NCBI RefSeq assembly: GCF_018141545.1
Contig: NZ_CP064356.1
Location: forward strand, 1,625,001 to 1,689,000
DNA from: Miltoncostaea oceani
GTDB lineage: Bacteria > Actinomycetota > Thermoleophilia > Miltoncostaeales > Miltoncostaeaceae
Length of the DNA: 64,000 nucleotides
Direction of reading: 5' to 3'
Shown here: positions 1 to 64,000 of the stretch, piece after piece
Layout of the letters: each line of letters begins with the position of its first letter
Numbering within the stretch: the first letter of the stretch is position 1
Position numbers and translations under genes: made by a program
Notes under the pieces: generated by a model
Told to the model about the DNA's origin: nothing
What the model saw: the letters and a program-made list of their open reading frames with translations, nothing else
Databases searched by the model: none

Positions 1-2206
<2,206 letters not shown>

Positions 2207-2263
2207 CACTTTTCGGAGCACACCACGCCGCTATGCAGTCTTGAGGGTATGCCCTCGAGGTTT

Positions 2264-2380
2264 TCCGGTGGTCTTAGCGAGAGGGAAACACCTCTTCCCA
2301 TTCCGAACAGAGCAGTTAAGCCTCTTTGCGCCGATGGTACTCCGAGTGAAGACTCGCGGGAGAGTAGGTCGCCGCCGGGA
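2264..2380 (+). rRNA. rrf: 5S ribosomal RNA
   Basis: About 117 nt, starting 57 bases after the 23S end. It carries the canonical loop A/helix III stretch CCCATTCCGAACAGAGCAGT and the 3' part GGGAGAGTAGGTCGCCGCC. The 5' end (TCCGGTGGTC) pairs with the 3' end. The order 23S-5S with a short spacer is a normal rRNA operon end. Exact termini are uncertain by a few bases. Confidence 0.93.
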
Positions 2381-2400
2381 TTAGTCTGGTTGTTGAACGC

Positions 2401-2432
2401 AGAGCCGCGGGGCTTAGGCCCGGCGGCTCTTC
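2401..2432 (+). terminator. rRNA operon terminator hairpin
   Basis: AGAGCCGC (2401-2408) pairs perfectly with GCGGCTCT (2423-2430), and the inner GGGC/GCCC adds more pairs. Only two T residues follow, so it is a strong hairpin with a weak U tract. Its position 20 nt after the 5S supports termination of the rRNA operon. Confidence 0.75.
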
Positions 2433-2725
2433 GTCGTTAAGGCGCGTGAGCGGCCGAGTGGTGGCCTCGCTCCAGACGGCGGAGTCGCGGCGGCGGCGGC
2501 CGTGGAGGTGCGGGCCGACGGGCGCCGGCAGGGATGACGGCCGGCCGGGGGACGAGCGACCGATGGGCGCGTCAGTCCTTCGGCGAGACGCCCGCAGGTC
2601 GCAGGCACGCCGGCCCGCGCGTCCAGGGAACGCGATGAGGCCCTGCTGCCGGCCACGATTCTCTGAGCAGCTGACGACGGCCGGTTACGGCATCGGTCGG
2701 GCGCGGGGGGCGAGCGCGGCCCCGC

Positions 2726-3048
2726 GGCCAATTGGACCGCGACCCTCAGGCCAGGTGGACCGCGACCCTCAGGCCAGGTGGACCTCGACTCGACGGCCAA
2801 GTGGACCTCGACGCCACGGCCAAGTGGACCTCGACCCCACGGCCAAGTGGACCTCGACCCCACGGCCAAGTGGACCTCGACCCCACGGCCAAGTGGACCT
2901 CGACCCCACGGCCAAGTGGACCTCGACCCCACGGCCAAGTGGACCTCGACCCCGCGGCCAAGTGGACCTCGGCGCGACGGCCAAGTGGACCTCGGCTCCC
3001 TCGGCCAAGTGGACCTCGGCTCGACGGCCGAGTGGACCTCGGGTCCAC
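2726..3048. repeat. 14-copy tandem array of a 23-bp repeat
   Basis: Units start at 2726, 2749, 2772, 2795, 2818, 2841, 2864, 2887, 2910, 2933, 2956, 2979, 3003 and 3026. The period is 23 bp, with one 24-bp unit at 2979. The core is GGCCAAGTGGACCTCG followed by a variable 7-mer, most often ACCCCAC. Six or more central units are identical; the outer units diverge. The array lacks stop codons in several frames, so long spurious ORFs cross it, but none looks like a protein. It lies in a gene-free stretch (2433-3312) behind the rRNA operon; outside the array I see nothing except the hairpin at 3273-3305. Related copies occur near 36.77-36.90 kb. Function unknown. Confidence 0.97.
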
Positions 3049-3272
3049 GCCCAACGTGTCCCCTTGATGCGACGGCCTGAGCGTTGCCCGGGGGATGGCT
3101 CCCCCGTCCCCTCCAGCGTGGCGTGTTCCTCGAGCGGTTGATTGGCGCCTACCGCGTGGGGCGCCCGTCCGGCGATCGCCGACGCCCTCGCCTGCACGCG
3201 TTCCCTGAGAAGTTGCGTGAGAGCCGACGTGAGAGTCCGGGATCCCGAGTCATCGCCGGCGCGCGACTGCCG

Positions 3273-3305
3273 TCCCTGTCACGCCTGCCCGACGTGCGTC
3301 AGGGA
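3273..3305 (-). terminator. hairpin downstream of the small minus-strand gene
   Basis: TCCCTG..ACGC (3273-3284, with a 2-nt bulge) pairs with GCGTCAGGGA (3296-3305). It sits 8 bases beyond the stop of the minus-strand gene ending at 3313, where a terminator for that gene would be. There is no strong T tract. Confidence 0.4.
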
Positions 3306-3312
3306 TGACGTG

Positions 3313-3540
3313 TCAGCACCAGTCGGGCTCGGAGTCGCAGGGCGGGGCCGCGAGGCGTCGTCCGGGGCGATGGGGCGGAGGGACCGCGGCGGCCGGGGCC
3401 GGGGCGGTGCCGGCGTCGCGCCGGAGGAGGGTGAGGAGGCGCCGGCCGAGGCCGGGCCGTGCCCGGCGCGGGACGACGTGCTTCGGGGCGCTCGGGAGGT
3501 GGCGGTCCTGGAGGCTCCTCAACTCGGTGTAGCGGTGCAT
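3313..3540 (-). CDS. small hypothetical protein divergent from the LysR gene
   Basis: A 75-residue product is read from ATG at 3540, preceded by AGGGAG at a plausible ribosome-binding distance. It begins MHRYTELRSLQDRH, continues basic and Arg-rich, then becomes Pro/Ala-rich, and ends in Cys. I recognise no family. Its support is positional: it is transcribed away from a LysR-type gene 79 bases off, the usual arrangement for a LysR target, and a hairpin follows its stop. Low-complexity composition in high-GC DNA makes a spurious ORF possible. Confidence 0.4.
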   Translation of the reverse strand: MHRYTELRSLQDRHLPSAPKHVVPRRARPGLGRRLLTLLRRDAGTAPAPAAAVPPPHRPGRRLAAPPCDSEPDWC

Positions 3541-3619
3541 CTCGGTGCTCCCTGTCGTGTGGGAGCAGCGTCTCGCGGGTGGCGAATAAGGACAAATCGG
3601 GTTAGCGTTCGAGTCCATC

Positions 3620-4606
3620 ATGGAACGCGATGGATGGCTCCAGGTCGAGGTCCGGCACCTCGCCGCGCTCCGGGCGGTCGCCGAGGCCGGCTCGTTCGGG
3701 GGCGCCGCGACGCTGCTCGGGTACACGCAGTCCGCCGTCTCCCAGCAGATCGCCACCCTCGAGCGCGCCACCGGGGTGCGGCTCATCGACCGGCCCGGCG
3801 GGCCGCGGCGCATCTCCATGACCGAGGCGGGCCGGGTGCTGCTGCGCCACGCCGAGCGCATCACCGCCGACATGGAGGCCGCGTGGGCTGACCTCGCCGC
3901 CCTCGCCGACGGCGCCACCGGGACCCTCCGCGTCGGCACCTACCAGAGCGTCGGCGCGCGGATCCTCCCCGACCTCATGCGCCGCTTCCTGCAGGAACGC
4001 CCCGGCGTCACCGTCGAGCTCACCGAATCCGGCAACGACGCCGAGCTCCTCGCCCTCCTCGAACGCGGCGAGCTCGACCTCTCGTTCACCGTCCTCCCCA
4101 TGCCCGACGGCCCGTACGAGGGCGTCGAGCTCATGACCGACCCCTACGTCCTCATGGTCGCCGCCTCCGACCCCCTCGCCGGCCGCGACGGGCCCCTCGC
4201 GCTCACCGACCTCGCGGGACGGCCGCTCATCGGGTTCCGCCACTGCCTCTCCGGGGAGTTCGTCGACGCCCACATCCGCCGGCACGGCGTCGACCTCGAC
4301 ATCGTCTTCCGCTCCGACGACAACGGCACCGTCCAGGGCCTCGTCGGGGCGGGGATGGCCTCCGCGCTCGTGCCCCTGCTCGCGGCCGACCCCGGCGACG
4401 ACCGGGTCGCCGTCCTCCCCATGGGGGACACCGTCCCGTCCCGGCGGATCGCCGTCGCATGGCACCGCGACCGGGCTCTCTCCGCCGCCGCGGAGGCGTT
4501 CATCGCCAGCGCCGCCCGCGTCTGCGACGAGCTCCAGCCCGCCGTCGCCGCCCCCTCCGGGACCGTCCAGGGGCCTCCGGACCCGCTGGTACCATCGCCG
4601 CGATGA
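3620..4606 (+). CDS. LysR-family transcriptional regulator
   Basis: The 328-residue length is usual for the family. A winged helix-turn-helix occupies about residues 8-68 (AEAGSFGGAATLLGYTQSAV and SQQIATLER), followed by a linker helix and a LysR substrate-binding domain from about residue 95 (GTLRVGTYQSVGARILPDLM). Such proteins bind DNA as tetramers and respond to a small effector. A -10-like TAGCGT lies at 3603-3608, 11 nt before the ATG, so the leader is very short. The stop overlaps the start of the next gene (ATGA), suggesting coupling, and a small gene is divergent upstream. The effector cannot be deduced. Confidence 0.93.
   Translation: MERDGWLQVEVRHLAALRAVAEAGSFGGAATLLGYTQSAVSQQIATLERATGVRLIDRPGGPRRISMTEAGRVLLRHAERITADMEAAWADLAALADGATGTLRVGTYQSVGARILPDLMRRFLQERPGVTVELTESGNDAELLALLERGELDLSFTVLPMPDGPYEGVELMTDPYVLMVAASDPLAGRDGPLALTDLAGRPLIGFRHCLSGEFVDAHIRRHGVDLDIVFRSDDNGTVQGLVGAGMASALVPLLAADPGDDRVAVLPMGDTVPSRRIAVAWHRDRALSAAAEAFIASAARVCDELQPAVAAPSGTVQGPPDPLVPSPR
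4590..4595 (+). promoter_or_regulatory. -10 element (TACCAT), leaderless-type, inside the lysR end
   Basis: TACCAT ends 7 nt before the ATG at 4603. The spacing predicts transcription starting at or next to the start codon, giving the oxidoreductase gene its own promoter in addition to readthrough from lysR. Confidence 0.5.
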
Positions 4607-5940
4607 GCGACACCGAACCCCGGCCCGGCGGCCTGGACTGCATCGTCGTGGGAGGGGGCCTCGCCGGCCTCGCCTGCGCATACGGCCTCGCCGTCGCCGG
4701 CCGCAGCGTCACCGTCCTCGAGGCCGACGAGGCCCCCGGCGGACGCGCCCGCACCGTCTGGCACCGGGGACGCCCTGTCGACCGGGGGTTCCAGACCCTC
4801 TTCCGGGCCTACCCCCGCACCCGGCGCCTCCTCAAGGACATCGGGCTCCCACGCCGCGACCTGCGGCCCGTCGCCGGAGGCGCCGTCTTCATCGACGGGG
4901 AGGGGACGGCCCGCCGCCTCGGCACGTCCAAGGTCGCCGGCCTCGCGTTCGACGGCCTCCCGCGCCCCGACCGCCTCCGCCTCGCCGCCCTCGGCGCGCG
5001 CGTCGTCGGCCGCTCCGTCGAATCGCTGCTCGCCGAGGACGACGACGCCCCCAGCACCGAGGCCTACCTCCGCGCCGAGGGCTTCTCCGACGCCGCCATC
5101 GACGGCTTCTTCCGGCCCCTCTTCGGCGTCATCCTCCTCGACCGGGACCTGTCCGCCGACCCCGGCTACTTCCGCTTCCTCCTCGCGATGCTCGCCCGCG
5201 GCCCGTCCGTCATCCCGAGCGACGGCCTCGGCATGGTCGCCGAGTGGACCTCCGCGGCGATCCGCCAGGCCGGCGGCACCATCCAGCTCGGCACACCCGT
5301 CGAGGGCCTCGACGTCGACGCCGACGCCCGCCGGATCACCGGTGTGCGCACCGGCGACGGACGCGTGCTCAGCGCCCGCCACGTCGTCCTCGCCGTCGAG
5401 GCGCCCGCCGCCGCCCGCCTCCTCGCGGGGATCGACGACGACGTCATCGCCCGACTCCCCACCCGCGCCGCGTCGTCCGCGACGGCGGCGTTCGCGCTGC
5501 GACGGCCCCTCTACACCGGCCGCTCCATCGTGCTCAACGCCGACGGCCGCCGCGACGGCGACGGACCGCACGTCGACCTCGTCTGCCAGACCACAAACAT
5601 CACCCGCCCCGGGGCGCCCGACGGCCCGCACATCCTGCTCGCCCAGACCGTCACCACCGGCGGCGGGACCTCCGACGGCCTCGTCGAGGCGGTCGGCGCC
5701 CTCGTCCGCCGCTGGGCGCCCGGCTACGACTGGGACGGCCTCGCCGAACCCATCGGCGTCCACGAGCACGCCTTCGCCCAGTACCGCCCCGGCGTCGGCG
5801 TGCGGCGCGGCCTCCCCGGCCCCCGCACCCGGGTCGGCAACCTCATCATGGCCGGGGACCTCACCACCCACCCCTCGATCGAGGGCGCCGTGTCGAGCGG
5901 CGCCCGCGCCGCGGAGATCGTCGACGCGCTGATGCCGTGA
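4603..5940 (+). CDS. FAD-dependent oxidoreductase, amine oxidase/phytoene desaturase type
   Basis: 445 residues. An N-terminal dinucleotide-binding motif (IVVGGGLAGLACAYGLA, about residues 12-28) is followed by an acidic strand end and the GGRARTV motif of the amine oxidase/carotenoid desaturase superfamily. A second FAD-contact motif near the C terminus reads MAGDLTTHPSIEGAVSSG. This places it with NAD(P)-binding Rossmann-like FAD oxidoreductases acting on amines, carotenoids or lipids; the substrate cannot be named. It overlaps lysR by ATGA and the next gene by GTGA. Regulation by the LysR protein is plausible but only inferred. Confidence 0.85.
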   Translation: MSDTEPRPGGLDCIVVGGGLAGLACAYGLAVAGRSVTVLEADEAPGGRARTVWHRGRPVDRGFQTLFRAYPRTRRLLKDIGLPRRDLRPVAGGAVFIDGEGTARRLGTSKVAGLAFDGLPRPDRLRLAALGARVVGRSVESLLAEDDDAPSTEAYLRAEGFSDAAIDGFFRPLFGVILLDRDLSADPGYFRFLLAMLARGPSVIPSDGLGMVAEWTSAAIRQAGGTIQLGTPVEGLDVDADARRITGVRTGDGRVLSARHVVLAVEAPAAARLLAGIDDDVIARLPTRAASSATAAFALRRPLYTGRSIVLNADGRRDGDGPHVDLVCQTTNITRPGAPDGPHILLAQTVTTGGGTSDGLVEAVGALVRRWAPGYDWDGLAEPIGVHEHAFAQYRPGVGVRRGLPGPRTRVGNLIMAGDLTTHPSIEGAVSSGARAAEIVDALMP

Positions 5941-7199
5941 GGCAGGTCGGCGACCGGAGGGTCTTCTCGGTCGAGGACGTCACCGGGCGCCTCGCGCGCA
6001 TGTTCGAGGACCTCCGCTCCTTCTGGGTCGAGGCCGAGCTGCAGGACCTGCGCCCCGCCCGCACCCAGATGCGGTTCACCCTCCGCGGCGAGCACGTCCT
6101 CGAGGCGTCCATGAACGGGATCGTCTTCGAGCGCCTCGAGCACCGCCCACGCGACGGCGCCCAGGTGCAGGCCTACGGGCGCATCGAGTTCTGGCGGGGC
6201 CGCGCCCAGCTGTCCATGCGGGTCGAGAAGCTCGAGCTGGCGGGGGAGGGGCTCCTGCGCGCCCGGGTCGACGCCCTCCGCGCCGTGCTCGAGGCGGAGG
6301 GCCTGCTCGCCCCCGGGCGGAAGGTGCGCCCACCGCTCCTGCCGCGCCGCATCGGCCTCGTCACCAGCGTCGACGGCGCCGCCCGGGACGACGTGCTCAC
6401 CAACGTCTGGGCCCGCTTCCCCGGCGCGGACGTCGCGCTCGTCAGCGTCCCCGTCCAGGGCGACGCCGCCCCCGCCCTCATCGCCCGGGCGCTCCGCCAC
6501 CTCGACGGCCTCGACGGCGTCGACGTCATCGTCATCGCCCGCGGTGGCGGGTCCCTCGAGGACCTCATGGCCTTCAACAGCGAGACCGTCTGCCGCGCCG
6601 TCGCCGCGACCCGCACCCCGGTCGTGTCCGCCGTCGGCCACGAACGCGACGTCACCCTCTGCGACCTCGTCGCCGACGTGCGCGTCTCCACCCCGACCGC
6701 CGCCGCGGCCGCCGTCGTCCCCAGCCGCGAGGCCCTCGACGCCCACCTCGCCGACTCCGCGGCCGCCATCACCCGCGGCCTCGTCCGCGCCGGGGCCCGC
6801 GCGCGCATCGACGTCGACCGGAGGTCCACCGACCTCGTGCGCGCCCTCCGCGCCCGCGGGGACCTCGGCCGCGACCGCGTCGACCGCCTCGCCCCGCGCC
6901 TGCGCGGCGGGCTGGAGCGCGTCGCCGCCCGCGCCCCCGCCGCCGTCGACGACCGCGCCGGCCGCCTCGAGCGGGCCGTCGCCGCGCGCCGCGACGCCGC
7001 CGTCCGCCGCGTCGACGGCGCCGCCGCCATGCTGCACCTGCTCTCACCGCGCCGGACCGTCGCGCGCGGGTATGCCATCGTCCGCGACGCGGACGACGCG
7101 AGCGTGATCGGATCGGCGGGCGACGTGGCGGAGGGGCGGAGGATCGTGATCGAGATGCGCGACGGGGCGGTCCCCGCACGGGCGGAGGCCCCCGCATGA
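5937..7199 (+). CDS. xseA: exodeoxyribonuclease VII large subunit
   Basis: 420 residues from a GTG that overlaps the preceding stop (GTGA). The N-terminal OB-fold region begins FSVEDVTGRLARMFEDLRSF. The core contains the family signatures RIGLVTSVDGAARDDVL, IARGGGSLEDLMAFNSE and PVVSAVGHERDVTL, then a long Arg/Ala-rich helical segment (about residues 250-360) and a C-terminal LSPRRTVARGYAI motif. With the small subunit next door it forms the single-strand-specific exonuclease that degrades DNA to oligonucleotides. Start and order agree with xseB following by ATGA overlap. Confidence 0.96.
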   Translation: MRQVGDRRVFSVEDVTGRLARMFEDLRSFWVEAELQDLRPARTQMRFTLRGEHVLEASMNGIVFERLEHRPRDGAQVQAYGRIEFWRGRAQLSMRVEKLELAGEGLLRARVDALRAVLEAEGLLAPGRKVRPPLLPRRIGLVTSVDGAARDDVLTNVWARFPGADVALVSVPVQGDAAPALIARALRHLDGLDGVDVIVIARGGGSLEDLMAFNSETVCRAVAATRTPVVSAVGHERDVTLCDLVADVRVSTPTAAAAAVVPSREALDAHLADSAAAITRGLVRAGARARIDVDRRSTDLVRALRARGDLGRDRVDRLAPRLRGGLERVAARAPAAVDDRAGRLERAVAARRDAAVRRVDGAAAMLHLLSPRRTVARGYAIVRDADDASVIGSAGDVAEGRRIVIEMRDGAVPARAEAPA

Positions 7200-7465
7200 C
7201 CACCACGCCCCCCGGCGACGGGACCCCGCCCACGTTCGAGGAGGCCCTGCGGCGCCTCGACGAGGTCGTCGCCCGCCTCGAGGCGGGGGAGGTCGGCCTG
7301 GAGGAGGCGCTCGGCCTCTTCGAGCAGGGCCAGGCGCTTCTCGCCGCCTGCCGCGAGCGCCTCGCGGCCGCTCAGCGTCGGATCGAGGAGCTCACCGCCG
7401 ACGACCTCCCCGCCGGAGGCCCCGGCGCCCCCGCACCCCCGGAGGCCCCGCCCGCGCCCTTCTGA
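7196..7465 (+). CDS. xseB: exodeoxyribonuclease VII small subunit
   Basis: 89 residues. Residues 12-65 match the two-helix XseB fold (TFEEALRRLDEVVARLEAGE, then LEEALGLFEQGQALLAACRE). A Pro/Ala tail of about 20 residues follows, longer than usual. The start overlaps xseA by ATGA, matching the obligate partnership of the two subunits. The last 94 bases overlap the 3' end of a convergent minus-strand gene. Confidence 0.95.
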   Translation: MTTTPPGDGTPPTFEEALRRLDEVVARLEAGEVGLEEALGLFEQGQALLAACRERLAAAQRRIEELTADDLPAGGPGAPAPPEAPPAPF

Positions 7466-8034
7466 GGGCGCGCGGCGCTCCACCGCTCCAGCCGGCGCAG
7501 GTCCCGCTCGATGCGCCGCAGGGGCACCTGGCATCCGGCGCCGCCGACGTTGGCGTAGGCCAGCAGGCGGTCCTCGTCGGCCCGCAGGGTCATCCACTTC
7601 GCGAGCACGTCGTCGCCCGCCGGCAGCAGCCGGGTCGCGCCCGGGCCGGTCCGGTCCGGGAACTGCACGCAGTACTCGCGCACCGGCGCCAGCGACCGCG
7701 GCAGCAACGCGACCACCGGCAGGTGCGGGTAGACCAGGTACCGGTACCGCGCCGGATCCCCGGGGGCCGCGTCCCGGCGCCGGCGGCGACCCGCGACGCA
7801 GATGAAGCCGAGGTCGCGGAACATCTCCCACTCGTCCTCGTTGACCACCGACCGCAACAGGTCGAGCGCCCGGCGCTCCGCGTCCTCCGGGGGCAACGGC
7901 GGCTCCCGGAGCCACGCCGGCGCGCTGGCCGCGCCCTCGCGACGGCGGCTGCGCGGCGTCCGGCCCGGGCGGGTGATCACCACCGCGAGGGCCCCCAGGG
8001 TCGCCGTCAGGAGGACGACCCAGAGCCCCGTCAT
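7372..8034 (-). CDS. membrane-anchored protein of unknown function
   Basis: 220 residues. An N-terminal hydrophobic segment (about 1-20, TGLWVVLLTATLGALAVVIT) is followed by an Arg-rich stretch, then a soluble domain with an NEDEWEMFRDLGFICVAG strand-helix region, YLVYPHLPVVALLP, and LAKWMTLRADEDRLLAYANV. The tail is Gly/Ala/Pro-rich. I recognise no family. It is probably anchored with the domain in the cytoplasm, given the positive residues after the segment. It is cotranscribed with the small gene just upstream (8041-8310, 6-bp gap). Its last 94 bases overlap xseB on the other strand. Confidence 0.7.
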   Translation of the reverse strand: MTGLWVVLLTATLGALAVVITRPGRTPRSRRREGAASAPAWLREPPLPPEDAERRALDLLRSVVNEDEWEMFRDLGFICVAGRRRRRDAAPGDPARYRYLVYPHLPVVALLPRSLAPVREYCVQFPDRTGPGATRLLPAGDDVLAKWMTLRADEDRLLAYANVGGAGCQVPLRRIERDLRRLERWSAARPQKGAGGASGGAGAPGPPAGRSSAVSSSIRR

Positions 8035-8040
8035 CGCGCC

Positions 8041-8310
8041 CTAGCGGACGGGGGAGGGAGGGGCGCCGCCGGCGGCGCGCGGCCAGAAGAGGACGCGCTC
8101 GGCGTCGGCCGGGACGTCGCGGAAGTCGGTCACCAGCACCGCCTCGCGGCGGCCCGTCGCGCCGTCGGTGACCGGCACCGCCGCCCACATCCCCGCGTCG
8201 AGCTGGGCGCGGAACGCGCGCAGGAGCTCCTCGCGCTCGCCCTCCACCCGAGGGTCGCCCTCGCAGACGAGCGTCTCCCCGTAGCCGGGCATCATCCGCA
8301 GCAGCCGCAT
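8041..8310 (-). CDS. small hypothetical protein
   Basis: 89 residues from ATG at 8310. It begins MRLLRMMPGYGETLVCEGDP, is rich in charged residues in the middle (REELLRAFRAQLDAGMWAAV) and ends in a strand-rich part (GRREAVLVTDFRDVPADAER). It looks like a small soluble alpha/beta protein; no family recognised. A TATAAC element 8 nt before the ATG on this strand suggests a promoter with almost no leader. It is the first gene of a two-gene minus-strand unit. Confidence 0.6.
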   Translation of the reverse strand: MRLLRMMPGYGETLVCEGDPRVEGEREELLRAFRAQLDAGMWAAVPVTDGATGRREAVLVTDFRDVPADAERVLFWPRAAGGAPPSPVR

Positions 8311-8318
8311 GCAGGCGG

Positions 8319-8324
8319 GTTATA
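8319..8324 (-). promoter_or_regulatory. -10 element (TATAAC on minus strand)
   Basis: TATAAC on the minus strand ends 8 nt before the ATG at 8310, so it may serve a leaderless or near-leaderless message for the two small unknown genes. Confidence 0.4.
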
Positions 8325-8382
8325 GCGGGGCGCGCGGGGCACGCGCAACGGCGTCCCGCGGGGCCCGGCGGGCCGCCCCGGC

Positions 8383-8388
8383 TACCAT
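8383..8388 (+). promoter_or_regulatory. -10 element (TACCAT), leaderless-type
   Basis: TACCAT ends 6 nt before the GTG at 8395 and no ribosome-binding sequence lies between them, as expected for a leaderless message of the aminotransferase gene. Confidence 0.55.
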
Positions 8389-8394
8389 GCGCCG

Positions 8395-9558
8395 GTGCCC
8401 CCCGACCTCCGCACCGTGCGGGACCAGCTCCCGTGCCTCGCCCCCGAGGTCTACCTCAACACCGGGGCGTGCGGGCCCCTGACACGTGTCGCGGCGCGGG
8501 CGACGGCGGAGTGGCAGGCCGCCGAGCTCGCCGCCGGCCGCGGCAGCGCCGCCGGCTTCGGCCTCGTCGCCGCCGAGGCCGCCCGGGTGCGGGCCGCGGC
8601 GGGGAGGGTCGTCGGCGCCGGCGCCACCCGGATCGCGCTGACGGACAACACCACCGCCGGCGTCAACGTCGTCGCGTGGGGCATCGACTGGCGGCCCGGC
8701 GACGAGATCGTCATGCCCGCCCTCGAGCACCCCGGGATGGGGGTGCCGCTCGCCACCGTCGCCCGCCGCACCGGCGCCGTGCTGCGGACGATCGACCACG
8801 ACGGCGACGGGCGGCGCCTCGCCGAGGAGCTCGCGGCGGCCGTCGGACCGCGCACCCGCCTCGTCGCGCTCTCCCACGTGGCGTGGTCGACCGGCGCCGT
8901 CCTCGACGTCGCCGCCGCCGTCCGGGCGGCCCGCGCCGTCGGCGCCCTCGTGCTCGTCGACGGCGCCCAGTCCGCCGGCGCGATCCCGGTCGACGTCAAC
9001 GCCCTCGGCGTCGACGCGTACGCGTTCCCCGCGCACAAGTGGCTGCTCGGGCCCGGCGGGCTCGGCGCCCTCTGGATCGCGCCCGGCGCGATGGAGCGGA
9101 TCGACATCACCCAGACCGGCTACGAGGCGGGGACCGACCACGGCCCGGGGGGAGGCATCACCCTGCACGCCGGGGCCCGGCGGCACGAGGTCTCGACGCT
9201 CCCCGCCGCCCTGCTGCCCGCCTGGCGGGCGTCGCTCGAATGGCTCGAGGAGCTCGGCCACGACTGGATCCACGCCCGCATCGCCGCGAACCAGGCGGCG
9301 ACCCGCGCCGCCCTCACCGAGGTCCCCGGCGTGACCGTCCTCACGCCCCCCGGCCCGCAGGCGGGGCTCGTCACGTTCACCGTCGCCGGGTGCGACCCGG
9401 TCGCCGCGAGCGACGCCCTGGCGGCCGGCGGCGTCATCGCCCGGTGGATCCTGCACCCCCCGGGGTTGCGCGTGTCGACCGGGTTCTTCACCGACGAGAC
9501 GGACATCCGTCGCCTGGTGGAGGCCGTCGCGGCCGTCGCCGCGCGCGGTGGCTGCTAG
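8395..9558 (+). CDS. class V pyridoxal-phosphate aminotransferase family protein
   Basis: 387 residues. The fold is class V aminotransferase (cysteine desulfurase/isopenicillin epimerase/selenocysteine lyase type). TDNTTAGVNVVAWG contacts cofactor phosphate, ALSHVAWSTGAV and VLVDGAQSAGAIPVDV carry the cofactor-stacking and Asp positions, and K215 in FPAHKWLLGPGGLGALW is the Schiff-base lysine. I see no Cys in an obvious desulfurase active-site loop, so an epimerase, lyase or deaminase activity is as likely. It has its own leaderless-type promoter and precedes murA, with no clear pathway link. It is not HisC, which belongs to class I/II. Confidence 0.82.
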   Translation: MPPDLRTVRDQLPCLAPEVYLNTGACGPLTRVAARATAEWQAAELAAGRGSAAGFGLVAAEAARVRAAAGRVVGAGATRIALTDNTTAGVNVVAWGIDWRPGDEIVMPALEHPGMGVPLATVARRTGAVLRTIDHDGDGRRLAEELAAAVGPRTRLVALSHVAWSTGAVLDVAAAVRAARAVGALVLVDGAQSAGAIPVDVNALGVDAYAFPAHKWLLGPGGLGALWIAPGAMERIDITQTGYEAGTDHGPGGGITLHAGARRHEVSTLPAALLPAWRASLEWLEELGHDWIHARIAANQAATRAALTEVPGVTVLTPPGPQAGLVTFTVAGCDPVAASDALAAGGVIARWILHPPGLRVSTGFFTDETDIRRLVEAVAAVAARGGC

Positions 9559-9561
9559 CGT
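9556..9561 (+). promoter_or_regulatory. -10 element (TAGCGT) before murA
   Basis: TAGCGT overlaps the preceding stop codon region and ends 8 nt before the GTG of murA, leaving at most a 1-2 nt leader. It may drive murA and the whole his cluster. Confidence 0.45.
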
Positions 9562-9569
9562 CCACCCAC

Positions 9570-10856
9570 GTGAGTCAGGACAGGCTGGTCATCCGGGGCG
9601 GCCGTGCGCTGTCCGGCACCATCGTGCCGAGCGGCAACAAGAACGCCGCTCTGCCGATCCTCGCTGCGTGCCTCCTGACGGACGAGGAGGTCGTGCTCGA
9701 GAACGTGCCGGACATCCTCGACGTGCACGTCATGCTCGCCCTCCTCGACGACCTCGGGGTGAGCATCCGCGACGAGGGCCCGAACTCCCTCGCCCTGCGG
9801 GCCGACCGCGTGCGCACCACGCACCTCGACCCCGACCTCTGCCGGCGCCTGCGGGCGTCGCTGCTGCTCGCGGGCCCGCTGCTCGCCCGCTGCGGCCAGG
9901 TCGAGCTGCCGCTCGCCGGGGGCGACTTCATCGGCCGCCGCCGCGTCGACACCCACCTCCTCGCGTTCCGGGGCCTCGGCGCCGAGTGCGTCGTCGAGCG
10001 CAGCTACAACCTGCGCCACTCCGGGCTGCGCGGCGCCGAGATCTTCCTCGACGAGGCGTCCGTCACCGCGACCGAGAACGCCCTCATGGCGGCGGTCATC
10101 GCGACGGGGCGCACCGTCATCCTGAACGCGGCGAGCGAGCCGCACGTGCAGGACCTCGCGCGCTTCCTCGTCGAGCTGGGCGCCCAGATCGACGGCATCG
10201 GCACCAACCGGATGGTCGTCGACGGGGTCGACCGCCTCCACGGCGGACGCTTCCGGATCGGGCCGGACCACATCGAGATCGCCTCGTTCATCGGCCTCGG
10301 CGCGATCACCGGGTCCGACCTGACGATCACCGACGTGCGCGCCGAGGACCTGCGCATGATCAACCTGACCTTCGAGCGCCTCGGCATCCGCGTCGAGTAC
10401 GAGGGCGACACCCTCCGCGTGCCGCCCGACCAGGACCTCCGCGTCATCGCCGACGAGGGCGACGCCATCCCGAAGGTCGACGACGGCATCTGGCCCGCGT
10501 TCCCCGCGGACCTCACCAGCATCGCCGTCGCCGTCGCCACGCAGACGCACGGCACGGTGATGATCTTCGAGAAGATGTTCGAGAACCGGCTGTTCTTCGT
10601 GGACAAGCTCGTCGCGATGGGCGCGCGCATCGTCGTCTGCGACCCCCACCGGGTCGTGATCAGCGGGCCGGCGCAGCTCTACGGCGAGCGGCTCGAGAGC
10701 CCCGACATCCGCGCCGGCATGGCGATGCTGATCGCGAGCCTCGCGGCGAAGGGCGTCAGCGAGATCGGCAACGTCGGCCAGATCGACCGCGGCTACGAGC
10801 GGATCGACGAGCGCCTGCAGGCGGTCGGCGCCGACATCGAGCGTGTCCGTGAGTGA
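9570..10856 (+). CDS. murA: UDP-N-acetylglucosamine 1-carboxyvinyltransferase
   Basis: 428 residues, normal for the family. It transfers enolpyruvate from PEP to UDP-GlcNAc, the first committed cytoplasmic step of peptidoglycan synthesis. The N-terminal GTIVPSGNKNAALPILAACL carries the substrate-binding Lys/Asn, and C-terminal SPDIRAGMAMLIASL and QIDRGYERIDE match conserved Arg-containing motifs. The active-site loop reads PLAGGDFIGRRRVD: the usual Cys is Asp (residue 119), the change that makes mycobacterial and chlamydial MurA insensitive to fosfomycin. Its end overlaps hisZ by 14 bp, so cell-wall and histidine genes may share a transcript. Confidence 0.96.
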   Translation: MSQDRLVIRGGRALSGTIVPSGNKNAALPILAACLLTDEEVVLENVPDILDVHVMLALLDDLGVSIRDEGPNSLALRADRVRTTHLDPDLCRRLRASLLLAGPLLARCGQVELPLAGGDFIGRRRVDTHLLAFRGLGAECVVERSYNLRHSGLRGAEIFLDEASVTATENALMAAVIATGRTVILNAASEPHVQDLARFLVELGAQIDGIGTNRMVVDGVDRLHGGRFRIGPDHIEIASFIGLGAITGSDLTITDVRAEDLRMINLTFERLGIRVEYEGDTLRVPPDQDLRVIADEGDAIPKVDDGIWPAFPADLTSIAVAVATQTHGTVMIFEKMFENRLFFVDKLVAMGARIVVCDPHRVVISGPAQLYGERLESPDIRAGMAMLIASLAAKGVSEIGNVGQIDRGYERIDERLQAVGADIERVRE

Positions 10857-12114
10857 CGGCGAGGCCGGGGCCCCGGCGATCCCGCCGGCCGCGCTCCCGG
10901 CCGGGTCGAAGGACGTGCTCGCCGTCGAGGCCCGGGAGCTCCGCGCCGTCGAGGGCGCCCTCCGGGGACGCTTCGCCGCGTACGGCTACCGCGAGGTCAT
11001 GACCCCGGTGCTGGAGTTCGCCGAGGTGATCGACCGCGCCCAGGAGGCGGGCCTGCGCGACGCGTTCCGCCTCTTCGACGACACCGGCCGCGTGCTGGTG
11101 CTCCGCCCCGACCTCACCATCCCGACCGCCCGCCTCGCCGCGACGCGGATGGCCGACCACCCCGGCCCCGTCCGCGTCTCGTACCTCGCACGGGTCTTCC
11201 GGCCGCCGTCGCCGGGGCGCCCGCGGGCGTCCGAGCAGCGCCAGGCCGGCATCGAGCTCATCGGCGAGGGCGGCCCCGGCGGTGACGCCGAGGCGCTCGC
11301 CCTGCTCGTCGACAGCCTCCGCGCCTCCGGGCTCGAGGGGCTGCGCGTCGGCGTCGGCGACGTCTCGCTGACGGCGGCGGTCCTCGACGGCCTCGGCGTC
11401 GCGCCCGCGATGCGCGAGCGCATGCGCGCCGCCCTCGGCGCCCGCAACTTCGTGGAGTGGCGGCGCCTCGCGCGGGCCGCGGCGGGGGAGGGGTCGCGCG
11501 CCGACCTGCTCGTCGCGCTGCCGACCCTGCGCGGCGGCCCCGAGCTGCTCGACCGGATCTCCGGGGAGATCCCGGCCGCGGCCGCGGCGTGCGCCCGGCT
11601 CGGCGTGATGCTCGACCTGCTCGCCGGCCTCGGCGTCGCCGACGCCGTCGTGCTCGACCTGGGCGTCCTGCGCGAATGGCGCTACTACTCCGGTGTGGTG
11701 TTCGAGGCGTACGCGCCGGGTGTCGGCGCACCGATCGCGATGGGCGGCCGCTACGACGACCTGGCGGGCCGCTTCGGCAGCCCGCGCCCCGCCGTCGGCT
11801 TCGGCATCACCCTCGACCTCCTGCACCAGGCCCTGCTCGCCGCGGACGGCGAGGATCCCGGGCCGCGCGACGGCGTCGTGCTCGTCGGTGGGCTCGACAC
11901 GATGGCGCCGACGGCCGCCGCCGCCCGCGCCGCGGGGATGACCGTGATCGCCGTCGCCGCCGACGACCCCGACCCCGAGGCCCTCGCCGCCGCCGACGGC
12001 TGGCGGTGGGTCGCCCGCGGGACCGGCGACGGCGGCTGGGACGTGCTCGACTGCGTGACCGGGGAGCGCTCCCGCCACGCCCGCCTGGACGAGGTGCTGC
12101 GATCGCCGGCCTGA
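10843..12114 (+). CDS. hisZ: ATP phosphoribosyltransferase regulatory subunit
   Basis: 423 residues and related to histidyl-tRNA synthetase: class II motif 2-like VSYLARVFRPPSPGRPRASE, QRQAGIELIG, and WRYYSGVVFEAYAPG/MGGRYDDLAGRFG of the histidine-binding region. Its position directly before a short-form hisG, and not an aminoacyl-tRNA synthetase context, identifies it as HisZ, the regulatory partner needed by short HisG. It starts at GTG inside the murA end (14-bp overlap). The C-terminal 90 residues are more divergent and could be an anticodon-binding-like remnant. Confidence 0.9.
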   Translation: MSVSDGEAGAPAIPPAALPAGSKDVLAVEARELRAVEGALRGRFAAYGYREVMTPVLEFAEVIDRAQEAGLRDAFRLFDDTGRVLVLRPDLTIPTARLAATRMADHPGPVRVSYLARVFRPPSPGRPRASEQRQAGIELIGEGGPGGDAEALALLVDSLRASGLEGLRVGVGDVSLTAAVLDGLGVAPAMRERMRAALGARNFVEWRRLARAAAGEGSRADLLVALPTLRGGPELLDRISGEIPAAAAACARLGVMLDLLAGLGVADAVVLDLGVLREWRYYSGVVFEAYAPGVGAPIAMGGRYDDLAGRFGSPRPAVGFGITLDLLHQALLAADGEDPGPRDGVVLVGGLDTMAPTAAAARAAGMTVIAVAADDPDPEALAAADGWRWVARGTGDGGWDVLDCVTGERSRHARLDEVLRSPA

Positions 12115-12740
12115 GGATCTGCGTGCCGCTCGGCGCCCTCTTCCCCGGGTCGATCGAGGCGCTCGAGGCCGCCGGCGTCGACGTCGCGCCCCTGCGCGAC
12201 CTCGGGCGCCGCCTCGTCATCGAGGCGCCCGACGGGACGACGTTCATCACGACCCGCCCCAGCGACGTCCCCACCTACGTCGAGGCCGGCGCCGCCGACA
12301 TCGGCATCGTGGGCAAGGACGTCCTGCACGAACGCGCCCCCGACGTCTACGAGCTGCTCGACCTCGGCTTCGGCGGCTGCCGCATGGTCTACGCGACCCG
12401 GGAGGGGGACGACCCCACCCCCGCGGCCCTCGAGCACCTCGGGGTGGTCCGGGTCGCGACGAAGTACCCGGTCTCCGCGACGGAGCACTTCACGCGCACC
12501 GGCCGTCAGGCCGAGGTCGTCAAGGTCAACGGCTCCGTCGAGCTCGCGCCCCTCGTGGGCCTCGCGCACGGCATCGTCGACCTCGTCGCGACCGGCCGCA
12601 CGCTCCGGGAGAACGGCCTCGTCGAGCGGGAGCCGATCTTCGACTCCTCCGCGCGCCTCATCGCGAACCGCGTGAGCCAGACCCTGCGCGCCGGGGAGCT
12701 GGAGGAGGTCGTCGGGCGGATGGGGGAGGTGCCGGCGTGA
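12111..12740 (+). CDS. hisG: ATP phosphoribosyltransferase catalytic subunit, short form
   Basis: 209 residues; catalyses the first step of histidine synthesis, joining ATP and PRPP. Family motifs are DVPTYVEAGAADIGIVGKDV, the PRPP-facing RVATKYP and VVKVNGSVELAPLVGLA, and IVDLVATGRTLRENGL. It lacks the C-terminal regulatory domain, consistent with HisZ upstream. No ATG, GTG or TTG lies in frame before the first beta strand, so the best start is CTG at 12111, overlapping the hisZ stop as CTGA. The GTG at 12123 would delete that strand. The usual PKGRLF motif reads PLGALF, losing the Lys and Arg. Confidence 0.93.
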   Translation: MRICVPLGALFPGSIEALEAAGVDVAPLRDLGRRLVIEAPDGTTFITTRPSDVPTYVEAGAADIGIVGKDVLHERAPDVYELLDLGFGGCRMVYATREGDDPTPAALEHLGVVRVATKYPVSATEHFTRTGRQAEVVKVNGSVELAPLVGLAHGIVDLVATGRTLRENGLVEREPIFDSSARLIANRVSQTLRAGELEEVVGRMGEVPA

Positions 12741-14002
12741 GCGGACCCCGCCGCGCCCGCCTGCGGTCCGGGGGCGCGCAGGCGATCGCCCACACGCTGC
12801 GCCCCGAGGGGGACGCGCCCGAGGTCGCCGCCGCCGTGACGCAGACCCTCGAGGACGTCCGCACCCGCGGCGACGACGCCCTGGTGGAGGGCGCCCGCCG
12901 GTTCGACGACCCCGACTTCACCCACGACCGCCTGCGGGTGCCGCAGACCGCCATCGAGCGGGCCGTCGACGCGCTCGACGAGGACCTGCGCGCCGCGATC
13001 GTCGCCGCGGCCTCCCAGGTGCGGATCGTCTCCGAGGCCCTGCTGCCCGACGACCGTCACGTCACGCTCCCGTTCGGCCAGCGGGTGCAGGTGCGCAACG
13101 TCCCCGTCGACTCCGCCGGGTGCTACGCCCCCGGGGGACGGGCGGTGTACCCGTCGAGCCTCATCATGGGCGTCGTCCCCGCGCAGGCCGCCGGGGTGGA
13201 GCGGATCGTCGCCGTCAGCCCGCCCGGCCCCGGGGGACGCCCGGCGCCGGCGATCCTCGCCACCGCCGGCCTGCTCGGGATCGACGAGGTCTACGCCGCC
13301 GGGGGCGCCGCCGCGATCGGCGCGCTCGCCTACGGCACCGCGACCGTCCCGCCCGTCGCGGTGATCGTCGGGCCCGGCAGCCCCTGGGTGCAGGAGGCGA
13401 AGCGGCAGGTGTTCGGCGTCGTCGGCATCGACGGCGTCGCCGGCCCGAGCGAGGTCCTCATCATCGCCGACGCGTCCGCGGACCCGGAGGCCATGGCGCT
13501 CGACCTGCTGGCGCAGGCCGAGCACGGCGCCGACTCGCCCGCGGTGCTCGCGAGCGACGACCCCGAGGTGATCACGGCCGTCGAGGCGGCGCTCGCCGGG
13601 CTGCCGGACGCCCCCGGTCCCATCACCCTCGTCGAGTGTGCCAGCATGCCCCTGGCGGTCGAGCTGGCCGAGGCGATGGCGCCCGAGCACCTCCAGATCG
13701 CGACCCGCGACCCCGAGGCGCTGGCGGCGCGGATCACCCGCTCGGGGGCGGTCTTCACCGGCCCCAACTGCGCGACCGCCTTCGGCGACTACGTCGCCGG
13801 CTCCAACCACGTCCTGCCCACCGGGGGCGCCGCACGTCACGCGTCGGCCCTCGGTCCCACCACGTTCCTGCGGAGGATGTCCGTGGTCGAGATGACCGAC
13901 GAGGCCGTCGCGGCGCTCACGCCCCACCTGGCGGCGCTGGCCGACGCCGAGGGGTTCACGATGCACCGCCGCTCGGCCGAGTCGCGGCGGAGGACGACGT
14001 GA
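12737..14002 (+). CDS. hisD: histidinol dehydrogenase
   Basis: 421 residues; oxidises L-histidinol to histidine in two NAD-dependent steps. Zinc-ligand motifs are intact: AQAEHG (Gln and His), GDYVAGSNHVLPTGG (Asp) and the C-terminal EGFTMHRRS (His). The catalytic stretch APEHLQIATRD and nucleotide-binding AGCYAPGGRAVYPSSLIMG are also present. The GTG start overlaps hisG by GTGA and the stop overlaps hisB by GTGA, so translation of the cluster is probably coupled. Confidence 0.97.
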   Translation: MSGPRRARLRSGGAQAIAHTLRPEGDAPEVAAAVTQTLEDVRTRGDDALVEGARRFDDPDFTHDRLRVPQTAIERAVDALDEDLRAAIVAAASQVRIVSEALLPDDRHVTLPFGQRVQVRNVPVDSAGCYAPGGRAVYPSSLIMGVVPAQAAGVERIVAVSPPGPGGRPAPAILATAGLLGIDEVYAAGGAAAIGALAYGTATVPPVAVIVGPGSPWVQEAKRQVFGVVGIDGVAGPSEVLIIADASADPEAMALDLLAQAEHGADSPAVLASDDPEVITAVEAALAGLPDAPGPITLVECASMPLAVELAEAMAPEHLQIATRDPEALAARITRSGAVFTGPNCATAFGDYVAGSNHVLPTGGAARHASALGPTTFLRRMSVVEMTDEAVAALTPHLAALADAEGFTMHRRSAESRRRTT

Positions 14003-14586
14003 GCCGGGTCGGCGAGGCGCACCGCGCCACCGGCGAGACCGACGTGCGCGTGCGCGTCGACCTCGACGGGTCGGGTGCGTCCACGATCGCGACCGGCGTC
14101 GGCTTCTTCGACCACATGCTGACCCTGCTCGCCCGCCACTCCCTGATCGACCTGGAGGTCGCCGCCCGCGGCGACCTCGAGACGGGCAGCCACCACACCG
14201 TCGAGGACGTCGGCATCACGCTCGGCCAGGCCCTCACCTCGGCGCTCGGCGACCGCTCCGGCATCGAGCGCTACGGCGCGTCCCTGATCCCCATGGACGA
14301 GTGCCTCGTGCAGTGCGCGCTCGACCTCTCCGGGCGGCCGTTCACGGCGATCGACGTCCCGCTGCCGTCCACGGTGATCGGCGGGTTCGAGACCGAGCTG
14401 CTGTCCGAGTTCCTGCGCGGGCTGGCGAACCACGCCGGCCTGACGCTGCACGTGCGCCTGCTGGTGCCGGGCAACGCCCACCACGCGATCGAGGGCACCT
14501 TCAAGGCCGTCGCCCGTGCGCTCGCGGTGGCCGTCGCCCCGAACCCGCGGGTGACGGGCGTGCCGTCGACGAAGGGCAGCCTGTGA
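13999..14586 (+). CDS. hisB: imidazoleglycerol-phosphate dehydratase
   Basis: 195 residues, the single-domain type without a histidinol-phosphatase part. The two His-rich metal motifs are present: GVGFFDHMLTLLARHS and GSHHTVEDVGITLGQA near residues 38-75, and a second set including LRGLANHAGLTLHVRLL and GNAHHAIEGTFKA. It dehydrates imidazole glycerol phosphate. GTG start overlapping hisD and GTGA overlap into hisH. Confidence 0.97.
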   Translation: MSRVGEAHRATGETDVRVRVDLDGSGASTIATGVGFFDHMLTLLARHSLIDLEVAARGDLETGSHHTVEDVGITLGQALTSALGDRSGIERYGASLIPMDECLVQCALDLSGRPFTAIDVPLPSTVIGGFETELLSEFLRGLANHAGLTLHVRLLVPGNAHHAIEGTFKAVARALAVAVAPNPRVTGVPSTKGSL

Positions 14587-15224
14587 GCCCCCGCCTCGCC
14601 GTCCTCGACTTCGAGATGAGCAACCTCCGCAGCGCCGTGAAGGCGCTGGAGCGGCTCGGCGCCGACGTGCGCGTCGCGGTCGACCCCGACGGGGCGCGCG
14701 ACGTCGACGGGGTCGTGCTGCCCGGCGTCGGCAACTTCGGCGAGGCGATGCGCCGCATGGGCGCCCGCGGCCTCGACACCGCCGTGCGCGACGCCGTCGA
14801 CCGGGGGGTGCCGGTGATCGGCATCTGCCTCGGCCTGCAGCTGCTCTTCGCCGAGAGCGAGGAGAGCCCCGGCGTCCCCGGGCTCGGCATCCTGCCGGGC
14901 GCCGTGCGCCGCCTGCGCACCGACCGCAAGCTCCCCCACATCGGCTGGAGCCACGTGACGTGGGCGCCGGACAGCGTGCTCGGGCCCGACGACCCCGGCG
15001 ACGCCGCGGCCTCGACCTACTACTTCGTCCACACCTACGCGTGCGAGCCGGAGGACCCGTCGCTGGTGCTGGGGCGCGCCGAGCACGGCACCCCGTTCTG
15101 CGCGTCCGCGGGCCGGGAGGGGGTCATGGGCGTCCAGTTCCACCCCGAGAAGTCGAGCGCCGCGGGCCTCGGCCTGCTGGGCCGCTGGATCGCGTCGGTC
15201 GGCGCCGGGGCGGTGGCCCGGTGA
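14583..15224 (+). CDS. hisH: imidazole glycerol phosphate synthase, glutaminase subunit
   Basis: 213 residues. Class I glutamine amidotransferase with nucleophile Cys in [11 protein letters not shown] and the His-Glu pair in [10 protein letters not shown]. The oxyanion-loop motif [11 protein letters not shown] is present. It supplies ammonia to HisF, encoded two genes downstream. GTG start overlaps hisB; the end overlaps hisA. Confidence 0.97.
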
Positions 15225-15964
15225 TCACCCTCTACCCGGCGATCGACCTGCAGGACGGGCGCGCCGTGCGCCTCCGCCAGGGCGACTTCGCACAGACCAC
15301 CGTCTTCAGCGAGGACCCCGTCGACCAGGCCCGCCGGTTCGCGGCCGACGGGGCGACGTCGCTCCACGTCGTCGACCTCGACGGCGCCCGGGCGGGCGAG
15401 CCGGTCCACGCGGCGCTCGTCGCGAGCATCGCCGCCGCGTTCCCCGGCACCGTCCACCTCGGCGGCGGGCTGCGCTCGCGCGCGGCCATCGAGACCGCCC
15501 TCGCGACCGGCGTCGACCGCGTCGTCGTCGGGACCGCCGTCATCGACGACCGCGACCTGCTCGCCTGGGCCGTCGACCGCCTCGGCGACCGCCTGGTCGT
15601 GGCCCTCGACGCCCGCCAGGGGAAGGTCGCCACCCACGGCTGGACGAAGGTCACCGACCGCGACGCCATCGACGTCGCGACGGGGCTGCTCTCCATGGGC
15701 GTCCGCCACCTCGCGTACACCGACATCAACCGCGACGGCACCCTCGGCGGACCGAACCTCGCCGCCATGCGGCGGCTCGCCGACGCGGCCCCCCCGCTCC
15801 GCCTGATCGCCTCCGGCGGCGTGTCGTCCCTCGACGACCTGCGGCGCGTGCGGGACCTCGGCGTCGCCACGCTCGACGGCGTGATCGTCGGCCGGGCGCT
15901 CTACGAGGGTCGCTTCACCGTGACCGAGGCGCTCGACGTGCTCGGGGCGGGGAGCCGGGCGTGA
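15221..15964 (+). CDS. hisA: ProFAR isomerase
   Basis: 247 residues forming a (beta/alpha)8 barrel with the two phosphate-binding halves: [10 protein letters not shown] and [13 protein letters not shown]. The acid/base Asp pair is in the [13 protein letters not shown] strand and the [16 protein letters not shown] segment. It catalyses the Amadori rearrangement of ProFAR to PRFAR. An additional PriA-type activity on the tryptophan intermediate, known from some actinobacteria, cannot be excluded. Overlaps hisH and hisF by GTGA. Confidence 0.95.
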
Positions 15965-16716
15965 TCCGCGTCATCCCCTGCCTGGACGTCAACGCCGGGC
16001 GGGTGGTGAAGGGGGTCAACTTCGTCGGCCTGCGCGACGCCGGCGACCCCGTCGAGCTGGCGTCCCGGTACGACCGGGAGGGCGCCGACGAGCTCGTCTT
16101 CCTCGACATCACCGCGAGCCACGAGGAGCGGGGGACGATCGTCGACCTCGCCCGGCGGACGGCGGAGGAGGTGTTCATCCCCTTCACCATCGGGGGCGGG
16201 CTGCGCTCCGAGGACGACATGTACGCCGTGCTCGCCGCCGGCGCCGACAAGGTGTCGCTCAACTCCGCGGCGGTCCGCGACCCCGCGCTCATCACCCGCG
16301 GGTCGGCGCGCTTCGGCGCCCAGTGCATCGTCGTCGCCATCGACGCCAAGCGGCGCGCCGACGGGAGCGGCTGGGAGGTCTTCCTCAACGGCGGCCGGCT
16401 CGAGACGGGCCGCGAGGCCGTCGCGTGGGCCGCCGAGGCCGCGGAGCGGGGCGCGGGGGAGCTGCTGGTCACCTCGATGGACCGCGACGGCACCCAGGGC
16501 GGGTTCGACTGCGAGCTGCTCGCCGCCGTCACCGCGGCCGCGCCCGTGCCCGTCATCGCCTCGGGCGGGGCGGGGACGCTCGGGCACTTCCCGCAGGCCG
16601 TCACGGAGGGCCACGCCGACGCGGTCCTCGCGGCGTCGGTGTTCCACGACGGCGTCTACACCATCGCCGAGGTCAAGGACGCGATGGCCGGCGCCGGGGT
16701 CCCGGTCCGGCGCTGA
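15961..16716 (+). CDS. hisF: imidazole glycerol phosphate synthase, cyclase subunit
   Basis: 251 residues. Typical HisF start [19 protein letters not shown] with catalytic Asp, the second Asp in [16 protein letters not shown], and phosphate loops [12 protein letters not shown] and [13 protein letters not shown]. With HisH it closes the imidazole ring and releases AICAR. It is the last his gene here; hisC, hisE and hisI are not in the window. Confidence 0.97.
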
Positions 16717-16732
16717 CCGCGGCGGTGCCGGG

Positions 16733-16738
16733 TAGGGT
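16733..16738 (+). promoter_or_regulatory. -10 element (TAGGGT), leaderless-type
   Basis: TAGGGT ends 6 nt before the ATG of the RidA gene, with no ribosome-binding site between, so a leaderless message is predicted. Confidence 0.55.
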
Positions 16739-16744
16739 GACCCC

Positions 16745-17143
16745 ATGAGGACGATCCGCACCGACGCCGCGCCCGCACCGGTCGCCGGCGCCCCGTACAG
16801 CCAGGCGGTCGCCGTCGAGCCGGGGACGCTCGTCTACGTCTCGGGCCAGGTGCCCGTCGACCCCGGCACCGGCGCCCTCGTCGAGGGCGACGTCGGCGTG
16901 CAGACGGCACTCGCCCTCCGCCACGTCGCCGCCGTGCTCGCCGCGGCGAACGGGAACCTCCGCCACGTGGTCAAGACCACCGTCTTCCTGACCGACCTGC
17001 CCGGCGACTTCGCCGCCATGAACGCCGTCTACGCCGAGGCCTTCACCGGCCACGCGCCCGCCCGCGCCACCGTCGGCGTCGCCGCCCTCCCACTGGGCGC
17101 CCGGGTCGAGATCGAGGCGGTCGCCGTCATCCCGAACGGGTGA
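16745..17143 (+). CDS. ridA: RidA family enamine/imine deaminase
   Basis: 132 residues, the family's usual size. Conserved features are the N-terminal APYSQAVAV, VYVSGQVPVDP, the catalytic Arg in HAPARATVGVAALPLGARVE, and the C-terminal Glu in RVEIEAVAV. RidA hydrolyses reactive 2-aminoacrylate and related imines made by PLP enzymes. It has its own promoter and is not coupled to hisF (28-bp gap). Confidence 0.93.
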   Translation: MRTIRTDAAPAPVAGAPYSQAVAVEPGTLVYVSGQVPVDPGTGALVEGDVGVQTALALRHVAAVLAAANGNLRHVVKTTVFLTDLPGDFAAMNAVYAEAFTGHAPARATVGVAALPLGARVEIEAVAVIPNG

Positions 17144-17161
17144 GCGGCGTGCGTCCCCCCG

Positions 17162-17413
17162 CTACTCGGCCCAGGTCCGCCGCTCGAGCAGGCTGTCCAA
17201 CGCGATCCGGTCCAGGTAGTCCGGCGCCTCGGAGATCGGCCGGCCCTCGTTGACGGGGTCGCGCACCCAGGTGCGGAACCGCTCGTCGGCCTCCTCGAAC
17301 CGCGCGCGCAGCTCCAGCAGCGTCAACCCCTCGAACTTCGCGAAGGCGGACAGGATCTCGGGCGCGACGGGCGCGTTGTCGGCGAGCTTGCGGGAGACCG
17401 GGTCGTAGGCCAC
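17162..17413 (-). CDS. small hypothetical protein
   Basis: 83 residues from GTG at 17413; a TAGGAT element lies 7 nt upstream on the same strand. The sequence (YDPVSRKLADNAPVAPEILS, LTLLELRARFEEADERFRTW, PISEAPDYLDRIALDSLLER) is soluble and mostly helical with acidic surfaces; it may be a small protein-interaction module. I recognise no family. It is convergent with ridA and divergent from the nucleotidyltransferase gene. The reading frame continues upstream but only as a shadow of that gene. Confidence 0.6.
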   Translation of the reverse strand: MAYDPVSRKLADNAPVAPEILSAFAKFEGLTLLELRARFEEADERFRTWVRDPVNEGRPISEAPDYLDRIALDSLLERRTWAE

Positions 17414-17420
17414 GTCGACG

Positions 17421-17426
17421 ATCCTA
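17421..17426 (-). promoter_or_regulatory. -10 element (TAGGAT on minus strand), leaderless-type
   Basis: TAGGAT on the minus strand is followed by 7 nt and the GTG at 17413. The AGGA inside it could be misread as a ribosome-binding site. Confidence 0.45.
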
Positions 17427-17473
17427 GCCGCCGGGCCGCCGCGGGGGTCGCCGACCATCCCCTCGTCCGCCGC

Positions 17474-18604
17474 GTGCGCCCCCACCTGACGGGCGACGTC
17501 AGCGCCGTCGGCGGCGTGGTGCGCGACGCGCTCCTCGGCCTGCCCCCCGGCGGCGAGCTGGACCTGCTGATCGAGGGTGACGCCGTCGTGCTGGCGGAAC
17601 GCGTCGGGCGGGCGCTCGGCGCCCGTGTCGTCGCGCACACCCGCTTCGGGACCGCCGTGCTCGGCCTGCCGCACGGCGGCGAGATCGACATCGTCACCGC
17701 ACGCACCGAGAGCTACGCCCACCCCGGGGCGTTGCCGGACGTGACCCCCGCGAGCCTCCCCGACGACCTCGCCCGTCGCGACTTCACCGTCAACGCGATG
17801 GCCGTCGGCCTGAGCGGCGCCCGCGAGGGGGAGCTGACCGACCCCCACGGCGGCGTCGCCGACCTCGCGGCCCGCCTGGTGCGCACGTTGCGCCCCGGGG
17901 CGTTCCACGAGGACCCGAGCCGGCTGGTGCGCGCCGCCCGGTACGCCGCGCGCCTCGGGTTCGCCCTCGCGCCGGCGACGGCGGACGAGGCGCGGGACGC
18001 CGCCGCCACGCTCGACCCCGGTTCGCCCCGGGTCGCCGAGGAGCTGCGGCGCCTGCTCGACGAGCCGGACGCGGGGGCCGCGCTCGCGCTGCTGGAGGAC
18101 CTCGGCGTGCCGTGGGTCGCCCCGGGCGCCGCCGGGGGCATCGCCGCGCTCGACGCCGCCGGGCGGCACGTCGCCGCGCCGGGCCTCGTCCCCTGGGCCG
18201 TCCGCCTCGGCGCCGCGGTGCGCCCCGCGGCCGTCCCCGGCGTCGCCCTGCCCGGCTGGGCGCGGACCGTCGCCGCCGAGGTCCAGGCCGGCCCGGCGCT
18301 CGCCGCCGCCGTCGCGGCCGCCGACCGGCCGTCGGCCGTCGACCGCCTGCTGCGCGGCGCGCCGCCCGCGACCGCCGTCGCGGCCCTCGCCGCGGGCGCC
18401 GACGCCGTCGGGACGTGGTGGGAGGGCGACCGGCACCGGGAGCCCGCCGTGCGCGGATCGGACCTCGTGCGCGAGGGCGTCGCCCCGGGGCCGGCGATCG
18501 GCCGCGCCCTCGAGGAGGTGCGCGCCGCGCTGCTCGACGGCCGCGTCGACGGGGCCGACGAGCAGCTCGCCCTGGCCCTCCGCGTGGCGCGGGACGCGGC
18601 GTGA
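17474..18604 (+). CDS. CCA-adding enzyme / poly(A) polymerase family nucleotidyltransferase
   Basis: 376 residues, class II tRNA nucleotidyltransferase fold. It has the nucleotide-binding SAVGGVVRDALLG, the metal motif region GGELDLLIEGD, RRDFTVNAMAVGL, TDPHGGVADLAARLVRTLRP and FHEDPSRLVRAARYAARLGF. The C-terminal half is helical and Ala-rich. The metal motif, usually DxD, reads ELD, so the first Asp is Glu. It could add CCA, only part of it, or A tails. The tRNA-Pro gene in this window does not encode CCA, so the organism needs such an enzyme. GTG 17474 is the first usable start; the strand before VGGVVRD is short. Confidence 0.83.
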   Translation: MRPHLTGDVSAVGGVVRDALLGLPPGGELDLLIEGDAVVLAERVGRALGARVVAHTRFGTAVLGLPHGGEIDIVTARTESYAHPGALPDVTPASLPDDLARRDFTVNAMAVGLSGAREGELTDPHGGVADLAARLVRTLRPGAFHEDPSRLVRAARYAARLGFALAPATADEARDAAATLDPGSPRVAEELRRLLDEPDAGAALALLEDLGVPWVAPGAAGGIAALDAAGRHVAAPGLVPWAVRLGAAVRPAAVPGVALPGWARTVAAEVQAGPALAAAVAAADRPSAVDRLLRGAPPATAVAALAAGADAVGTWWEGDRHREPAVRGSDLVREGVAPGPAIGRALEEVRAALLDGRVDGADEQLALALRVARDAA

Positions 18605-19362
18605 GCGGGCCGGTGGTCGTGGAGGTCCCCACCGGGACGGCCGCCCGCGCGGTCTTCACCACCCGGGCCGGCGGCTCCAGCACCGGGGCGCTCGCCGCGC
18701 TGAACCTCTCCGCCGACCGCGGCGACGACGACGCCGTCGTCCGGGGGAACCGGACCGCCCTCTGCGCCGCGCTCGGCATCGACCCCGCCGGGGTCGCGAT
18801 GGCCCGCCAGGTGCACGGCGCCGGCGTGAGGGAGGTGGGGGAGGGCGACGACGCCGGGCGCTTCACCGGCGCCCTGCGCGACTGGCCGGCGTCCGACGCC
18901 CTCGTCACCCGCGTCCCCGGCCGGGCGCTGATGGTCCTCGGCGCCGACTGCCTCCCCGTCCTGCTGTGGCGCCGCGACGGGGAGGGGGTCGCCGCGGCGC
19001 ACGCCGGGTGGCGCGGCCTCGTCGCCGGCGTCGTCGAGGGCGCCGTCGACGCGCTCGGGACACCCGGGCGCACCGGGGCCGCGATCGGCCCCGGCATCGG
19101 CCCCTGCTGCTACCCGGTCTCGGACGAGGTGCGCCGCCGGTTCGCGGACCGGTTCGGCGCGGCGGTCGTGCGCGGCGACGCGGTCGACCTCGCCGCCGCC
19201 GCCCGCGCCGCGCTCGTCGCCGCCGGGGTCGACGCGGCCGCCGTCACGACGGTCGACGCCTGCACGAGCTGCGACGCGGCACGGTTCTACTCGCACCGGC
19301 GCGACGGCGAGGCCGCCGGCCGGCACGCCGGGGTCGTCTGGGCGACGGGGGAGGCCGCGTGA
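18601..19362 (+). CDS. pgeF: peptidoglycan editing factor PgeF / multicopper-like YfiH family
   Basis: 253 residues. Family motifs are RAVFTTRAGGSSTG, ARQVHGAGV, VLGADCLPVLL, AAHAGWRGLVAGV, IGPGIGPCCY and TVDACTSCDAARFYSHRRDG, which hold the His/Cys zinc site. YfiH-family proteins act as purine nucleoside phosphorylases or adenosine deaminases and have been linked to correcting peptidoglycan precursors. It lies before the yggS-type gene and sepF, the usual place at the end of a division cluster. GTG start overlapping the preceding stop. Confidence 0.93.
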   Translation: MSGPVVVEVPTGTAARAVFTTRAGGSSTGALAALNLSADRGDDDAVVRGNRTALCAALGIDPAGVAMARQVHGAGVREVGEGDDAGRFTGALRDWPASDALVTRVPGRALMVLGADCLPVLLWRRDGEGVAAAHAGWRGLVAGVVEGAVDALGTPGRTGAAIGPGIGPCCYPVSDEVRRRFADRFGAAVVRGDAVDLAAAARAALVAAGVDAAAVTTVDACTSCDAARFYSHRRDGEAAGRHAGVVWATGEAA

Positions 19363-20057
19363 TCGACGCCGACCGGCTGCGGGAGGTGCTGGCGGAGACG
19401 CGCGAGCGGCTCGACGAGGCCGCGGGCCGCGGGGGCCGCGCCCCCGGGGCCGTCGAGCTGGTGCTCGCCGGGAAGTACATCGCCGCGGAGGACACCGAGG
19501 CGCTGATCGCCGCGGGCGTCGGCGTCGTCGGCGAGAACCGCCTGCAGGACCTCCAGGCGAAGGCCGCCGTCGCCGGCGACCGCCTCACCTTCGACTTCAT
19601 CGGCCACGTCCAGCGCCGCAAGGTCCGCGACCTGGTGGGGACGGTGCGGCTGATCCACTCCGTCGACTCCCTGGCGCTGGCCGAGGAGATCGCCCGCCGC
19701 TCGGAAGGTCCCACCCGGGTTCTCGTCGAAATCAACATCGCCGAGGAGCCAACCAAAGGTGGTATCGTGCCGCCCCGACTTCGGGCGTTCGTCGATGACG
19801 TGTCGGCCCGTACCGACCTCGTGATCGGTGGTCTCATGGCCATGCCCCCCCTTCACCCCGACGCCGAGATGAGCAGGCCCCACTTCGCGGAGGTGCGGCG
19901 CCTGGCCGCTGACCTGGCGGAGGAGTGGGAGGGGCGTCACGATGTCGGCGACCTGTCGATGGGCACGAGCCAGGATTACCTCGTGGCCGCCGAAGAGGGC
20001 GCCACGATGGTCCGGGTGGGGCGTGGGCTCCTCGAGCGCCTCCGGTCAAACCACTGA
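19359..20057 (+). CDS. YggS/PLPBP family PLP-binding protein
   Basis: 232 residues forming a single-domain fold-type III barrel. K39 in VLAGKYI binds PLP; other family stretches are VGENRLQDLQAK, FIGHVQRRKVRDL, VLVEINIAEEPTKGGI, GGLMAMPPL and LSMGTSQDYLVAAEEGATMVRVG. The family has no catalytic reaction and serves PLP homeostasis. Between pgeF (GTGA overlap) and sepF (13-bp gap). The stretch 19720-20000 has slightly more A/T at third positions than its surroundings. Confidence 0.93.
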   Translation: MIDADRLREVLAETRERLDEAAGRGGRAPGAVELVLAGKYIAAEDTEALIAAGVGVVGENRLQDLQAKAAVAGDRLTFDFIGHVQRRKVRDLVGTVRLIHSVDSLALAEEIARRSEGPTRVLVEINIAEEPTKGGIVPPRLRAFVDDVSARTDLVIGGLMAMPPLHPDAEMSRPHFAEVRRLAADLAEEWEGRHDVGDLSMGTSQDYLVAAEEGATMVRVGRGLLERLRSNH

Positions 20058-20070
20058 GGGACTCGCGTAG

Positions 20071-20634
20071 ATGGCCGTCACCGACATCTGGCACCGCACA
20101 CTCGTCTACTTCGGCATGGCCGACGAGGCGGACGACTACGTCGACGACTACGACGACGAGCCCGAGCGGCGCCCGTCGCGTGACCGCGAGCGCGGGACCG
20201 CGGCGCACGAGGACCTGGAGCGCAGCTACCGCGAGCGGCCGAACGTGCGGCGCCTCGGCCCGCGCCGCCGCGACAACGAGTTCGACGACATCTTCGCGGA
20301 GGAGACCCGCACCAGCAGCCGCCCGGTCATGCGCTCCGTCGAGTCGCGGCCGCAGCCGGCGGAGGTGCACCTCGTCGTGCCGAAGAGCTTCAACGACGCG
20401 CAGCAGATCGCGGACAAGTTCAAGGGGACGATCCCGGTCATCCTCAACCTCCAGAGCGCCGAGACCGACCTCGCGAAGCGCCTCATCGACTTCTCCAGCG
20501 GGCTCACGTACGCCCTCGACGGCGGCATGCAGCGGGTGGCCGACAAGGTCTTCATGCTCACGCCGCGCAACGTCGAGGTGTCGGCGGAGGAGCGGGCCCG
20601 TCTGCTGGAGAAGGGCTTCTTCAACCAGTACTAG
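20071..20634 (+). CDS. sepF: cell division protein SepF
   Basis: 187 residues. The N-terminal amphipathic membrane-binding helix (WHRTLVYFGMADEADDY) is followed by an acidic and Arg-rich linker (about 20-85) and the C-terminal SepF domain (EVHLVVPKSFNDAQQIADKF to YALDGGMQRVADKVFMLTPR). SepF bundles FtsZ filaments and tethers them to the membrane; in actinobacteria it is the essential FtsZ anchor. GAGGGA before the ATG is a good ribosome-binding site. Confidence 0.96.
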   Translation: MAVTDIWHRTLVYFGMADEADDYVDDYDDEPERRPSRDRERGTAAHEDLERSYRERPNVRRLGPRRRDNEFDDIFAEETRTSSRPVMRSVESRPQPAEVHLVVPKSFNDAQQIADKFKGTIPVILNLQSAETDLAKRLIDFSSGLTYALDGGMQRVADKVFMLTPRNVEVSAEERARLLEKGFFNQY

Positions 20635-20650
20635 TGGGGTCCCGGCGCTA

Positions 20651-21445
20651 GTGGCGGGATGGCCCGCCTCGATCGGCCTGGTCGGCGCGGGCGCGATGGG
20701 TCGCGCGCTCGCCGCGGGGCTGTCGCGTGGGCGTCCCGCGGTCGCGGACGCGCTGCTGGTCACCGACCAGGTGCCCGCGGCGGTCGAGGCCGCCCTCGCC
20801 GACGCCGGCGGCCGGCCGGCGACGCTCGCCGAGACCGCCGCCGCCGACCTGGTCTGCGTCGCCGTCAAGCCCGGTGACGCCGGGGCCGCGCTCGCGGCGG
20901 TCGCCGCCGCCGCGCGCCCCGACGCCGTCGTGCTGTCGGTCGTCGCCGGATGGGACCTCGCGCGCCTGCGCGCCGCCGCCCCCGGCGTCGGCCTGGTCCG
21001 CACCATGCCGAACCTCGCCGTGCGCCACGGCGCGGGTGTGGTGGCCGTCGCGACGGACGGGCTCGACGACGCCCGCCGGGACGCGGTCATGGCGACCCTG
21101 GCGCCGCTCGGCGCCGTCGTCGCGCTCCCCGAGCACCTCTTCGCCGCGGCGACGGCACTCGCCGGCAGCGGCCCCGGCCTCGTCGCCGTGATCGCGGAGG
21201 CCCTCGAGGAGGGCGCCGTCGCCGCCGGCCTCGGCCGGCCGCAGGCGCGCGAGATGGTCGCCGCCGTCCTCGCCGGCACCGCGGCCCTGCTCGCCGACGG
21301 CACCGACCCCGCGCTGCTGCGCCAACGGGTCAGCTCCCCCGCCGGCACCACCATCGCCGGCATCGCCGTGCTCGAGCGCGGGGCCGTCCGGGCCCACGTC
21401 GCCGACGCCGTCCTGGCCGCCGCGCGCCGCGCGGCGGAGATCTGA
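20651..21445 (+). CDS. proC: pyrroline-5-carboxylate reductase
   Basis: 264 residues from GTG at 20651, the only in-frame start after an in-frame TAG. Rossmann motif IGLVGAGAMGRALAAGL, then CVAVKPGDAGAAL, VRTMPNLAV, and the C-terminal dimer domain with ALAGSGPGLVAVIAEALEEG and SSPAGTTIAGIAVLE. It reduces pyrroline-5-carboxylate to proline with NAD(P)H. Its place between sepF and yggT is common in bacteria. Confidence 0.95.
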   Translation: MAGWPASIGLVGAGAMGRALAAGLSRGRPAVADALLVTDQVPAAVEAALADAGGRPATLAETAAADLVCVAVKPGDAGAALAAVAAAARPDAVVLSVVAGWDLARLRAAAPGVGLVRTMPNLAVRHGAGVVAVATDGLDDARRDAVMATLAPLGAVVALPEHLFAAATALAGSGPGLVAVIAEALEEGAVAAGLGRPQAREMVAAVLAGTAALLADGTDPALLRQRVSSPAGTTIAGIAVLERGAVRAHVADAVLAAARRAAEI

Positions 21446-21470
21446 TGGCCGCCCCGCGGCGAGGTGCCTG

Positions 21471-21743
21471 ATGGACGCGGTCCAGACCTACGTCTCCGCC
21501 CTCTTCACGGTGTTCCTGCTCCTGATCTTCGTCAGGATCCTGCTGTCGTTCGCCCCGCGGCCGCCGGTCTCGGGCGTCCCGCGGGCGTTGTGGGACTTCG
21601 CGCATCAGAGCACCGACTGGTTCCTGAACGTCTTCCGGCGGATCATCCCGCCCATGGGGATGTTCGACCTGTCGCCGATCGTCGCGATCCTGGTGCTCTA
21701 CATCCTGCGCTTCTTCGTCCTCGGCCTGCTGGACTCGTTCTGA
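21471..21743 (+). CDS. YggT family membrane protein
   Basis: 90 residues with two hydrophobic segments (about 7-29 and 68-88). Between them lies the family motif of a Pro/Arg segment and the amphipathic FLNVFRRIIPPMGMFDLSPI. YggT proteins are often encoded in the division cluster after sepF and have been linked to osmotic tolerance and division; the molecular role is unknown. The stop overlaps the proposed CTG start of the next gene. Confidence 0.9.
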   Translation: MDAVQTYVSALFTVFLLLIFVRILLSFAPRPPVSGVPRALWDFAHQSTDWFLNVFRRIIPPMGMFDLSPIVAILVLYILRFFVLGLLDSF

Positions 21744-22060
21744 ATGACCTCCCCACATGGCTCAGCCCGCGTGACGGAGGGGTGATCGTCGCGGTCAAGG
21801 CGGTGCCCCGCTCGCGCGCGACGCGGGCGGTGGGGGTCCAGGCGGGGGCGCTCCGCGTCCAGATCGCCGCGGCGCCCCACCACGGACAGTCGAACGCGGC
21901 GTTGTGCGCGTACCTCGCCGAGGCGTCGGGCGTGCGGCCGAGCGCGGTGCGGGTGCGCCGCGGGTCGAGCGGCGCCCGCAAGCTGATCGAGGTCGACGGC
22001 GACCCGGGCGAGGTCGCCCGCCGCCTGGTCGGCGCGCTCGGGCCGGAGGGGGAGGGGTGA
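21740..22060 (+). CDS. DUF167 (YggU) family protein
   Basis: 106 residues if begun at CTG 21740, which overlaps the YggT stop as CTGA and gives the usual N terminus NDLPTWLSPRDGGVIVAVKA. The alternative GTG at 21782 sits too close behind GGAGG and loses the family's first strand, leaving 92 residues. Family features are AVKAVPRSRATRAVG, LRVQIAAAPHHGQSNAALCAY and RRGSSGARKLIEVDG. Function unknown; found widely beside yggT. Confidence 0.85.
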   Translation: MNDLPTWLSPRDGGVIVAVKAVPRSRATRAVGVQAGALRVQIAAAPHHGQSNAALCAYLAEASGVRPSAVRVRRGSSGARKLIEVDGDPGEVARRLVGALGPEGEG

Positions 22061-22590
22061 GGACGACCCGCCCCTCCATGGGCGAGACCGTCGCCCAGGC
22101 CATCGACCGCCGCCACCGCCGCCAGACGCAGCGCCGGTGGATGCGCTTCGCCGTGCTCGCCGCGCTCGTCGTGGTGCTCGACCAGACGGCGAAGGCCATC
22201 ATCCGGGCGACCCTCGAGCCGCGCGAGCGGATCGACGTGTTCCCCGGCTTCCAGATCTCCCGCGTCGCGAACGAGGGCATCGCGTTCGGCCTGTTCCCGG
22301 GACGCCAGGCCATCGTGGCGGTGCTCACCGTGATCGCGTTGAGCGCCATCGCCATCGCGCTCGCCGGCCTCGTCGCGCGCAACGCGACCGTCGCGGCCGG
22401 CGCGGGCCTGCTGGTCGGCGGCAGCATCGGCAACCTGATCGACCGCCTCGCCCTCGGGGCCGTCGTCGACTTCATCGACTTCGCGCGCTGGCCGGCGTTC
22501 AACCTCGCCGACTGCGCCATCACGATCGGGGCGGCGTTGATCATCATCGGCCTGATGCAGGACGCCGAGGAGGACGAGCTCACTGAGTGA
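22057..22590 (+). CDS. lspA: lipoprotein signal peptidase (signal peptidase II)
   Basis: 177 residues from GTG at 22057 (GGAGG at good distance; ATG 22078 is an alternative). Four transmembrane segments and the family catalytic Asp motifs: VVVLDQTAKAIIR, VANEGIAFGLF, GGSIGNLIDR and VVDFIDFARWPAFNLADCAI, which contains the second Asp. It cleaves prolipoprotein signal peptides in the membrane. Lipoproteins that need it occur in this window at 43.4 and 57.7 kb. It is followed by a pseudouridine synthase, a common pairing. Confidence 0.95.
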   Translation: MRTTRPSMGETVAQAIDRRHRRQTQRRWMRFAVLAALVVVLDQTAKAIIRATLEPRERIDVFPGFQISRVANEGIAFGLFPGRQAIVAVLTVIALSAIAIALAGLVARNATVAAGAGLLVGGSIGNLIDRLALGAVVDFIDFARWPAFNLADCAITIGAALIIIGLMQDAEEDELTE

Positions 22591-23539
22591 CGACCGCGCC
22601 CCGGTCCGCGTGGTGATCGGGCCGGACGAGCAGGGGCGGCGCCTCGACGCCGTCGTCGGCGGGCTGGAGCCCGTCGGCAGCCGCGCGGAGGCGCAGCGGC
22701 TCATCGAGTCGGGTCGGGTGCTGGTCGACGGGGTCGTCGTCGCGAAGCGCCACCTGATGGCGGCGGGCGAGCGGCTTGAGGTGCGTCCCGCCCCCCCGCC
22801 GCTGTCGGAGCTCGTCCCGGAGAGCGTCCCGATGACGGTCCGCTACGAGGACGAGCACCTCCTGGTCGTCGACAAGCCCGCCGGCGTCGTGACCCACCCG
22901 AGCGCCGGCCACGCCGGGGGCACGCTCGTCCACGGCCTGCTGGCGCACGCCATCGCGGGCGGCGCCGACCCGACGCGGCCGGGGATCGTCCACCGCCTCG
23001 ACCGGGACACCTCCGGCCTGCTCGTGGTGGCGCGGTCCGAGCGCGCCCACCGGCGGCTGCAGAGGATGCTGCGCGACCGGCTCATCGAACGGCACTACAC
23101 CGTCCTCGTCCACGGCCGGACGCCGCCGGCGCTCACGGTCGACCGGCCCATCGGCCGCGACCGCAAGGTCCGGACCCGCCAGGCGATCGACGTCGTCGAC
23201 GGACGGGAGGCGGTGACGCACCTGCGGCTGCTGGAGCCCCTCGGCCGCGTCAGCCTGCTGGAGGCCCGCCTCGAGACGGGGCGCACCCACCAGATCCGCG
23301 TCCACCTCGAATCCGTCGGCCACCCCGTCGTGGGGGACCGCGTCTACGGGCGGCGCGAGGAGACCCTCGGCCTCGACCGCCAGTTCCTCCACGCCGCCCG
23401 GCTCGCGTTCCCCCACCCGGAGACCGACGAGCCGATCGAGGTCCTCAGCCCCCTGCCGCACGACCTGCAGCTCGCCCTCGCCCGGGCCCGCCGCCAGGCC
23501 GACGAGCACGCCGCCGGGGAGCGCCGCCCCCGGCGGTGA
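22583..23539 (+). CDS. RluA/RluD family 23S rRNA pseudouridine synthase
   Basis: 318 residues if begun at CTG 22583, which has GAGGAGG 9 nt upstream and lies inside the lspA end; GTG 22610 has no ribosome-binding site. An N-terminal S4-like domain (RRLDAVVGGL to RVLVDGVVVAKRHLM) precedes the synthase domain with catalytic Asp in IVHRLDRDTSGLLVVA and the RNA-contact motif ARLETGRTHQIRVHL. The domain order matches RluD, which modifies helix 69 of 23S rRNA, but the paralogue cannot be fixed by reading alone. Confidence 0.93.
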   Translation: MSDDRAPVRVVIGPDEQGRRLDAVVGGLEPVGSRAEAQRLIESGRVLVDGVVVAKRHLMAAGERLEVRPAPPPLSELVPESVPMTVRYEDEHLLVVDKPAGVVTHPSAGHAGGTLVHGLLAHAIAGGADPTRPGIVHRLDRDTSGLLVVARSERAHRRLQRMLRDRLIERHYTVLVHGRTPPALTVDRPIGRDRKVRTRQAIDVVDGREAVTHLRLLEPLGRVSLLEARLETGRTHQIRVHLESVGHPVVGDRVYGRREETLGLDRQFLHAARLAFPHPETDEPIEVLSPLPHDLQLALARARRQADEHAAGERRPRR

Positions 23540-23544
23540 GCCGG

Positions 23545-23949
23545 TCACGTCGCGGGGCCGAGCTCCTGGAACAGGGTGAGCTGGAGTCCGGCGGGGCCCT
23601 CCAGGCGGGCGTTGAGGGAGTCCCACGGCGTCCGGGTCGGCGGGGCCACGACCTCCGCGCCGGCCGCCGCGAGGTCCGCGGTCGCGGCCGCGGCGTCGCC
23701 GACCTCGAACGCCACCCGGATGTGGCCCGCCACCCGGCGCCCCACCTCGACCTCGTCGATGTACGCCGCGTGGGGCGGGTCGGTGATCTCGAGGGTCGCC
23801 CTCCCCGCCTCGAGGATCGTCACGCGGCCCCCGGGGGAGGAGAACGCCGCCCGCTCCGGCAGCCCGAGGGCGTCCCGGTAGAACGCCAGCGCCGCGTCGT
23901 AGTCCGCGGCCGTCACCACCAGCCGCAGCTCGCGCACCGAACCCGCCAT
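23545..23949 (-). CDS. glyoxalase/bleomycin-resistance (VOC) family protein
   Basis: 134 residues. Two beta-alpha-beta-beta-beta modules of the vicinal-oxygen-chelate fold: LRLVVTAADYDAALAFYRDA, LPERAAFSSPGGRVTILEAG, ATLEITDP, then GHIRVAFEVGDAAAATADLA and the terminal PAGLQLTLFQEL. The substrate is unknown; members include glyoxalases, dioxygenases and drug-binding proteins. ATG with GGAGG upstream. Convergent with rluD-type gene (5-bp gap). Confidence 0.85.
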   Translation of the reverse strand: MAGSVRELRLVVTAADYDAALAFYRDALGLPERAAFSSPGGRVTILEAGRATLEITDPPHAAYIDEVEVGRRVAGHIRVAFEVGDAAAATADLAAAGAEVVAPPTRTPWDSLNARLEGPAGLQLTLFQELGPAT

Positions 23950-24027
23950 CTCCGCCACCTCCGGTCGCCGGATCGCCCTGGGACGGGGGATCCTGCCATC
24001 CGTGCGAGCGGGGGGCGGGCCGCGCGC

Positions 24028-24033
24028 TAGACT
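24028..24033 (+). promoter_or_regulatory. -10 element (TAGACT) of the rpsB operon
   Basis: TAGACT lies 154 nt before the rpsB start and is followed by a structured leader. It matches the TAnnnT form seen at other starts in this window. Confidence 0.5.
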
Positions 24034-24087
24034 GGCGGACCGCACGACCCATCCTGCCCCTCCCCGGCGCACCCCGTCCGATGGCGG

Positions 24088-24126
24088 TGCCCGGGCTTCC
24101 GCGCGTCCGCGCGCGGCACGCCCGGG
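24088..24126 (+). promoter_or_regulatory. hairpin in the rpsB mRNA leader
   Basis: CCCGGGC (24090-24096) pairs with GCCCGGG (24120-24126), enclosing CCGCGCG/CGCGCGG with a TCC loop. The structure lies about 50 nt into the predicted leader and 60 nt before the rpsB start, with no T tract. A site for S2 autoregulation is a possibility by analogy with other bacteria; the sequence alone does not show it. Confidence 0.4.
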
Positions 24127-24187
24127 ATCCATCGACAGGCGCCGGCGCACCACCGAGACACCCCAACCGCCTGCCCGAGGAGCCGCT

Positions 24188-25144
24188 GTGCCGACCGTGA
24201 GCATGAAGCAACTGCTGGAGTCCGGGGTCCACTTCGGACACCAGACCCGCCGCTGGAACCCGAAGATGAAGCGCTACATCTTCGGTGAGCGCGGCGGCAT
24301 CTACATCATCGACCTCCAGCAGACGCTGAAGCTGCTGGAGGAGGCCTGCGACGTCGTCCGGGACATCTCCCAGCGCGGCGGCACGGTCATGTTCGTCGGC
24401 ACCAAGAAGCAGTCGCAGGACGCCGTGCAGGAGCAGGCCGTCCGCTGCGGCATGCCGTACGTCTCCCACCGCTGGCTCGGCGGGCTGCTGACCAACTGGG
24501 GGACGATCTCCCAGCGGATCCGCCGCCTCCACGAGCTGCGCAACCAGAAGCGCGAGGGCCAGCTCGAGCTGCTGCCGACCCGTGAGCGCCTGGCGCGCGA
24601 GGGCGAGCTCACCAAGCTCGAGACGAACCTCGGCGGCGTCGCCGACATGCAGCGCCTGCCCGACGCGGTCGTGATCGTGGACCTCAAGAAGGAGGCCATC
24701 GGCGTGCGCGAGGCGAACCGCCTCGGCCTCGCCGTCATCGGCCTGGTGGACACGAACTGCGACCCGGACGAGGCGACGTACGTCATCCCGGGCAACGACG
24801 ACGCGATCCGCGCCTGCAACCTGGTGCTCGGCGCGCTCGCCGACGCCGTGCTGGAGGGCAAGGGCGTCGTGCCGTCGTCCGGCGTCCCGGTCGAGGCGCC
24901 CGCCGCCGAGGCCCCCACCGCCGACGCGCCCGCCGTCGCCGCCGAGGCCCCGACCCCGGCCGCCGCCGAGGCCCCGGCCGCTCCCGAGGCGCCCGCCCCG
25001 GCCGCCGCCGAGGCCCCCGCCCCGGCCGCCACCGAGGCCCCCGCCGCACCCGAGGCCCCGGCCGCCGCGCCGGCGCCCGCCGAGACCCCCGCCGCCGAGG
25101 CCCCCGCCCCGGCCGCCACCACGAACGGAGAGGACGCCTCGTGA
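24188..25144 (+). CDS. rpsB: 30S ribosomal protein S2 with long Ala/Pro/Glu tail
   Basis: 318 residues from GTG at 24188 with GAGGAG upstream. Residues 1-230 are a standard S2 ([65 protein letters not shown]). After GKGVVPSSG comes an unusual tail of about 85 residues made of repeated Ala-Glu-Ala-Pro blocks. Such acidic Ala/Pro tails occur in some actinobacterial ribosomal proteins; they are probably disordered. First gene of the rpsB-tsf-pyrH-frr series. Confidence 0.96.
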
Positions 25145-25746
25145 GCACCACCATCCCCGCCAAGCTCGTCAAGGAGCTCCGCGAGAAGACCGGCGCCGGG
25201 ATGATGGACTGCAAGAAGGCGCTCGAGGAGGCCGGCGGCGACATCGACGAGGCCACCAAGTCCCTGCGCACGAAGGGCCTGGCCGACGCGGCCAAGCGCG
25301 CGGGCCGTGCCGCCAACGAGGGCGCGGTCGACAGCTACATCCACGCGGGTGGTCGCGTCGGCGTCCTCGTCGAGATCAACTGCGAGACCGACTTCGTCGC
25401 GCGGACCGACCAGTTCAAGGCGTTCGTCCACGACGTGGCCCTGCACATCGCGGCCCTCAAGCCGCGGTTCGTGAGCCGCGACGAGGTGCCCGAGGAGTAC
25501 ATCGCGAACGAGCGGTCCATCTACACCGCCCAGGCGGAGGACATCCCCGAGCACGCCCGCGAGCGGGCCGTCGAGGGCAAGCTCGCGAAGCACCTCGCCT
25601 CGATCTGCCTGCTCGACCAGGAGTTCGTGCGCGACCAGGGCGAGAAGAAGCCCCGCACCGTCGAGGCCCTCCGCGCCGAGGTCGCCGCCGGGCTCGGCGA
25701 GAACCTCACCATCCGGCGCTTCAGCCTGTTCGAGCTTGGCCAGTAG
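25141..25746 (+). CDS. tsf: translation elongation factor Ts
   Basis: 201 residues, the short form of EF-Ts, lacking much of the second core subdomain. The N-terminal UBA-like domain ends with the hallmark [20 protein letters not shown]; the Tu-contact TDF motif is in [16 protein letters not shown]; the core ends [20 protein letters not shown]. It recharges EF-Tu with GTP. GTGA overlap with rpsB, and an 11-bp overlap with pyrH. Confidence 0.96.
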
Positions 25747-26518
25747 CCCGGACGCCGACGACGCCACCGCCCGGCCGCCGACGCGGCCGGGCGGCTCGGT
25801 GTTCTCGCGGGTCGTCCTGAAGCTCTCCGGCGAGGCCCTCATGGGGGACGAGCCGTACGGGATCGACCCGGCCCGCATGGCGGCCATCGCCCGGCAGGTC
25901 CACGACGCGCACGAGCGCGAGGTGGACGTCGCCATCGTGGTGGGCGCCGGCAACATCTTCCGCGGCCTGCAGGGCATGGCCATCGGCATGGACCGGGCGA
26001 CGGCCGACTACATGGGCATGATCGCGACGATGCTGAACGCGCTCGCGATCCAGGACGCCCTCGAGAAGCTCGGCCTCACCACCCGCGTCCAGTCGGCGAT
26101 CGCGATGCAGGAGGTCGCCGAGCCGTACATCCGCCGCCGGGCGATCCGCCACCTCGAGAAGCGGCGCATCGTGATCTTCGCCGGCGGCACCGGCAACCCG
26201 TTCTTCACCACCGACACCACGGCGGCGCTGCGGGCGCTGGAGATCGGCGCCGAGTGCATCCTGATGGCGAAGAACGCCGTCGAGGGCGTGCTGAGCGCCG
26301 ACCCCCGGGTCGACCCCTCCGCCACCCTCATCCCGCGCATCAGCCACATGGAGGCGATCGAGCGGGGCCTGAAGGTCATGGACACCACGGCGCTCACGCT
26401 GTGCATGGACAACGGGCTCCCCATCTTCGTCTTCAACATGGGCGACGAGCGCAACATCGGCCGCCTGCTCGAGGGCGAGCGGATCGGCACGATGGTCGTC
26501 ACCGAATCTCCCGAGTAG
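25736..26518 (+). CDS. pyrH: uridylate kinase
   Basis: 260 residues from TTG at 25736, inside the tsf end. The first 20 residues are a non-conserved Asp/Pro extension; the kinase begins [20 protein letters not shown]. Other motifs are [49 protein letters not shown] and [13 protein letters not shown]. It phosphorylates UMP to UDP, as a hexamer. An internal start nearer the domain is possible but the TTG fits the operon spacing. Confidence 0.94.
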
Positions 26519-26528
26519 GAGGGCCGCA

Positions 26529-27083
26529 GTGGAGGCACGCCTGAAGGACGCCAAGCGACGGATGGAGGGCGCCGTCACGGCGCTGTCCGGGGAGTTCGCC
26601 TCGGTGCGCACGGGGCGGGCGTCCACGGGGCTGCTCGACCGCGTCACCGTCGAGGCCTACGGCACCCGGACGCCGCTGAACCAGCTCGCCACGATCCACG
26701 CGCCCGAGCCGCGCCTGATCACGGTGCAGCCCTACGACCGCAGCATCATGCAGTCCATCGAGAAGGCGATCATGGAGTCCGACCTCGGCCTGACGCCGAG
26801 CAACGACGGCCAGACGATCCGCCTCCCCGTGCCGCAGCTCACCGAGCAGCGCCGCAAGGAGATGGTCAAGCTGGTGCACAAGATGGCGGAGGAGGGCCGC
26901 ATCGCGGTGCGCAACGTACGCCGCGACGTCCTGAACGACCTGAAGAAGGCCGAGAAGGAGGGGGAGCTGTCGCGCGACGAGCTCAACCGGGCCCAGGACG
27001 AGGTCCAGAAGCTGACCGACGCCGAGGTGAAGGCGATCGACGAGCTGATGGGCCGCAAAGAGGCCGAGATCCTCGAGGTCTAG
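26529..27083 (+). CDS. frr: ribosome recycling factor
   Basis: 184 residues. Typical start (RLKDAKRRMEGAVTALSGEF then SVRTGRAS) and the C-terminal helix RNVRRDVLNDLKKAEKEGEL followed by LSRDELNRAQDEVQKLTD. It splits post-termination ribosomes with EF-G. GTG start after AGGAGGG, 10 bp after pyrH. Confidence 0.97.
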   Translation: MEARLKDAKRRMEGAVTALSGEFASVRTGRASTGLLDRVTVEAYGTRTPLNQLATIHAPEPRLITVQPYDRSIMQSIEKAIMESDLGLTPSNDGQTIRLPVPQLTEQRRKEMVKLVHKMAEEGRIAVRNVRRDVLNDLKKAEKEGELSRDELNRAQDEVQKLTDAEVKAIDELMGRKEAEILEV

Positions 27084-27093
27084 TGGCGGCGTC

Positions 27094-27858
27094 GTGACAC
27101 TGCTCACCCGCCTGCGCACCGCGCGCAGCGTGCTCGGCCTCGGCCGCGCGCCGCGCCTGGAGCCGCCCTCGGGGCTCACCGAGGTCCCCGAGTCCATCGC
27201 GATCATCATGGACGGCAACGGGCGCTGGGCGAAGGAGCGCCACCTGCCCGTCGGCGCGGGCCACCGCGCCGGCGCCCGCGCCCTGAAGCGGGTGGTGCGG
27301 GCGGCGTCCGACGCCGGGGTGAAGGACCTGACGGTCTTCTCGTTCTCGACGGAGAACTGGACCCGCCCCGACGGCGAGGTCAGCGAGCTGATGAACCTGT
27401 TCGGCGAGCTCATCGACCGCGAGGTCCCGGAGCTCAACGAGGAGCGGGTGCAGCTGCGCTTCGTCGGCCGCCTCGACGTGCTCGACGAGGGCCTGCGCCG
27501 CCGCATCGCGTCGGCGGAGGAGACGACCGCCGGCAACCAGGGGCTGCGGCTGTTCGTCGCCATGAACTACGGGTCGCGGGGCGAGATCGTGGACGCGGCG
27601 CGGCGCTTCGCCGCGGAGTGCGGCCCCGAGGCCGGCGAGGCCGAGTTCGCCCAGTTCCTCTACGCGCCGGAGATGCGCGACCCCGAGCTCGTCATCCGCA
27701 CCAGCGGCGAGCAGCGGCTCTCGAACTTCCTGCTCTGGCAGAGCGCGTACGCCGAGCTGCACTTCTCGCCGCGGATGTGGCCCGACTTCGGCCCCGAGGA
27801 CCTCGAGGAGGCGATCGCGGAGTACGGGCGCCGGCACCGTCGCTTCGGCGGGCGGTGA
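27094..27858 (+). CDS. uppS: isoprenyl (undecaprenyl) diphosphate synthase
   Basis: 254 residues. The cis-prenyltransferase signatures are all present: catalytic Asp in IAIIMDGNGRWAKERHLPVG, FSFSTENWTRP, and PELVIRTSGEQRLSNFLLW. It makes the C55 or related carrier lipid of the cell wall. Chain length is not readable from the motifs. The end overlaps cdsA by GTGA. Confidence 0.95.
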   Translation: MTLLTRLRTARSVLGLGRAPRLEPPSGLTEVPESIAIIMDGNGRWAKERHLPVGAGHRAGARALKRVVRAASDAGVKDLTVFSFSTENWTRPDGEVSELMNLFGELIDREVPELNEERVQLRFVGRLDVLDEGLRRRIASAEETTAGNQGLRLFVAMNYGSRGEIVDAARRFAAECGPEAGEAEFAQFLYAPEMRDPELVIRTSGEQRLSNFLLWQSAYAELHFSPRMWPDFGPEDLEEAIAEYGRRHRRFGGR

Positions 27859-28658
27859 CCGGCAGCGCCCTCGCGAGCCGTCTCGCGGTCGCGGTACCGG
27901 GCATCGTCCTCGCGATCGCGGTCGTCGCGGTCGGGGGTGTGCTCTTCGCCCTGACCCTGGCGGTGATCGCGGTCCTCGCGCTGTACGAGCTGTACAGCCT
28001 CACCGCCGCGGGGAGGCCGCTGCGCTGGGCCGGGTACCTCGGGACGCTGCTGACGGTGCTGTTCGCGTGGTCGTTCGACGACCCCGAGCACGGGATGCTG
28101 CTCGGCCTCGGCCTGAGCCTCGTGCTCGTCGCCGTCGCGGGGCTGATCCTGCCGCGGCGCGAGGAGATCACGGCGCGCGTCGCGATGACCCTGCTCGGGG
28201 TCGTCTACATCGGCGTCCCCCTCGGGATCCTCGTGATGATGCGCGACCTGCCGAACGGGGCGGCGGCGATCGTGAACGTGCTCGTCGGCGTCTGGGTGTT
28301 CGACTCGGCCTCGTACTTCGGCGGCCGCCTGTGGGGCCGCCGGCCGATCGCGCCGCTGACGTCGCCGAAGAAGACCGTCGAGGGCGCCGCCGTCGGCCTG
28401 GTCGTCGCGACGCTCGCCGTCTGGGTCGCGGGCCTCTACATGGACTGGATCGGCGGCTGGGAGTCGCTGATCCTCGGCATCGCGATCTGCCCCGCGGCGT
28501 TCCTCGGGGACCTGTTCGAGTCGATGCTGAAGCGCGACGCCGGCGCGAAGGACTCGGGGCGCCTGCTGCTCGCGCACGGGGGCGTGCTCGACCGGTTCGA
28601 CGCCCTCCTGTTCGGGGCGGTCGCCGCCTACTTCGTGACGGTCGGGTTGGTCTACTGA
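27855..28658 (+). CDS. cdsA: phosphatidate cytidylyltransferase
   Basis: 267 residues with about seven to eight transmembrane segments. The C-terminal family signature is present: SPKKTVEGAAVG, and GDLFESMLKRDAGAKDSG followed by GGVLDRFDALLF. It makes CDP-diacylglycerol, the precursor used by the pgsA-type enzymes at 37.0 and 56.9 kb. GTG start overlapping uppS. Confidence 0.95.
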   Translation: MTGSALASRLAVAVPGIVLAIAVVAVGGVLFALTLAVIAVLALYELYSLTAAGRPLRWAGYLGTLLTVLFAWSFDDPEHGMLLGLGLSLVLVAVAGLILPRREEITARVAMTLLGVVYIGVPLGILVMMRDLPNGAAAIVNVLVGVWVFDSASYFGGRLWGRRPIAPLTSPKKTVEGAAVGLVVATLAVWVAGLYMDWIGGWESLILGIAICPAAFLGDLFESMLKRDAGAKDSGRLLLAHGGVLDRFDALLFGAVAAYFVTVGLVY

Positions 28659-28678
28659 CCCTCCGCGCCGCCGCGGGG

Positions 28679-28684
28679 TAATCT
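28679..28684 (+). promoter_or_regulatory. -10 element (TAATCT)
   Basis: TAATCT ends 9 nt before the GTG of the M42 peptidase gene, so the leader would be only 2-3 nt. Confidence 0.45.
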
Positions 28685-28693
28685 CCCCCGGCC

Positions 28694-29722
28694 GTGGACA
28701 TCGACCTGCTCACCACCCTCTGCGTGACCCCCGGCGCCCCGGGGCGCGAGGAGCGCATCCGCGAGGTCGTGCGCGCCGAGCTGGCGCCGCACGCCGACTC
28801 CGTCGAGATCGATCCGCTCGGCAACCTGATCGCCCGCCGCGCCGGCGGGGGCGGGCCGCGCCTGATGCTCTCGGCGCACATGGACGAGATCGCGTTCATG
28901 GTCACCCACGTCGAGGACGCCGGCTACCTGCGCCTCATCCCGCTCGGCGGGTTCGACCCGAAGACCCTGACCGCCCAGCGCGTGATCGTGCACGGACGCG
29001 AGGACCTGCTGGGGGTGCTCGGCACGAAGGCCGTCCACCTCATGAGCGACGAGGAGAAGCGGCGCCCGCCGAAGCTCGAGGACTACTTCGTGGACCTCGG
29101 CCTGTCCGGCGACGCCGTCCGCGAGCGGGTGCGGCCCGGTGACGTGGTCACGCGCGAACGGGGGATGGCCCGCCTCGGCGACCTCGTCACCTGCAAGAGC
29201 CTCGACAACCGCGCCGGCCTCTACGTGATGGTGAAGGCGTTCCAGCGGCTCACCGACCACCGGTGCGAGGTGGTCGCGGTGGGGAGCGTGCAGGAGGAGA
29301 TCGGCCTGCGCGGCGCCCGCGTCGCGACCCAGCGGGTGCGTCCCCGGATCGGCCTCGCCATCGACATCACGCTCGCGAACGACCTGCCCGACGCGAAGCC
29401 CCACGAGCGCATCACCTCCCTCGGCGCGGGCGCCGCCGTGAAGGTCTACGACACCAGCGCGATCGTCCCCCGCGAGGTCGTCGACCACCTCGTCGCGATC
29501 GGCGAGGAGCGGGGGATCCCGACCCAGCTCGAGGTGATGGTGCGCGGCGGCACCGACACCCGCGAGCTCGGCCTCGCCGGCGACGGCGCCCCGGCGGGCT
29601 GCGTCTCGATCCCGACGCGCTACGTGCACCAGGTCGTCGAGGCGTGCCACCCCGACGACCTCGACGCCTGCGTCGACCTGGTCGTCGCCTTCTGCGAGAC
29701 CGCCCACTCCCTGGTCGAGTAG
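28694..29722 (+). CDS. M42 family metallopeptidase (endoglucanase-M-like aminopeptidase)
   Basis: 342 residues. Metal-site motifs in order are LMLSAHMDEIAF (His-x-Asp), SLDNRAGLYVM (bridging Asp), GSVQEEIGLRGA (catalytic Glu pair), LAIDITLANDLPD and the last His in YVHQVVE. M42 enzymes are large dodecameric cytosolic aminopeptidases; some members were misnamed endoglucanases. It has its own promoter and separates cdsA from dxr. Confidence 0.92.
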   Translation: MDIDLLTTLCVTPGAPGREERIREVVRAELAPHADSVEIDPLGNLIARRAGGGGPRLMLSAHMDEIAFMVTHVEDAGYLRLIPLGGFDPKTLTAQRVIVHGREDLLGVLGTKAVHLMSDEEKRRPPKLEDYFVDLGLSGDAVRERVRPGDVVTRERGMARLGDLVTCKSLDNRAGLYVMVKAFQRLTDHRCEVVAVGSVQEEIGLRGARVATQRVRPRIGLAIDITLANDLPDAKPHERITSLGAGAAVKVYDTSAIVPREVVDHLVAIGEERGIPTQLEVMVRGGTDTRELGLAGDGAPAGCVSIPTRYVHQVVEACHPDDLDACVDLVVAFCETAHSLVE

Positions 29723-29806
29723 CCGGCGCCCCCGGGGGGCGAGGTCCCCGCGCCGCCCTCCCGAACCTTAACCGCGCCCCCCCAACGGGTCCCTGAGGGG
29801 CACCGC

Positions 29807-29812
29807 TACACT
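29807..29812 (+). promoter_or_regulatory. -10 element (TACACT), leaderless-type
   Basis: TACACT ends 6 nt before the GTG of dxr; a leaderless message is predicted. Confidence 0.55.
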
Positions 29813-29818
29813 CGATCG

Positions 29819-30928
29819 GTGACCCGAGTACTCGTGCTGGGCTGCACCGGATCGATCGGTGTGCAGGCCCTCCAGGTCATCGACGCCGCGCCCGACATGG
29901 AGGTGTGCGGCCTCGCGTGCGGCCGCCGGGGCGACCTCATGGCCGAGCAGGCCACCGCCCGCGGGGTCCCGCACACCGTCTGCGCGGGCGGCGGGGGCAC
30001 CGTGCCCCACGACGCCGACCTGGCCGGCCTGATCGACGCCTGCGCGCCCGACATCGTGCTGAACGCCCTCGTCGGGGCCGCGGGCCTCCGCCCGACCCTC
30101 GCGGCGCTGGAGCGCGGCGTGACGGTCGCGCTCGCCAACAAGGAGAGCCTCGTCGCCGGCGGCGACCTCGTCGCCGCGATCCGGGCCCGCACCGGCGCCC
30201 GCCTCGTGCCGGTCGACAGCGAGCACTCCGCCCTCTTCCAGCTGCTCGACGGCGTCCCCCGCGACCGCGTCCGGGCGGCCGTCCTGACCGCGTCCGGGGG
30301 TCCATTCCGCGGCCGGACTGCCGATGAGCTCGAGGGGGTCACGCGCCGCGACGCGCTCCGCCACCCGACCTGGGAGATGGGGGAGAAGATCACGATCGAC
30401 TCGGCGACGCTGATGAACAAGGGGCTCGAGGTCATCGAGGCACACCACCTGTTCGACCTGGACTACGACCGCATCGAGGTCGTCGTGCACCCGCAGTCGA
30501 TGGTCCACGCGATGGTGCGGCTCGACGACGGGAGCGTCCTGACCCACTGCGGGCCCCCCGACATGCGCGTGCCGATCGGCCACGCGCTGCGGCACCCCGC
30601 CGCGCCGCCTCCGGGTGAGCCGATGGACCTCGTGGGGCGCCGCCTCGACTTCGAGGCCCCCGACGAGGCCGCGTTCCCCTGCCTCGGCCTGGCGCGCGAC
30701 GCCGGCCGCGAGGGGGGCACCGCCCCGGCCGTGCTGAACGCGGCCAACGAGGTCGCCGTCGCCGCGTTCCTCGCGGAGCGCGTCGGGTTCATGGACATCC
30801 CGCGCGTGGTGGCCGCCGCGCTCGCGGCGGTGCCCTCGGAGCCCGCCGACACGCTCGACGCCGTCCTCGACGCCGACGCCCGCGCCCGCGCGGCGGCGTC
30901 CGACGCGGTGGCGGGGGTGCCCGCGTGA
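29819..30928 (+). CDS. dxr: 1-deoxy-D-xylulose 5-phosphate reductoisomerase
   Basis: 369 residues, slightly short of the usual 380-400. NADPH motif VLGCTGSIGVQAL at the start, then VALANKESLVAGG, the metal-binding PVDSEHSALFQLL, TASGGPFRGR, HPTWEMGEKITIDSATLMNK and VVHPQSMVHAMV. It makes MEP in isoprenoid synthesis. The order dxr-rseP-ispG is widely conserved and feeds the uppS product upstream. Confidence 0.96.
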   Translation: MTRVLVLGCTGSIGVQALQVIDAAPDMEVCGLACGRRGDLMAEQATARGVPHTVCAGGGGTVPHDADLAGLIDACAPDIVLNALVGAAGLRPTLAALERGVTVALANKESLVAGGDLVAAIRARTGARLVPVDSEHSALFQLLDGVPRDRVRAAVLTASGGPFRGRTADELEGVTRRDALRHPTWEMGEKITIDSATLMNKGLEVIEAHHLFDLDYDRIEVVVHPQSMVHAMVRLDDGSVLTHCGPPDMRVPIGHALRHPAAPPPGEPMDLVGRRLDFEAPDEAAFPCLGLARDAGREGGTAPAVLNAANEVAVAAFLAERVGFMDIPRVVAAALAAVPSEPADTLDAVLDADARARAAASDAVAGVPA

Positions 30929-31980
30929 ACATCTTCTGGTTCGCGATCGGCCTGATCGTCCTCGTGATCATCCACGAGGCCGGTCACATGGTCGTCGCCA
31001 AGTGGTGCGGCATGCGGGTCGAGCGGTTCTCGGTGTTCATGGGCCGGCCGCTCGTCTCGTGGACGCGGGGGGAGACGCAGTACGCCGTCGGTTGGCTCCC
31101 GATCGGCGGCTACGTGAAGATCAGCGGGATGCTGCGCGGCGAGGAGATCCCGCCGGAGCACGAGCACCGCGCGTACTACAACGCCCCCGTCTGGAAGCGG
31201 ATCGCGACGATCCTCGCCGGGCCGGCGGTGAACATCGTGCTCGCCGCGATCCTCTTCGTGGTGGTCTTCTGGCTACCCGGGGGGCCCGTCCAGATCACGG
31301 ACCGCGTCGACACCGTCGCCGCGGACTCACCCGCACTGACCGCGGGCCTGCAGCCCGGTGACCGCCTCCTGTCGGTGAACGGCGTCGGCGAGGGCGACCT
31401 CGCGGCGGCCCGGCGGGAGCTGCAGGCGCACCCCGGCGAGACCGTCACGGTGCGCATCGAGCGCGACGGGTCGATCGTCTCGGAGCGCGTGCGGCTCGCG
31501 CGGGTGGAGACGAGCCAGGGCGACATCGGCCAGCTCGGCATCACCTTCCAGGGGGAGTCGTACGGCTTCGCCGGCGGCCTGCGGGAGGGGACGAAGTTCA
31601 CGTGGACGGTGATCGAGGCGAACGTCTCCGCGATCGGCCAGCTCGCGACGAGCTCGGAGGCGCGCGACCAGGTCAACTCCATCGTCGGCGTGGGGGCGGT
31701 CTACAACGAGGTCGCCGAGGACGGCCTGGTCGTGATCATCCGCTTCTTCGCCCTCGTCAGCCTCGCGCTCGGCATCTTCAACCTGTTCCCGCTGCTGCCC
31801 CTCGACGGCGGCCACATCGTGATGGCGGTGCTGGAGAAGATCCGCCGCCGCCCCGTCAGCCGCGAGATCTACGAGCGCGCGTCGTTCATCGGCTTCGCGC
31901 TGCTGCTGGTGCTGACGGTGTTCATCGTGAACAACGACATCTCGAAGATCCGCGGCGACGGCTTCGGGATCGATCCGTAG
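30925..31980 (+). CDS. rseP: site-2 protease RseP-type zinc metalloprotease
   Basis: 351 residues. The zinc site VIIHEAGHMVVAKWCG lies in the first membrane helix; the second conserved motif NLFPLLPLDGGHIVM lies near residue 290. One PDZ domain sits between (about 130-200, SPALTAGLQPGDRLLSVNG). Such enzymes cut membrane-embedded anti-sigma factors and signal peptides. GTG overlap with dxr. Confidence 0.94.
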   Translation: MNIFWFAIGLIVLVIIHEAGHMVVAKWCGMRVERFSVFMGRPLVSWTRGETQYAVGWLPIGGYVKISGMLRGEEIPPEHEHRAYYNAPVWKRIATILAGPAVNIVLAAILFVVVFWLPGGPVQITDRVDTVAADSPALTAGLQPGDRLLSVNGVGEGDLAAARRELQAHPGETVTVRIERDGSIVSERVRLARVETSQGDIGQLGITFQGESYGFAGGLREGTKFTWTVIEANVSAIGQLATSSEARDQVNSIVGVGAVYNEVAEDGLVVIIRFFALVSLALGIFNLFPLLPLDGGHIVMAVLEKIRRRPVSREIYERASFIGFALLLVLTVFIVNNDISKIRGDGFGIDP

Positions 31981-32009
31981 CGCCCCCGGCTCGCGGCGCG
32001 CCGCGGCGC

Positions 32010-32015
32010 TAGAGT
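32010..32015 (+). promoter_or_regulatory. -10 element (TAGAGT), leaderless-type
   Basis: TAGAGT ends 7 nt before the ATG of ispG; there is no ribosome-binding site between. Confidence 0.55.
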
Positions 32016-32022
32016 CGATGCG

Positions 32023-33261
<1,239 letters not shown>

Positions 33262-33264
<3 letters not shown>

Positions 33265-33282
33265 CCCCTCCGGGGCGGGCTA
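33262..33282. terminator. small dyad spanning the ispG and proS stop codons
   Basis: TAGCCC (33262-33267) and GGGCTA (33277-33282) are inverted and contain the stop codons of ispG and proS; an alternative inner GCCCC/GGGGC stem overlaps them. It may act as a weak bidirectional terminator; there is no T tract. Confidence 0.3.
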
Positions 33283-34698
33283 GTAGGCGCGGGCGACGAT
33301 CGCCCGGAGCCCCTGCTCGCCGGCGTCGTCGGGGACGGTGCCGTCGTCGCGCTGGAGGCAGCGGACGGTGACGCCCTCGGCGGCGAGGCGGTCCTCGCCG
33401 TCGTCGCCGACGAGCTCCCACGGGATCCGGGCCCACCCGGTGCGTGCCGCGGCGATCGCGTCCTCGATGGAGTCGACGTCGGCGGTGCGGGACGTGCGGA
33501 ACGCGGTCGCCTCCGCGAGGAGCGCGGCCTGGATCTCGTCGAGGAGGGCCGTGACGGTGGCGGCGATGCCGGCGGCGGGGACGGTCTCCTTGGTGCGGGC
33601 GTCGCGGCGGGCGAGGGTGGCGACGCCCTCGCCGACGTCGCGTGGCCCGAGCTCGATGCGGACGGGGACGCCCTTGATCTCCCAGTCGGTGACGCGCCGG
33701 CCGAAGCCGGTGGCGGTCTGGGCGTCGACGCGGGTGCGGACGCCCGCAGCGGTGAGCTCGGCGGCGATGCGCTGCGCCTCGGCGGTGACGGAGCCGGCGT
33801 CGTCGTCGCGGACGACGAGGACGACGGCCTGGACGTGGGCGACGCGGGGCGGCACCCGGAGGCCCTGGTCGTCGCCGTGGCACATGATGAGCCCGCCGAT
33901 CATGCGGGTCGACGTGCCCCACGAGGTGGTCCAGCAGTGCTGGAGTGCGCCGCCGTCGTCGAGGTACTGCATCCCGAAGGCGCGGGCGAAGTTCTGGCCG
34001 AGCTCGTGGCTGGTGCCCATCTGGAGGGCCCGCCCGTCGCCCATCATCCCCTCGCACGTCATGGTGTTGACGGCGCCGGCGAAGCGCTCGCGGGCGGTCT
34101 TCATCCCGACGAGGACCGGCATCGCGAGCTCGTCGACCATGAAGTCGCGGTACGTCTCGTGGAGGATCCGGCGTGCGTAGGCGGCGGCGTCGGCCTGCGT
34201 GGCGTGGGCGGTGTGGCCCTCCTGCCAGAGGAACTCCGTCGTCCGCAGGAAGATCCGGGGGCGCAGCTCCCACCGCACGACGTTCGCCCACTGGTTCAGC
34301 AGGAGGGGGAGGTCGCGGTACGACTGGATCCACTTCGCCATCAGCTCGCCGAAGAGCGTCTCGGAGGTGGGGCGGACGACGAGCGGCTCCTCGAGCTGCT
34401 TGCCGCCGGCGACGGTCACGACCGCGAGCTCGGGACTGAAGCCCTCGACGTGCTCCGCCTCGCGGCGGAGGTACGACTCGGGGATGAAGAGGGGGAGGTA
34501 GACGTTCTCCGCCCCCGACTCCTTGATCCGCCGGTCCATGTCGGACTGCATCCGCTCCCAGAGGCCGTAGCCGTAGGGGCGGATGACCATGGTGCCGCGG
34601 GCGGCGCCGACCTCGGCCAGCTCGGCCTTGGCGACGACGTCCTGGTACCACTGGGGGAAGTCCTCGGTGCGCGAGGCGAGGATGGGAGCCTTGGCCAT
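33280..34698 (-). CDS. proS: prolyl-tRNA synthetase, short archaeal/eukaryote-like type
   Basis: 472 residues, lacking the INS editing domain of the long bacterial ProRS. Class II motifs are VRPTSETLFGELMAKWI, VVRWELRPRIFLRTTEFLWQ followed by EGHTAHAT, and STRMIGGLIMCHGDDQGLRV. An anticodon-binding domain follows (ELGPRDVGEGVATLARRDA), and the C terminus ends in Ala-Tyr, typical of this type. It charges tRNA-Pro; a tRNA-Pro gene lies 70 bp upstream, divergently oriented. A TAGGAT element on the minus strand at 34708-34713 is a likely promoter, with a leader of 2-3 nt. Confidence 0.96.
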   Translation of the reverse strand: MAKAPILASRTEDFPQWYQDVVAKAELAEVGAARGTMVIRPYGYGLWERMQSDMDRRIKESGAENVYLPLFIPESYLRREAEHVEGFSPELAVVTVAGGKQLEEPLVVRPTSETLFGELMAKWIQSYRDLPLLLNQWANVVRWELRPRIFLRTTEFLWQEGHTAHATQADAAAYARRILHETYRDFMVDELAMPVLVGMKTARERFAGAVNTMTCEGMMGDGRALQMGTSHELGQNFARAFGMQYLDDGGALQHCWTTSWGTSTRMIGGLIMCHGDDQGLRVPPRVAHVQAVVLVVRDDDAGSVTAEAQRIAAELTAAGVRTRVDAQTATGFGRRVTDWEIKGVPVRIELGPRDVGEGVATLARRDARTKETVPAAGIAATVTALLDEIQAALLAEATAFRTSRTADVDSIEDAIAAARTGWARIPWELVGDDGEDRLAAEGVTVRCLQRDDGTVPDDAGEQGLRAIVARAY

Positions 34699-34752
34699 CG
34701 GGCGGGGATCCTAACGACCGCGGGCCTCCGCGACACGATCGCCGCGCTGCGG

Positions 34753-34758
34753 TAAGGT
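34753..34758 (+). promoter_or_regulatory. -10 element (TAAGGT) of the tRNA-Pro gene
   Basis: TAAGGT ends 10 nt before the mature tRNA 5' end, so the primary transcript would start a few nt before the tRNA. Confidence 0.5.
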
Positions 34759-34768
34759 GGTCGTACCT

Positions 34769-34842
34769 CGGGGCGTGGCGCAGCCTGGTAGCGCACCCGG
34801 CTGGGGGCCGGGCGGTCGGAGGTTCAAATCCTCTCGCCCCGA
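34769..34842 (+). tRNA. tRNA-Pro (anticodon GGG)
   Basis: 74 nt. Acceptor CGGGGCG/CGCCCCG, D arm GCGC-AGCCTGGTA-GCGC, anticodon arm CCCGG-CTGGGGG-CCGGG with GGG at the centre, T arm GGAGG-TTCAAAT-CCTCT. Discriminator A; CCA is not encoded. Sequence and arms are those of proline tRNA. The gene lies next to proS, and its 3' half is the left end of a small genomic island. Confidence 0.97.
34811..34838 (+). repeat. left direct repeat (attL-like) in the tRNA-Pro 3' half
   Basis: 28 bases identical to 36632-36659, running from the variable loop through the T arm into the acceptor stem. Similarity continues for 12 more bases with three mismatches. This is the standard location of tyrosine-recombinase attachment sites. 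Confidence 0.85.
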
Positions 34843-34850
34843 TAGGACGG

Positions 34851-34875
34851 AAAGGCCCGCATGAGCGGGCCTTTT
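34851..34875 (+). terminator. intrinsic terminator after tRNA-Pro
   Basis: AAAGGCCCGC (34851-34860) and GCGGGCCTTT (34865-34874) form a perfect 10-bp stem with an ATGA loop, followed by TTCGCTTT. It is the clearest intrinsic terminator in the window. It lies just inside the island's left boundary, so it may have come with the element. Confidence 0.9.
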
Positions 34876-34897
34876 CGCTTTCCGGACATGGCCCCGG

Positions 34898-35040
34898 TCA
34901 GGGCGTCGGAGCGGCCGTGACCCCAGGAGCGCCCTCCGCGTCGTCATCGAGGCCCGAGGCGAAGGCATCGAAGGCTTCGGGCATCAGGTGCCCATGTCGT
35001 AGGTTGGCGTGCGCTGGACGCCGGACAGGTGGGGGCTTGA
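34898..35040 (-). pseudogene. possible remnant of a tyrosine-recombinase integrase C terminus
   Basis: On the minus strand one frame reads RHGHLMPEAFDAFASGLDDD before a stop at 34898. It closely resembles the end of phage-type tyrosine recombinases, where the catalytic Tyr precedes GHLMP. Here the Tyr position is His, and a neighbouring frame reads PTYDMG just upstream, as if a small deletion had removed the Tyr and shifted the frame. Upstream sequence in any frame is not recognisable as integrase. Position and orientation (3' end toward the tRNA) are as expected for an island integrase. The match is short. The rest of 34876-35172 shows no gene. Confidence 0.35.
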
Positions 35041-35172
35041 CCAAAGCCTGCAGACGCCGCTGAACTCGTGCTGGGTTCGAACGCGGGACCGTGGTCAGTG
35101 CGTGGGTTACCAGTAGCCGGGAGGATTCCCAAGAAGCTGCCCTAGACGGTGGCGAGACCGAGGTTGTGACCT

Positions 35173-35901
35173 TTGATCGGATCATCCGGAGAGGCCGAGC
35201 CTGAGCTGCCCAGGAGGGTGTTTCACGGGACCCGCCCGGAGTTCTTCACCGAGGACGAATGGGACGCGGTGTTGGATGCCAACGCGCTCATGGGCGTCAC
35301 CGGGGACCAACTGCTCGTGCTCTATCGACACTGGCGGTGGGCCTACTGGCTCGCGGGTTGCCACGCGACAGAGTTGGTGCGAGAGAAACGGCGCGGAGAC
35401 GAGGGCGTCGGGCTAGGTTGGGAAGAGTCGCACGCCGATCAGGTCCTGGAAGAGCCGCCTCGCTTCGGCATCGCGCTGGAAGACCCGAGTTGGGGGGCGC
35501 ACTACATCTGGATGGCCGTCCTGCGGAGTGTTGTAGAAGCGGCAGAGAAGCATCTCAAGGTCGTCTTACCCGGTCGCCTGGGGGAGGCCGTCCACAGGAC
35601 GCGGCAGGTCTTAACTGACCAGCGGAACGCCGTCCTCCATTCGGGCGCGCCTAAGTTCTGGGACAGTCGCCTCACTCGCATCTGGGACGAGGACGATTCG
35701 TTTCAGGATGATGTGTGGCGGGTGAACCTCGGTCTCGGCGGTCTGATCATGGCGGAGCTCCAGATACGGGATGCCCTCGGCATCACGGGGCCACGTGACA
35801 CAAGAGACACTGACCCACCCACGGGGGTGATGGATTGTGAGCGAAAAGGCAAGGGAGGCGGACGAGCTCCGTTCCTCAGCCTGGCTGCGGGAGATCGATG
35901 A
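35173..35901 (+). CDS. HEPN-motif protein of a tRNA-associated island
   Basis: 242 residues from TTG at 35173; GTG 35218 is an in-frame alternative. The middle is helical: YRHWRWAYWLAGCHATELVR, HYIWMAVLRSVVEAAEKHLK, and VHRTRQVLTDQRNAVLHSGA. The last contains R151-N-A-V-L-H156, the R-N-x3-H signature of HEPN RNases found in toxins and phage-defence proteins. I infer a HEPN fold; the exact family is not recognised. Third codon positions hold more A and T than flanking genes, consistent with transfer. The C-terminal 22 codons overlap the next gene in another frame; its start may be coupled. Confidence 0.7.
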   Translation: MIGSSGEAEPELPRRVFHGTRPEFFTEDEWDAVLDANALMGVTGDQLLVLYRHWRWAYWLAGCHATELVREKRRGDEGVGLGWEESHADQVLEEPPRFGIALEDPSWGAHYIWMAVLRSVVEAAEKHLKVVLPGRLGEAVHRTRQVLTDQRNAVLHSGAPKFWDSRLTRIWDEDDSFQDDVWRVNLGLGGLIMAELQIRDALGITGPRDTRDTDPPTGVMDCERKGKGGGRAPFLSLAAGDR

Positions 35902-36463
35902 TCGACGTGAGGAGGAAAAAGCCGCCCTCGTGACCGCTCGTGTGTTGGGGGCCGGGCTCGCGGCAGCCGGGGAGGGCGTCAGCGAAGTCCGCATTGCTCT
36001 GTTGGCTGCGGCAGCCATGGAAGGGCTGTCGCCCGACTGGTACCGATCGATCCACCTCGACCTCGGAGAACTCGCACGGGACATTGCCCTCGAGGGCGCA
36101 AGGGCACAGCCCTTCCCGCGTCGAACGAGTGACCCATGGCCTCCGCTGCTGCCCCACGCCGGGTTGCGAAAGCCGTTTCGGCTCCCTCTCAGCAATAGAC
36201 ATCGCCAGCTGATTCGCCGCTTCGCGCTTGATGAGGCGCGGGTGATACGGGCCGGGGTTCTGCAGGCGGAGCTAAACCCGCGCCTCCCAGAGATCGGTCC
36301 CGGAAGAGAGGCAAGGGTAAGAGCGATTCGGGAAGCCATGGAGGCGGAGGACCGGCGGCTCGGCCTCGGCGCAGATCAGACCGGACTTAGCCTCGCGTCA
36401 CTCGCTACGAAGATCTGGAGTAGTCATTTCAAGAGGGAACGTGGCTTAGACGATCTGGACTAG
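35837..36463 (+). CDS. hypothetical partner protein overlapping the HEPN gene
   Basis: 208 residues from GTG at 35837, overlapping the HEPN gene by 65 bp in another frame. The N terminus is highly charged and helical (READELRSSAWLREIDDRRE, EEEKAALVTARVLGAGLAAA); the middle has Pro-rich TSDPWPPLLPHAGLRKPFRL; the C-terminal half is basic and helical (HRQLIRRFALDEARVIRAGV), ending FKRERGLDDLD. No family recognised. The long overlap suggests cotranslation. It could be an antitoxin, sensor or effector partner; nothing in the sequence decides. Composition is lower in GC than flanking genes. Confidence 0.65.
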   Translation: MSEKAREADELRSSAWLREIDDRREEEKAALVTARVLGAGLAAAGEGVSEVRIALLAAAAMEGLSPDWYRSIHLDLGELARDIALEGARAQPFPRRTSDPWPPLLPHAGLRKPFRLPLSNRHRQLIRRFALDEARVIRAGVLQAELNPRLPEIGPGREARVRAIREAMEAEDRRLGLGADQTGLSLASLATKIWSSHFKRERGLDDLD

Positions 36464-36470
36464 GCGACCC

Positions 36471-36494
36471 GCCGTGACCTCGCCGTGACCCCAG
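36471..36494 (+). repeat. GCCGTGACC repeats near the island's right end
   Basis: GCCGTGACCTC and GCCGTGACCCC stand in tandem with an 11-bp period (36471, 36482). The second copy, GCCGTGACCCCAG, also occurs at 34914-34926 near the left end in the same orientation. They could be recombinase arm sites or simply duplicated ends. Confidence 0.4.
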
Positions 36495-36631
36495 CAGCCC
36501 GATGCCGGATCACATTGGGCGCTCTCAGCCGGCTAGACGCGAAGCGGCGGGATCGCCGTCATGGTGCGGCATCCCGGCCATCGTTGGGTATCTTGGTGAC
36601 GTGCCCGGACCGCCTGTCTCGGGCTGGGGCC

Positions 36632-36659
36632 GGCGGTCGGAGGTTCAAATCCTCTCGCC
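36632..36659 (+). repeat. right direct repeat (attR-like), partial tRNA-Pro 3' half
   Basis: 28 bases identical to 34811-34838. Sequence before it (GGCTGGGGCC) resembles the anticodon arm with two bases lost, but no 5' half exists and the acceptor end is altered, so it is not a functional tRNA. It marks the right boundary of the 1.82-kb island. Confidence 0.85.
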
Positions 36660-36764
36660 GCGGTAGGACGTGGGAGCCCAGCGGTGCCGTCCGCGGCAGC
36701 GGTCCGCACGACGGACCCCATGCGGCCACCCCCCCAGGGTGGTCCGCCCGTGGACGGGATCGCC

Positions 36765-36915
36765 GATGGTCCGAATGGACCTCGGTGTCGCGCCCGAATG
36801 ACCACCGACGGCGAGTGCGCCGATCGGCCGGCGAACCCCCGGTAGCCATGGGGTTCGGCCCAAATGGACCTCGGTGTCGCGGCCAAATGGCCGTCGACGG
36901 CGCGGCCGATCGACC
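36765..36915. repeat. two dispersed copies of the 23-bp repeat family
   Basis: CCGAATGGACCTCGGTGTCGC (from 36771) and CCAAATGGACCTCGGTGTCGC (from 36860) each continue into a second, more degenerate half-copy and a shared downstream block (CGACGGCG...GCGCCGATCG or GCGGCCGATCG), making two diverged direct repeats of about 55-60 bp at an 88-89 bp spacing. The core ATGGACCTCGG matches the array unit at 2726-3048. The gap 36464-36983 otherwise contains the island end and no gene. Confidence 0.8.
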
Positions 36916-36983
36916 GCGGCACAGCACCTCGGGGAGGGGGAACCGACGACGGAGGGGGCCGGACGTCGGCGGGACACGTCACT

Positions 36984-37532
36984 ATGGGCGGGATGCGCGC
37001 GCTGCCGAACATCCTGACGCTCGTCCGCCTCGCGGCGCTCCCGCTGCTGGCGTGGCTCCTGCTGACGGCGGAGGGGCCCACGGCGCCGTGGGCGGGGCTC
37101 GTGTTCGGCGTCGTGGCCGCGACGGACCTCGCCGACGGCTACCTCGCCCGCCGCTTCCACGCCGAGTCGCGGTTCGGGCGGATCGCGGACCCCCTCGCCG
37201 ACCGCCTCCTCGTCGTCGTCGGCCTCATCGGGCTGATCGTGCTCGACCGCGTCCACCCCGCCGGCCCGGCGATCCTGATGGGACGCGACATCCTGATCAT
37301 GGCCGCCTTCGGGTGGCTGCTGAAGCAGGGCGTCGAGATGCGCGTCGACTTCTGGGGGAAGGCGTCGTCCGCGCTGGCGATGATCGGGACCGGCGGATGC
37401 ATGTTGCTCGACCAGCTCTGGGTCGATGTCATCTTCTGGGCCGCGGTGGTGCTGTCGGTCGTGACGTTCCTGCACTACGGCCGCGTCGCGGCACAGCAGC
37501 TGCGGGCACGGCCCACCTCGACCCAACCCTGA
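36984..37532 (+). CDS. CDP-alcohol phosphatidyltransferase, PgsA-like
   Basis: 182 residues from ATG 36984 (ATG 36993 is an alternative). Membrane protein with about four to five segments. The family motif is present: ATDLADGYLARRFHAESRFG then RIADPLADRLLVV (DG-x2-AR-x8-G-x3-D-x3-D; the D's are intact). It transfers a phosphatidyl group from CDP-diacylglycerol to an alcohol such as glycerol phosphate. N-terminal LPNILTLVRLAALPLL is typical for phosphatidylglycerophosphate synthase, the likeliest activity. Confidence 0.88.
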   Translation: MGGMRALPNILTLVRLAALPLLAWLLLTAEGPTAPWAGLVFGVVAATDLADGYLARRFHAESRFGRIADPLADRLLVVVGLIGLIVLDRVHPAGPAILMGRDILIMAAFGWLLKQGVEMRVDFWGKASSALAMIGTGGCMLLDQLWVDVIFWAAVVLSVVTFLHYGRVAAQQLRARPTSTQP

Positions 37533-37552
37533 GGGTTCGCCGACGCGGTCGC

Positions 37553-37558
37553 TATGCT
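37553..37558 (+). promoter_or_regulatory. -10 element (TATGCT)
   Basis: TATGCT lies 27 nt before the ATG at 37586, and AGGAGAAGGAGC follows as a strong ribosome-binding site, so this message has a leader, unlike many others here. Confidence 0.5.
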
Positions 37559-37585
37559 GACCGTCCACAGGAGAAGGAGCAGCGA

Positions 37586-37840
37586 ATGGACGTCCAGCCG
37601 GATCTCAGCACGCTCAGCGACGCCGAGCTCAAGGACCTCATCCGCCAGCTGTCGGACGAGGAGCTGGAGGTCTCCCGCACGCGGCGCCTGCTGCACGGGC
37701 GCATCGAGCTGCTGAAGAGCGAGCTCGTGGCGCGCCTCAAGGGCCGCGACGAGGGCGCACTGTCCGTCGTGGACGTCGACGCGCTCAGCAAGATCCTCGC
37801 CGGGCGGCTCCCCGATCTGGACCAGCTCGAGCGCGACTAG
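37586..37840 (+). CDS. RsiG-like small protein (putative c-di-GMP-responsive anti-sigma factor)
   Basis: 84 residues, mostly two helices forming a hairpin. Residues 26-41 read E-x3-S-x2-R-x3-H-x3-E in ELEVSRTRRLLHGRIE, close to the E-x3-S-x2-R-x3-Q-x3-D motif by which RsiG binds c-di-GMP and holds sigma WhiG. Only one motif copy is present; single-copy homologues have been described from early-branching actinobacteria and work as dimers. The Q to H and D to E changes could alter binding. It heads a group with FHA and FtsR genes. Function as an anti-sigma factor is inferred. Confidence 0.65.
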   Translation: MDVQPDLSTLSDAELKDLIRQLSDEELEVSRTRRLLHGRIELLKSELVARLKGRDEGALSVVDVDALSKILAGRLPDLDQLERD

Positions 37841-37863
37841 GCCGACCGGAGAGGCGGGGGGCC

Positions 37864-38322
37864 ATGTACTGCCCCGAATGCGGTTTCCACCAGAGCGAGG
37901 CGCACAAGTACTGCGGGCGGTGCGGTGCGCTGCTGATCGTCGAGAACCAGGGCACCGGTGAGATCACCGGCCCCCTCGGCATCAGCGACGAGCAGGCCGA
38001 GACCGGCGCCTGGCAGGGGCCGGCCATCGACGGCCCGACCCTCGCCGTCCGCTCCGGCGGACCCCCCGGGGCGGTCTTCTCGCTCGACCGCGCCGAGGTC
38101 ACCATCGGCCGCGAGCCGTCCGCCGACGTGTTCCTCGACGACGTCACGGTGTCCCGCAACCACGCCATCGTCACGTCCGGCCCCGCCGGGATCGCCCTCC
38201 GCGACCTCGGCAGCCTCAACGGCACCTACGTCAACCGGCGCCGCATCGAGGGCGAGGAACGCCTCGAGGACGGGGACGAGCTGCAGATCGGGAAGTTCCG
38301 CCTGACCTTCCTCGTCGGGTGA
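37864..38322 (+). CDS. zinc-ribbon FHA domain protein
   Basis: 152 residues. An N-terminal zinc ribbon MYCPECGFHQSEAHKYCGRC (two CxxC pairs), a linker (about 25-65), then an FHA domain with IGREPSADVFLDDVTVSRNH and LGSLNGTYVNRRRI, holding the Gly-Arg, Ser-x-x-His and Asn-Gly residues that bind phosphothreonine. The position before an FtsR-type gene parallels GarA/OdhI in actinobacteria, which are Ser/Thr-kinase targets controlling central metabolism. GarA lacks a zinc ribbon but has an N-terminal phosphorylated Thr segment; here no ETTS-type motif is seen, so GarA function is uncertain. Confidence 0.88.
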   Translation: MYCPECGFHQSEAHKYCGRCGALLIVENQGTGEITGPLGISDEQAETGAWQGPAIDGPTLAVRSGGPPGAVFSLDRAEVTIGREPSADVFLDDVTVSRNHAIVTSGPAGIALRDLGSLNGTYVNRRRIEGEERLEDGDELQIGKFRLTFLVG

Positions 38323-39041
38323 ACGAACCGAGCCTCCTGCCCGCCGACGACCCCTCCGCCGGTGCCGGCGGGATGACCATCGGTGCCGTCTGCGACCTCC
38401 TGCGGGCCGACTTCCCCTCGATCTCGATCTCGAAGATCCGGTACCTCGAGGACCAGAAGCTCGTCTCGCCCCAGCGCACCCCCGGCGGCTACCGGCTGTA
38501 CTCGCCGCTCGAGGTGGAGCGCCTCCGCACCATCCTCCGCCTCCAGCGCGACGAGTTCCTCCCCCTGCGGGTCATCAAGCAGGAGCTGGAGTCGTCCACC
38601 ACCGGGGCCTTCAGCGTCGCGAACCAGGCGAAGCAGCTGAAGCGGGCCCACCTCGCCGAGCCGGCGCCCACGCGGCGGTACTCGGTGGGGGAGATCCTCT
38701 CCACCACCGGCGCGTCCGCCGCCCTCCTGAAGGCCCTCGAGGAGTACGGGCTCATCGGCGGCGACGGCGGCGCCGGGTTCGACGAGACCGACCGCGAGGT
38801 CGTGCAGACCGCCCTCGAGCTCTCCAGCTACGGCGTCGAGCCCCGCCACCTGCGCATCTTCCGCGTCGCCGCCGAACGCGAGGCGGGCCTCCTGCAGCAG
38901 CTCCTCACCGTCGGCCTGCGGTCCCGCAACCCGGAGCGCCGCCGCGAGGCCCTCGACGCCCTCGAGACCCTCGCCGCCCTCGCCTCCCACATGCGCCACC
39001 TCATGCTGATCTCGGAGCTGCGGCAGATCGCGAACCCGTGA
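38319..39041 (+). CDS. ftsR: MerR-family regulator, FtsR type
   Basis: 240 residues. A MerR winged helix at about 20-90 (IGAVCDLLRADFPSISISKI, RYLEDQKLVSPQRTPGGYRL) is followed by a second MerR-like segment (YSVGEILSTTGASAALLKAL) and a helical C terminus. This two-part form and the gene order FHA-merR match FtsR, described in corynebacteria as an activator of ftsZ. GTGA overlap with the FHA gene. The target here is inferred. Confidence 0.82.
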   Translation: MNEPSLLPADDPSAGAGGMTIGAVCDLLRADFPSISISKIRYLEDQKLVSPQRTPGGYRLYSPLEVERLRTILRLQRDEFLPLRVIKQELESSTTGAFSVANQAKQLKRAHLAEPAPTRRYSVGEILSTTGASAALLKALEEYGLIGGDGGAGFDETDREVVQTALELSSYGVEPRHLRIFRVAAEREAGLLQQLLTVGLRSRNPERRREALDALETLAALASHMRHLMLISELRQIANP

Positions 39042-39586
39042 CCGCCCCGGGCTTCGACCTCGACGGCGTGATCCGCCGCATCCCCGACCACCCGCACCCG
39101 GGGATCCTCTTCTACGACCTGATGCCGCTCTTCCAGAGCGCCGACGGCCTCGCCTCCGGCGTGGCGCGGATCGCCGACTGGGCCCGTCCCCGCGCACCGG
39201 AGCTCGTCGTCGGCATCGAGGCCCGGGGGTTCGTGATGGGGGGCGCCGTCGCCGCCGCGCTCGGCGTCGGGTTCGCCGCCGCCCGCAAGACCGGCAAGCT
39301 GCCGCACGACACCGTCCGCCGCGAGTACGCCCTCGAGTACGGGACCGACGCCCTCGAGATGCACCGCGACGCCGTCCGCCCCGGCACCCGGGTCCTCCTC
39401 CACGACGACCTGCTCGCCACCGGCGGCACCGCCCGCGCCGCCTGCGAGCTCATCGAGGAGCTCGGCGGGGTCGTCGCCGGCGTCGCCGTCGTCGCGGAGC
39501 TGACGTTCCTGCCGGGCCGGGCGGCGCTCGACGGCCGCGACGTCCTGTCTCTGGTCACCTACGACAACGAGGCGGTGCCGGCGTGA
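39038..39586 (+). CDS. apt: adenine phosphoribosyltransferase
   Basis: 182 residues. Start IRRIPDHPHPGILFYDLMPL, ELVVGIEARGFVMGGAVAAA, and the PRPP loop VLLHDDLLATGGTARAACEL. It salvages adenine to AMP. GTGA overlaps on both sides join it to ftsR and the glucokinase gene. Confidence 0.95.
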   Translation: MTAPGFDLDGVIRRIPDHPHPGILFYDLMPLFQSADGLASGVARIADWARPRAPELVVGIEARGFVMGGAVAAALGVGFAAARKTGKLPHDTVRREYALEYGTDALEMHRDAVRPGTRVLLHDDLLATGGTARAACELIEELGGVVAGVAVVAELTFLPGRAALDGRDVLSLVTYDNEAVPA

Positions 39587-40395
39587 GGGGACTGATCGGC
39601 GTGGACATCGGCGGCAGCGGCATCAAGGGGGGCGTCGTCGACGCCCGCCGGGGCACGCTGATCGGCGAGCGGGTCCGGCTCGACACCCCCCAGCCCGCCG
39701 TCGTCGCCGACGTCCTCGCCGCCACCGCCGAGGTCGTCCGCGCCCTGCCCCGCGACTCCGGCCCCGTCGGCATCGGGCTGCCGGGGGCGATCGTCGGCGG
39801 CCGCGTCATGACCGCCGCCAACATCGACGGGAGCTGGATCGGCCAGCCCGCCGCCGAGCTGTTCAGCGAGGCCGTCGGACGCCCGTGCGTCGTCCTCAAC
39901 GACGCCGACGCCGCCGGGGTCGCCGAGATGCGCTTCGGGGCGGGACGCGGCGTCCACGGCGTCGTGCTGATGCTGACCCTCGGCACCGGCATCGGCTCCG
40001 CCCTGTTCATCGACGGCCGCCTCGTCCCCAACACCGAGCTCGGGCACATCGAGATCCGTGGGAAGGACGCCGAGCTGCGGGCCTCCGCCGGCGCCCGCGA
40101 GCGCAACGAGCTCTCCTACTCCAAGTGGGCGCCGCTGCTCGACGAGTACCTCCACCGCGTCGACCAGCTGATCTGGCCCGACCTGATCATCCTCGGCGGC
40201 GGCATCTCCAAGCGTGCCGACAAGTTCCTCGACCGCCTCACCGCGCGACCGCCGGTCGTGCCGGCCACCCTCCGCAACGAGGCGGGGATCGTCGGGACCG
40301 CGATGCGGGCGAAGGCCCTGCTGGTGCCGCCGCGCGCCCCGCGGGCTACTGCACGCGGGACGGCGGTGAGTACGCGGGGAGGATCTGCGCGGTGA
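39583..40395 (+). CDS. ppgK: polyphosphate glucokinase (ROK family)
   Basis: 270 residues. Phosphate-binding GVDIGGSGIKGGVVD, catalytic Asp in LNDADAAGVAEMRFGAG, LTLGTGIGSALFIDGRLVPN followed by TELGHIEIRGKDAE, and IWPDLIILGGGISKRADKFL match polyphosphate-dependent glucokinases of actinobacteria. It phosphorylates glucose from polyphosphate and often also ATP. The last 50 bases overlap the convergent RlpA-like gene, and the final 20 residues are not conserved. Confidence 0.92.
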   Translation: MRGLIGVDIGGSGIKGGVVDARRGTLIGERVRLDTPQPAVVADVLAATAEVVRALPRDSGPVGIGLPGAIVGGRVMTAANIDGSWIGQPAAELFSEAVGRPCVVLNDADAAGVAEMRFGAGRGVHGVVLMLTLGTGIGSALFIDGRLVPNTELGHIEIRGKDAELRASAGARERNELSYSKWAPLLDEYLHRVDQLIWPDLIILGGGISKRADKFLDRLTARPPVVPATLRNEAGIVGTAMRAKALLVPPRAPRATARGTAVSTRGGSAR

Positions 40396-41491
40396 CGGTC
40401 CCGACGCCCGGCAGGGCGAGGGCCGCGGCCGCGGCCTGGGACAGCTCGAGGTCGCGCCCCCGCACATAGGGCCCCCGGTCGTTCACGCGGACGGTGACCA
40501 CCCGGCCCCCGTACGCGAGGCGCAGCAGCGTCCCGAGGCGCAACGTCCGCGACGCGGCGCTGAACGCCGCCGGGTCGTACGCCTCGCCGCTCGCGAGGCG
40601 CGCCCGCCGAAAGCCCGGGCCGTACCACCCCGCCACGGCGGTGAACGTCGGCAGGCGGCTCGGCAGCGCCCCGCCCGCGGCGGGGCCGACGGCGCCGAGG
40701 CGCGGGTAGGCGCGGGTCGTCGCCGGACCCGGACCGGCGGGCTCGGTGTCGACCGTCGCGCCCGTCGCGGCGTCGCGCGGCGCCTCGCCCGGCAGGCCCC
40801 GCGACGCGATCAGCTCGGCGGGCAGGCCACGGGTCGGGGCGTCGTCGCCCGTCGCGGGCGTGGCGGGGGAGGGGGCGGGGACGCCGAAGGCGGGGGTGAC
40901 CGCCAGCCCCCCGAGCACCGGCAGCGCCGCCGACGTCGCCGCGGCCCGCCGCTCGCGCTCCTCCCGCCGCTCCGCGATGCGCAGGGCGGTCTCCGCGGCG
41001 TCGAGGCGCGCCGCGAGGTCCTCGTGCTCGCGCACCAGGGAGTCCTTGCCGTGGCGCATCTCGGCCTCCGCGTCGCGCAGGCCGGCGAGGCTGCGCCGGT
41101 ACCGCCCGACGAGGTCGCGGTCGCTGCGGCCCAGCGCGGTCAGCAGGTCGATGCGCGCCTGCGCGTCGTCGAGGTCGCCGCCCGTCAGCACCTCGATCAC
41201 GGGGCTCGGGTCGGGGCTGACGTACAGGGCCCGCAGACGCCGCTCGAAGCCCGTCAGGGCCGCCCGGTGGTCGGCGCGGGCGCGGTCGAGGCGGGCGCGG
41301 TCGGCGGCGAGGGCGCCCTGCCCGCGGGTGAGGCGCCGCTCCAGCGCGGCGTCGCGCTCCGCCAGGGCGTCGCGGGTGGCGCGCAGCTCGTCGGTCGTCG
41401 GGGCGGCCGTGGCGAGGGGGGCGCAGGCGAGGCCCGCCAGCAGGACGGCGACGAGCCGGCGGCGCACACGACGGGGCGGGAGGGGGCGCAC
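40346..41491 (-). CDS. exported coiled-coil protein with RlpA-like (DPBB) domain
   Basis: 381 residues from GTG 41491. Signal peptide at 1-30 (LVAVLLAGLACAPLATAAP). Residues 30-190 form an Arg/Ala/Glu-rich coiled coil; an Ala/Pro linker follows; residues about 285-380 are a double-psi beta-barrel (AVAGWYGPGFRRARLASGEA, LRLAYGGRVVTVRVNDRGPY, LELSQAAAAALAL) as in RlpA. RlpA proteins act at the septum as lytic enzymes or glycan binders. The coiled coil resembles NlpC/EnvC-type peptidoglycan hydrolase partners. The catalytic Asp in NDRGPY is present. Confidence 0.87.
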   Translation of the reverse strand: MRPLPPRRVRRRLVAVLLAGLACAPLATAAPTTDELRATRDALAERDAALERRLTRGQGALAADRARLDRARADHRAALTGFERRLRALYVSPDPSPVIEVLTGGDLDDAQARIDLLTALGRSDRDLVGRYRRSLAGLRDAEAEMRHGKDSLVREHEDLAARLDAAETALRIAERREERERRAAATSAALPVLGGLAVTPAFGVPAPSPATPATGDDAPTRGLPAELIASRGLPGEAPRDAATGATVDTEPAGPGPATTRAYPRLGAVGPAAGGALPSRLPTFTAVAGWYGPGFRRARLASGEAYDPAAFSAASRTLRLGTLLRLAYGGRVVTVRVNDRGPYVRGRDLELSQAAAAALALPGVGTVTAQILPAYSPPSRVQ

Positions 41492-41561
41492 CCTCCGGGT
41501 ATCGGTCGCGGCGGGCCCCGTCTGGACCGTCGCGACACGGCGGACCCCGTGCGGGGTGGGC

Positions 41562-43049
41562 TCAGCCCAGGTAGGAGCGGCGCAGGTGGCTGATGAGGGC
41601 GTCCGAGCCGAGCTCGACGCCCGTCGCGGCCCGCATCAGCTCCCGCGTGGTGGTGCGCGCCCCGTGGCGGTGCACCCGGTCGCGCATGAACGCGAGGATC
41701 GCCCCGAACTCCCCCGACGCGATCGCGTCGTCGATGCCGCCGAGGGCGATGTCGGCCGCCTCCGCGAGCTGGGCGGCGTACAGGTTGCCGAGGGTGTAGG
41801 TCGGGAAGTAGCCGAACAGGCCGTCCGCCCAGTGGATGTCCTGCATCGCGCCGAGCGCCGTGGTCGGCGGGCGGATGCCGAGCATGTCCTCCATGCCGTC
41901 CGCGAACGCGGCCGGCAGGTCCGCCACCTGCAGGTCGCCGCGCATCATCGCGAGCTCCAGCCCGAAGCGGAGGGCGATGTGGAGGTTGTAGGTGACCTCG
42001 TCCGCCTCGACCCGGATCAGCGACGGGCGCACCACCTGGCCGGCGTCGTGGAGCAGCGCCGCATCGACGCCCGTCATCGCCTCCGGGAATATCCGCCGCA
42101 TCGTCGGCTGGATGCGCTCCCAGAACGCGGGGCTGCGGCCCACCTGGTTCTCCCAGAACCGCGACTGGGACTCGTGGGCGCCGAGCGAGGGCGCGTCGTG
42201 GACGGGCGTCCGGTCGGCCTCGGCGGGGAAGCCCTGCTCGTAGAGGGCGTGCCCGACCTCGTGCATCACGGCGCTGAGGCCGCTGATCGGCGACTCCAGC
42301 TCGAGACGGGTCGTGAAGCGGACGTCGCCGCGGTGGGGGGACCCGGTGAACGGGTGGGCCGACCGGGTGATGACGCCGCAGGACATGTCGAACCCGACCA
42401 TGTCGCTCACCTCGCGGGCGAGCTGCATCTGCCCGTCGAGGTCCCACTCCCGCGCGGGGAGGGTGCGCGCCGGGCGCTCCGACGCCTCCGCCACGAGGGG
42501 CGCGAGGGCCTCCCGGAGGTTCGCGAAGACCGGCTCGAGGTCGGCGGCGCGGGCCCCGGGCTCGAACTCGTCGAGGAGGGCGTCGTACGGCTCGTCGCCG
42601 ATGCCGATCGCCTCCGCCTCGCGGCGCTTCAGCTCGAGGACCGCCGCGAGCGGCCCGGCGAACGCGCCGAAGTCGTCGGCGGCGCGGGCGTCCACCCACG
42701 CCGACACGCTCCGCGACGACGCCTCGCTGATCTCCCGCACCAGCGCCTCGGGCACCCGCACCGCCCGGTCGCGGGCGCGGGTCGCGAGGCGGACCGCGGC
42801 GCGCATGTCGTCGTCGAGGTCCGGCGCGTCGGCGAGCGCGGCCAGCGCGTCACCGGCGTCGTCGCGGACCAGCTCCCGGTGGTGGAGGGCGGCGAGCGTG
42901 CCCATCTGCACGGCGCGACCCTCCGCGCCGCCGGGGGGCATCAGCGTCTCGCGGTCCCACCCGAGGAGGCCGGCGGCGCCGGCGAGGTCGGCCAGGGTGC
43001 CCATCCACTCGCGGACGAGGTCACGCTCGGATGACGTCCGTCCCGGCAC
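41562..43049 (-). CDS. carboxypeptidase Taq (M32 family metallocarboxypeptidase)
   Basis: 495 residues, normal for M32. Zinc motif [13 protein letters not shown] plus downstream [32 protein letters not shown] and [20 protein letters not shown]. It removes C-terminal residues except proline. GTG at 43049 gives the usual N terminus, although no ribosome-binding site is visible. Convergent with the RlpA-like unit's strand neighbour; same strand as it with a 70-bp gap. Confidence 0.94.
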
Positions 43050-43101
43050 GAGCGTGATGATAGTGGGCCCGTGGCGGCGGGGCCGGGCGTATCCTCGGAC
43101 G

Positions 43102-43341
43102 GTGAGCCCGCCCCCGCGCCGTCCGCCGCCCGCCTGGCTCCGCCGGTGGGAGGGGCTCCACGTCGCGACCCAGGTCGCCGTGGTGGCGCCCGTCGCGGTG
43201 CTGGTGCTCTGGGCGGCCCACGTGTTCCTCATGAACCAGCCGATCGGCCGGGGCCTGCTCTACGCCGTCTTCTGGGGCGTCCTCGCGACCGGGGCCGTGG
43301 TGGGCGCGAGCCGCTCCGAGAAGGCGCGCCGGGGCCGCTGA
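43102..43341 (+). CDS. small two-helix membrane protein
   Basis: 79 residues: a Pro/Arg-rich N terminus, then two membrane segments (about 24-45, VAVVAPVAVLVLWAAHVFLM, and 52-69, LLYAVFWGVLATGAVVG) and a basic tail. No family recognised. Divergent from the M32 gene by 52 bp, so promoters of both must lie there. A strong hairpin follows. Confidence 0.6.
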   Translation: MSPPPRRPPPAWLRRWEGLHVATQVAVVAPVAVLVLWAAHVFLMNQPIGRGLLYAVFWGVLATGAVVGASRSEKARRGR

Positions 43342-43345
43342 CGCG

Positions 43346-43374
43346 GGGAGGGGGCCGGCGTGCGGCCCCCTCCC
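43346..43374. terminator. bidirectional terminator hairpin
   Basis: GGGAGGGGGCCG (43346-43357) pairs perfectly with CGGCCCCCTCCC (43363-43374) around a GCGTG loop. It lies between the small membrane protein gene (+) and the lipoprotein gene (-), which converge here. Confidence 0.75.
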
Positions 43375-43390
43375 GTCGCGTCGTCGGGGA

Positions 43391-44314
43391 TCAGCCGGTC
43401 GCGGCGGCCTGGAACTCGCCGATGGTGCGGGTCACCTCCGGGACGAGCGCCTGGACGGCGGAGAGGTCGCCCTCGTTCGCGGCGTCCAGGAAGCGGCGCA
43501 GGACGTCGCTGACGGCCGGGCCGGTGCGGGCGAGGCCGGCGCGCTGCTCCTCGAGCTGCGGCGCGTCGAGGGTGTAGCCGTCGAGCTCCGCGATCGCCGC
43601 GTCGAAGGTGTCGAGCTGCGCCTGGGCGTCCGGGATCTTGCTGCGCAGGTCGTCGAGGCCCGTCGTGCTCTGGAGCAGGGTGCCGAACTCCTGCAGGGCG
43701 CCCGCGGCCTCCTGGACGTCGGCGACGTAGGCGGCGGTGTCACCGGCGCCGGTCGTCTCGGCGGGGGCCGAGGTCGTCGGGGCCGGGTCGACCGTCACGG
43801 CCGGGGCGGTCGCGACCGTCGCCGCCGTGGCGGTGGAGTCACCCGAGTCGGAGTCGTCGCCGCAGACGGTCAGGCCGAGGGACTGGGCCTTCTCGTCGGC
43901 CTGGTCGCCGAGCCCGCTGATCTGGTCGTTGACCTCGGTGAGGACGGCCTCGGCCTCCTCGCCGCCCTCGATGCGGTCGGCGGCCGCGTCGATCGCGGTG
44001 GTCTGCTGCTCCAGCAGGCCGAGGGCGCTGTCGAAGTCGGCCTTCAGCTCCTCCGGCGGCTCCAGGTCGCGCAGCTTCGCGAGCTGGGCCTCCTGGATCG
44101 GCAGGCCGGCGCGCAGGAACGCGAGGACCTGGTCACCCGACGTGGGCTCGGTGAGCTCGTCGATCTGACGGTCGGTGTCGGCGCAGACGGCGTCGGCCTG
44201 CGTGCGGAACTCCTCGGCGCTGAGGGAGTCCGAGCCCCCTCCGCAGCCCGCGATGAACGCGACCGCTCCGATGGCGACGAGACCGGCGATGGGCCGGCGG
44301 AGAACGAGGGGCAT
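43391..44314 (-). CDS. secreted lipoprotein, coiled-coil
   Basis: 307 residues. A lipoprotein signal peptide with lipobox AFIAGC (Cys24), then a helical domain (SAEEFRTQADAVCADTDRQI, LRAGLPIQEAQLAKLRDLEP, AEAVLTEVNDQISGLGDQAD) ending with a second Cys, a Thr/Ala/Pro linker (about 160-200) and a second helical domain with similar layout. Two Cys in the first domain (VCADTD and LTVCGDD) probably form a disulfide. No family beyond such actinobacterial lipoproteins recognised. A TATCGT element on the minus strand (44349-44354) and GGGAG before ATG suggest a leadered message. Confidence 0.8.
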   Translation of the reverse strand: MPLVLRRPIAGLVAIGAVAFIAGCGGGSDSLSAEEFRTQADAVCADTDRQIDELTEPTSGDQVLAFLRAGLPIQEAQLAKLRDLEPPEELKADFDSALGLLEQQTTAIDAAADRIEGGEEAEAVLTEVNDQISGLGDQADEKAQSLGLTVCGDDSDSGDSTATAATVATAPAVTVDPAPTTSAPAETTGAGDTAAYVADVQEAAGALQEFGTLLQSTTGLDDLRSKIPDAQAQLDTFDAAIAELDGYTLDAPQLEEQRAGLARTGPAVSDVLRRFLDAANEGDLSAVQALVPEVTRTIGEFQAAATG

Positions 44315-44444
44315 TTCCGGGACTCCCGTGAGGTGGAGGAACGGCGGCACGATACCGGCGTGCCGCGACGGCCGCGATCCCCCGTCCGGGGGGCGTGGAC
44401 GACGCCGGTCGAGGACGACGCCCCTGGCCGTCGAGCGCGCCGAC

Positions 44445-44450
44445 TAGACT
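44445..44450 (+). promoter_or_regulatory. -10 element (TAGACT) of the ferritin gene
   Basis: TAGACT lies 27 nt before the ATG; AAGGAG provides a ribosome-binding site, so the message is leadered. Confidence 0.5.
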
Positions 44451-44477
44451 CGGGCGAGTCCCACCAAGGAGCCATGG

Positions 44478-44975
44478 ATGCCCGTCGAGCCCGTCGTCGT
44501 CGATGCCCTCAACGCCCAGATGGGGCGTGAGCTGGAAGCCCACCTGCAGTACCTCTCGATCTCGAGCTGGTTCGATGCGGAGGGTCTCCCCGAGCTGACC
44601 AAGTTCTTCGCGGCCCAGGCGGCCGAGGAGCACGAGCACGCGATGAAGTTCCTGACCTACCTCCAGGACATCGGCGGGCCGGTCGTGATCCCCGCCCTCG
44701 CCGCCCCGAAGCCGGGCTTCGAGAGCGCCGAGGAGGCCGTCGCCGCGAGCCTCGAGTGGGAGGAGGCCGTCACGGCCAGCATCCACCGGATCGTCGACCT
44801 CGCCACCGAGCACCGCGACCACGCGACGCAGGTGTTCCTGCAGTGGTTCGTGACCGAGCAGGTCGAGGAGGTCGCGACCATGGGCGAGCTGCTCCAGGTG
44901 ACCCGGCGCGCCGGCGAGGGCGGCCTCCTGCTCGTCGACGACTACGTGGCGCGGTCGCTGGCCGTCGCGGAGTGA
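44478..44975 (+). CDS. ferritin
   Basis: 165 residues forming a four-helix bundle. Ferroxidase residues appear in GRELEAHLQYLSISSWFD, QAAEEHEHAMKFLTYLQDIG and FLQWFVTEQVEEVATMGELL. There is no haem-binding Met of bacterioferritin type. It stores iron as an oxidised core in a 24-mer. An iron-binding regulator site was looked for upstream without success. The stop overlaps the next gene (GTGA). Confidence 0.94.
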   Translation: MPVEPVVVDALNAQMGRELEAHLQYLSISSWFDAEGLPELTKFFAAQAAEEHEHAMKFLTYLQDIGGPVVIPALAAPKPGFESAEEAVAASLEWEEAVTASIHRIVDLATEHRDHATQVFLQWFVTEQVEEVATMGELLQVTRRAGEGGLLLVDDYVARSLAVAE

Positions 44976-45868
44976 CCGGGGGGGCGGGACCGGCCGGCGA
45001 CGCCGGCCGGCTCGCCTGCCGCCCCCTCACGGCGGCCGACTACCCCCGCGCCCGCGCGGTGGTCGACGACTGGTTCGGCCACCCGGTCGGCCTCGTGATG
45101 CACCGCCTCTTCTTCGACCAGCTCGGCCCGTCCGGCGTCTGGATGGAGGAGCCCGGCGGCGTCCCCGCCGGCTTCCTGCTCGGCCTGGTCAGCGAGAGCG
45201 AACCCGACCTCGCCTACGTGCACATGCACGTCGTCGCGCCCGCCTGGCGGGGTCGCGGGGCGGGGGAGCGCCTCTACGCCGAGTTCTGCGCCCGTGCGCA
45301 CGCCCGCGGCTGCCGCAGGGTCCGGGCGCTCGCCGCGCCCGACCGGACCGCGTCCCGCCGGTTCCACGAGCGCCTCGGCTTCACCGGCCGCGACGCCCCC
45401 GGGTACCTCGGCCCGGGGGCCGACAGGACGGTCTACGAACGCGGTCTCCCGCTGGACGAGGGGGCGACTCCGCTAGCATCGCGCCGATCCGGTGACCGCG
45501 GGACCGCAGGGGGCCAGATGTCCGAACCGACGCCGACGCCGCACGACGACCGCCGCGAGCACCCACGTGCCGATGTCGAGCTGCCGGCGCGCGTCGTCGC
45601 CGACGGCGAGGTCGTCGACGCGCAGAGCCTCAACCTCAGCGAGGGCGGCATCCTGCTCGCCGGCTCCGACTTCCCGTCGGCCGGGCAGGTGAGGATCGAG
45701 ATCGAGCTCGCCGAGATGGGATGGCATGCGCTCGACGCCGAGGTCGTGCGGCTCGACGACCGGCCCGGGGGCACGCTCGCCGCGCGCTTCGCCGAGGCGG
45801 CGACCGAGGGCGGCCGCGACGCGATCCGCGCGTTCTTCGCCTCACGGCTCCAGGAGCGCGAGCACTAG
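44972..45868 (+). CDS. GNAT acetyltransferase reading continuously into a PilZ domain
   Basis: 298 residues without an internal stop. Residues 12-165 are a GNAT domain (CRPLTAADYPRARAVVDDWF, acetyl-CoA loop VVAPAWRGRGAGERLYAEFC, FHERLGFTGR). Residues 183-298 form a PilZ domain with the c-di-GMP signature RREHPR and NLSEGG. The link (about 166-182) is Arg/Gly-rich. ATG at 45518 with AGGGGG upstream and a TAGCAT element at 45474 could start a separate 116-residue PilZ protein. So either a fusion enzyme gated by c-di-GMP, or two in-frame genes without a stop between. GTGA overlap with ferritin. Confidence 0.85.
   Translation: MTGGAGPAGDAGRLACRPLTAADYPRARAVVDDWFGHPVGLVMHRLFFDQLGPSGVWMEEPGGVPAGFLLGLVSESEPDLAYVHMHVVAPAWRGRGAGERLYAEFCARAHARGCRRVRALAAPDRTASRRFHERLGFTGRDAPGYLGPGADRTVYERGLPLDEGATPLASRRSGDRGTAGGQMSEPTPTPHDDRREHPRADVELPARVVADGEVVDAQSLNLSEGGILLAGSDFPSAGQVRIEIELAEMGWHALDAEVVRLDDRPGGTLAARFAEAATEGGRDAIRAFFASRLQEREH
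45474..45479 (+). promoter_or_regulatory. -10 element (TAGCAT) inside the GNAT-PilZ frame
   Basis: TAGCAT with a CG-rich flank resembles the other -10 elements here and lies 38 nt before the internal ATG 45518, so the PilZ part may be expressed on its own. Confidence 0.4.
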
Positions 45869-46152
45869 GCCTGGAGGTCCACCAGGCCCCCGACGGGCGC
45901 CCCGGGCTCCGGGGGCGGCTCCGGGGGACGTGAGCCGCGTCGCCGTCCGTCGCGGCGGCGGTCGCGGCCCCGCCGGTCGTCGACGACGGCGTGGGCGTCG
46001 CCCGCCTCCGGCAGGCGCTCGGCGCGGATGCGGTCGGCGCGCTCGCCGGCGACGACGACGGCCACCGCCTCCGCCCCGCGGTGGAGGAGGGCCTGGGAGA
46101 GGCGGGTCGCCTCGGGTCCTCCGGCGCTGACGACGCCGGGCAGGTGTGGCAT
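45865..46152 (-). CDS. small hypothetical protein, Arg-rich tail
   Basis: 95 residues from ATG 46152, with GAGGTG at ribosome-binding distance. It begins MPHLPGVVSAGGPEATRLSQ, then ALLHRGAEAVAVVVAGERAD; from residue 55 it is Arg/Asp- then Pro-rich. The stop codons of this gene and of the PilZ frame overlap as CTAG. No family recognised; the low-complexity tail leaves some doubt that it is translated. The 204-bp gap to the subtilase gene contains runs of G and C that could fold. Confidence 0.5.
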   Translation of the reverse strand: MPHLPGVVSAGGPEATRLSQALLHRGAEAVAVVVAGERADRIRAERLPEAGDAHAVVDDRRGRDRRRDGRRRGSRPPEPPPEPGAPVGGLVDLQA

Positions 46153-46356
46153 CGGACACCTCGTGATGGACGTCCCCGGTGGCATCGGCCGCGACCGCCC
46201 CGGGCATGAGCGTCGCGGCGCGACCCGGGGGGGTTGTCCCCCGGACGGGGGATGCCGATACCAGGTCTGCACGACGCCCCACCCCCCGCACAACCGGGGG
46301 GGTCCGGACCGGGGCGCCCCATCCGCGCGGATCAGGCAAGGAGGCCGGCCGTCTCG

Positions 46357-48567
46357 ATGTCGTCACCCGAACCCATCCCGGGCGGTCCCGTCATGCCCGC
46401 CCCGCGCCGCGCGCGGGCCGCCGCCGTCTGGGCGCTCGCCGTCCTCGCGCTCGCGGCCTCCGCGCACACCGCCTCGGCGGCGGAGCGGAGCGACTCCGTG
46501 CTCGTGCGGGTCGACCCGTCCGCCCCCGCGCCGGAGCGGGCCGACGTGCGCCGGGCGCTCGACGCCGGGTCGGTGACCCCGCTCGTCGCCGGGTGGCGGG
46601 CCTACGACGTCCCGGGTGAGCTGACGCTGGCGCAGGCGCGCCGCCTGCTCGCCGACGCGCCCGCGGCGGAGGCCGTCGCGCTCGACGCGAAGCTGCAGCC
46701 GATGGAGGTGCCGAACGACGCCCTCTACCCGCAGCAGTGGTCGCTGCCGGCGATCGGCGCCCCCATGGGCTGGGACGCCTCCGGCTCGGCGGCCCCCGTC
46801 GTCGTCGCCGTGATCGACACCGGCGTCCAGACGGCGCACCCCGACCTCGCCTCGCGGCTGTGGACCAACCCGGGCGAGACGCCGGGCAACGGCATCGACG
46901 ACGACGCGAACGGCCACGTCGACGACGTGCACGGATGGAACTTCTTCGACGACACCGCGACGCTCTACAACGCCTCCGACGGCGACAGCCACGGCACGCA
47001 CGTCGCCGGGACGATCGCCGCCCGCCGCGGCAACGGCGACGGCATCGCCGGCGTCGCCGACAACGCCCGCATCATGCCCCTCAAGTTCCTGAAGCCCGGG
47101 GGCGGCTACACGTCCGACGCGATGTCGGCCATCCAGTACGCGACGGCCGAGGGCGCGACCGTCATCAACGCCTCGTGGGGCGGCGGGTCGTACTCCCAGC
47201 CGCTGTGCGACGCGATCGGCCTGGCGGGCGACGCGGGCGTCCTGTTCGTGGTGGCCGCCGGCAACGGCGGTCCCGACGCGATCGGCGACGACAACGACGC
47301 GGCGCCGACGTGGCCCGCGAACTGCCCGTCGCCCAACGTCATCTCCGTCGCCGCGACGACCCCGATGGACGACATCTCCTCGTTCTCGAACTACGGCGCC
47401 GCGTCGGTCGACATCGGCGCCCCCGGCGAGGGGATCCTCAGCACCGTCCCGAGCCTGACCTACGGCGACAAGTCCGGCACGTCCATGGCGACCCCCCACG
47501 TGTCGGGTGTCGCGGCGGTCGTGCGGGGCATGCACCCGGGGCTCAGCCCCTGGCAGCTGAAGGCGGCGATCATGACCGGCGGCGACGTGGCCCCGGCGCT
47601 CGCGGGCCTGACGGTCTCCGGGCGCCGCGTGGACCTCGCCGGCGCCCTCGCCACCGCGGGCACCGGCATCGGCGCCGACACGACCCCCCCGGACGCGTTC
47701 AGCCCGCTGGCCCCCGCCGACGGCTACGCCACCGCGGCGCCGACGCCGCCGCTCTTCTCGTGGACGCCGTCCTCCGACGGCCAGACCGGCATCACCGCGT
47801 ACCGCCTGGTCATCGACGGCGCCGTCGTCGCGACGACCGGGGCGGGCGTGCGCTCGGCGCGGCCCGCGGCGATCGCCGACGGGATCCACACGTGGACCGT
47901 CGTCGCGGTGGACGGCCAGGGCAACACGCGCGCCACCCCGGCGCGGACCCTCGTCGTCGACGCCGGCGCCCCGTCGGCGCCGGTGCTGCGCGGCCCCGCC
48001 GCCGGCGCCCGCGTGCCCGGCCCCGCGGTCGACCTGACCTGGACGCCCGCGACCGACGCCGTCAGCGGCGTCGAGACGCACCGCGTGGTGGTCGACGGCG
48101 TCCCCGTCGCGACGCTGCCGGGGACGGCCGGCGCGGCCCGCGTCACCATGACCCACGGTGGCCACAGCTGGCAGGTGGTCGCGGTCGACCGCCTCGGCAA
48201 CCAGTCGGTGAGCGCGCCGCGGAGCCTCTCCGTCACGGGCACCATCCCCGCCCTCCAGACGCCGTCCGCCCCGGCGGCGCGTCGCCTCACCCTCGTCGCC
48301 CCGTCGCGGCTCGCCACGGGCTCCGCCCCGCTGCTGCGGGTGCGGCTGCCCTCGGCGATGCGCGTCACCGTCTCCGTGCGCCGCGCCCGCGCCGCGCGGC
48401 CGGTCTCGACGTTCCGCATCCGGGCGCGGGCCGGCCTCACCACCGTCCGCTTCCCCGCCGCCGCGACCCGGGCGATGCGCCGACCCGGCACCTACGTGGT
48501 GTCGGCCCGGGCCTCGACCCGCCTGCGGGACACGGTGCGCATCACGGTCGGTCCCCGCCGCCGCTGA
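46357..48567 (+). CDS. secreted subtilisin-like serine protease (S8) with C-terminal repeat domains
   Basis: 736 residues from ATG 46357 (AAGGAGG 12 nt upstream). A signal peptide of about 45 residues (AAVWALAVLALAASAHTASA), a prodomain-like segment (about 48-115), then the protease: Asp154 in AVIDTGVQTAHPDL, His212 in DSHGTHVAGTIAA, Ser376 in GTSMATPHVSGVAAV, with oxyanion Asn in VAAGNGG. After residue 445 two fibronectin-III-like modules follow (DGQTGITAYRLVIDGAVVAT; SGVETHRVVVDGVPVATLPG), then a basic strand-rich tail. It probably degrades extracellular protein. Confidence 0.94.
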   Translation: MSSPEPIPGGPVMPAPRRARAAAVWALAVLALAASAHTASAAERSDSVLVRVDPSAPAPERADVRRALDAGSVTPLVAGWRAYDVPGELTLAQARRLLADAPAAEAVALDAKLQPMEVPNDALYPQQWSLPAIGAPMGWDASGSAAPVVVAVIDTGVQTAHPDLASRLWTNPGETPGNGIDDDANGHVDDVHGWNFFDDTATLYNASDGDSHGTHVAGTIAARRGNGDGIAGVADNARIMPLKFLKPGGGYTSDAMSAIQYATAEGATVINASWGGGSYSQPLCDAIGLAGDAGVLFVVAAGNGGPDAIGDDNDAAPTWPANCPSPNVISVAATTPMDDISSFSNYGAASVDIGAPGEGILSTVPSLTYGDKSGTSMATPHVSGVAAVVRGMHPGLSPWQLKAAIMTGGDVAPALAGLTVSGRRVDLAGALATAGTGIGADTTPPDAFSPLAPADGYATAAPTPPLFSWTPSSDGQTGITAYRLVIDGAVVATTGAGVRSARPAAIADGIHTWTVVAVDGQGNTRATPARTLVVDAGAPSAPVLRGPAAGARVPGPAVDLTWTPATDAVSGVETHRVVVDGVPVATLPGTAGAARVTMTHGGHSWQVVAVDRLGNQSVSAPRSLSVTGTIPALQTPSAPAARRLTLVAPSRLATGSAPLLRVRLPSAMRVTVSVRRARAARPVSTFRIRARAGLTTVRFPAAATRAMRRPGTYVVSARASTRLRDTVRITVGPRRR

Positions 48568-48570
48568 GGC

Positions 48571-48600
48571 GACCCCCCCGGCGGTCCCGCCGGGGGGTCA
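48571..48600. terminator. bidirectional terminator hairpin
   Basis: GACCCCCCCGGCGG and CCGCCGGGGGGTC pair with one bulged C around a tiny loop, between the convergent subtilase and J-domain genes; it overlaps the stop of the latter. Confidence 0.7.
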
Positions 48601-49218
48601 GCCGACCCGCCAGCCCATGTCGAGGCCGTCGCCGTGGACGATGGCGTAGACCGGCCGGGCCCGGCGGGGGTGGAACACGATCGAGAACAGCTCGCCCTCG
48701 GAGAGGGCGAGCTCCTGCGGGAGGCGCCGGAAGCTGACCGAGCTGCGCTCCCCGCGGGCGTTGGCGAAGACCGCCTCGTACCGCAGGCCCATCCACCGGC
48801 GCTCGAGCCGGGGCCGCCCGATGCACCGCGCGCCGATCATCGCCGGGAACGTCTCGCCGCAGGCGGGGCAACGCAGGTCGACCGTGCGGCCCCCGGGGTC
48901 CGGGACCCGGCAGCGCGTCGCGCACGTGGGGCAGGGGAGGGAGCGGACCGGCGGGCCGGCGGGGGCGACCGGCCGGGGGGACGGCGCGGAGCGGCGCAGG
49001 TCGTAGCGCCGCCGCCGCGCGGGGTCGCCCAGCACCTGCCACGCGGCGTTCGCGCGCTTGGTGATCTCCTGCGCGCGCTCCTGCTGGTCCGGGTCGCGGA
49101 AGCGGTCCGGGTGGAACGCGGTCATGAGGAAGCGCCAGGCCGCGCGGATCTCCTCCGCACCCGCGTCGGGCGCCACCTCGAGCGCGGCGTAGTGGTCGTC
49201 GTGGTCGCTCACCGCCAC
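48598..49218 (-). CDS. J-domain protein with zinc ribbons
   Basis: 206 residues from GTG. J domain at 8-75 (DHYAALEVAPDAGAEEIRAA, the HPD motif in AFHPDRFRDPDQQ, VLGDPARRRRYDL). Then a Pro linker and paired Cys motifs (LPCPTCATRC and RCPACGETF) of zinc-ribbon type, and a C-terminal domain with YEAVFANARGERSSVSFRRL and PVYAIVHGDGLDMGW. It likely recruits DnaK to an unknown client; it is not a full DnaJ. Confidence 0.88.
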   Translation of the reverse strand: MAVSDHDDHYAALEVAPDAGAEEIRAAWRFLMTAFHPDRFRDPDQQERAQEITKRANAAWQVLGDPARRRRYDLRRSAPSPRPVAPAGPPVRSLPCPTCATRCRVPDPGGRTVDLRCPACGETFPAMIGARCIGRPRLERRWMGLRYEAVFANARGERSSVSFRRLPQELALSEGELFSIVFHPRRARPVYAIVHGDGLDMGWRVG

Positions 49219-49259
49219 CCCGGAGCATGACGGATCGCGCGTCCGCGTCCCGACGTGCG

Positions 49260-49265
49260 TAGTCT
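49260..49265 (+). promoter_or_regulatory. -10 element (TAGTCT), leaderless-type
   Basis: TAGTCT ends 6 nt before the GTG of the RodZ-like gene, with no ribosome-binding site between. Confidence 0.5.
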
Positions 49266-49271
49266 CCCGGC

Positions 49272-49685
49272 GTGGAGGAACGGCCGTCCATCGGTGCGCG
49301 TCTCCGCGAGGCGCGCCTCCGCCAGGGTCTGGAGATCGCCGACTGCGCGACGGCGACGCGCATCCGCGAGCGCTATCTGGTGGCCATCGAGGACGGCCGC
49401 TTCGAGTCGCTGCCCGACCCGGCGTTCGTCAACGGCTTCGTCCGGGCCTACGCCGAGCACCTCGGCGTCGCCGTCGACGGACCGATCCGCGAGCTCCCCG
49501 CGAACGCGATCGCGCCGGGCGGCCGGGGCCGCCCGCGCCCCGTCAGCCTGACGGCCACGCGCATCACCGCCCGGGGCGTCGGCGCCCGCCCGCCGTTCTG
49601 GCGCCGCGGCCCGGTGCTGGTGCTGGTGCTCGTCGTCGCCACCGTCGCGGTCGCCGCATGGGCCGGGGTGCTGCCCTTCCCCTGA
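49272..49685 (+). CDS. RodZ-like helix-turn-helix membrane protein
   Basis: 137 residues. A Cro/RodZ-type HTH at 6-75 (IGARLREARLRQGLEIADCA, RIRERYLVAIEDGRFESLPD, AFVNGFVRAYAEHLGV) is joined by a basic linker to one transmembrane segment (about 111-131) with almost nothing outside. The HTH sequence is that of RodZ, the cytoskeletal MreB partner, but the periplasmic domain is missing, so a shortened RodZ or a membrane-tied regulator are both possible. Confidence 0.85.
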   Translation: MEERPSIGARLREARLRQGLEIADCATATRIRERYLVAIEDGRFESLPDPAFVNGFVRAYAEHLGVAVDGPIRELPANAIAPGGRGRPRPVSLTATRITARGVGARPPFWRRGPVLVLVLVVATVAVAAWAGVLPFP

Positions 49686-49689
49686 GCCG

Positions 49690-51528
49690 TCAGACGGTGG
49701 GGACGGCGTCCACCGCGACGGCGCGGTCCCGGCCGGCGGCCTTCGCGGCGTAGAGGCGCCGGTCGGCGCGCCGCAGCAGGTCGGCGGCGTCCTCCTCGTC
49801 GGTGCGGGTCGCGACGCCGGCGGAGATCGTCCGCCGGCCGGCCGCGCCGAACGTCCGGCCCCCCACCGCGGCACGGACCCGGTCGGCGACATCCGTCGCC
49901 GTCGCGAGGTCCGCCCCGGGCAGCACGATCGCGAACTCCTCGCCGCCGACGCGCGCGACGAGGTCCGTGGCGCGGCTGGCGCCGAGCATCCGGCGCGCCA
50001 GCTCGCACAGCACCCGGTCGCCGACGGCGTGGCCGTGGGTGTCGTTGACGTCCTTGAAGTGGTCGAGGTCGACGAGGACGACGCTGAGGTCGGTTCCGCG
50101 CGCGACCGCGGACGCCATCTCGGCGACGAGGCGGACCTCGAACGCACGGCGGTTCGCCACCCCCGTGAGGGCGTCCGTCGACGCCTGGTGGGCGAGGAGG
50201 GCGCGGGCGTCGGCCCCGGCGATGGCGATGCCGACGAGCGCGGCGAACTCGGCGAGGCGCTCCTCGGCACCCGGTGCGAGCGCCCCGCGGGTGCGGCTGA
50301 TCGCCCCGACGTTGCCCCACAGCCCGCCGCCGACGAGGATCGGCGCGGCCACCGAGTCGGCGGGGGACGCGACCGGCGGCGCGTGGTCGGGGAGGCGCAC
50401 GCCGACGTCCCCCTCGACGCGCACCGGCCGCCCCTCGCGAAGCACCCGCGCCGTCGCGCCGTCGCCGGTCACCGGCAGCAGCGACCCCTCGGGCAGCCAG
50501 ACCTCGGCGGTCGTCGCCCACGAGCCGACCAGCTCGGCGCCCTCGTCCGCGTACCGCACCACCCCGCCGGCCTCCGCCCCGAGCATCTCGGCGACCTCCC
50601 GGGCGACGAGGGCGAACACCTCGCGGGGGTCGGGGCTGGCGGCGACCGTCGCGGCGACCCGCCCGAGCCGGGCCTGCTCCTCCGCGAGGGCCCGGTGCCG
50701 TCGCTCGCTGCGCCGCAGCTCCCGCTCGGCCGCCCGGCGGTCCGTCACGTCCTTGATCGTGCTGACGAACGACGGGGCGGCGCCCTCACCGGGGCCCTGC
50801 AGGCGCGCCAGGCTGACGATCACGTCGACCATCCGGCCGGACCGGTGCCGGTAGCTGCGGTCCCCCTCCGACCCACCGGCCCCCTCCATGCCGCGGCGCA
50901 GGCGCCGCCGGTAGGCCTCGGCGCGCTCCGCCGGCCAGAAGGGGAAGGGCGGGACCGCGCCGACGAGCTCGCCGCGGGGGAAGCCGGTGATGTCGACGAG
51001 CCGGTCGTTCACCTCCAGGATGCGGCCGTCGGCGTCGAACACCGCCAGCCCGTCCTGCAGGGAGTCGGCGAGGGCACGCGAGCGGTCGCGCTCGGCCGCG
51101 AGCTGCCGTCGCAGGTGCCCGGTCCGCAGCGCGGCGCGCACACGGGCCCGGAGCTCCGCCGAGGCGTAGGGCTTGCGGATGAAGTCGTCGGCGCCGGCGT
51201 CGAGGGCGTCGGCGAGGTGCTCGGCGGTCCCGGTGACGTAGATGATGGGCAGCACCTCCGACGACCGCCGGATCAGGCGGCAGAGGCGCAGGCCGTCGAG
51301 TCCCGGCATCTGCCCGTCGGTGACCAGCAGGTCGAACGGCGCGTCGTCGACGACCCGGCGCAGGGCGTCGCGGCCGTCGCGGGCGGTGACCACGCGGTGG
51401 CCCTCCGCCTCGAGCTCCCGCCGCAGCAGCCCGGCCTCGACGGCGTTGTCCTCGGCCACGAGGATGCGCGCCCCGGCGCGTGACGGCGGACCCGCCACGC
51501 CCACGGGTTCTGGACCACGCTGCGGCAT
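49690..51528 (-). CDS. response regulator with PAS, GAF and GGDEF domains (diguanylate cyclase)
   Basis: 612 residues from ATG 51528 (GTG 51597 is a longer alternative). Domains: receiver about 22-140 (ARILVAEDNAVEAG; phospho-acceptor Asp71 in VTDGQMPGLDG; Lys in FIRKPYAS); PAS about 165-285 (DGLAVFDADGRILEVNDRLV); GAF about 310-440; GGDEF about 450-605 with the active site GGEEF at 528-532 and an RxxD inhibitory site (RATD) five residues before it. It makes c-di-GMP, controlled by phosphorylation and by the PAS/GAF inputs. No EAL domain follows. Divergent from a histidine kinase, 137 bp away. Confidence 0.93.
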   Translation of the reverse strand: MPQRGPEPVGVAGPPSRAGARILVAEDNAVEAGLLRRELEAEGHRVVTARDGRDALRRVVDDAPFDLLVTDGQMPGLDGLRLCRLIRRSSEVLPIIYVTGTAEHLADALDAGADDFIRKPYASAELRARVRAALRTGHLRRQLAAERDRSRALADSLQDGLAVFDADGRILEVNDRLVDITGFPRGELVGAVPPFPFWPAERAEAYRRRLRRGMEGAGGSEGDRSYRHRSGRMVDVIVSLARLQGPGEGAAPSFVSTIKDVTDRRAAERELRRSERRHRALAEEQARLGRVAATVAASPDPREVFALVAREVAEMLGAEAGGVVRYADEGAELVGSWATTAEVWLPEGSLLPVTGDGATARVLREGRPVRVEGDVGVRLPDHAPPVASPADSVAAPILVGGGLWGNVGAISRTRGALAPGAEERLAEFAALVGIAIAGADARALLAHQASTDALTGVANRRAFEVRLVAEMASAVARGTDLSVVLVDLDHFKDVNDTHGHAVGDRVLCELARRMLGASRATDLVARVGGEEFAIVLPGADLATATDVADRVRAAVGGRTFGAAGRRTISAGVATRTDEEDAADLLRRADRRLYAAKAAGRDRAVAVDAVPTV

Positions 51529-51665
51529 ACGGCACGTGTCGGCCGGCGCCGGTGCCCTCCTGAGATCCCGGGACCACCGGGGGTCGCCGCGCGACACGCC
51601 GCGCCGCGACCCCGGTGGGGGGACCGGTTCGCCCTCGGGGGCCGGGGCTGGTTCAATGACCGGGA

Positions 51666-53279
51666 ATGGACGACACCCCGGCCCCGCGCGTGGACGACAT
51701 CCCCGCGGGGCGCGCAGCCGGGCCGTGGCCGCCGCGGGCCGGCGACCCGCAGCGGTCCATCGCCGACGCGGCGGTCAGCCTCAACCGCGCCCTCGACCCC
51801 GCGGGGCTCCTGGCCGACGTCGCGGTGAGGGTCCGCGTCGCCGTCGGCGCGCGCGCCTGCGTCGTCGGGCTGGCGGCCGGGGCCCGGGGTCCCGAGATGA
51901 CGTCGGTGTCGGCGGCGGCGGGGTGGACCGACGACGCCGAGAGCGCCGCGACCGCCGCGGGACCCGTCCCCGCGCCGGAGGTGGCGCACGACCGGCTGGT
52001 GGTCGCCCTGGCCGGCCGCGACGGCGAGCACCTCGGGCGCGTGCGGGCCTGGGCCGACACCGGCCGCCCCTTCGGCCCGGGGGACCTGGCCGTCGCCTCG
52101 CAGATCGCCCAGGTCGCATCGGTCGCCGTCGAGCGCCTGCGCCGTGAGCTCGACCTGGAGGCGAGTCGCGGCGACCTGGCCGAGGCGCAGCGCATCGCCC
52201 ACATGGGCAGCTGGATCCAGGACCTCGACGACGGCCGCGTGACGTGCTCCGACGAGGTGTGGCGGATCTACGGGCTGGGGGCCGGCGAAGCGTTCGACGA
52301 CATCGACGGGCTGCTGGCGCGGGTCCACCCCGACGACCGGGGCGTCGTCGCCGTCGCGATGGAGGCCGTCGCCGAGCGCGGGGGCGCGCACCGCTGGGAG
52401 CACCGCATCGTGCGGCCCGGGGGCGAGGTGCGGACGGTGCTGGTGCGCGCCGAGGCCTCGCTCCCCGGGGACGGCCGCCCCCGGGTGCGGGGGACGGTGC
52501 TGGACATCACGCGACGCCGGGACGCCGAGGACGCCCTCCACCTGCAGGCCGCGCGCATCACCGACCTCGCGGCCGACCGGCGGCGCCTGGTCGCGGAGGT
52601 GCTCGACGCCGAGGAGGGGGAGCGGCAGCGGATCGCGGAGGTGCTGCACGAGAGCGTCCTCCAGGACCTCCTCGCCGCCCGGCAGGACCTGGGGGAGTCG
52701 CTCGAGGAGGCGGACGGCCTGACCGTCCGCGGGCGGGCCCGGATGGCGCGGGCGGAGGCGGGGCTCACCGTGGTGGTGGCGGCGCTGCGGGAGGCGGTGG
52801 GGGAGCTCCACCCGCTGACCCTCACGCACGACGGCCTGCGCAGCGCCCTGGAGTCGACGTGCGCCCGCATCGCCCGCCGGGCCGGCGTCCCGATCGGCTG
52901 CGCCGTGGCCGACTCGGCCGCCGGGCCGCACGACCGGCTCGTCCTCTCGCTCACCCGCGAGTTCCTCGTCAACGCCGAGAAGCACGCGGGCGCCGACCGG
53001 GTGTCGGTCGCCGTCAGCGCGCGCGCGGGCGTCGTCACCCTGGTGGTGGAGGACGACGGCGTGGGCTTCGCGCCGGGGACGGGGGAGGGCGGGTTCCGGG
53101 TCGGCCACCTCGGCCTGGCGTCGGCGCGCGAGCGGGTGGAGGTCCTCGGCGGGACCCTCGCGATCACCACGACCCCCGGATCGGGCACTCGTATCGTGGC
53201 GCGGCTCCCGGTCGCCCCCGTCGCCGCGGCAGGGGACGGAGGTACAACGACCATGTGGAGTTCGGGCGACCTAAGTTAG
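51666..53279 (+). CDS. sensor histidine kinase (HisKA_3 type) with GAF and PAS domains
   Basis: 537 residues, no membrane segment. An N-terminal GAF-like domain (about 25-160), a PAS domain with PAC (about 178-290, RIAHMGSWIQDLDDGRVTCS), a coiled linker, the dimerisation/phosphoacceptor stretch RQRIAEVLHESVLQDLLAAR with His328, and a HATPase domain with LTREFLVNAEKHA, VEDDGVGFAPG and GHLGLASARERVE. This type normally serves NarL-type regulators; the nearest receiver is in the divergent GGDEF protein, a plausible partner. Its stop lies inside the promoter of the next gene. Confidence 0.92.
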   Translation: MDDTPAPRVDDIPAGRAAGPWPPRAGDPQRSIADAAVSLNRALDPAGLLADVAVRVRVAVGARACVVGLAAGARGPEMTSVSAAAGWTDDAESAATAAGPVPAPEVAHDRLVVALAGRDGEHLGRVRAWADTGRPFGPGDLAVASQIAQVASVAVERLRRELDLEASRGDLAEAQRIAHMGSWIQDLDDGRVTCSDEVWRIYGLGAGEAFDDIDGLLARVHPDDRGVVAVAMEAVAERGGAHRWEHRIVRPGGEVRTVLVRAEASLPGDGRPRVRGTVLDITRRRDAEDALHLQAARITDLAADRRRLVAEVLDAEEGERQRIAEVLHESVLQDLLAARQDLGESLEEADGLTVRGRARMARAEAGLTVVVAALREAVGELHPLTLTHDGLRSALESTCARIARRAGVPIGCAVADSAAGPHDRLVLSLTREFLVNAEKHAGADRVSVAVSARAGVVTLVVEDDGVGFAPGTGEGGFRVGHLGLASARERVEVLGGTLAITTTPGSGTRIVARLPVAPVAAAGDGGTTTMWSSGDLS

Positions 53280-53282
53280 ACT
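53271..53282 (+). promoter_or_regulatory. CTAAGTTAG palindrome and -10 element (TAGACT) before the FhuF-like gene
   Basis: CTAA-G-TTAG (53271-53279) overlaps the kinase stop codon and the TAGACT element (53277-53282), which ends 7 nt before the GTG at 53290. CTAA/TTAG half-sites are elements of DtxR/IdeR iron boxes, though here their order is inverted relative to the consensus centre. Iron control is a guess. Confidence 0.35.
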
Positions 53283-53289
53283 CCCGCCC

Positions 53290-54102
53290 GTGCCCGCCGC
53301 CCCGCCCGCACCGCCGGACCCGGCGGCCTGGTTCGACGCCCGGGTGCGGCCGCTCGCCGTCCACGGCCCCGCCGGGGACGACGCCACGGACACCTGGATC
53401 CCGGTGGGCGCACCACCGTCGGAGGGGACCCTCGCGACGATCGAGGAGCGGGCGGCGGCCGAGCAGGAGGCGCCCCCCCGGGTCGCCCTCACGTGGGCGG
53501 CGGGCGGGCTCGCGGGGATGGCGGCGACCGCGTTGACCGTCGCGGCCGTGCGCGACGGGGTCGTCATCCGCGCGGGTCTGGAGCGCCCCGCCGGTCCCGA
53601 GGGGTGGATCCGCGACATGCGCCTCCGCGACGGCGTCGTCGCCGTCGGGGGGGACCACCCGTGGAGCGGCGCCCCCGGCGTCGGCCACGTTCCGGACGGG
53701 GTCCTCGGCCGGGCGGTGGCCGAGGCCGTCGTCGAGGTGTGCGGCCCGGTCGTCGCGGCGCTCGCCGCGCGCTCGCGCCGTGGCCGCCCGGGCCTCTGGG
53801 CGCAGGTCGCCGACGCCGTCGGCCACGCCGCCGCGGCGGTCTGCGCGGCCGATCCGGGGCGTCGCCACGCCACCGTCATCGCCGGGGTGACGGGGGTCCT
53901 CGGCGCGGCGGGCGCCCCGTGGCCCGCCCGCCCGGTGCTGCGCAGCGTGCCCGCCCCGGGCGGGCCGGTGATGGTGGTCCACCGCGGGTCGTGCTGCCTC
54001 GCGTACCGCTGCGGAGCCGATGCCGCCTACTGCGCGACGTGCCTGTTCCGCCCGCCCGGCGAGGTCGCCGAGCGGGTCGTCGCGCACGCCGCGGGCGCCT
54101 GA
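53290..54102 (+). CDS. FhuF-like (2Fe-2S) ferric iron reductase family protein
   Basis: 270 residues. The C-terminal 30 residues hold the cluster motif of FhuF-type siderophore reductases, RGSCCLAYRCGADAAYCATC (Cys-Cys then Cys-x2-Cys). The rest is an Ala-rich helical domain (AVAEAVVEVCGPVVAALAAR, LWAQVADAVGHAAAAVCAAD) typical of the family. It would reduce Fe(III)-siderophore in the cytoplasm. No siderophore uptake gene is nearby. It starts at GTG 10 bp after the kinase gene, with its own leaderless-type promoter. Confidence 0.85.
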   Translation: MPAAPPAPPDPAAWFDARVRPLAVHGPAGDDATDTWIPVGAPPSEGTLATIEERAAAEQEAPPRVALTWAAGGLAGMAATALTVAAVRDGVVIRAGLERPAGPEGWIRDMRLRDGVVAVGGDHPWSGAPGVGHVPDGVLGRAVAEAVVEVCGPVVAALAARSRRGRPGLWAQVADAVGHAAAAVCAADPGRRHATVIAGVTGVLGAAGAPWPARPVLRSVPAPGGPVMVVHRGSCCLAYRCGADAAYCATCLFRPPGEVAERVVAHAAGA

Positions 54103-54146
54103 GGGGTCCGGCCGGGGGCGTCCCGCCCACGTGGCACGATGCGCAC

Positions 54147-54836
54147 GTGGAGGGCGACACGACAGGGGCGGCGGCGCCGGACCCGGTCGTCGCGCACTTC
54201 GACGCCCGCCCGGCCGCCTACGACCGCCAGCTCGGCCGGGAGCGCCGCTCCCTGCGGGTCGCGGCCGCGTTCGCCGGGGATCTGGAGGGGCGGGACGTGA
54301 TCGACCTGGGGGCGGGGACGGGGGCGCTGACGGCCGCGCTGCTCGCCGGGCGGGGGACGCCGGCCTCGGTGGTCGCCGTCGATGCCGCGCCGCGGATGCT
54401 CGCCCGGGCCGGGGACCGGCTCGGCGACGCGGTGACCCTGCTGCGGGCGGACGCGCGCGCCGTGCCGTCGCCCGGCGGGTCGGCCGACGTCGTGACGTGC
54501 GCCTACCTGCTGCACCTGCTCGCCCCCGCGGACGGCGCGGCCGTCGTGGCGGAGGCGTGGCGCCTCCTGCGGCCCGGGGGCCTGCTGGTCGTCGTGGTGC
54601 ACGGCTCGCCGCCGGGGCCGGCGGGGACGGTCCACCGGGCCGTCTGGCGGGCGTGGCGGCGCATCGCCCCCGGCGCGGGGGTGGTGGGCGGCGGCCCGCT
54701 CGCCGACGTGCGGCCCCTGCTCACCGGCGCGGGGTTCGTCGTCGAGGCGTCGCGGCGCGTGGCGGGCGTCTACTGGGGTCAGGTGGTGCGGTGCCGCCGC
54801 CCCGCGGGGGACCTCGCGAACCGGTGGCGCCCGTAG
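54147..54836 (+). CDS. class I SAM-dependent methyltransferase
   Basis: 229 residues from GTG 54147. Methyltransferase motif I VIDLGAGTGALTAALLAG near residue 51, motif II VVAVDAAPRMLARAGDRLG, then ADVVTCAYLLHLLAPADGAA and LLRPGGLLVVVVHGSPPG. The N terminus (HFDARPAAYDRQLGRER) is typical of UbiE/Methyltransf_11 types. Substrate unknown. The last 58 bases overlap the convergent oxidoreductase gene. Confidence 0.86.
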   Translation: MEGDTTGAAAPDPVVAHFDARPAAYDRQLGRERRSLRVAAAFAGDLEGRDVIDLGAGTGALTAALLAGRGTPASVVAVDAAPRMLARAGDRLGDAVTLLRADARAVPSPGGSADVVTCAYLLHLLAPADGAAVVAEAWRLLRPGGLLVVVVHGSPPGPAGTVHRAVWRAWRRIAPGAGVVGGGPLADVRPLLTGAGFVVEASRRVAGVYWGQVVRCRRPAGDLANRWRP

Positions 54837-56203
54837 GCGAGGGCCTCGCCGGGCAGGTGGGGGAGGGTCCGCCGCGCGAAGGCGTCCGCGACGGCGCCGA
54901 TCGCCGCCGCGTGGGTCGGGTAGGCGTGGACCATCCGCTGGATCCGCAGCAGCGAGATGCGCCGGTCGATGGCGAGGGTCAGCAGCGGCAGCAGGTCCGC
55001 CGCGTGGGGTCCGACGACCGTCGCCGCGACGATCCGCCCCGTCAGCCGCACCGCGGTGACGGCGACGAAGCCCCGCGTCACGCCGTCGGTCAGGCCGCGG
55101 TCGGTCCCGGCGAGGTCGACCCGCAGGTCGATGAGCGCCCGCGGGTGGCAGCGCCGCGCCCGCTCCGGCGCCGTCGGGCCGACCCACGCGACCTCGGGCT
55201 CGGTGAAGACGGCCGACGGGATCGACGGCGGCCGGCCGATCCGGGGGATCCAGGGGAGGGCGATCGCCTGGACGATCCGGCGCCCGTGGGCGTTGGCCGC
55301 GTGGGTCTGGTGGGCGACGGGGGTCACGTCGCCGACCGCCCACACCCCCGGCGCGGACGTCCGGCCCCACGCGTCGACCCGGACGCCGCCGGGTACCACC
55401 GCGACCGCCGCCGCGACGTCCCCGACGTTCGGCTCCCGGCCGACCGCGGCGAGCACGGCGTCCACCGCGTGCAGCGGCGCGCCGCCGTCCGTCCGCAGAT
55501 CGCCGGTGGCGGGGTCGGCCGCCACGACGCGGGTGCGGAGGCGGATGACGACGCCCTGCTCCACGAGTGCCGCCGCCAGCGCCCCGGACGCCTCGGGCTC
55601 GGCGTCGGGCAGCACCCGGTCCGCGGTGTCGACCAGCGTCACGCGGCTGCCGATGCGGGCGAACGCGACGGCCATCTCCACCCCGACCGCCCCGGCCCCC
55701 ACGATCGCAAGGTGCCGTGGGGCGTCCGCCAGGTCGAAGATCGTCTCGTTCGTCAGGAGCCGGCCGGCGGGCAGGCCGGGGACGGCGAGGACACGCGGAC
55801 GCGAGCCGGTCGCGATGACGACGTGGGGGGCGGTCAGGACGCGCACGCCGTCGCCGCCCGTCACCGTGACCCGGCGGCCGGGGGCGAGCGCCGCCCGCCC
55901 GCGGACGACGTCGATGCCCTCCGTCGTGGTCACCTCGTCGTCCTCGCGCGCCGCCAGCCCGTCGCGCGTGGCGCGCACCGCGGCGAGCAGGGCGGGCGGG
56001 TCGGCGCGGAGGGCCGGGTCGCGGGACAGGTGGAGCAGGCGCTTCGAGGGGATGCAGCCGACATTTGTGCAGTCGCCCCCGATGCGCCCGGCCTCGACGA
56101 GCGCCACCCGCCGGCCGAGGGCGGCGAGCCCGGCGGCGACGGTCAGGCCGCCCGCGCCGGCCCCGATCACGATCGCGTCGTGGTCCCCGTCACGCTGCGG
56201 CAT
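54779..56203 (-). CDS. pyridine nucleotide-disulfide oxidoreductase (mercuric reductase/dihydrolipoamide dehydrogenase-like)
   Basis: 474 residues. FAD motif AIVIGAGAGGLTVAAGLAAL, the redox-active disulfide GGDCTNVGCIPSKRLL, NAD motif LAIVGAGAVGVEMAVAFARI, the second FAD motif GVWAVGDVTPV, and a C-terminal YPTHA segment in place of the HPTxxE motif of lipoamide dehydrogenase. There is no MerA N-terminal metal domain and no C-terminal Cys pair, so mercury reduction is unlikely. The gene follows a TVP38 gene on the same strand, a pairing that suggests a membrane or thiol-redox role. Confidence 0.9.
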   Translation of the reverse strand: MPQRDGDHDAIVIGAGAGGLTVAAGLAALGRRVALVEAGRIGGDCTNVGCIPSKRLLHLSRDPALRADPPALLAAVRATRDGLAAREDDEVTTTEGIDVVRGRAALAPGRRVTVTGGDGVRVLTAPHVVIATGSRPRVLAVPGLPAGRLLTNETIFDLADAPRHLAIVGAGAVGVEMAVAFARIGSRVTLVDTADRVLPDAEPEASGALAAALVEQGVVIRLRTRVVAADPATGDLRTDGGAPLHAVDAVLAAVGREPNVGDVAAAVAVVPGGVRVDAWGRTSAPGVWAVGDVTPVAHQTHAANAHGRRIVQAIALPWIPRIGRPPSIPSAVFTEPEVAWVGPTAPERARRCHPRALIDLRVDLAGTDRGLTDGVTRGFVAVTAVRLTGRIVAATVVGPHAADLLPLLTLAIDRRISLLRIQRMVHAYPTHAAAIGAVADAFARRTLPHLPGEALAYGRHRFARSPAGRRHRTT

Positions 56204-56867
56204 CCCGTCCCCCCTCGCGTCGTCGCAGGATCTCGGCCAGCGCCACGCCGGCGACGAGCAGGATCCCCGACGCGACCAGCACGGGCGTGTCGATCGCGGG
56301 CACCCCCCCGTCGAAGCTCTCGAGCGACGCCCCGGCGAGCACGAACGCCACCGTGGCGGGCGCGCTGCCGATCGCGGTGCCGGCGAGGAAGGCGAGGGGG
56401 TGGATGCGCACCGCGCCCGCGAGGTAGCTCACCAGGTCGTAGGGGAGGTACAGCAGGCGCATCACGATGACGGTCTCGAAGCTCCGCTCCCGCAGGCGTC
56501 GGGTCCAGCGGGCGAGCCGGCCGGTACCGTCGCCGTCGCGGCCGGCGCCGAGCCAGCGGGCGAGCCCGTAGGCGACGAGGGCCGACCCGTTGCTCGCGAC
56601 CAGCACGAGCGCGACGCCCCCGACCGCGCCGAACAGGAAGCCGCCGGCGACGGTCAGCACCGCCGCCGAGAGGAAGATCAGCGGGCGGACGAGGTAGACG
56701 GCGACGAACGCGAGGGGTCCCCACGCGCTGCCCTGGATCGCGTCGACCAGCCGCGTCGCGGCCTCGGCGGGTCCCACGTCCTCCACGAGCGCCCACGTCA
56801 CGACGGCGCCGACGAGCAGCGCCCACGCCGCGCCGGCGAGCAGGCGGTGGCGGGTGGACGCCCTCAC
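56190..56867 (-). CDS. TVP38/TMEM64 (DedA-like) membrane protein
   Basis: 225 residues from GTG 56867. Five to six membrane segments; the family core FLSAAVLTVAGGFLFGAVGG and VMRLLYLPYDLVSYLAGAVR followed by IHPLAFLAGTAIGSAPATVA matches the SNARE-associated/VTT domain. Family members are lipid scramblases or flippases. It overlaps the oxidoreductase gene (14 bp) and the CDP-alcohol enzyme gene (GTGA), making a three-gene membrane-lipid unit. Confidence 0.92.
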   Translation of the reverse strand: MRASTRHRLLAGAAWALLVGAVVTWALVEDVGPAEAATRLVDAIQGSAWGPLAFVAVYLVRPLIFLSAAVLTVAGGFLFGAVGGVALVLVASNGSALVAYGLARWLGAGRDGDGTGRLARWTRRLRERSFETVIVMRLLYLPYDLVSYLAGAVRIHPLAFLAGTAIGSAPATVAFVLAGASLESFDGGVPAIDTPVLVASGILLVAGVALAEILRRREGGRDAAA

Positions 56868-57478
56868 GCGGTGCCGAGCGCGCGGCGGGCGGCGACGACC
56901 CGCTGACCGACGCCGACCAGGACGGCGCCCGCCATGACCCACATCACGGCGACCGACCAGGAGGGGACGGCGAGCGCCACGGTGAACAGCACGACCGTCT
57001 CGGCGCCCTCGACGAGCCCCGGCGGCATCGTCACCGACGTCGTGTCGCCGCGGGCGGAGGCGCCGGCGCCCCGGCGCTCGAGCAGCGCCGACAGGTACGA
57101 CCACGAGATCGCGTTGACGTAGAACGTCGCGAGCAGGACGGCGGCGGCGACCCATCCCGCCCGGCTGTCGAGTCCGGCGGCGATGCCGAGGGGGACGGCG
57201 GCGTAGACGACGACGTCGAGGAGGATGTCGGCGTACCCGCCGAGGTCGGTCTGGCGGCCGGACCGGCGCGCGACGGCGCCGTCGAGGCCGTCGAGCACGC
57301 GGTTCGCCAGCCAGAGGGCGACGGCGAGCGCCGGCAGGCCCGCGCCCGCCGCGACCGCCGCGCCCGCGCCCGGCACGACGGCGAGGACCGTGACCGCGGT
57401 GGGGTGGACGCGGCGCGGGACCGCCCGCACGAGGGGGGCGAGCACGACCTCCGTCCGGCGGCGCAGCGCACGGTCCAT
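56864..57478 (-). CDS. CDP-alcohol phosphatidyltransferase
   Basis: 204 residues from ATG 57478. The motif DGLDGAVARRSGRQTDLGGY followed by ADILLDVVVY gives the full DG-x2-AR-x8-G-x3-D-x3-D signature; about five to six membrane segments. N-terminal VHPTAVTVLAVVPGAG is typical. It makes a phospholipid head-group bond from CDP-diacylglycerol; the acceptor (glycerol phosphate, inositol phosphate or other) cannot be told. It is a second such enzyme besides 36984-37532. First gene of the minus-strand unit. Confidence 0.9.
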   Translation of the reverse strand: MDRALRRRTEVVLAPLVRAVPRRVHPTAVTVLAVVPGAGAAVAAGAGLPALAVALWLANRVLDGLDGAVARRSGRQTDLGGYADILLDVVVYAAVPLGIAAGLDSRAGWVAAAVLLATFYVNAISWSYLSALLERRGAGASARGDTTSVTMPPGLVEGAETVVLFTVALAVPSWSVAVMWVMAGAVLVGVGQRVVAARRALGTA

Positions 57479-57681
57479 CACGGCCGCGCGGGGGTGCGGG
57501 CGGGGGCCTCGGGCACGCGCACCTCCTCCTCTCCGGGCGACGACGGGGCGATCGCGCCGGCGGGGGCGCACCGGGACCGTAGTGGCGATCGGCGCGCGGC
57601 GGGAGGGGCACCGCCCGACGGGCGCCCCGCCCGGCCCGGGACCTGCGAGCCTTCGCCGGGGTCGGCGACGGGGGAGGCCGC

Positions 57682-58875
57682 GTGCCGCAGGGCCGTGTGG
57701 GACGGATGGTGCGGCGCATCGCCGCGGTGGTGCTCGGCGCCGGGGTGCTGGCGTCGGTCGTGGCGTGCGGCGGGGGCGACGGGGCCGCGCCCGCGGGCCT
57801 GCCCGCGGACTGGTCGCAGGTCGAGGCCCGCGCCGAGGGGCAGACCGTCCGGTGGTGGATGTACGGGGGCGACGCCCGCATCAACGCATACGTCCGCGAC
57901 CACGTCGTCCCCGCCGCCGCCCGGAGGGGGGTGACGCTCCGCACGGTCCCGGTCGACGACACCGCCGAGGCCGTCCAGCGGGTGCTGGCGGAGCGGGAGG
58001 CGGGCCGCGACTCCGGCGGGGCCGTCGACCTGATCTGGATCAACGGCGAGAACTTCGCCCTCGGCGTCGAGGCCGGGTTGTGGCTCGAGGGGTGGGCGGG
58101 GGGCCTCCCGAACGCCGCGTTCGTCGACCCGGAGGACCCCTCCATCGCGAGCGACTTCGGCGTGCCGGTCGAGGGGCGGGAGTCCCCCTGGAACCGGGCC
58201 GCCCTCGTCTTCGCCCGCGACCCGGAGCGGGTGGCCCGGGCGCCCCGCAGCGTCGCCGGGATCCTCGCCTACGCCCGCGCCAACCCGGGTCGCGTGACGT
58301 ACCCCGCGCTCCCCGACTTCACGGGGTCGGCGTTCGTGCGCCTCGCCGCCCAGGAGCTCGGCGAGGACGCCGCGATCGCGGCCCTCCGGGACATCCGCCC
58401 GTCGCTGTACGGGGGAGGGCGGAGCCTCCCGAAGTCCGAGGCGGAGCTGAACCGGCTGCTCGGCGACGGGCAGGTCGACATCGCCATGAGCTACGACCCC
58501 GCGTTCGTGCTGTCGGGGGTGCGCGCCGGCACGTTCCCGGCGCGCGTGCGGCCGTTCGCCCTCGACCGCACCCTCGTCAACACCAGCTACGTCGCCATCC
58601 CCGCGAACGCCGCGAACCGCGAGGGCGCCGCGGTCGTGGCCGATCTGCTGCTCTCGCCGGCGCTGCAGGCCGTCAAGGCCGACCCCGACGTGCTGGGCAT
58701 CCCGACCGTCCTCGACCCCGCCCGCCTCGACGCCGCCGCCCGCGCGGCCCTGGCGCCCGACGGCGCGGGCCCCCACCTGCTGGCCGCGGGGGATCTCGGG
58801 GAGCCGCTCGCCGAGCTGCCCGCCGACGAGGTCGGCCGGCTCGAGGAGCGCTGGCGGCGGGAGGTGCTCCGGTGA
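57682..58875 (+). CDS. ABC transporter substrate-binding lipoprotein, YnjB-like
   Basis: 397 residues from GTG 57682 with GGGAGG upstream. Lipoprotein signal with lipobox VVACGGG. The mature part (VRWWMYGGDARINAYVRDHV, AVDLIWINGENFALGVEAGL, VTYPALPDFTGSAFVRLAAQ, INTSYVAIP-like NTSYVAIPANAANREGAA) follows YnjB, a type II binding protein of the thiamine/sulfate/spermidine superfamily. The ligand of YnjB is not established. GTGA overlap with the ATPase gene. Confidence 0.88.
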   Translation: MPQGRVGRMVRRIAAVVLGAGVLASVVACGGGDGAAPAGLPADWSQVEARAEGQTVRWWMYGGDARINAYVRDHVVPAAARRGVTLRTVPVDDTAEAVQRVLAEREAGRDSGGAVDLIWINGENFALGVEAGLWLEGWAGGLPNAAFVDPEDPSIASDFGVPVEGRESPWNRAALVFARDPERVARAPRSVAGILAYARANPGRVTYPALPDFTGSAFVRLAAQELGEDAAIAALRDIRPSLYGGGRSLPKSEAELNRLLGDGQVDIAMSYDPAFVLSGVRAGTFPARVRPFALDRTLVNTSYVAIPANAANREGAAVVADLLLSPALQAVKADPDVLGIPTVLDPARLDAAARAALAPDGAGPHLLAAGDLGEPLAELPADEVGRLEERWRREVLR

Positions 58876-59924
58876 CCGGGCTGCGGCTCACCGGGGTCGA
58901 GGCGCGCCCCGGCGGCGCCCGGGTGCTCCGCGGCGTCGACCTGGAGGTCCCCGCCGGCGGCCGCCTCGCGCTCGTCGGTCCGTCGGGCGCCGGCAAGACG
59001 ACGTTGCTGAGGGTCGTCGCCGGGCTGGAGCCCGCCGTCGCCGGGCGCGTCGAGGCGGGCGGCCGGGTCCTCGACGGCCTGCCCCCGCACCGGCGCCCGA
59101 TCGCGATGGTCTTCCAGGACCCCCGCCTGCTGCCGAACATGGACGCCGCCGAGAACGTCGCGTTCGCGTTGCGGGCCGCGGGGGCGGGGCGTCGGGAGCG
59201 GCGCGCCCGCGCGGACGCGCTCCTCGCCGAGGTGGGTCTCGACGGACTGGGGCGCCGGGCGGTGCGGGGCATGTCGGGCGGCGAGCAGCAGCGGGTGGCC
59301 CTCGCGCGTGCGCTGTGCCCCGACCCGGGGCTGCTGCTGCTCGACGAGCCGATGGCGTCGGTCGACCCGGACCGCCGGGCGGCGCTGCGCCGCCTGATCC
59401 TGCGACTGCAGGCGGAGCGGCGCGTGACCACCGTGATCGTGACCCACGACCGCGACGAGGCGGCGGAGATGGGGCAGGAGATCGCCCTCATGATCGAGGG
59501 GCGGATCGTGCAGCGCGACACCCCGCGCGCCCTCTTCCTGCGGCCCTCGTCGCCCGCCGTCGCGCGCTTCCTGGGGGCCCGGAACCTCCTGTCCGGCGTG
59601 GTGCGCGACGGCCTGATGCCCACCGCCGCGGGACCGCTGCCGGTGGGCGGCGCCGACGGCCCGGCGCGCGTGACGGTCCGCGCCGACGCGATCGTCCCCG
59701 GGGACGCGGGCCCCCTGCGGATGCGCGTGGAGGAGGCCGTGTTCACGGGCACCGGCGTGCGGGTGGTGCTGACACGCGGCGACATGCGCCTCGAGGCGCG
59801 CGTGGCGCCCGACGCGACCCCTCCGGTCGGCGCCGAGGTGGCGGTGGACGTCCCGCCGGGCGCGGTCTGGCGTTTCCCCGAGGCGGTCGCCACCGCCGCC
59901 GGCGACGGCGCCCTGCGCCCCTGA
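58872..59924 (+). CDS. ABC transporter ATP-binding protein
   Basis: 350 residues. Walker A VGPSGAGKTTLLRV, Q-loop FQDPRLLP, signature MSGGEQQRVALARAL, Walker B LLLLDEPMASVD, H-loop VIVTHDRDEA. A C-terminal TOBE-like domain (about 235-340) with VTVRADAIVPGD is as in MalK/PotA/YnjD-type importers. It powers the two permeases downstream. Confidence 0.95.
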   Translation: MTGLRLTGVEARPGGARVLRGVDLEVPAGGRLALVGPSGAGKTTLLRVVAGLEPAVAGRVEAGGRVLDGLPPHRRPIAMVFQDPRLLPNMDAAENVAFALRAAGAGRRERRARADALLAEVGLDGLGRRAVRGMSGGEQQRVALARALCPDPGLLLLDEPMASVDPDRRAALRRLILRLQAERRVTTVIVTHDRDEAAEMGQEIALMIEGRIVQRDTPRALFLRPSSPAVARFLGARNLLSGVVRDGLMPTAAGPLPVGGADGPARVTVRADAIVPGDAGPLRMRVEEAVFTGTGVRVVLTRGDMRLEARVAPDATPPVGAEVAVDVPPGAVWRFPEAVATAAGDGALRP

Positions 59925-59926
59925 CC

Positions 59927-60745
59927 GTGACGCGCGCCCGGGCCCTCGCCCCGCTCGTGCCGGCGCTGGCGGTGGTGCTGGTGCTGTGGGGCGCGGGGAT
60001 GGTGGGCGCCGTCCGCACCAGCCTCGGCGTCAGCCGCCTGCGCGGGTGGTCGTCGGCCGACCTCGACGCGTACCGGGCGCTGCTCGACGACCCGGCCTTC
60101 TGGGACGCCCTCGCGTTCACGCTCCGCGTCGCCGCCGTCGCGACGGTCGTCTCCGCCGTCCTCGCGGTCGCCCTGGCCGCGGCGCTGCGACGACACGGCA
60201 CCGTCGTGCGCGCACTCGCCGCGTTCCCGGTGCCGGTCCCGCACCTGGTGGTGGCGGTGCTCGCCGTGCTGTGGCTCGGCCCCGGTGGGATCGCCGACCG
60301 CCTGCTCGGCGGCCTGCCCCTCGACGTCGTCCGCGACCCCGCCGGCCTCGGGATCGTGCTGGTCTACGTGATCAAGGAGACGCCGTTCCTCGCGCTGCTG
60401 GTGCTCTCGGCGTGGGGGCCCGACGTCGCGGCCCGGGAGGAGGCCGCCGCCGTCCTCGGCGCCCGCCCCCTGCAGCGGCTGCGCTGGGTCGTCTGGCCGG
60501 CGATCCGCGCGCCGCTGATCACCGGTGCGGCGGTGGTCGCCGCGTTCGTGATCGGGGCCTTCGAGGTGCCGCTCGCGATCGGCCCGACGTCACCCCAGAC
60601 GCTCTCCGAGCTCGCGCTGTCGGCGACCCGCACCGCGAGCCTCGACGGCCGGGCCGTCGCCGCCGCGGCGCTGCTGGTCGCCTCGGCGCTCGCCGTGCTC
60701 GTCGCGGGCGTCGCCGCCGCGACGCTGTGGAGGCGCCGTGGGTGA
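59927..60745 (+). CDS. ABC transporter permease (first)
   Basis: 272 residues, six membrane segments; the coupling loop EEAAAVLGARPLQRLRWVVW matches the EAA motif. GTG 59927 follows the ATPase stop by 2 bp; CTG 59921 in the same frame overlaps that stop as CTGA and is an alternative. With the next gene it replaces the two halves of the long YnjC permease. Confidence 0.93.
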   Translation: MTRARALAPLVPALAVVLVLWGAGMVGAVRTSLGVSRLRGWSSADLDAYRALLDDPAFWDALAFTLRVAAVATVVSAVLAVALAAALRRHGTVVRALAAFPVPVPHLVVAVLAVLWLGPGGIADRLLGGLPLDVVRDPAGLGIVLVYVIKETPFLALLVLSAWGPDVAAREEAAAVLGARPLQRLRWVVWPAIRAPLITGAAVVAAFVIGAFEVPLAIGPTSPQTLSELALSATRTASLDGRAVAAAALLVASALAVLVAGVAAATLWRRRG

Positions 60746-61580
60746 GGGCCGCGCCCGGCCGGTCCTGTTCGTCGCCCTCGTCGCGGCGGCCGCCCTCGCG
60801 CCCCTCGCGACGCTGGTGCTGCGGGCCGCGGCGGACGAGTGGCGGGCGCCCGCGGTGCTGCCGCAGCGGTACGGCACACGCGGCGTGGAGGAGGCGTTCG
60901 CCGACGCCTCCGGCGCGATGGAGGCGATCCTCAACTCCCTCGTCGTCGCGCTCGCGGCCACGGCCATCGCGCTGGTGCTGGCGTGGCCGGCCGCCCGGAC
61001 GATCGGCGAGGGACGCATGCGGCGGCCCGCGGTCGTCTGGGTGCTGCTGGGCCTCCCCCTCCTGGTCCCGCCGTTCGCGACGGGGTCGGGCCTGACGGAG
61101 TGGTTCATCCGCCTGGGCCTGGCGGACACCCTGACGGGCCTGGTGGTGGCGCACCTGGTGCCGGTGCTGCCCTACGTGGTCCTGATCCTGGCGGGGGCCT
61201 TCGGCCCGGAGGTGCGCGACCTGGAGGAGGCCGCCGCGGTCCACGGGGCGGGGCGCGTGCGGCGGCTGGCCCTGGTGACGCTCCCCGCGGTGGCGCCGGT
61301 CCTGGCGGTCGCGGCGCTGCTCGGCTTCCTGGTCTCGTGGAGCCAGTACGGCCTGAGCCTCGCCGTCGGCGGGGGCACGCCGATGCTGCCCCTGGAGCTG
61401 GTGCCGTTCCTCGCGGCCGACCCGCAGGTCGCTGCGGTGCTGGCGCTGGTGTTCCTCGCGCCGGCGGTGGCGGCGGTCGTGCTGGCGCTGGTACTCGCGG
61501 GCCGGGGCGGGGTACGGTCGCACGACGCGCCGGCCGCGCCCGCGCCCGGCGCGGCGGTGGCGAGCGGAGGTGGGACGTGA
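60738..61580 (+). CDS. ABC transporter permease (second)
   Basis: 280 residues, six membrane segments, with EAA-like loop LEEAAAVHGAGRVRRLALVT. Eight-base overlap with the first permease gene. In E. coli YnjC the two permease halves are one chain; here they are separate genes. Confidence 0.93.
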   Translation: MGEGRARPVLFVALVAAAALAPLATLVLRAAADEWRAPAVLPQRYGTRGVEEAFADASGAMEAILNSLVVALAATAIALVLAWPAARTIGEGRMRRPAVVWVLLGLPLLVPPFATGSGLTEWFIRLGLADTLTGLVVAHLVPVLPYVVLILAGAFGPEVRDLEEAAAVHGAGRVRRLALVTLPAVAPVLAVAALLGFLVSWSQYGLSLAVGGGTPMLPLELVPFLAADPQVAAVLALVFLAPAVAAVVLALVLAGRGGVRSHDAPAAPAPGAAVASGGGT

Positions 61581-62263
61581 CCGGTGACGCGCCCGCGGTG
61601 ATCGTGTTCGACGTCAACGAGACGCTCTCGGACATGGCGCCGATGGCCGCCCGCTTCGAGGACCTCGGGGCCGACGGGCGCCTCGCGGGGCTCTGGTTCG
61701 CCGGCGTCCTGCGCGACGGGTTCGGCCTGACCGTCGTGGGCGACGCCCGGCCGTTCGCGCAGGTCGCCGCCGGCGGGCTGCGGGCGATGCTCGACCCGGC
61801 GGAGCTCGACCGGCCGGTGGACGACGCGATCGCCCACGTGCTGGAGGGCTTCTCGGCGCTGCCCGTCCACGCCGACGTCCCTCCCGGCGTGACGGCCCTG
61901 GCCGACGCCGGGCACCGGCTGGTGACGCTCTCCAACGGGGCGACGGCGGTGGCGGAGCGCCTGCTGGCGGGCGCGGGCCTGCGGGACCGGTTCGCCCACT
62001 GCCTGTCGGTCGAGGACGCCGGCGCCTGGAAGCCCGCGGCGCGGGCCTACCGCCACGCGGCGACGACGTGCGGCGTGGAGCCGGGGGAGATGATGCTCGT
62101 CGCCGTCCACCCCTGGGACATCGACGGCGCGGCACGGGCCGGGCTGCGGACGGCGTGGATCGACCGCACCGGCCGGCCCTACCCGCCGCACCTCACCGCG
62201 CCGGGCGTCCGGGCCACCGGCGTTGATGACCTCGCGCGGATCCTGGGGGCGGGTCCCGGCTAG
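61577..62263 (+). CDS. HAD-superfamily hydrolase, haloacid dehalogenase type II-like
   Basis: 228 residues. Nucleophile Asp in VIVFDVNETLSDM, motif II Ser-Asn in LVTLSNGATAVAE, motif III Lys in EDAGAWKPAARAY and motif IV HPWDIDGAARAGLRTAWI. The FDVNETL start is typical of type II 2-haloacid dehalogenases and related phosphatases. GTGA overlap with the permease gene implies cotranscription with the importer, so it may act on the imported compound. The stop overlaps the convergent gene by 4 bp. Confidence 0.87.
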   Translation: MTGDAPAVIVFDVNETLSDMAPMAARFEDLGADGRLAGLWFAGVLRDGFGLTVVGDARPFAQVAAGGLRAMLDPAELDRPVDDAIAHVLEGFSALPVHADVPPGVTALADAGHRLVTLSNGATAVAERLLAGAGLRDRFAHCLSVEDAGAWKPAARAYRHAATTCGVEPGEMMLVAVHPWDIDGAARAGLRTAWIDRTGRPYPPHLTAPGVRATGVDDLARILGAGPG

Positions 62264-62736
62264 CCGCCCTCCGTCGAGGCGCGCCACCGGCCGACGCGGA
62301 CGCCGTGGGCGACGCGGCCGGCGAGCGCGTCGAGCGCCTCCAGCTCGGCGGGGGTGGGGACCTCCGGAAGGGGGGCGTCGCCGGGGCCGAGGTGCTCGCC
62401 GAGCCAGCGGTCGATGACCCAGGCGGGGCCGCCCCCCGGCCGGGTCGCGACGACGGCGCCGTCGCGGAGCAGGGCGAGGGCGGGCACCGACGACCGGCTG
62501 ACGTGGATGCCGCGCGGCCACAGCAGGTCCTCGCGGAGCGCCCAGTCGGCGACCCCCGCGAACTCGCCGATCGCCACCCGGAGGCCGGGCCGCGCCCGCC
62601 GGATCTCGGCGAGGGAGGCGGGCAGGAGCATGCACGCCGCGCACCCCGGCATGCCGAGGGCCAGGAGCCCGAGGGGCGCGTCGACGACGACGGCGAGGGC
62701 GTCGGGGACCGGCTGGGCGGGGAGGGTCTCGGACAT
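62260..62736 (-). CDS. thioredoxin-like protein with CxxC
   Basis: 158 residues. C32-A-A-C35 after MPG lies at the head of a helix as in thioredoxins (LGMPGCAACMLLPASLAEI), followed by LRVAIGEFAG, IHVSRSSVPALALLRDGAVV (the cis-Pro position) and a C-terminal helix. No signal peptide. It may be a thiol-disulfide exchange protein or a sensor; no partner is adjacent except by convergence. Confidence 0.8.
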   Translation of the reverse strand: MSETLPAQPVPDALAVVVDAPLGLLALGMPGCAACMLLPASLAEIRRARPGLRVAIGEFAGVADWALREDLLWPRGIHVSRSSVPALALLRDGAVVATRPGGGPAWVIDRWLGEHLGPGDAPLPEVPTPAELEALDALAGRVAHGVRVGRWRASTEGG

Positions 62737-62787
62737 GGTCCGATCCTGCCACGACGACGGCGGGGTCGACGGCGCGGACCGGGCCGG

Positions 62788-62793
62788 TACCGT
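62788..62793 (+). promoter_or_regulatory. -10 element (TACCGT) of the crcB pair
   Basis: TACCGT ends 8 nt before the ATG at 62802, so the leader is absent or 1-2 nt. There is therefore no room for a fluoride riboswitch. Confidence 0.45.
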
Positions 62794-62801
62794 GACGCGG
62801 C

Positions 62802-63227
62802 ATGCCCGCCCCCCGCCTGCTCGCCGGTCCGGCCGCGCGCCACTCGGTCAGCCTCGCGATCGTCGCCGGCGGGGCCGTCGGCGCGCTCGGGCGGTTCGGC
62901 CTGGACGAGGCCCTGCCGGTGCAGCCCGGCCGGTGGCCGTGGGCGACCTTCATCGCGAACATCGTCGGCACCCTGGTGCTCGGATACGTCGCGACGCGGC
63001 TGCTGGAGCGCCTGCCGCCGAGCGCGCACGCCCGCCCCCTGCTCGGCACCGGGTTGTGCGGCGCCCTCACCACCTTCTCGTCACTGCAGGTCGAGGTCGT
63101 CACGCTCGCGCGCGACGGCCACGTCGTGCTCGGCGGGGCCTACCTCGCGACGACGGTCGTCGCGGGCCTGGTGTGCGTGGCGGCGGCCAGCGCGGTGGTG
63201 CGCCGCGCGCGGTGGCAGGCCCCGTGA
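62802..63227 (+). CDS. crcB: fluoride channel protein CrcB (first)
   Basis: 141 residues, four membrane segments. Fluc signatures: GGAVGALGRFGLDEALP, WATFIANIVGTLVLGYVATR and GTGLCGALTTFSSLQVEVVT, with the pore Asn and Phe-Ser-Ser track residues. Exports toxic fluoride passively. The next gene encodes a second CrcB, an arrangement of heterodimeric channels. GTGA overlap. Confidence 0.95.
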   Translation: MPAPRLLAGPAARHSVSLAIVAGGAVGALGRFGLDEALPVQPGRWPWATFIANIVGTLVLGYVATRLLERLPPSAHARPLLGTGLCGALTTFSSLQVEVVTLARDGHVVLGGAYLATTVVAGLVCVAAASAVVRRARWQAP

Positions 63228-63592
63228 CGGCGCTCGGCCAGGTGCTGGGGGTCGCGGTCCTCGGGGGGTTCGCGGCGCTCGCCCGGTTCCGCCTCGACGG
63301 CGCCGTCTCCCGGCGCCTCGGCGGTGGCTTCCCCTGGGGGACCCTGGTGGTGAACGGGGTGGGGGCGCTGCTCGCCGGCCTCGTGGCGGGTGTCGCCCCG
63401 GACGAGGGGGTGCGGGTCCTGCTCGCGATCGGGATGCTCGGCTCGTTCAGCACCTTCTCGACGTGGATGCTCGAGACCCAGCGGCTCGCCGAGGACAGCC
63501 GCCCGTGGGTCGCCGCGGCGAACGTCGCGATCCCGGTGGCCGTCGGCATCGCGGCCGTCGCGATCGGGTGGGCGATCGGGGCGCGGCTGTGA
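63224..63592 (+). CDS. crcB: fluoride channel protein CrcB (second)
   Basis: 122 residues, four membrane segments. VLGGFAALARFRLDGAVSRR, WGTLVVNGVGALLAGLVAGV and IGMLGSFSTFSTWMLETQRL match Fluc proteins. Paired with the first CrcB it likely forms a heterodimer. Overlaps the DUF190 gene. Confidence 0.95.
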   Translation: MTALGQVLGVAVLGGFAALARFRLDGAVSRRLGGGFPWGTLVVNGVGALLAGLVAGVAPDEGVRVLLAIGMLGSFSTFSTWMLETQRLAEDSRPWVAAANVAIPVAVGIAAVAIGWAIGARL

Positions 63593-64000
63593 GCGCCGAC
63601 GGCCGGAAGCTGAGCGTCTACTTCGGCGAGGGCGACCGGGCCGGGGGGCGCCTGCTGTCGGACGCCCTGATGGACCTGCTCGCCCGCCACGAGGCGCTCG
63701 CGTCGGTCCTGCTGCGCGGGGTGGAGGGCTTCGGGATCACGCAGCGGCTGCGGACCGACCGGCTGCTGAGCCTGTCGGAGGACCTCCCGCTCGTCGTTGT
63801 CGCCGTCGACACCCGCGCCCGCATCGACCGCCTGGTGGAGCCGGTCACGGCCCTGCTCGGCGGCGGCCTGGTGACGGTGGAGCGCGTCGCCCTGCCCGAC
63901 CACGGGCTCGCCGGCGACCCGTCACCCCCGGCGGGGGATGAGGACGCGAAGCTGACGGTCTACTGCGGACGCGGCGAGGAGCGCGACGGCCGCCCCGTGC
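63589..64000 (+). CDS. DUF190 domain protein, partial (runs off window)
   Basis: The visible 137 residues begin VSADGRKLSVYFGEGDRAGG and contain a full DUF190 domain (LMDLLARHEALASVLLRGVE followed by GFGITQRLRTDR; LSEDLPLVVVAVDTRARIDR; LLGGGLVTVERVAL). A linker follows, then a second domain starts (AKLTVYCGRGEERDGRPV) before the sequence ends. DUF190 is a PII-like fold commonly next to crcB. Two copies in one chain would be a tandem fusion. Confidence 0.9.
   Translation, partial: MSADGRKLSVYFGEGDRAGGRLLSDALMDLLARHEALASVLLRGVEGFGITQRLRTDRLLSLSEDLPLVVVAVDTRARIDRLVEPVTALLGGGLVTVERVALPDHGLAGDPSPPAGDEDAKLTVYCGRGEERDGRPV

Follow-up and report, generated by a model that had tools for sequence, protein, structure and literature searches.

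Among the closest described systems to the repeats reported here are the REP, BIME and REPIN elements with their RAYT (TnpA-REP) protein, which resemble them as short extragenic palindromes in high copy number, clustered and present in both orientations, with a preference for convergent gaps and the 3' ends of genes and with a dedicated partner protein. High-copy extragenic palindromes at 3' ends and in convergent gaps (cf. PMC3733652) were found here as well. The arrays differ, however, in their 23-bp lock, in their CTCG tail and in having neither GTAG nor CGTC, and their candidate partner differs from RAYT in that it carries a zinc knuckle and lacks any recognised catalytic domain. The Y1 transposase family (PF01797) has no match in the four genomes of the genus, where controls were positive, and membership of the GTAG or CGTC superfamilies of REP was rejected, with neither the tag nor a RAYT found. 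Neisserial NIME are likewise intergenic arrays of short inverted repeats, some of them inside longer units of about 100-130 bp, and the dRS3 repeat is ATTCCC(N8)GGGAAT (PMC3898611). This identity was rejected too, as the unit consensus differs from that repeat; the arrays here also differ from NIME in spacing and partner, with no target of a phage integrase identified. Lambda Xis is a small winged-helix protein that forms a cooperative filament on neighbouring sites. The C-terminal motif PSxxTxxRW of the family of about 154 residues described below aligns weakly with it, but the family has a zinc knuckle and a PGSYxW segment, its match lies below the cut-offs, and neither an integrase nor an att site is linked to it. 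Plasmid iterons are direct repeats of about 20-23 bp that are bound by protein, whereas the arrays here are dispersed over the chromosome at gene ends, away from dnaA, and were not seen on the two smaller replicons; an assignment to origin or plasmid iterons was rejected on the ground that the arrays avoid a long stretch around dnaA. No earlier description of such repeats in this group was found in the literature searched, which lay outside most subscription journals.

The Array Behind the rRNA Operon

The window analysed here is the whole 64,000-nucleotide stretch of the Miltoncostaea oceani chromosome, and the features that matter for the argument are collected in Table 1. Tandem Repeats Finder places the larger array at 2720-3041 with a period of 23, 14.0 copies, 90% matches and a score of 470, while core matching gives a first unit at 2726 followed, as far as 3041, by 23-bp steps with a single 24-bp exception (2979 to 3003), and both bear out the 14 units and the 23-bp period read by the first-pass annotation. 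Ten units match the 16-bp core throughout and the outer units depart from it at one or two positions, in keeping with the identical centre and degenerate edges described earlier. With up to three mismatches allowed, the window holds 22 matches to the core against 1.27 expected, and none of 100 shuffles held as many. Each unit of this array is one imperfect palindrome, GGCCAA|GTGGACC, with a CTCG tail. The surroundings are indeed free of genes, over a longer distance than the 0.9 kb first given, namely about 1.24 kb from the end of the 5S rRNA at 2380 to the start of the LysR-type gene at 3620. The claim that the array is non-coding also holds: a simple codon-usage caller trained on this genome calls no gene in it, it is open in several frames simultaneously owing to a low density of stops, and 23 is no multiple of 3. 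Unique CRISPR-type spacers are absent, as had been noted, and a CRISPR array, which needs unique spacers of about 30 bp, was rejected for a repeat whose 7-bp spacers are identical in the centre.

Table 1. Features of the window considered in the text
Feature	Position	Strand	Basis or remark
23S rRNA	1..2205	+	Rfam; 5' end cut by the window; the genome's only rRNA operon
5S rRNA	2264..2380	+	Rfam
Terminator-like hairpin AGAGCCGC...GCGGCTCT, directly after 5S	2401..2438	+	sequence
14-unit 23-bp array	about 2720..3048	+	consensus CCCCACGGCCAAGTGGACCTCGA
LysR-type regulator, first gene past the array	3620..4606	+	family name read from sequence
Second array, shorter and more degenerate, same repeat family	36769..36916	+	repeat finding, core matching

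The single 23S-5S locus of the genome (G000 C1:1626800-1627400) lies 1.63 Mb from dnaA and far from the origin. The sister genome G007 also has one 23S-5S locus, at 1.886 Mb. The hairpin that follows the 5S rRNA recurs in a similar form in two sister genomes without the array (loci L078, L079), and the array is therefore not needed as the terminator of the operon. An array was not found behind the rRNA operon in G007, G073 or G109, the stretches seen in the last two extending to conserved neighbouring genes, and in G109 an ortholog of the LysR-type gene follows the operon with no array between. The array is thus dispensable or recent at its site. Because it is 82% identical over 319 bp to another array at 2.834 Mb, that locus may have supplied its seed, with expansion following. 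It has the look of an array that expanded recently in place, behind an operon with a terminator-like hairpin of its own, so a strong rRNA-specific role is not supported.

A Family of Arrays Along the Chromosome

The genome-wide search of the core that the first-pass annotation had proposed found about 28 intergenic arrays on the chromosome, each of 2-20 units; the repeat is thus not local, and the confinement to one site that had been named as a sign of a neutral satellite was not observed. The pattern CCRADTGGACC occurs 94 times forward and 94 times in reverse in this genome, against 7 and 8 times for the reversed control, and among the core matches listed all are on the 3.68-Mb chromosome and none on the two smaller replicons. 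Across the 399 genomes scanned in the class, the extended core was in excess only in four genomes, all of the same genus, and a scan of the phylum with the 23-bp-spaced form agrees with this restriction. Comparable arrays were not seen in partial samples of three sister genera, the named matches to the core were two MAGs only, one of them from the Thermoleophilia, and no relatives of the arrays were found in phages, plasmids or viral contigs. Rfam gave no match at the gathering threshold for the array of the window or for six other array loci.

The arrays favour particular places. They occupy 13 of 28 convergent gaps in the genome of M. oceani but only 11 of 113 other gaps (p=3e-5), and in G007 the counts are 7 of 16 against 8 of 56 (p=0.017); in divergent gaps they are rare. 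The genus's two complete genomes were compared around dnaA, where the array-free stretch measures 897 kb in our genome (p=0.007) and 1,280 kb in G007 (p=0.002). On the maps this corresponds to 2.94-3.68 Mb plus 0-0.1 Mb in the former and to 2.64-3.37 plus 0-0.55 Mb in the latter, and G007 is also free of arrays across 1.3 Mb around its presumed terminus. A replichore polarity of the arrays was rejected, as a search with the reverse pattern shows both orientations mixed along the chromosome. A replication or segregation factor, offered earlier as the possible binder, is left unsupported by arrays that lack such polarity and are depleted around dnaA. Turnover is considerable: among syntenic intervals, three have an array in both genomes, six in G000 only and three in G007 only, and the three shared positions exceed chance (p=0.006), most others having been gained or lost. 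Gaps that have gained an array are longer by about 170-770 bp: three that measure 675, 882 and 269 bp in G000 span 175, 108 and 100 bp in G007.

A Palindrome on a Fixed 23-bp Step

Alignment of the units on their 8-bp centre shows the core to be an imperfect palindrome, G[TG]CCRA|NYGG[AC]C, to which a CTCG tail is attached on one side. When units from 25 loci were chosen by that centre alone, the flanking G[TG] and [AC]C proved to be conserved between loci, while most positions of the spacer were near background. Whether direct, head-to-head or tail-to-tail, neighbouring palindromes keep a distance of exactly 23 bp. In the genome of M. oceani, 54 same-orientation pairs lie at exactly 23 bp from centre to centre, and every opposite-orientation pair less than 40 bp apart, in this genome and in G007, is at exactly 23 bp, a pattern that involves at least six loci in two species. 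Relaxed palindromes in non-coding DNA form 119 pairs at 23 bp against at most nine at neighbouring distances, and those in the coding DNA of the same genome show no 23-bp peak. Since slippage copies units in one orientation only, a step that is kept through inversion speaks for selection on the spacing by a bound protein. The earlier geometric argument, that 23 bp is about two helical turns and would present a bound protein on one face, is loose: 23 bp is closer to 2.2 turns, and successive sites are rotated by roughly 70-80 degrees.

A Candidate Partner Protein

Two of the arrays have in common a longer similar stretch, which encodes a protein of about 154 residues. The protein has an N-terminal zinc knuckle (C-x2-C/C-x2-H) and a C-terminal helix that is weakly excisionase-like; the Cys, Cys, Cys and His are invariant in 49 of 49 aligned members, all of which also have a PGSYxW-type segment and, near the end, PSxxTxxRW. 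The helix-turn-helix call of the C-terminus rests on sub-threshold excisionase matches, since the best score against Pfam Exc (PF07825) is 15.9 bits for a cut-off of 23 (E=0.013), short of membership, and the PDB match to a phage excisionase has E=0.38. The family is absent from Pfam, NCBIfam and PHROGs and has no meaningful PADLOC match, and an apparently neutral satellite is in this way joined to a family left unnamed by the first three of these collections. Its homologs were not found among phages, plasmids or viral contigs. A whole-genome search found the gene in 17 of the 399 genomes of the class, with 8 matches in our genome and 7, 6 and 8 in the others of the genus, 6-9 in four genomes outside it and fewer elsewhere. 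Third codon positions change most in these genes (genus mean 0.45 vs 0.26), which indicates a protein under selection, and the copies of G007 are 94-97% identical over 665-843 bp, upstream DNA included, which indicates recent dispersal. Most copies of the genus (e.g. L055, L037, L092) have variable tails rich in Pro and Gly after residue 154, with no stop nearby. Relatives in another family have a stop within a few residues of the terminal PSxxTxxRW motif.

The genes and the palindromes are found together. In our genome, five of the eight copies have an array no more than about 350 bp away (binomial p about 4e-9), and these five arrays sit upstream of the start codon. Across the genus, 20 of 21 copies have a pair of palindromes exactly 23 bp apart within the 300 bp upstream, against 0-10 copies at control distances. 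Other genera, whose proteins are 33-54% identical and whose palindromes have diverged, show ten upstream CANTYG/CRANTG pairs at 23 bp against 0.16 expected; none of 300 shuffles matched this, and coding DNA and reversed patterns gave essentially none. That motif was picked after the sequences had been inspected, with shuffles and reversed patterns as its controls; 15 of the 28 upstream regions from other genera have no 23-bp pair, and a generic palindrome score over these regions shows no 23-bp peak. The class scan came later and was predicted beforehand: genomes that carry the gene should hold 23-bp-spaced CANTTG pairs genome-wide. An excess of CANTTG-N17-CANTTG (at least 7, controls 0-2) was found in 7 of 399 genomes, every one of them a carrier of the gene (p=6e-11). 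The genomes of the genus have 101, 28, 42 and 28 pairs, two from another family have 73 and 37, and one from a sister genus has 7. The pairs examined outside the genus are mostly intergenic and lie in tandem, convergent and divergent gaps. The association has its exceptions, as one genome (G083) with seven copies of the gene has yet only three spaced pairs, and genome-wide pairs are absent from several genomes with few copies, as they are from G180, G113 and G134, where the gene is present.

Possible Function and Competing Explanations

The earlier description of the locus as a protein-binding array gains support from these sequence comparisons, which now supply a candidate family, though not in the form of a replication or segregation factor. 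We consider it probable that the array behind the rRNA operon consists of about 14 adjacent sites for a dimeric DNA-binding protein, the likeliest being the family of about 154 residues. Each site would be one palindrome with a CANNTG-like centre, and the 23-bp repeat would let neighbouring dimers bind side by side, possibly in a cooperative manner. The binder would be a multi-copy family whose members have a zinc knuckle at the N-terminus and a helix-turn-helix-like segment at the C-terminus, and the 23-bp palindrome pairs directly upstream of its own genes suggest that these are self-regulated. The same family would bind the other intergenic clusters, mostly at 3' ends, and the bound clusters may serve as local transcription barriers or insulators, or as architectural sites. 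Single arrays would grow by tandem slippage or unequal crossing-over, which would explain their identical centre and degenerate edges, and would be gained or lost between species. A wider picture can be put forward only tentatively, and we regard it as doubtful: a chromosome-wide architectural or insulator system of the Thermoleophilia, in which the zinc-knuckle family polymerises in 23-bp steps at gene-end arrays and regulates itself through the same pairs, site and protein co-diverging between families. If the link between the arrays and the family is confirmed, the two would form a system of repeat and protein that is independent of REP/RAYT, and would open a route to chromosome organisation or transcription insulation in an actinobacterial class that is deep and has been little studied. 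The site, the spacing and the candidate partner are defined well enough for a direct bench test.

Other explanations have to be weighed against this one. A selfish or mobile repeat of the REP kind would spread as a palindrome pair with its adjacent gene, the protein, an excisionase-like factor or a recombinase accessory, acting in mobility instead of regulation and the intergenic arrays being insertion debris tolerated where promoters are not needed. The recent dispersal seen among the nearly identical G007 copies and their upstream DNA, the longer gaps of G000 where arrays were gained or lost, the taste of REPs for 3' ends and convergent gaps (PMC3733652) and the fact that the weak protein match is to an excisionase all speak for it, but the four genomes of the genus lack a Y1/RAYT transposase, no GTAG or CGTC tag was seen, most arrays have no family gene beside them, no homolog was found among phages, plasmids and viral contigs, and debris would not be expected to keep unlike units on a fixed 23-bp step; we hold this account to be unlikely. 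A barrier or insulator role would fit the location of the arrays and a selfish, REP-like spread their turnover, and the two would be compatible. A neutral satellite, arising from a GC-rich non-coding seed that slipped in tandem, with ectopic copying behind the likeness between arrays, draws on the identical centre and degenerate edges, on the resemblance to the 2.834-Mb array (82% over 319 bp) and on the array not being found behind the sister rRNA operons examined. Slippage, however, does not hold a 23-bp step across opposite orientations or keep a core while the spacer drifts, and it predicts neither that diverged genes in other families have this spacing ahead of them nor the co-occurrence across 399 genomes. 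As a full account it is thus strongly disfavoured and most improbable, while as the cause of copy-number growth in single arrays it is likely; the proposed replication slippage stands for local growth and falls short for the core conserved across arrays and the step kept across orientations.

It is, finally, very unlikely that the arrays are bidirectional transcription terminators acting as RNA hairpins in convergent gaps. On either strand, inverted pairs do fold into strong hairpins (z about -7 to -9), arrays are enriched in convergent gaps, and one G007 pair almost exactly fills such a gap. The folding of direct arrays, by contrast, is weak and inconsistent (z between +1.1 and -8.3, with -3.0 and -2.0 for the rRNA array), and the left and right arms of the palindrome show no covariation; hairpins that are strong in inverted pairs only, with arms that do not covary, are not a common feature of the family. 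The rRNA operon and tRNA-Pro, moreover, have terminator-like hairpins of their own ahead of the arrays. An intrinsic terminator was rejected, direct arrays having no consistent hairpin and the rRNA array no U-run.

The Second Array of the Window and Other Repeat Forms

The second array of the window (Table 1), which the first-pass annotation did not connect with the one behind the rRNA operon, has units at about 36769, 36858, 36881 and 36904; an att-like copy of the 3' end of a tRNA-Pro gene precedes it by about 100 bp. Like the rRNA operon, this tRNA-Pro has its own terminator-like hairpin ahead of the array. The tRNA-Pro(ggg) opens the interval 34768-36664; behind it comes a stretch where the codon-usage caller places no gene, and at about 36624-36664 a partial copy of the 3' end of the tRNA (GGAGGTTCAAATCCTCTCGCC). 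What lies here between tRNA-Pro and the second array has the appearance of a small element, integrated and flanked by att-like ends.

Some arrays are organised in a higher-order repeat, of about 127 bp in L069 (G000 C1:2559559-2560238) and of 77 bp in L087 (G007 C1:697874-698115), where a conserved linker separates one group of sites from the next. A separate array in G007 (C1:2950317-2950462) proceeds in 23-bp steps with a different core (GCTCACTTGGGC), which suggests that there is more than one type of site per genome.
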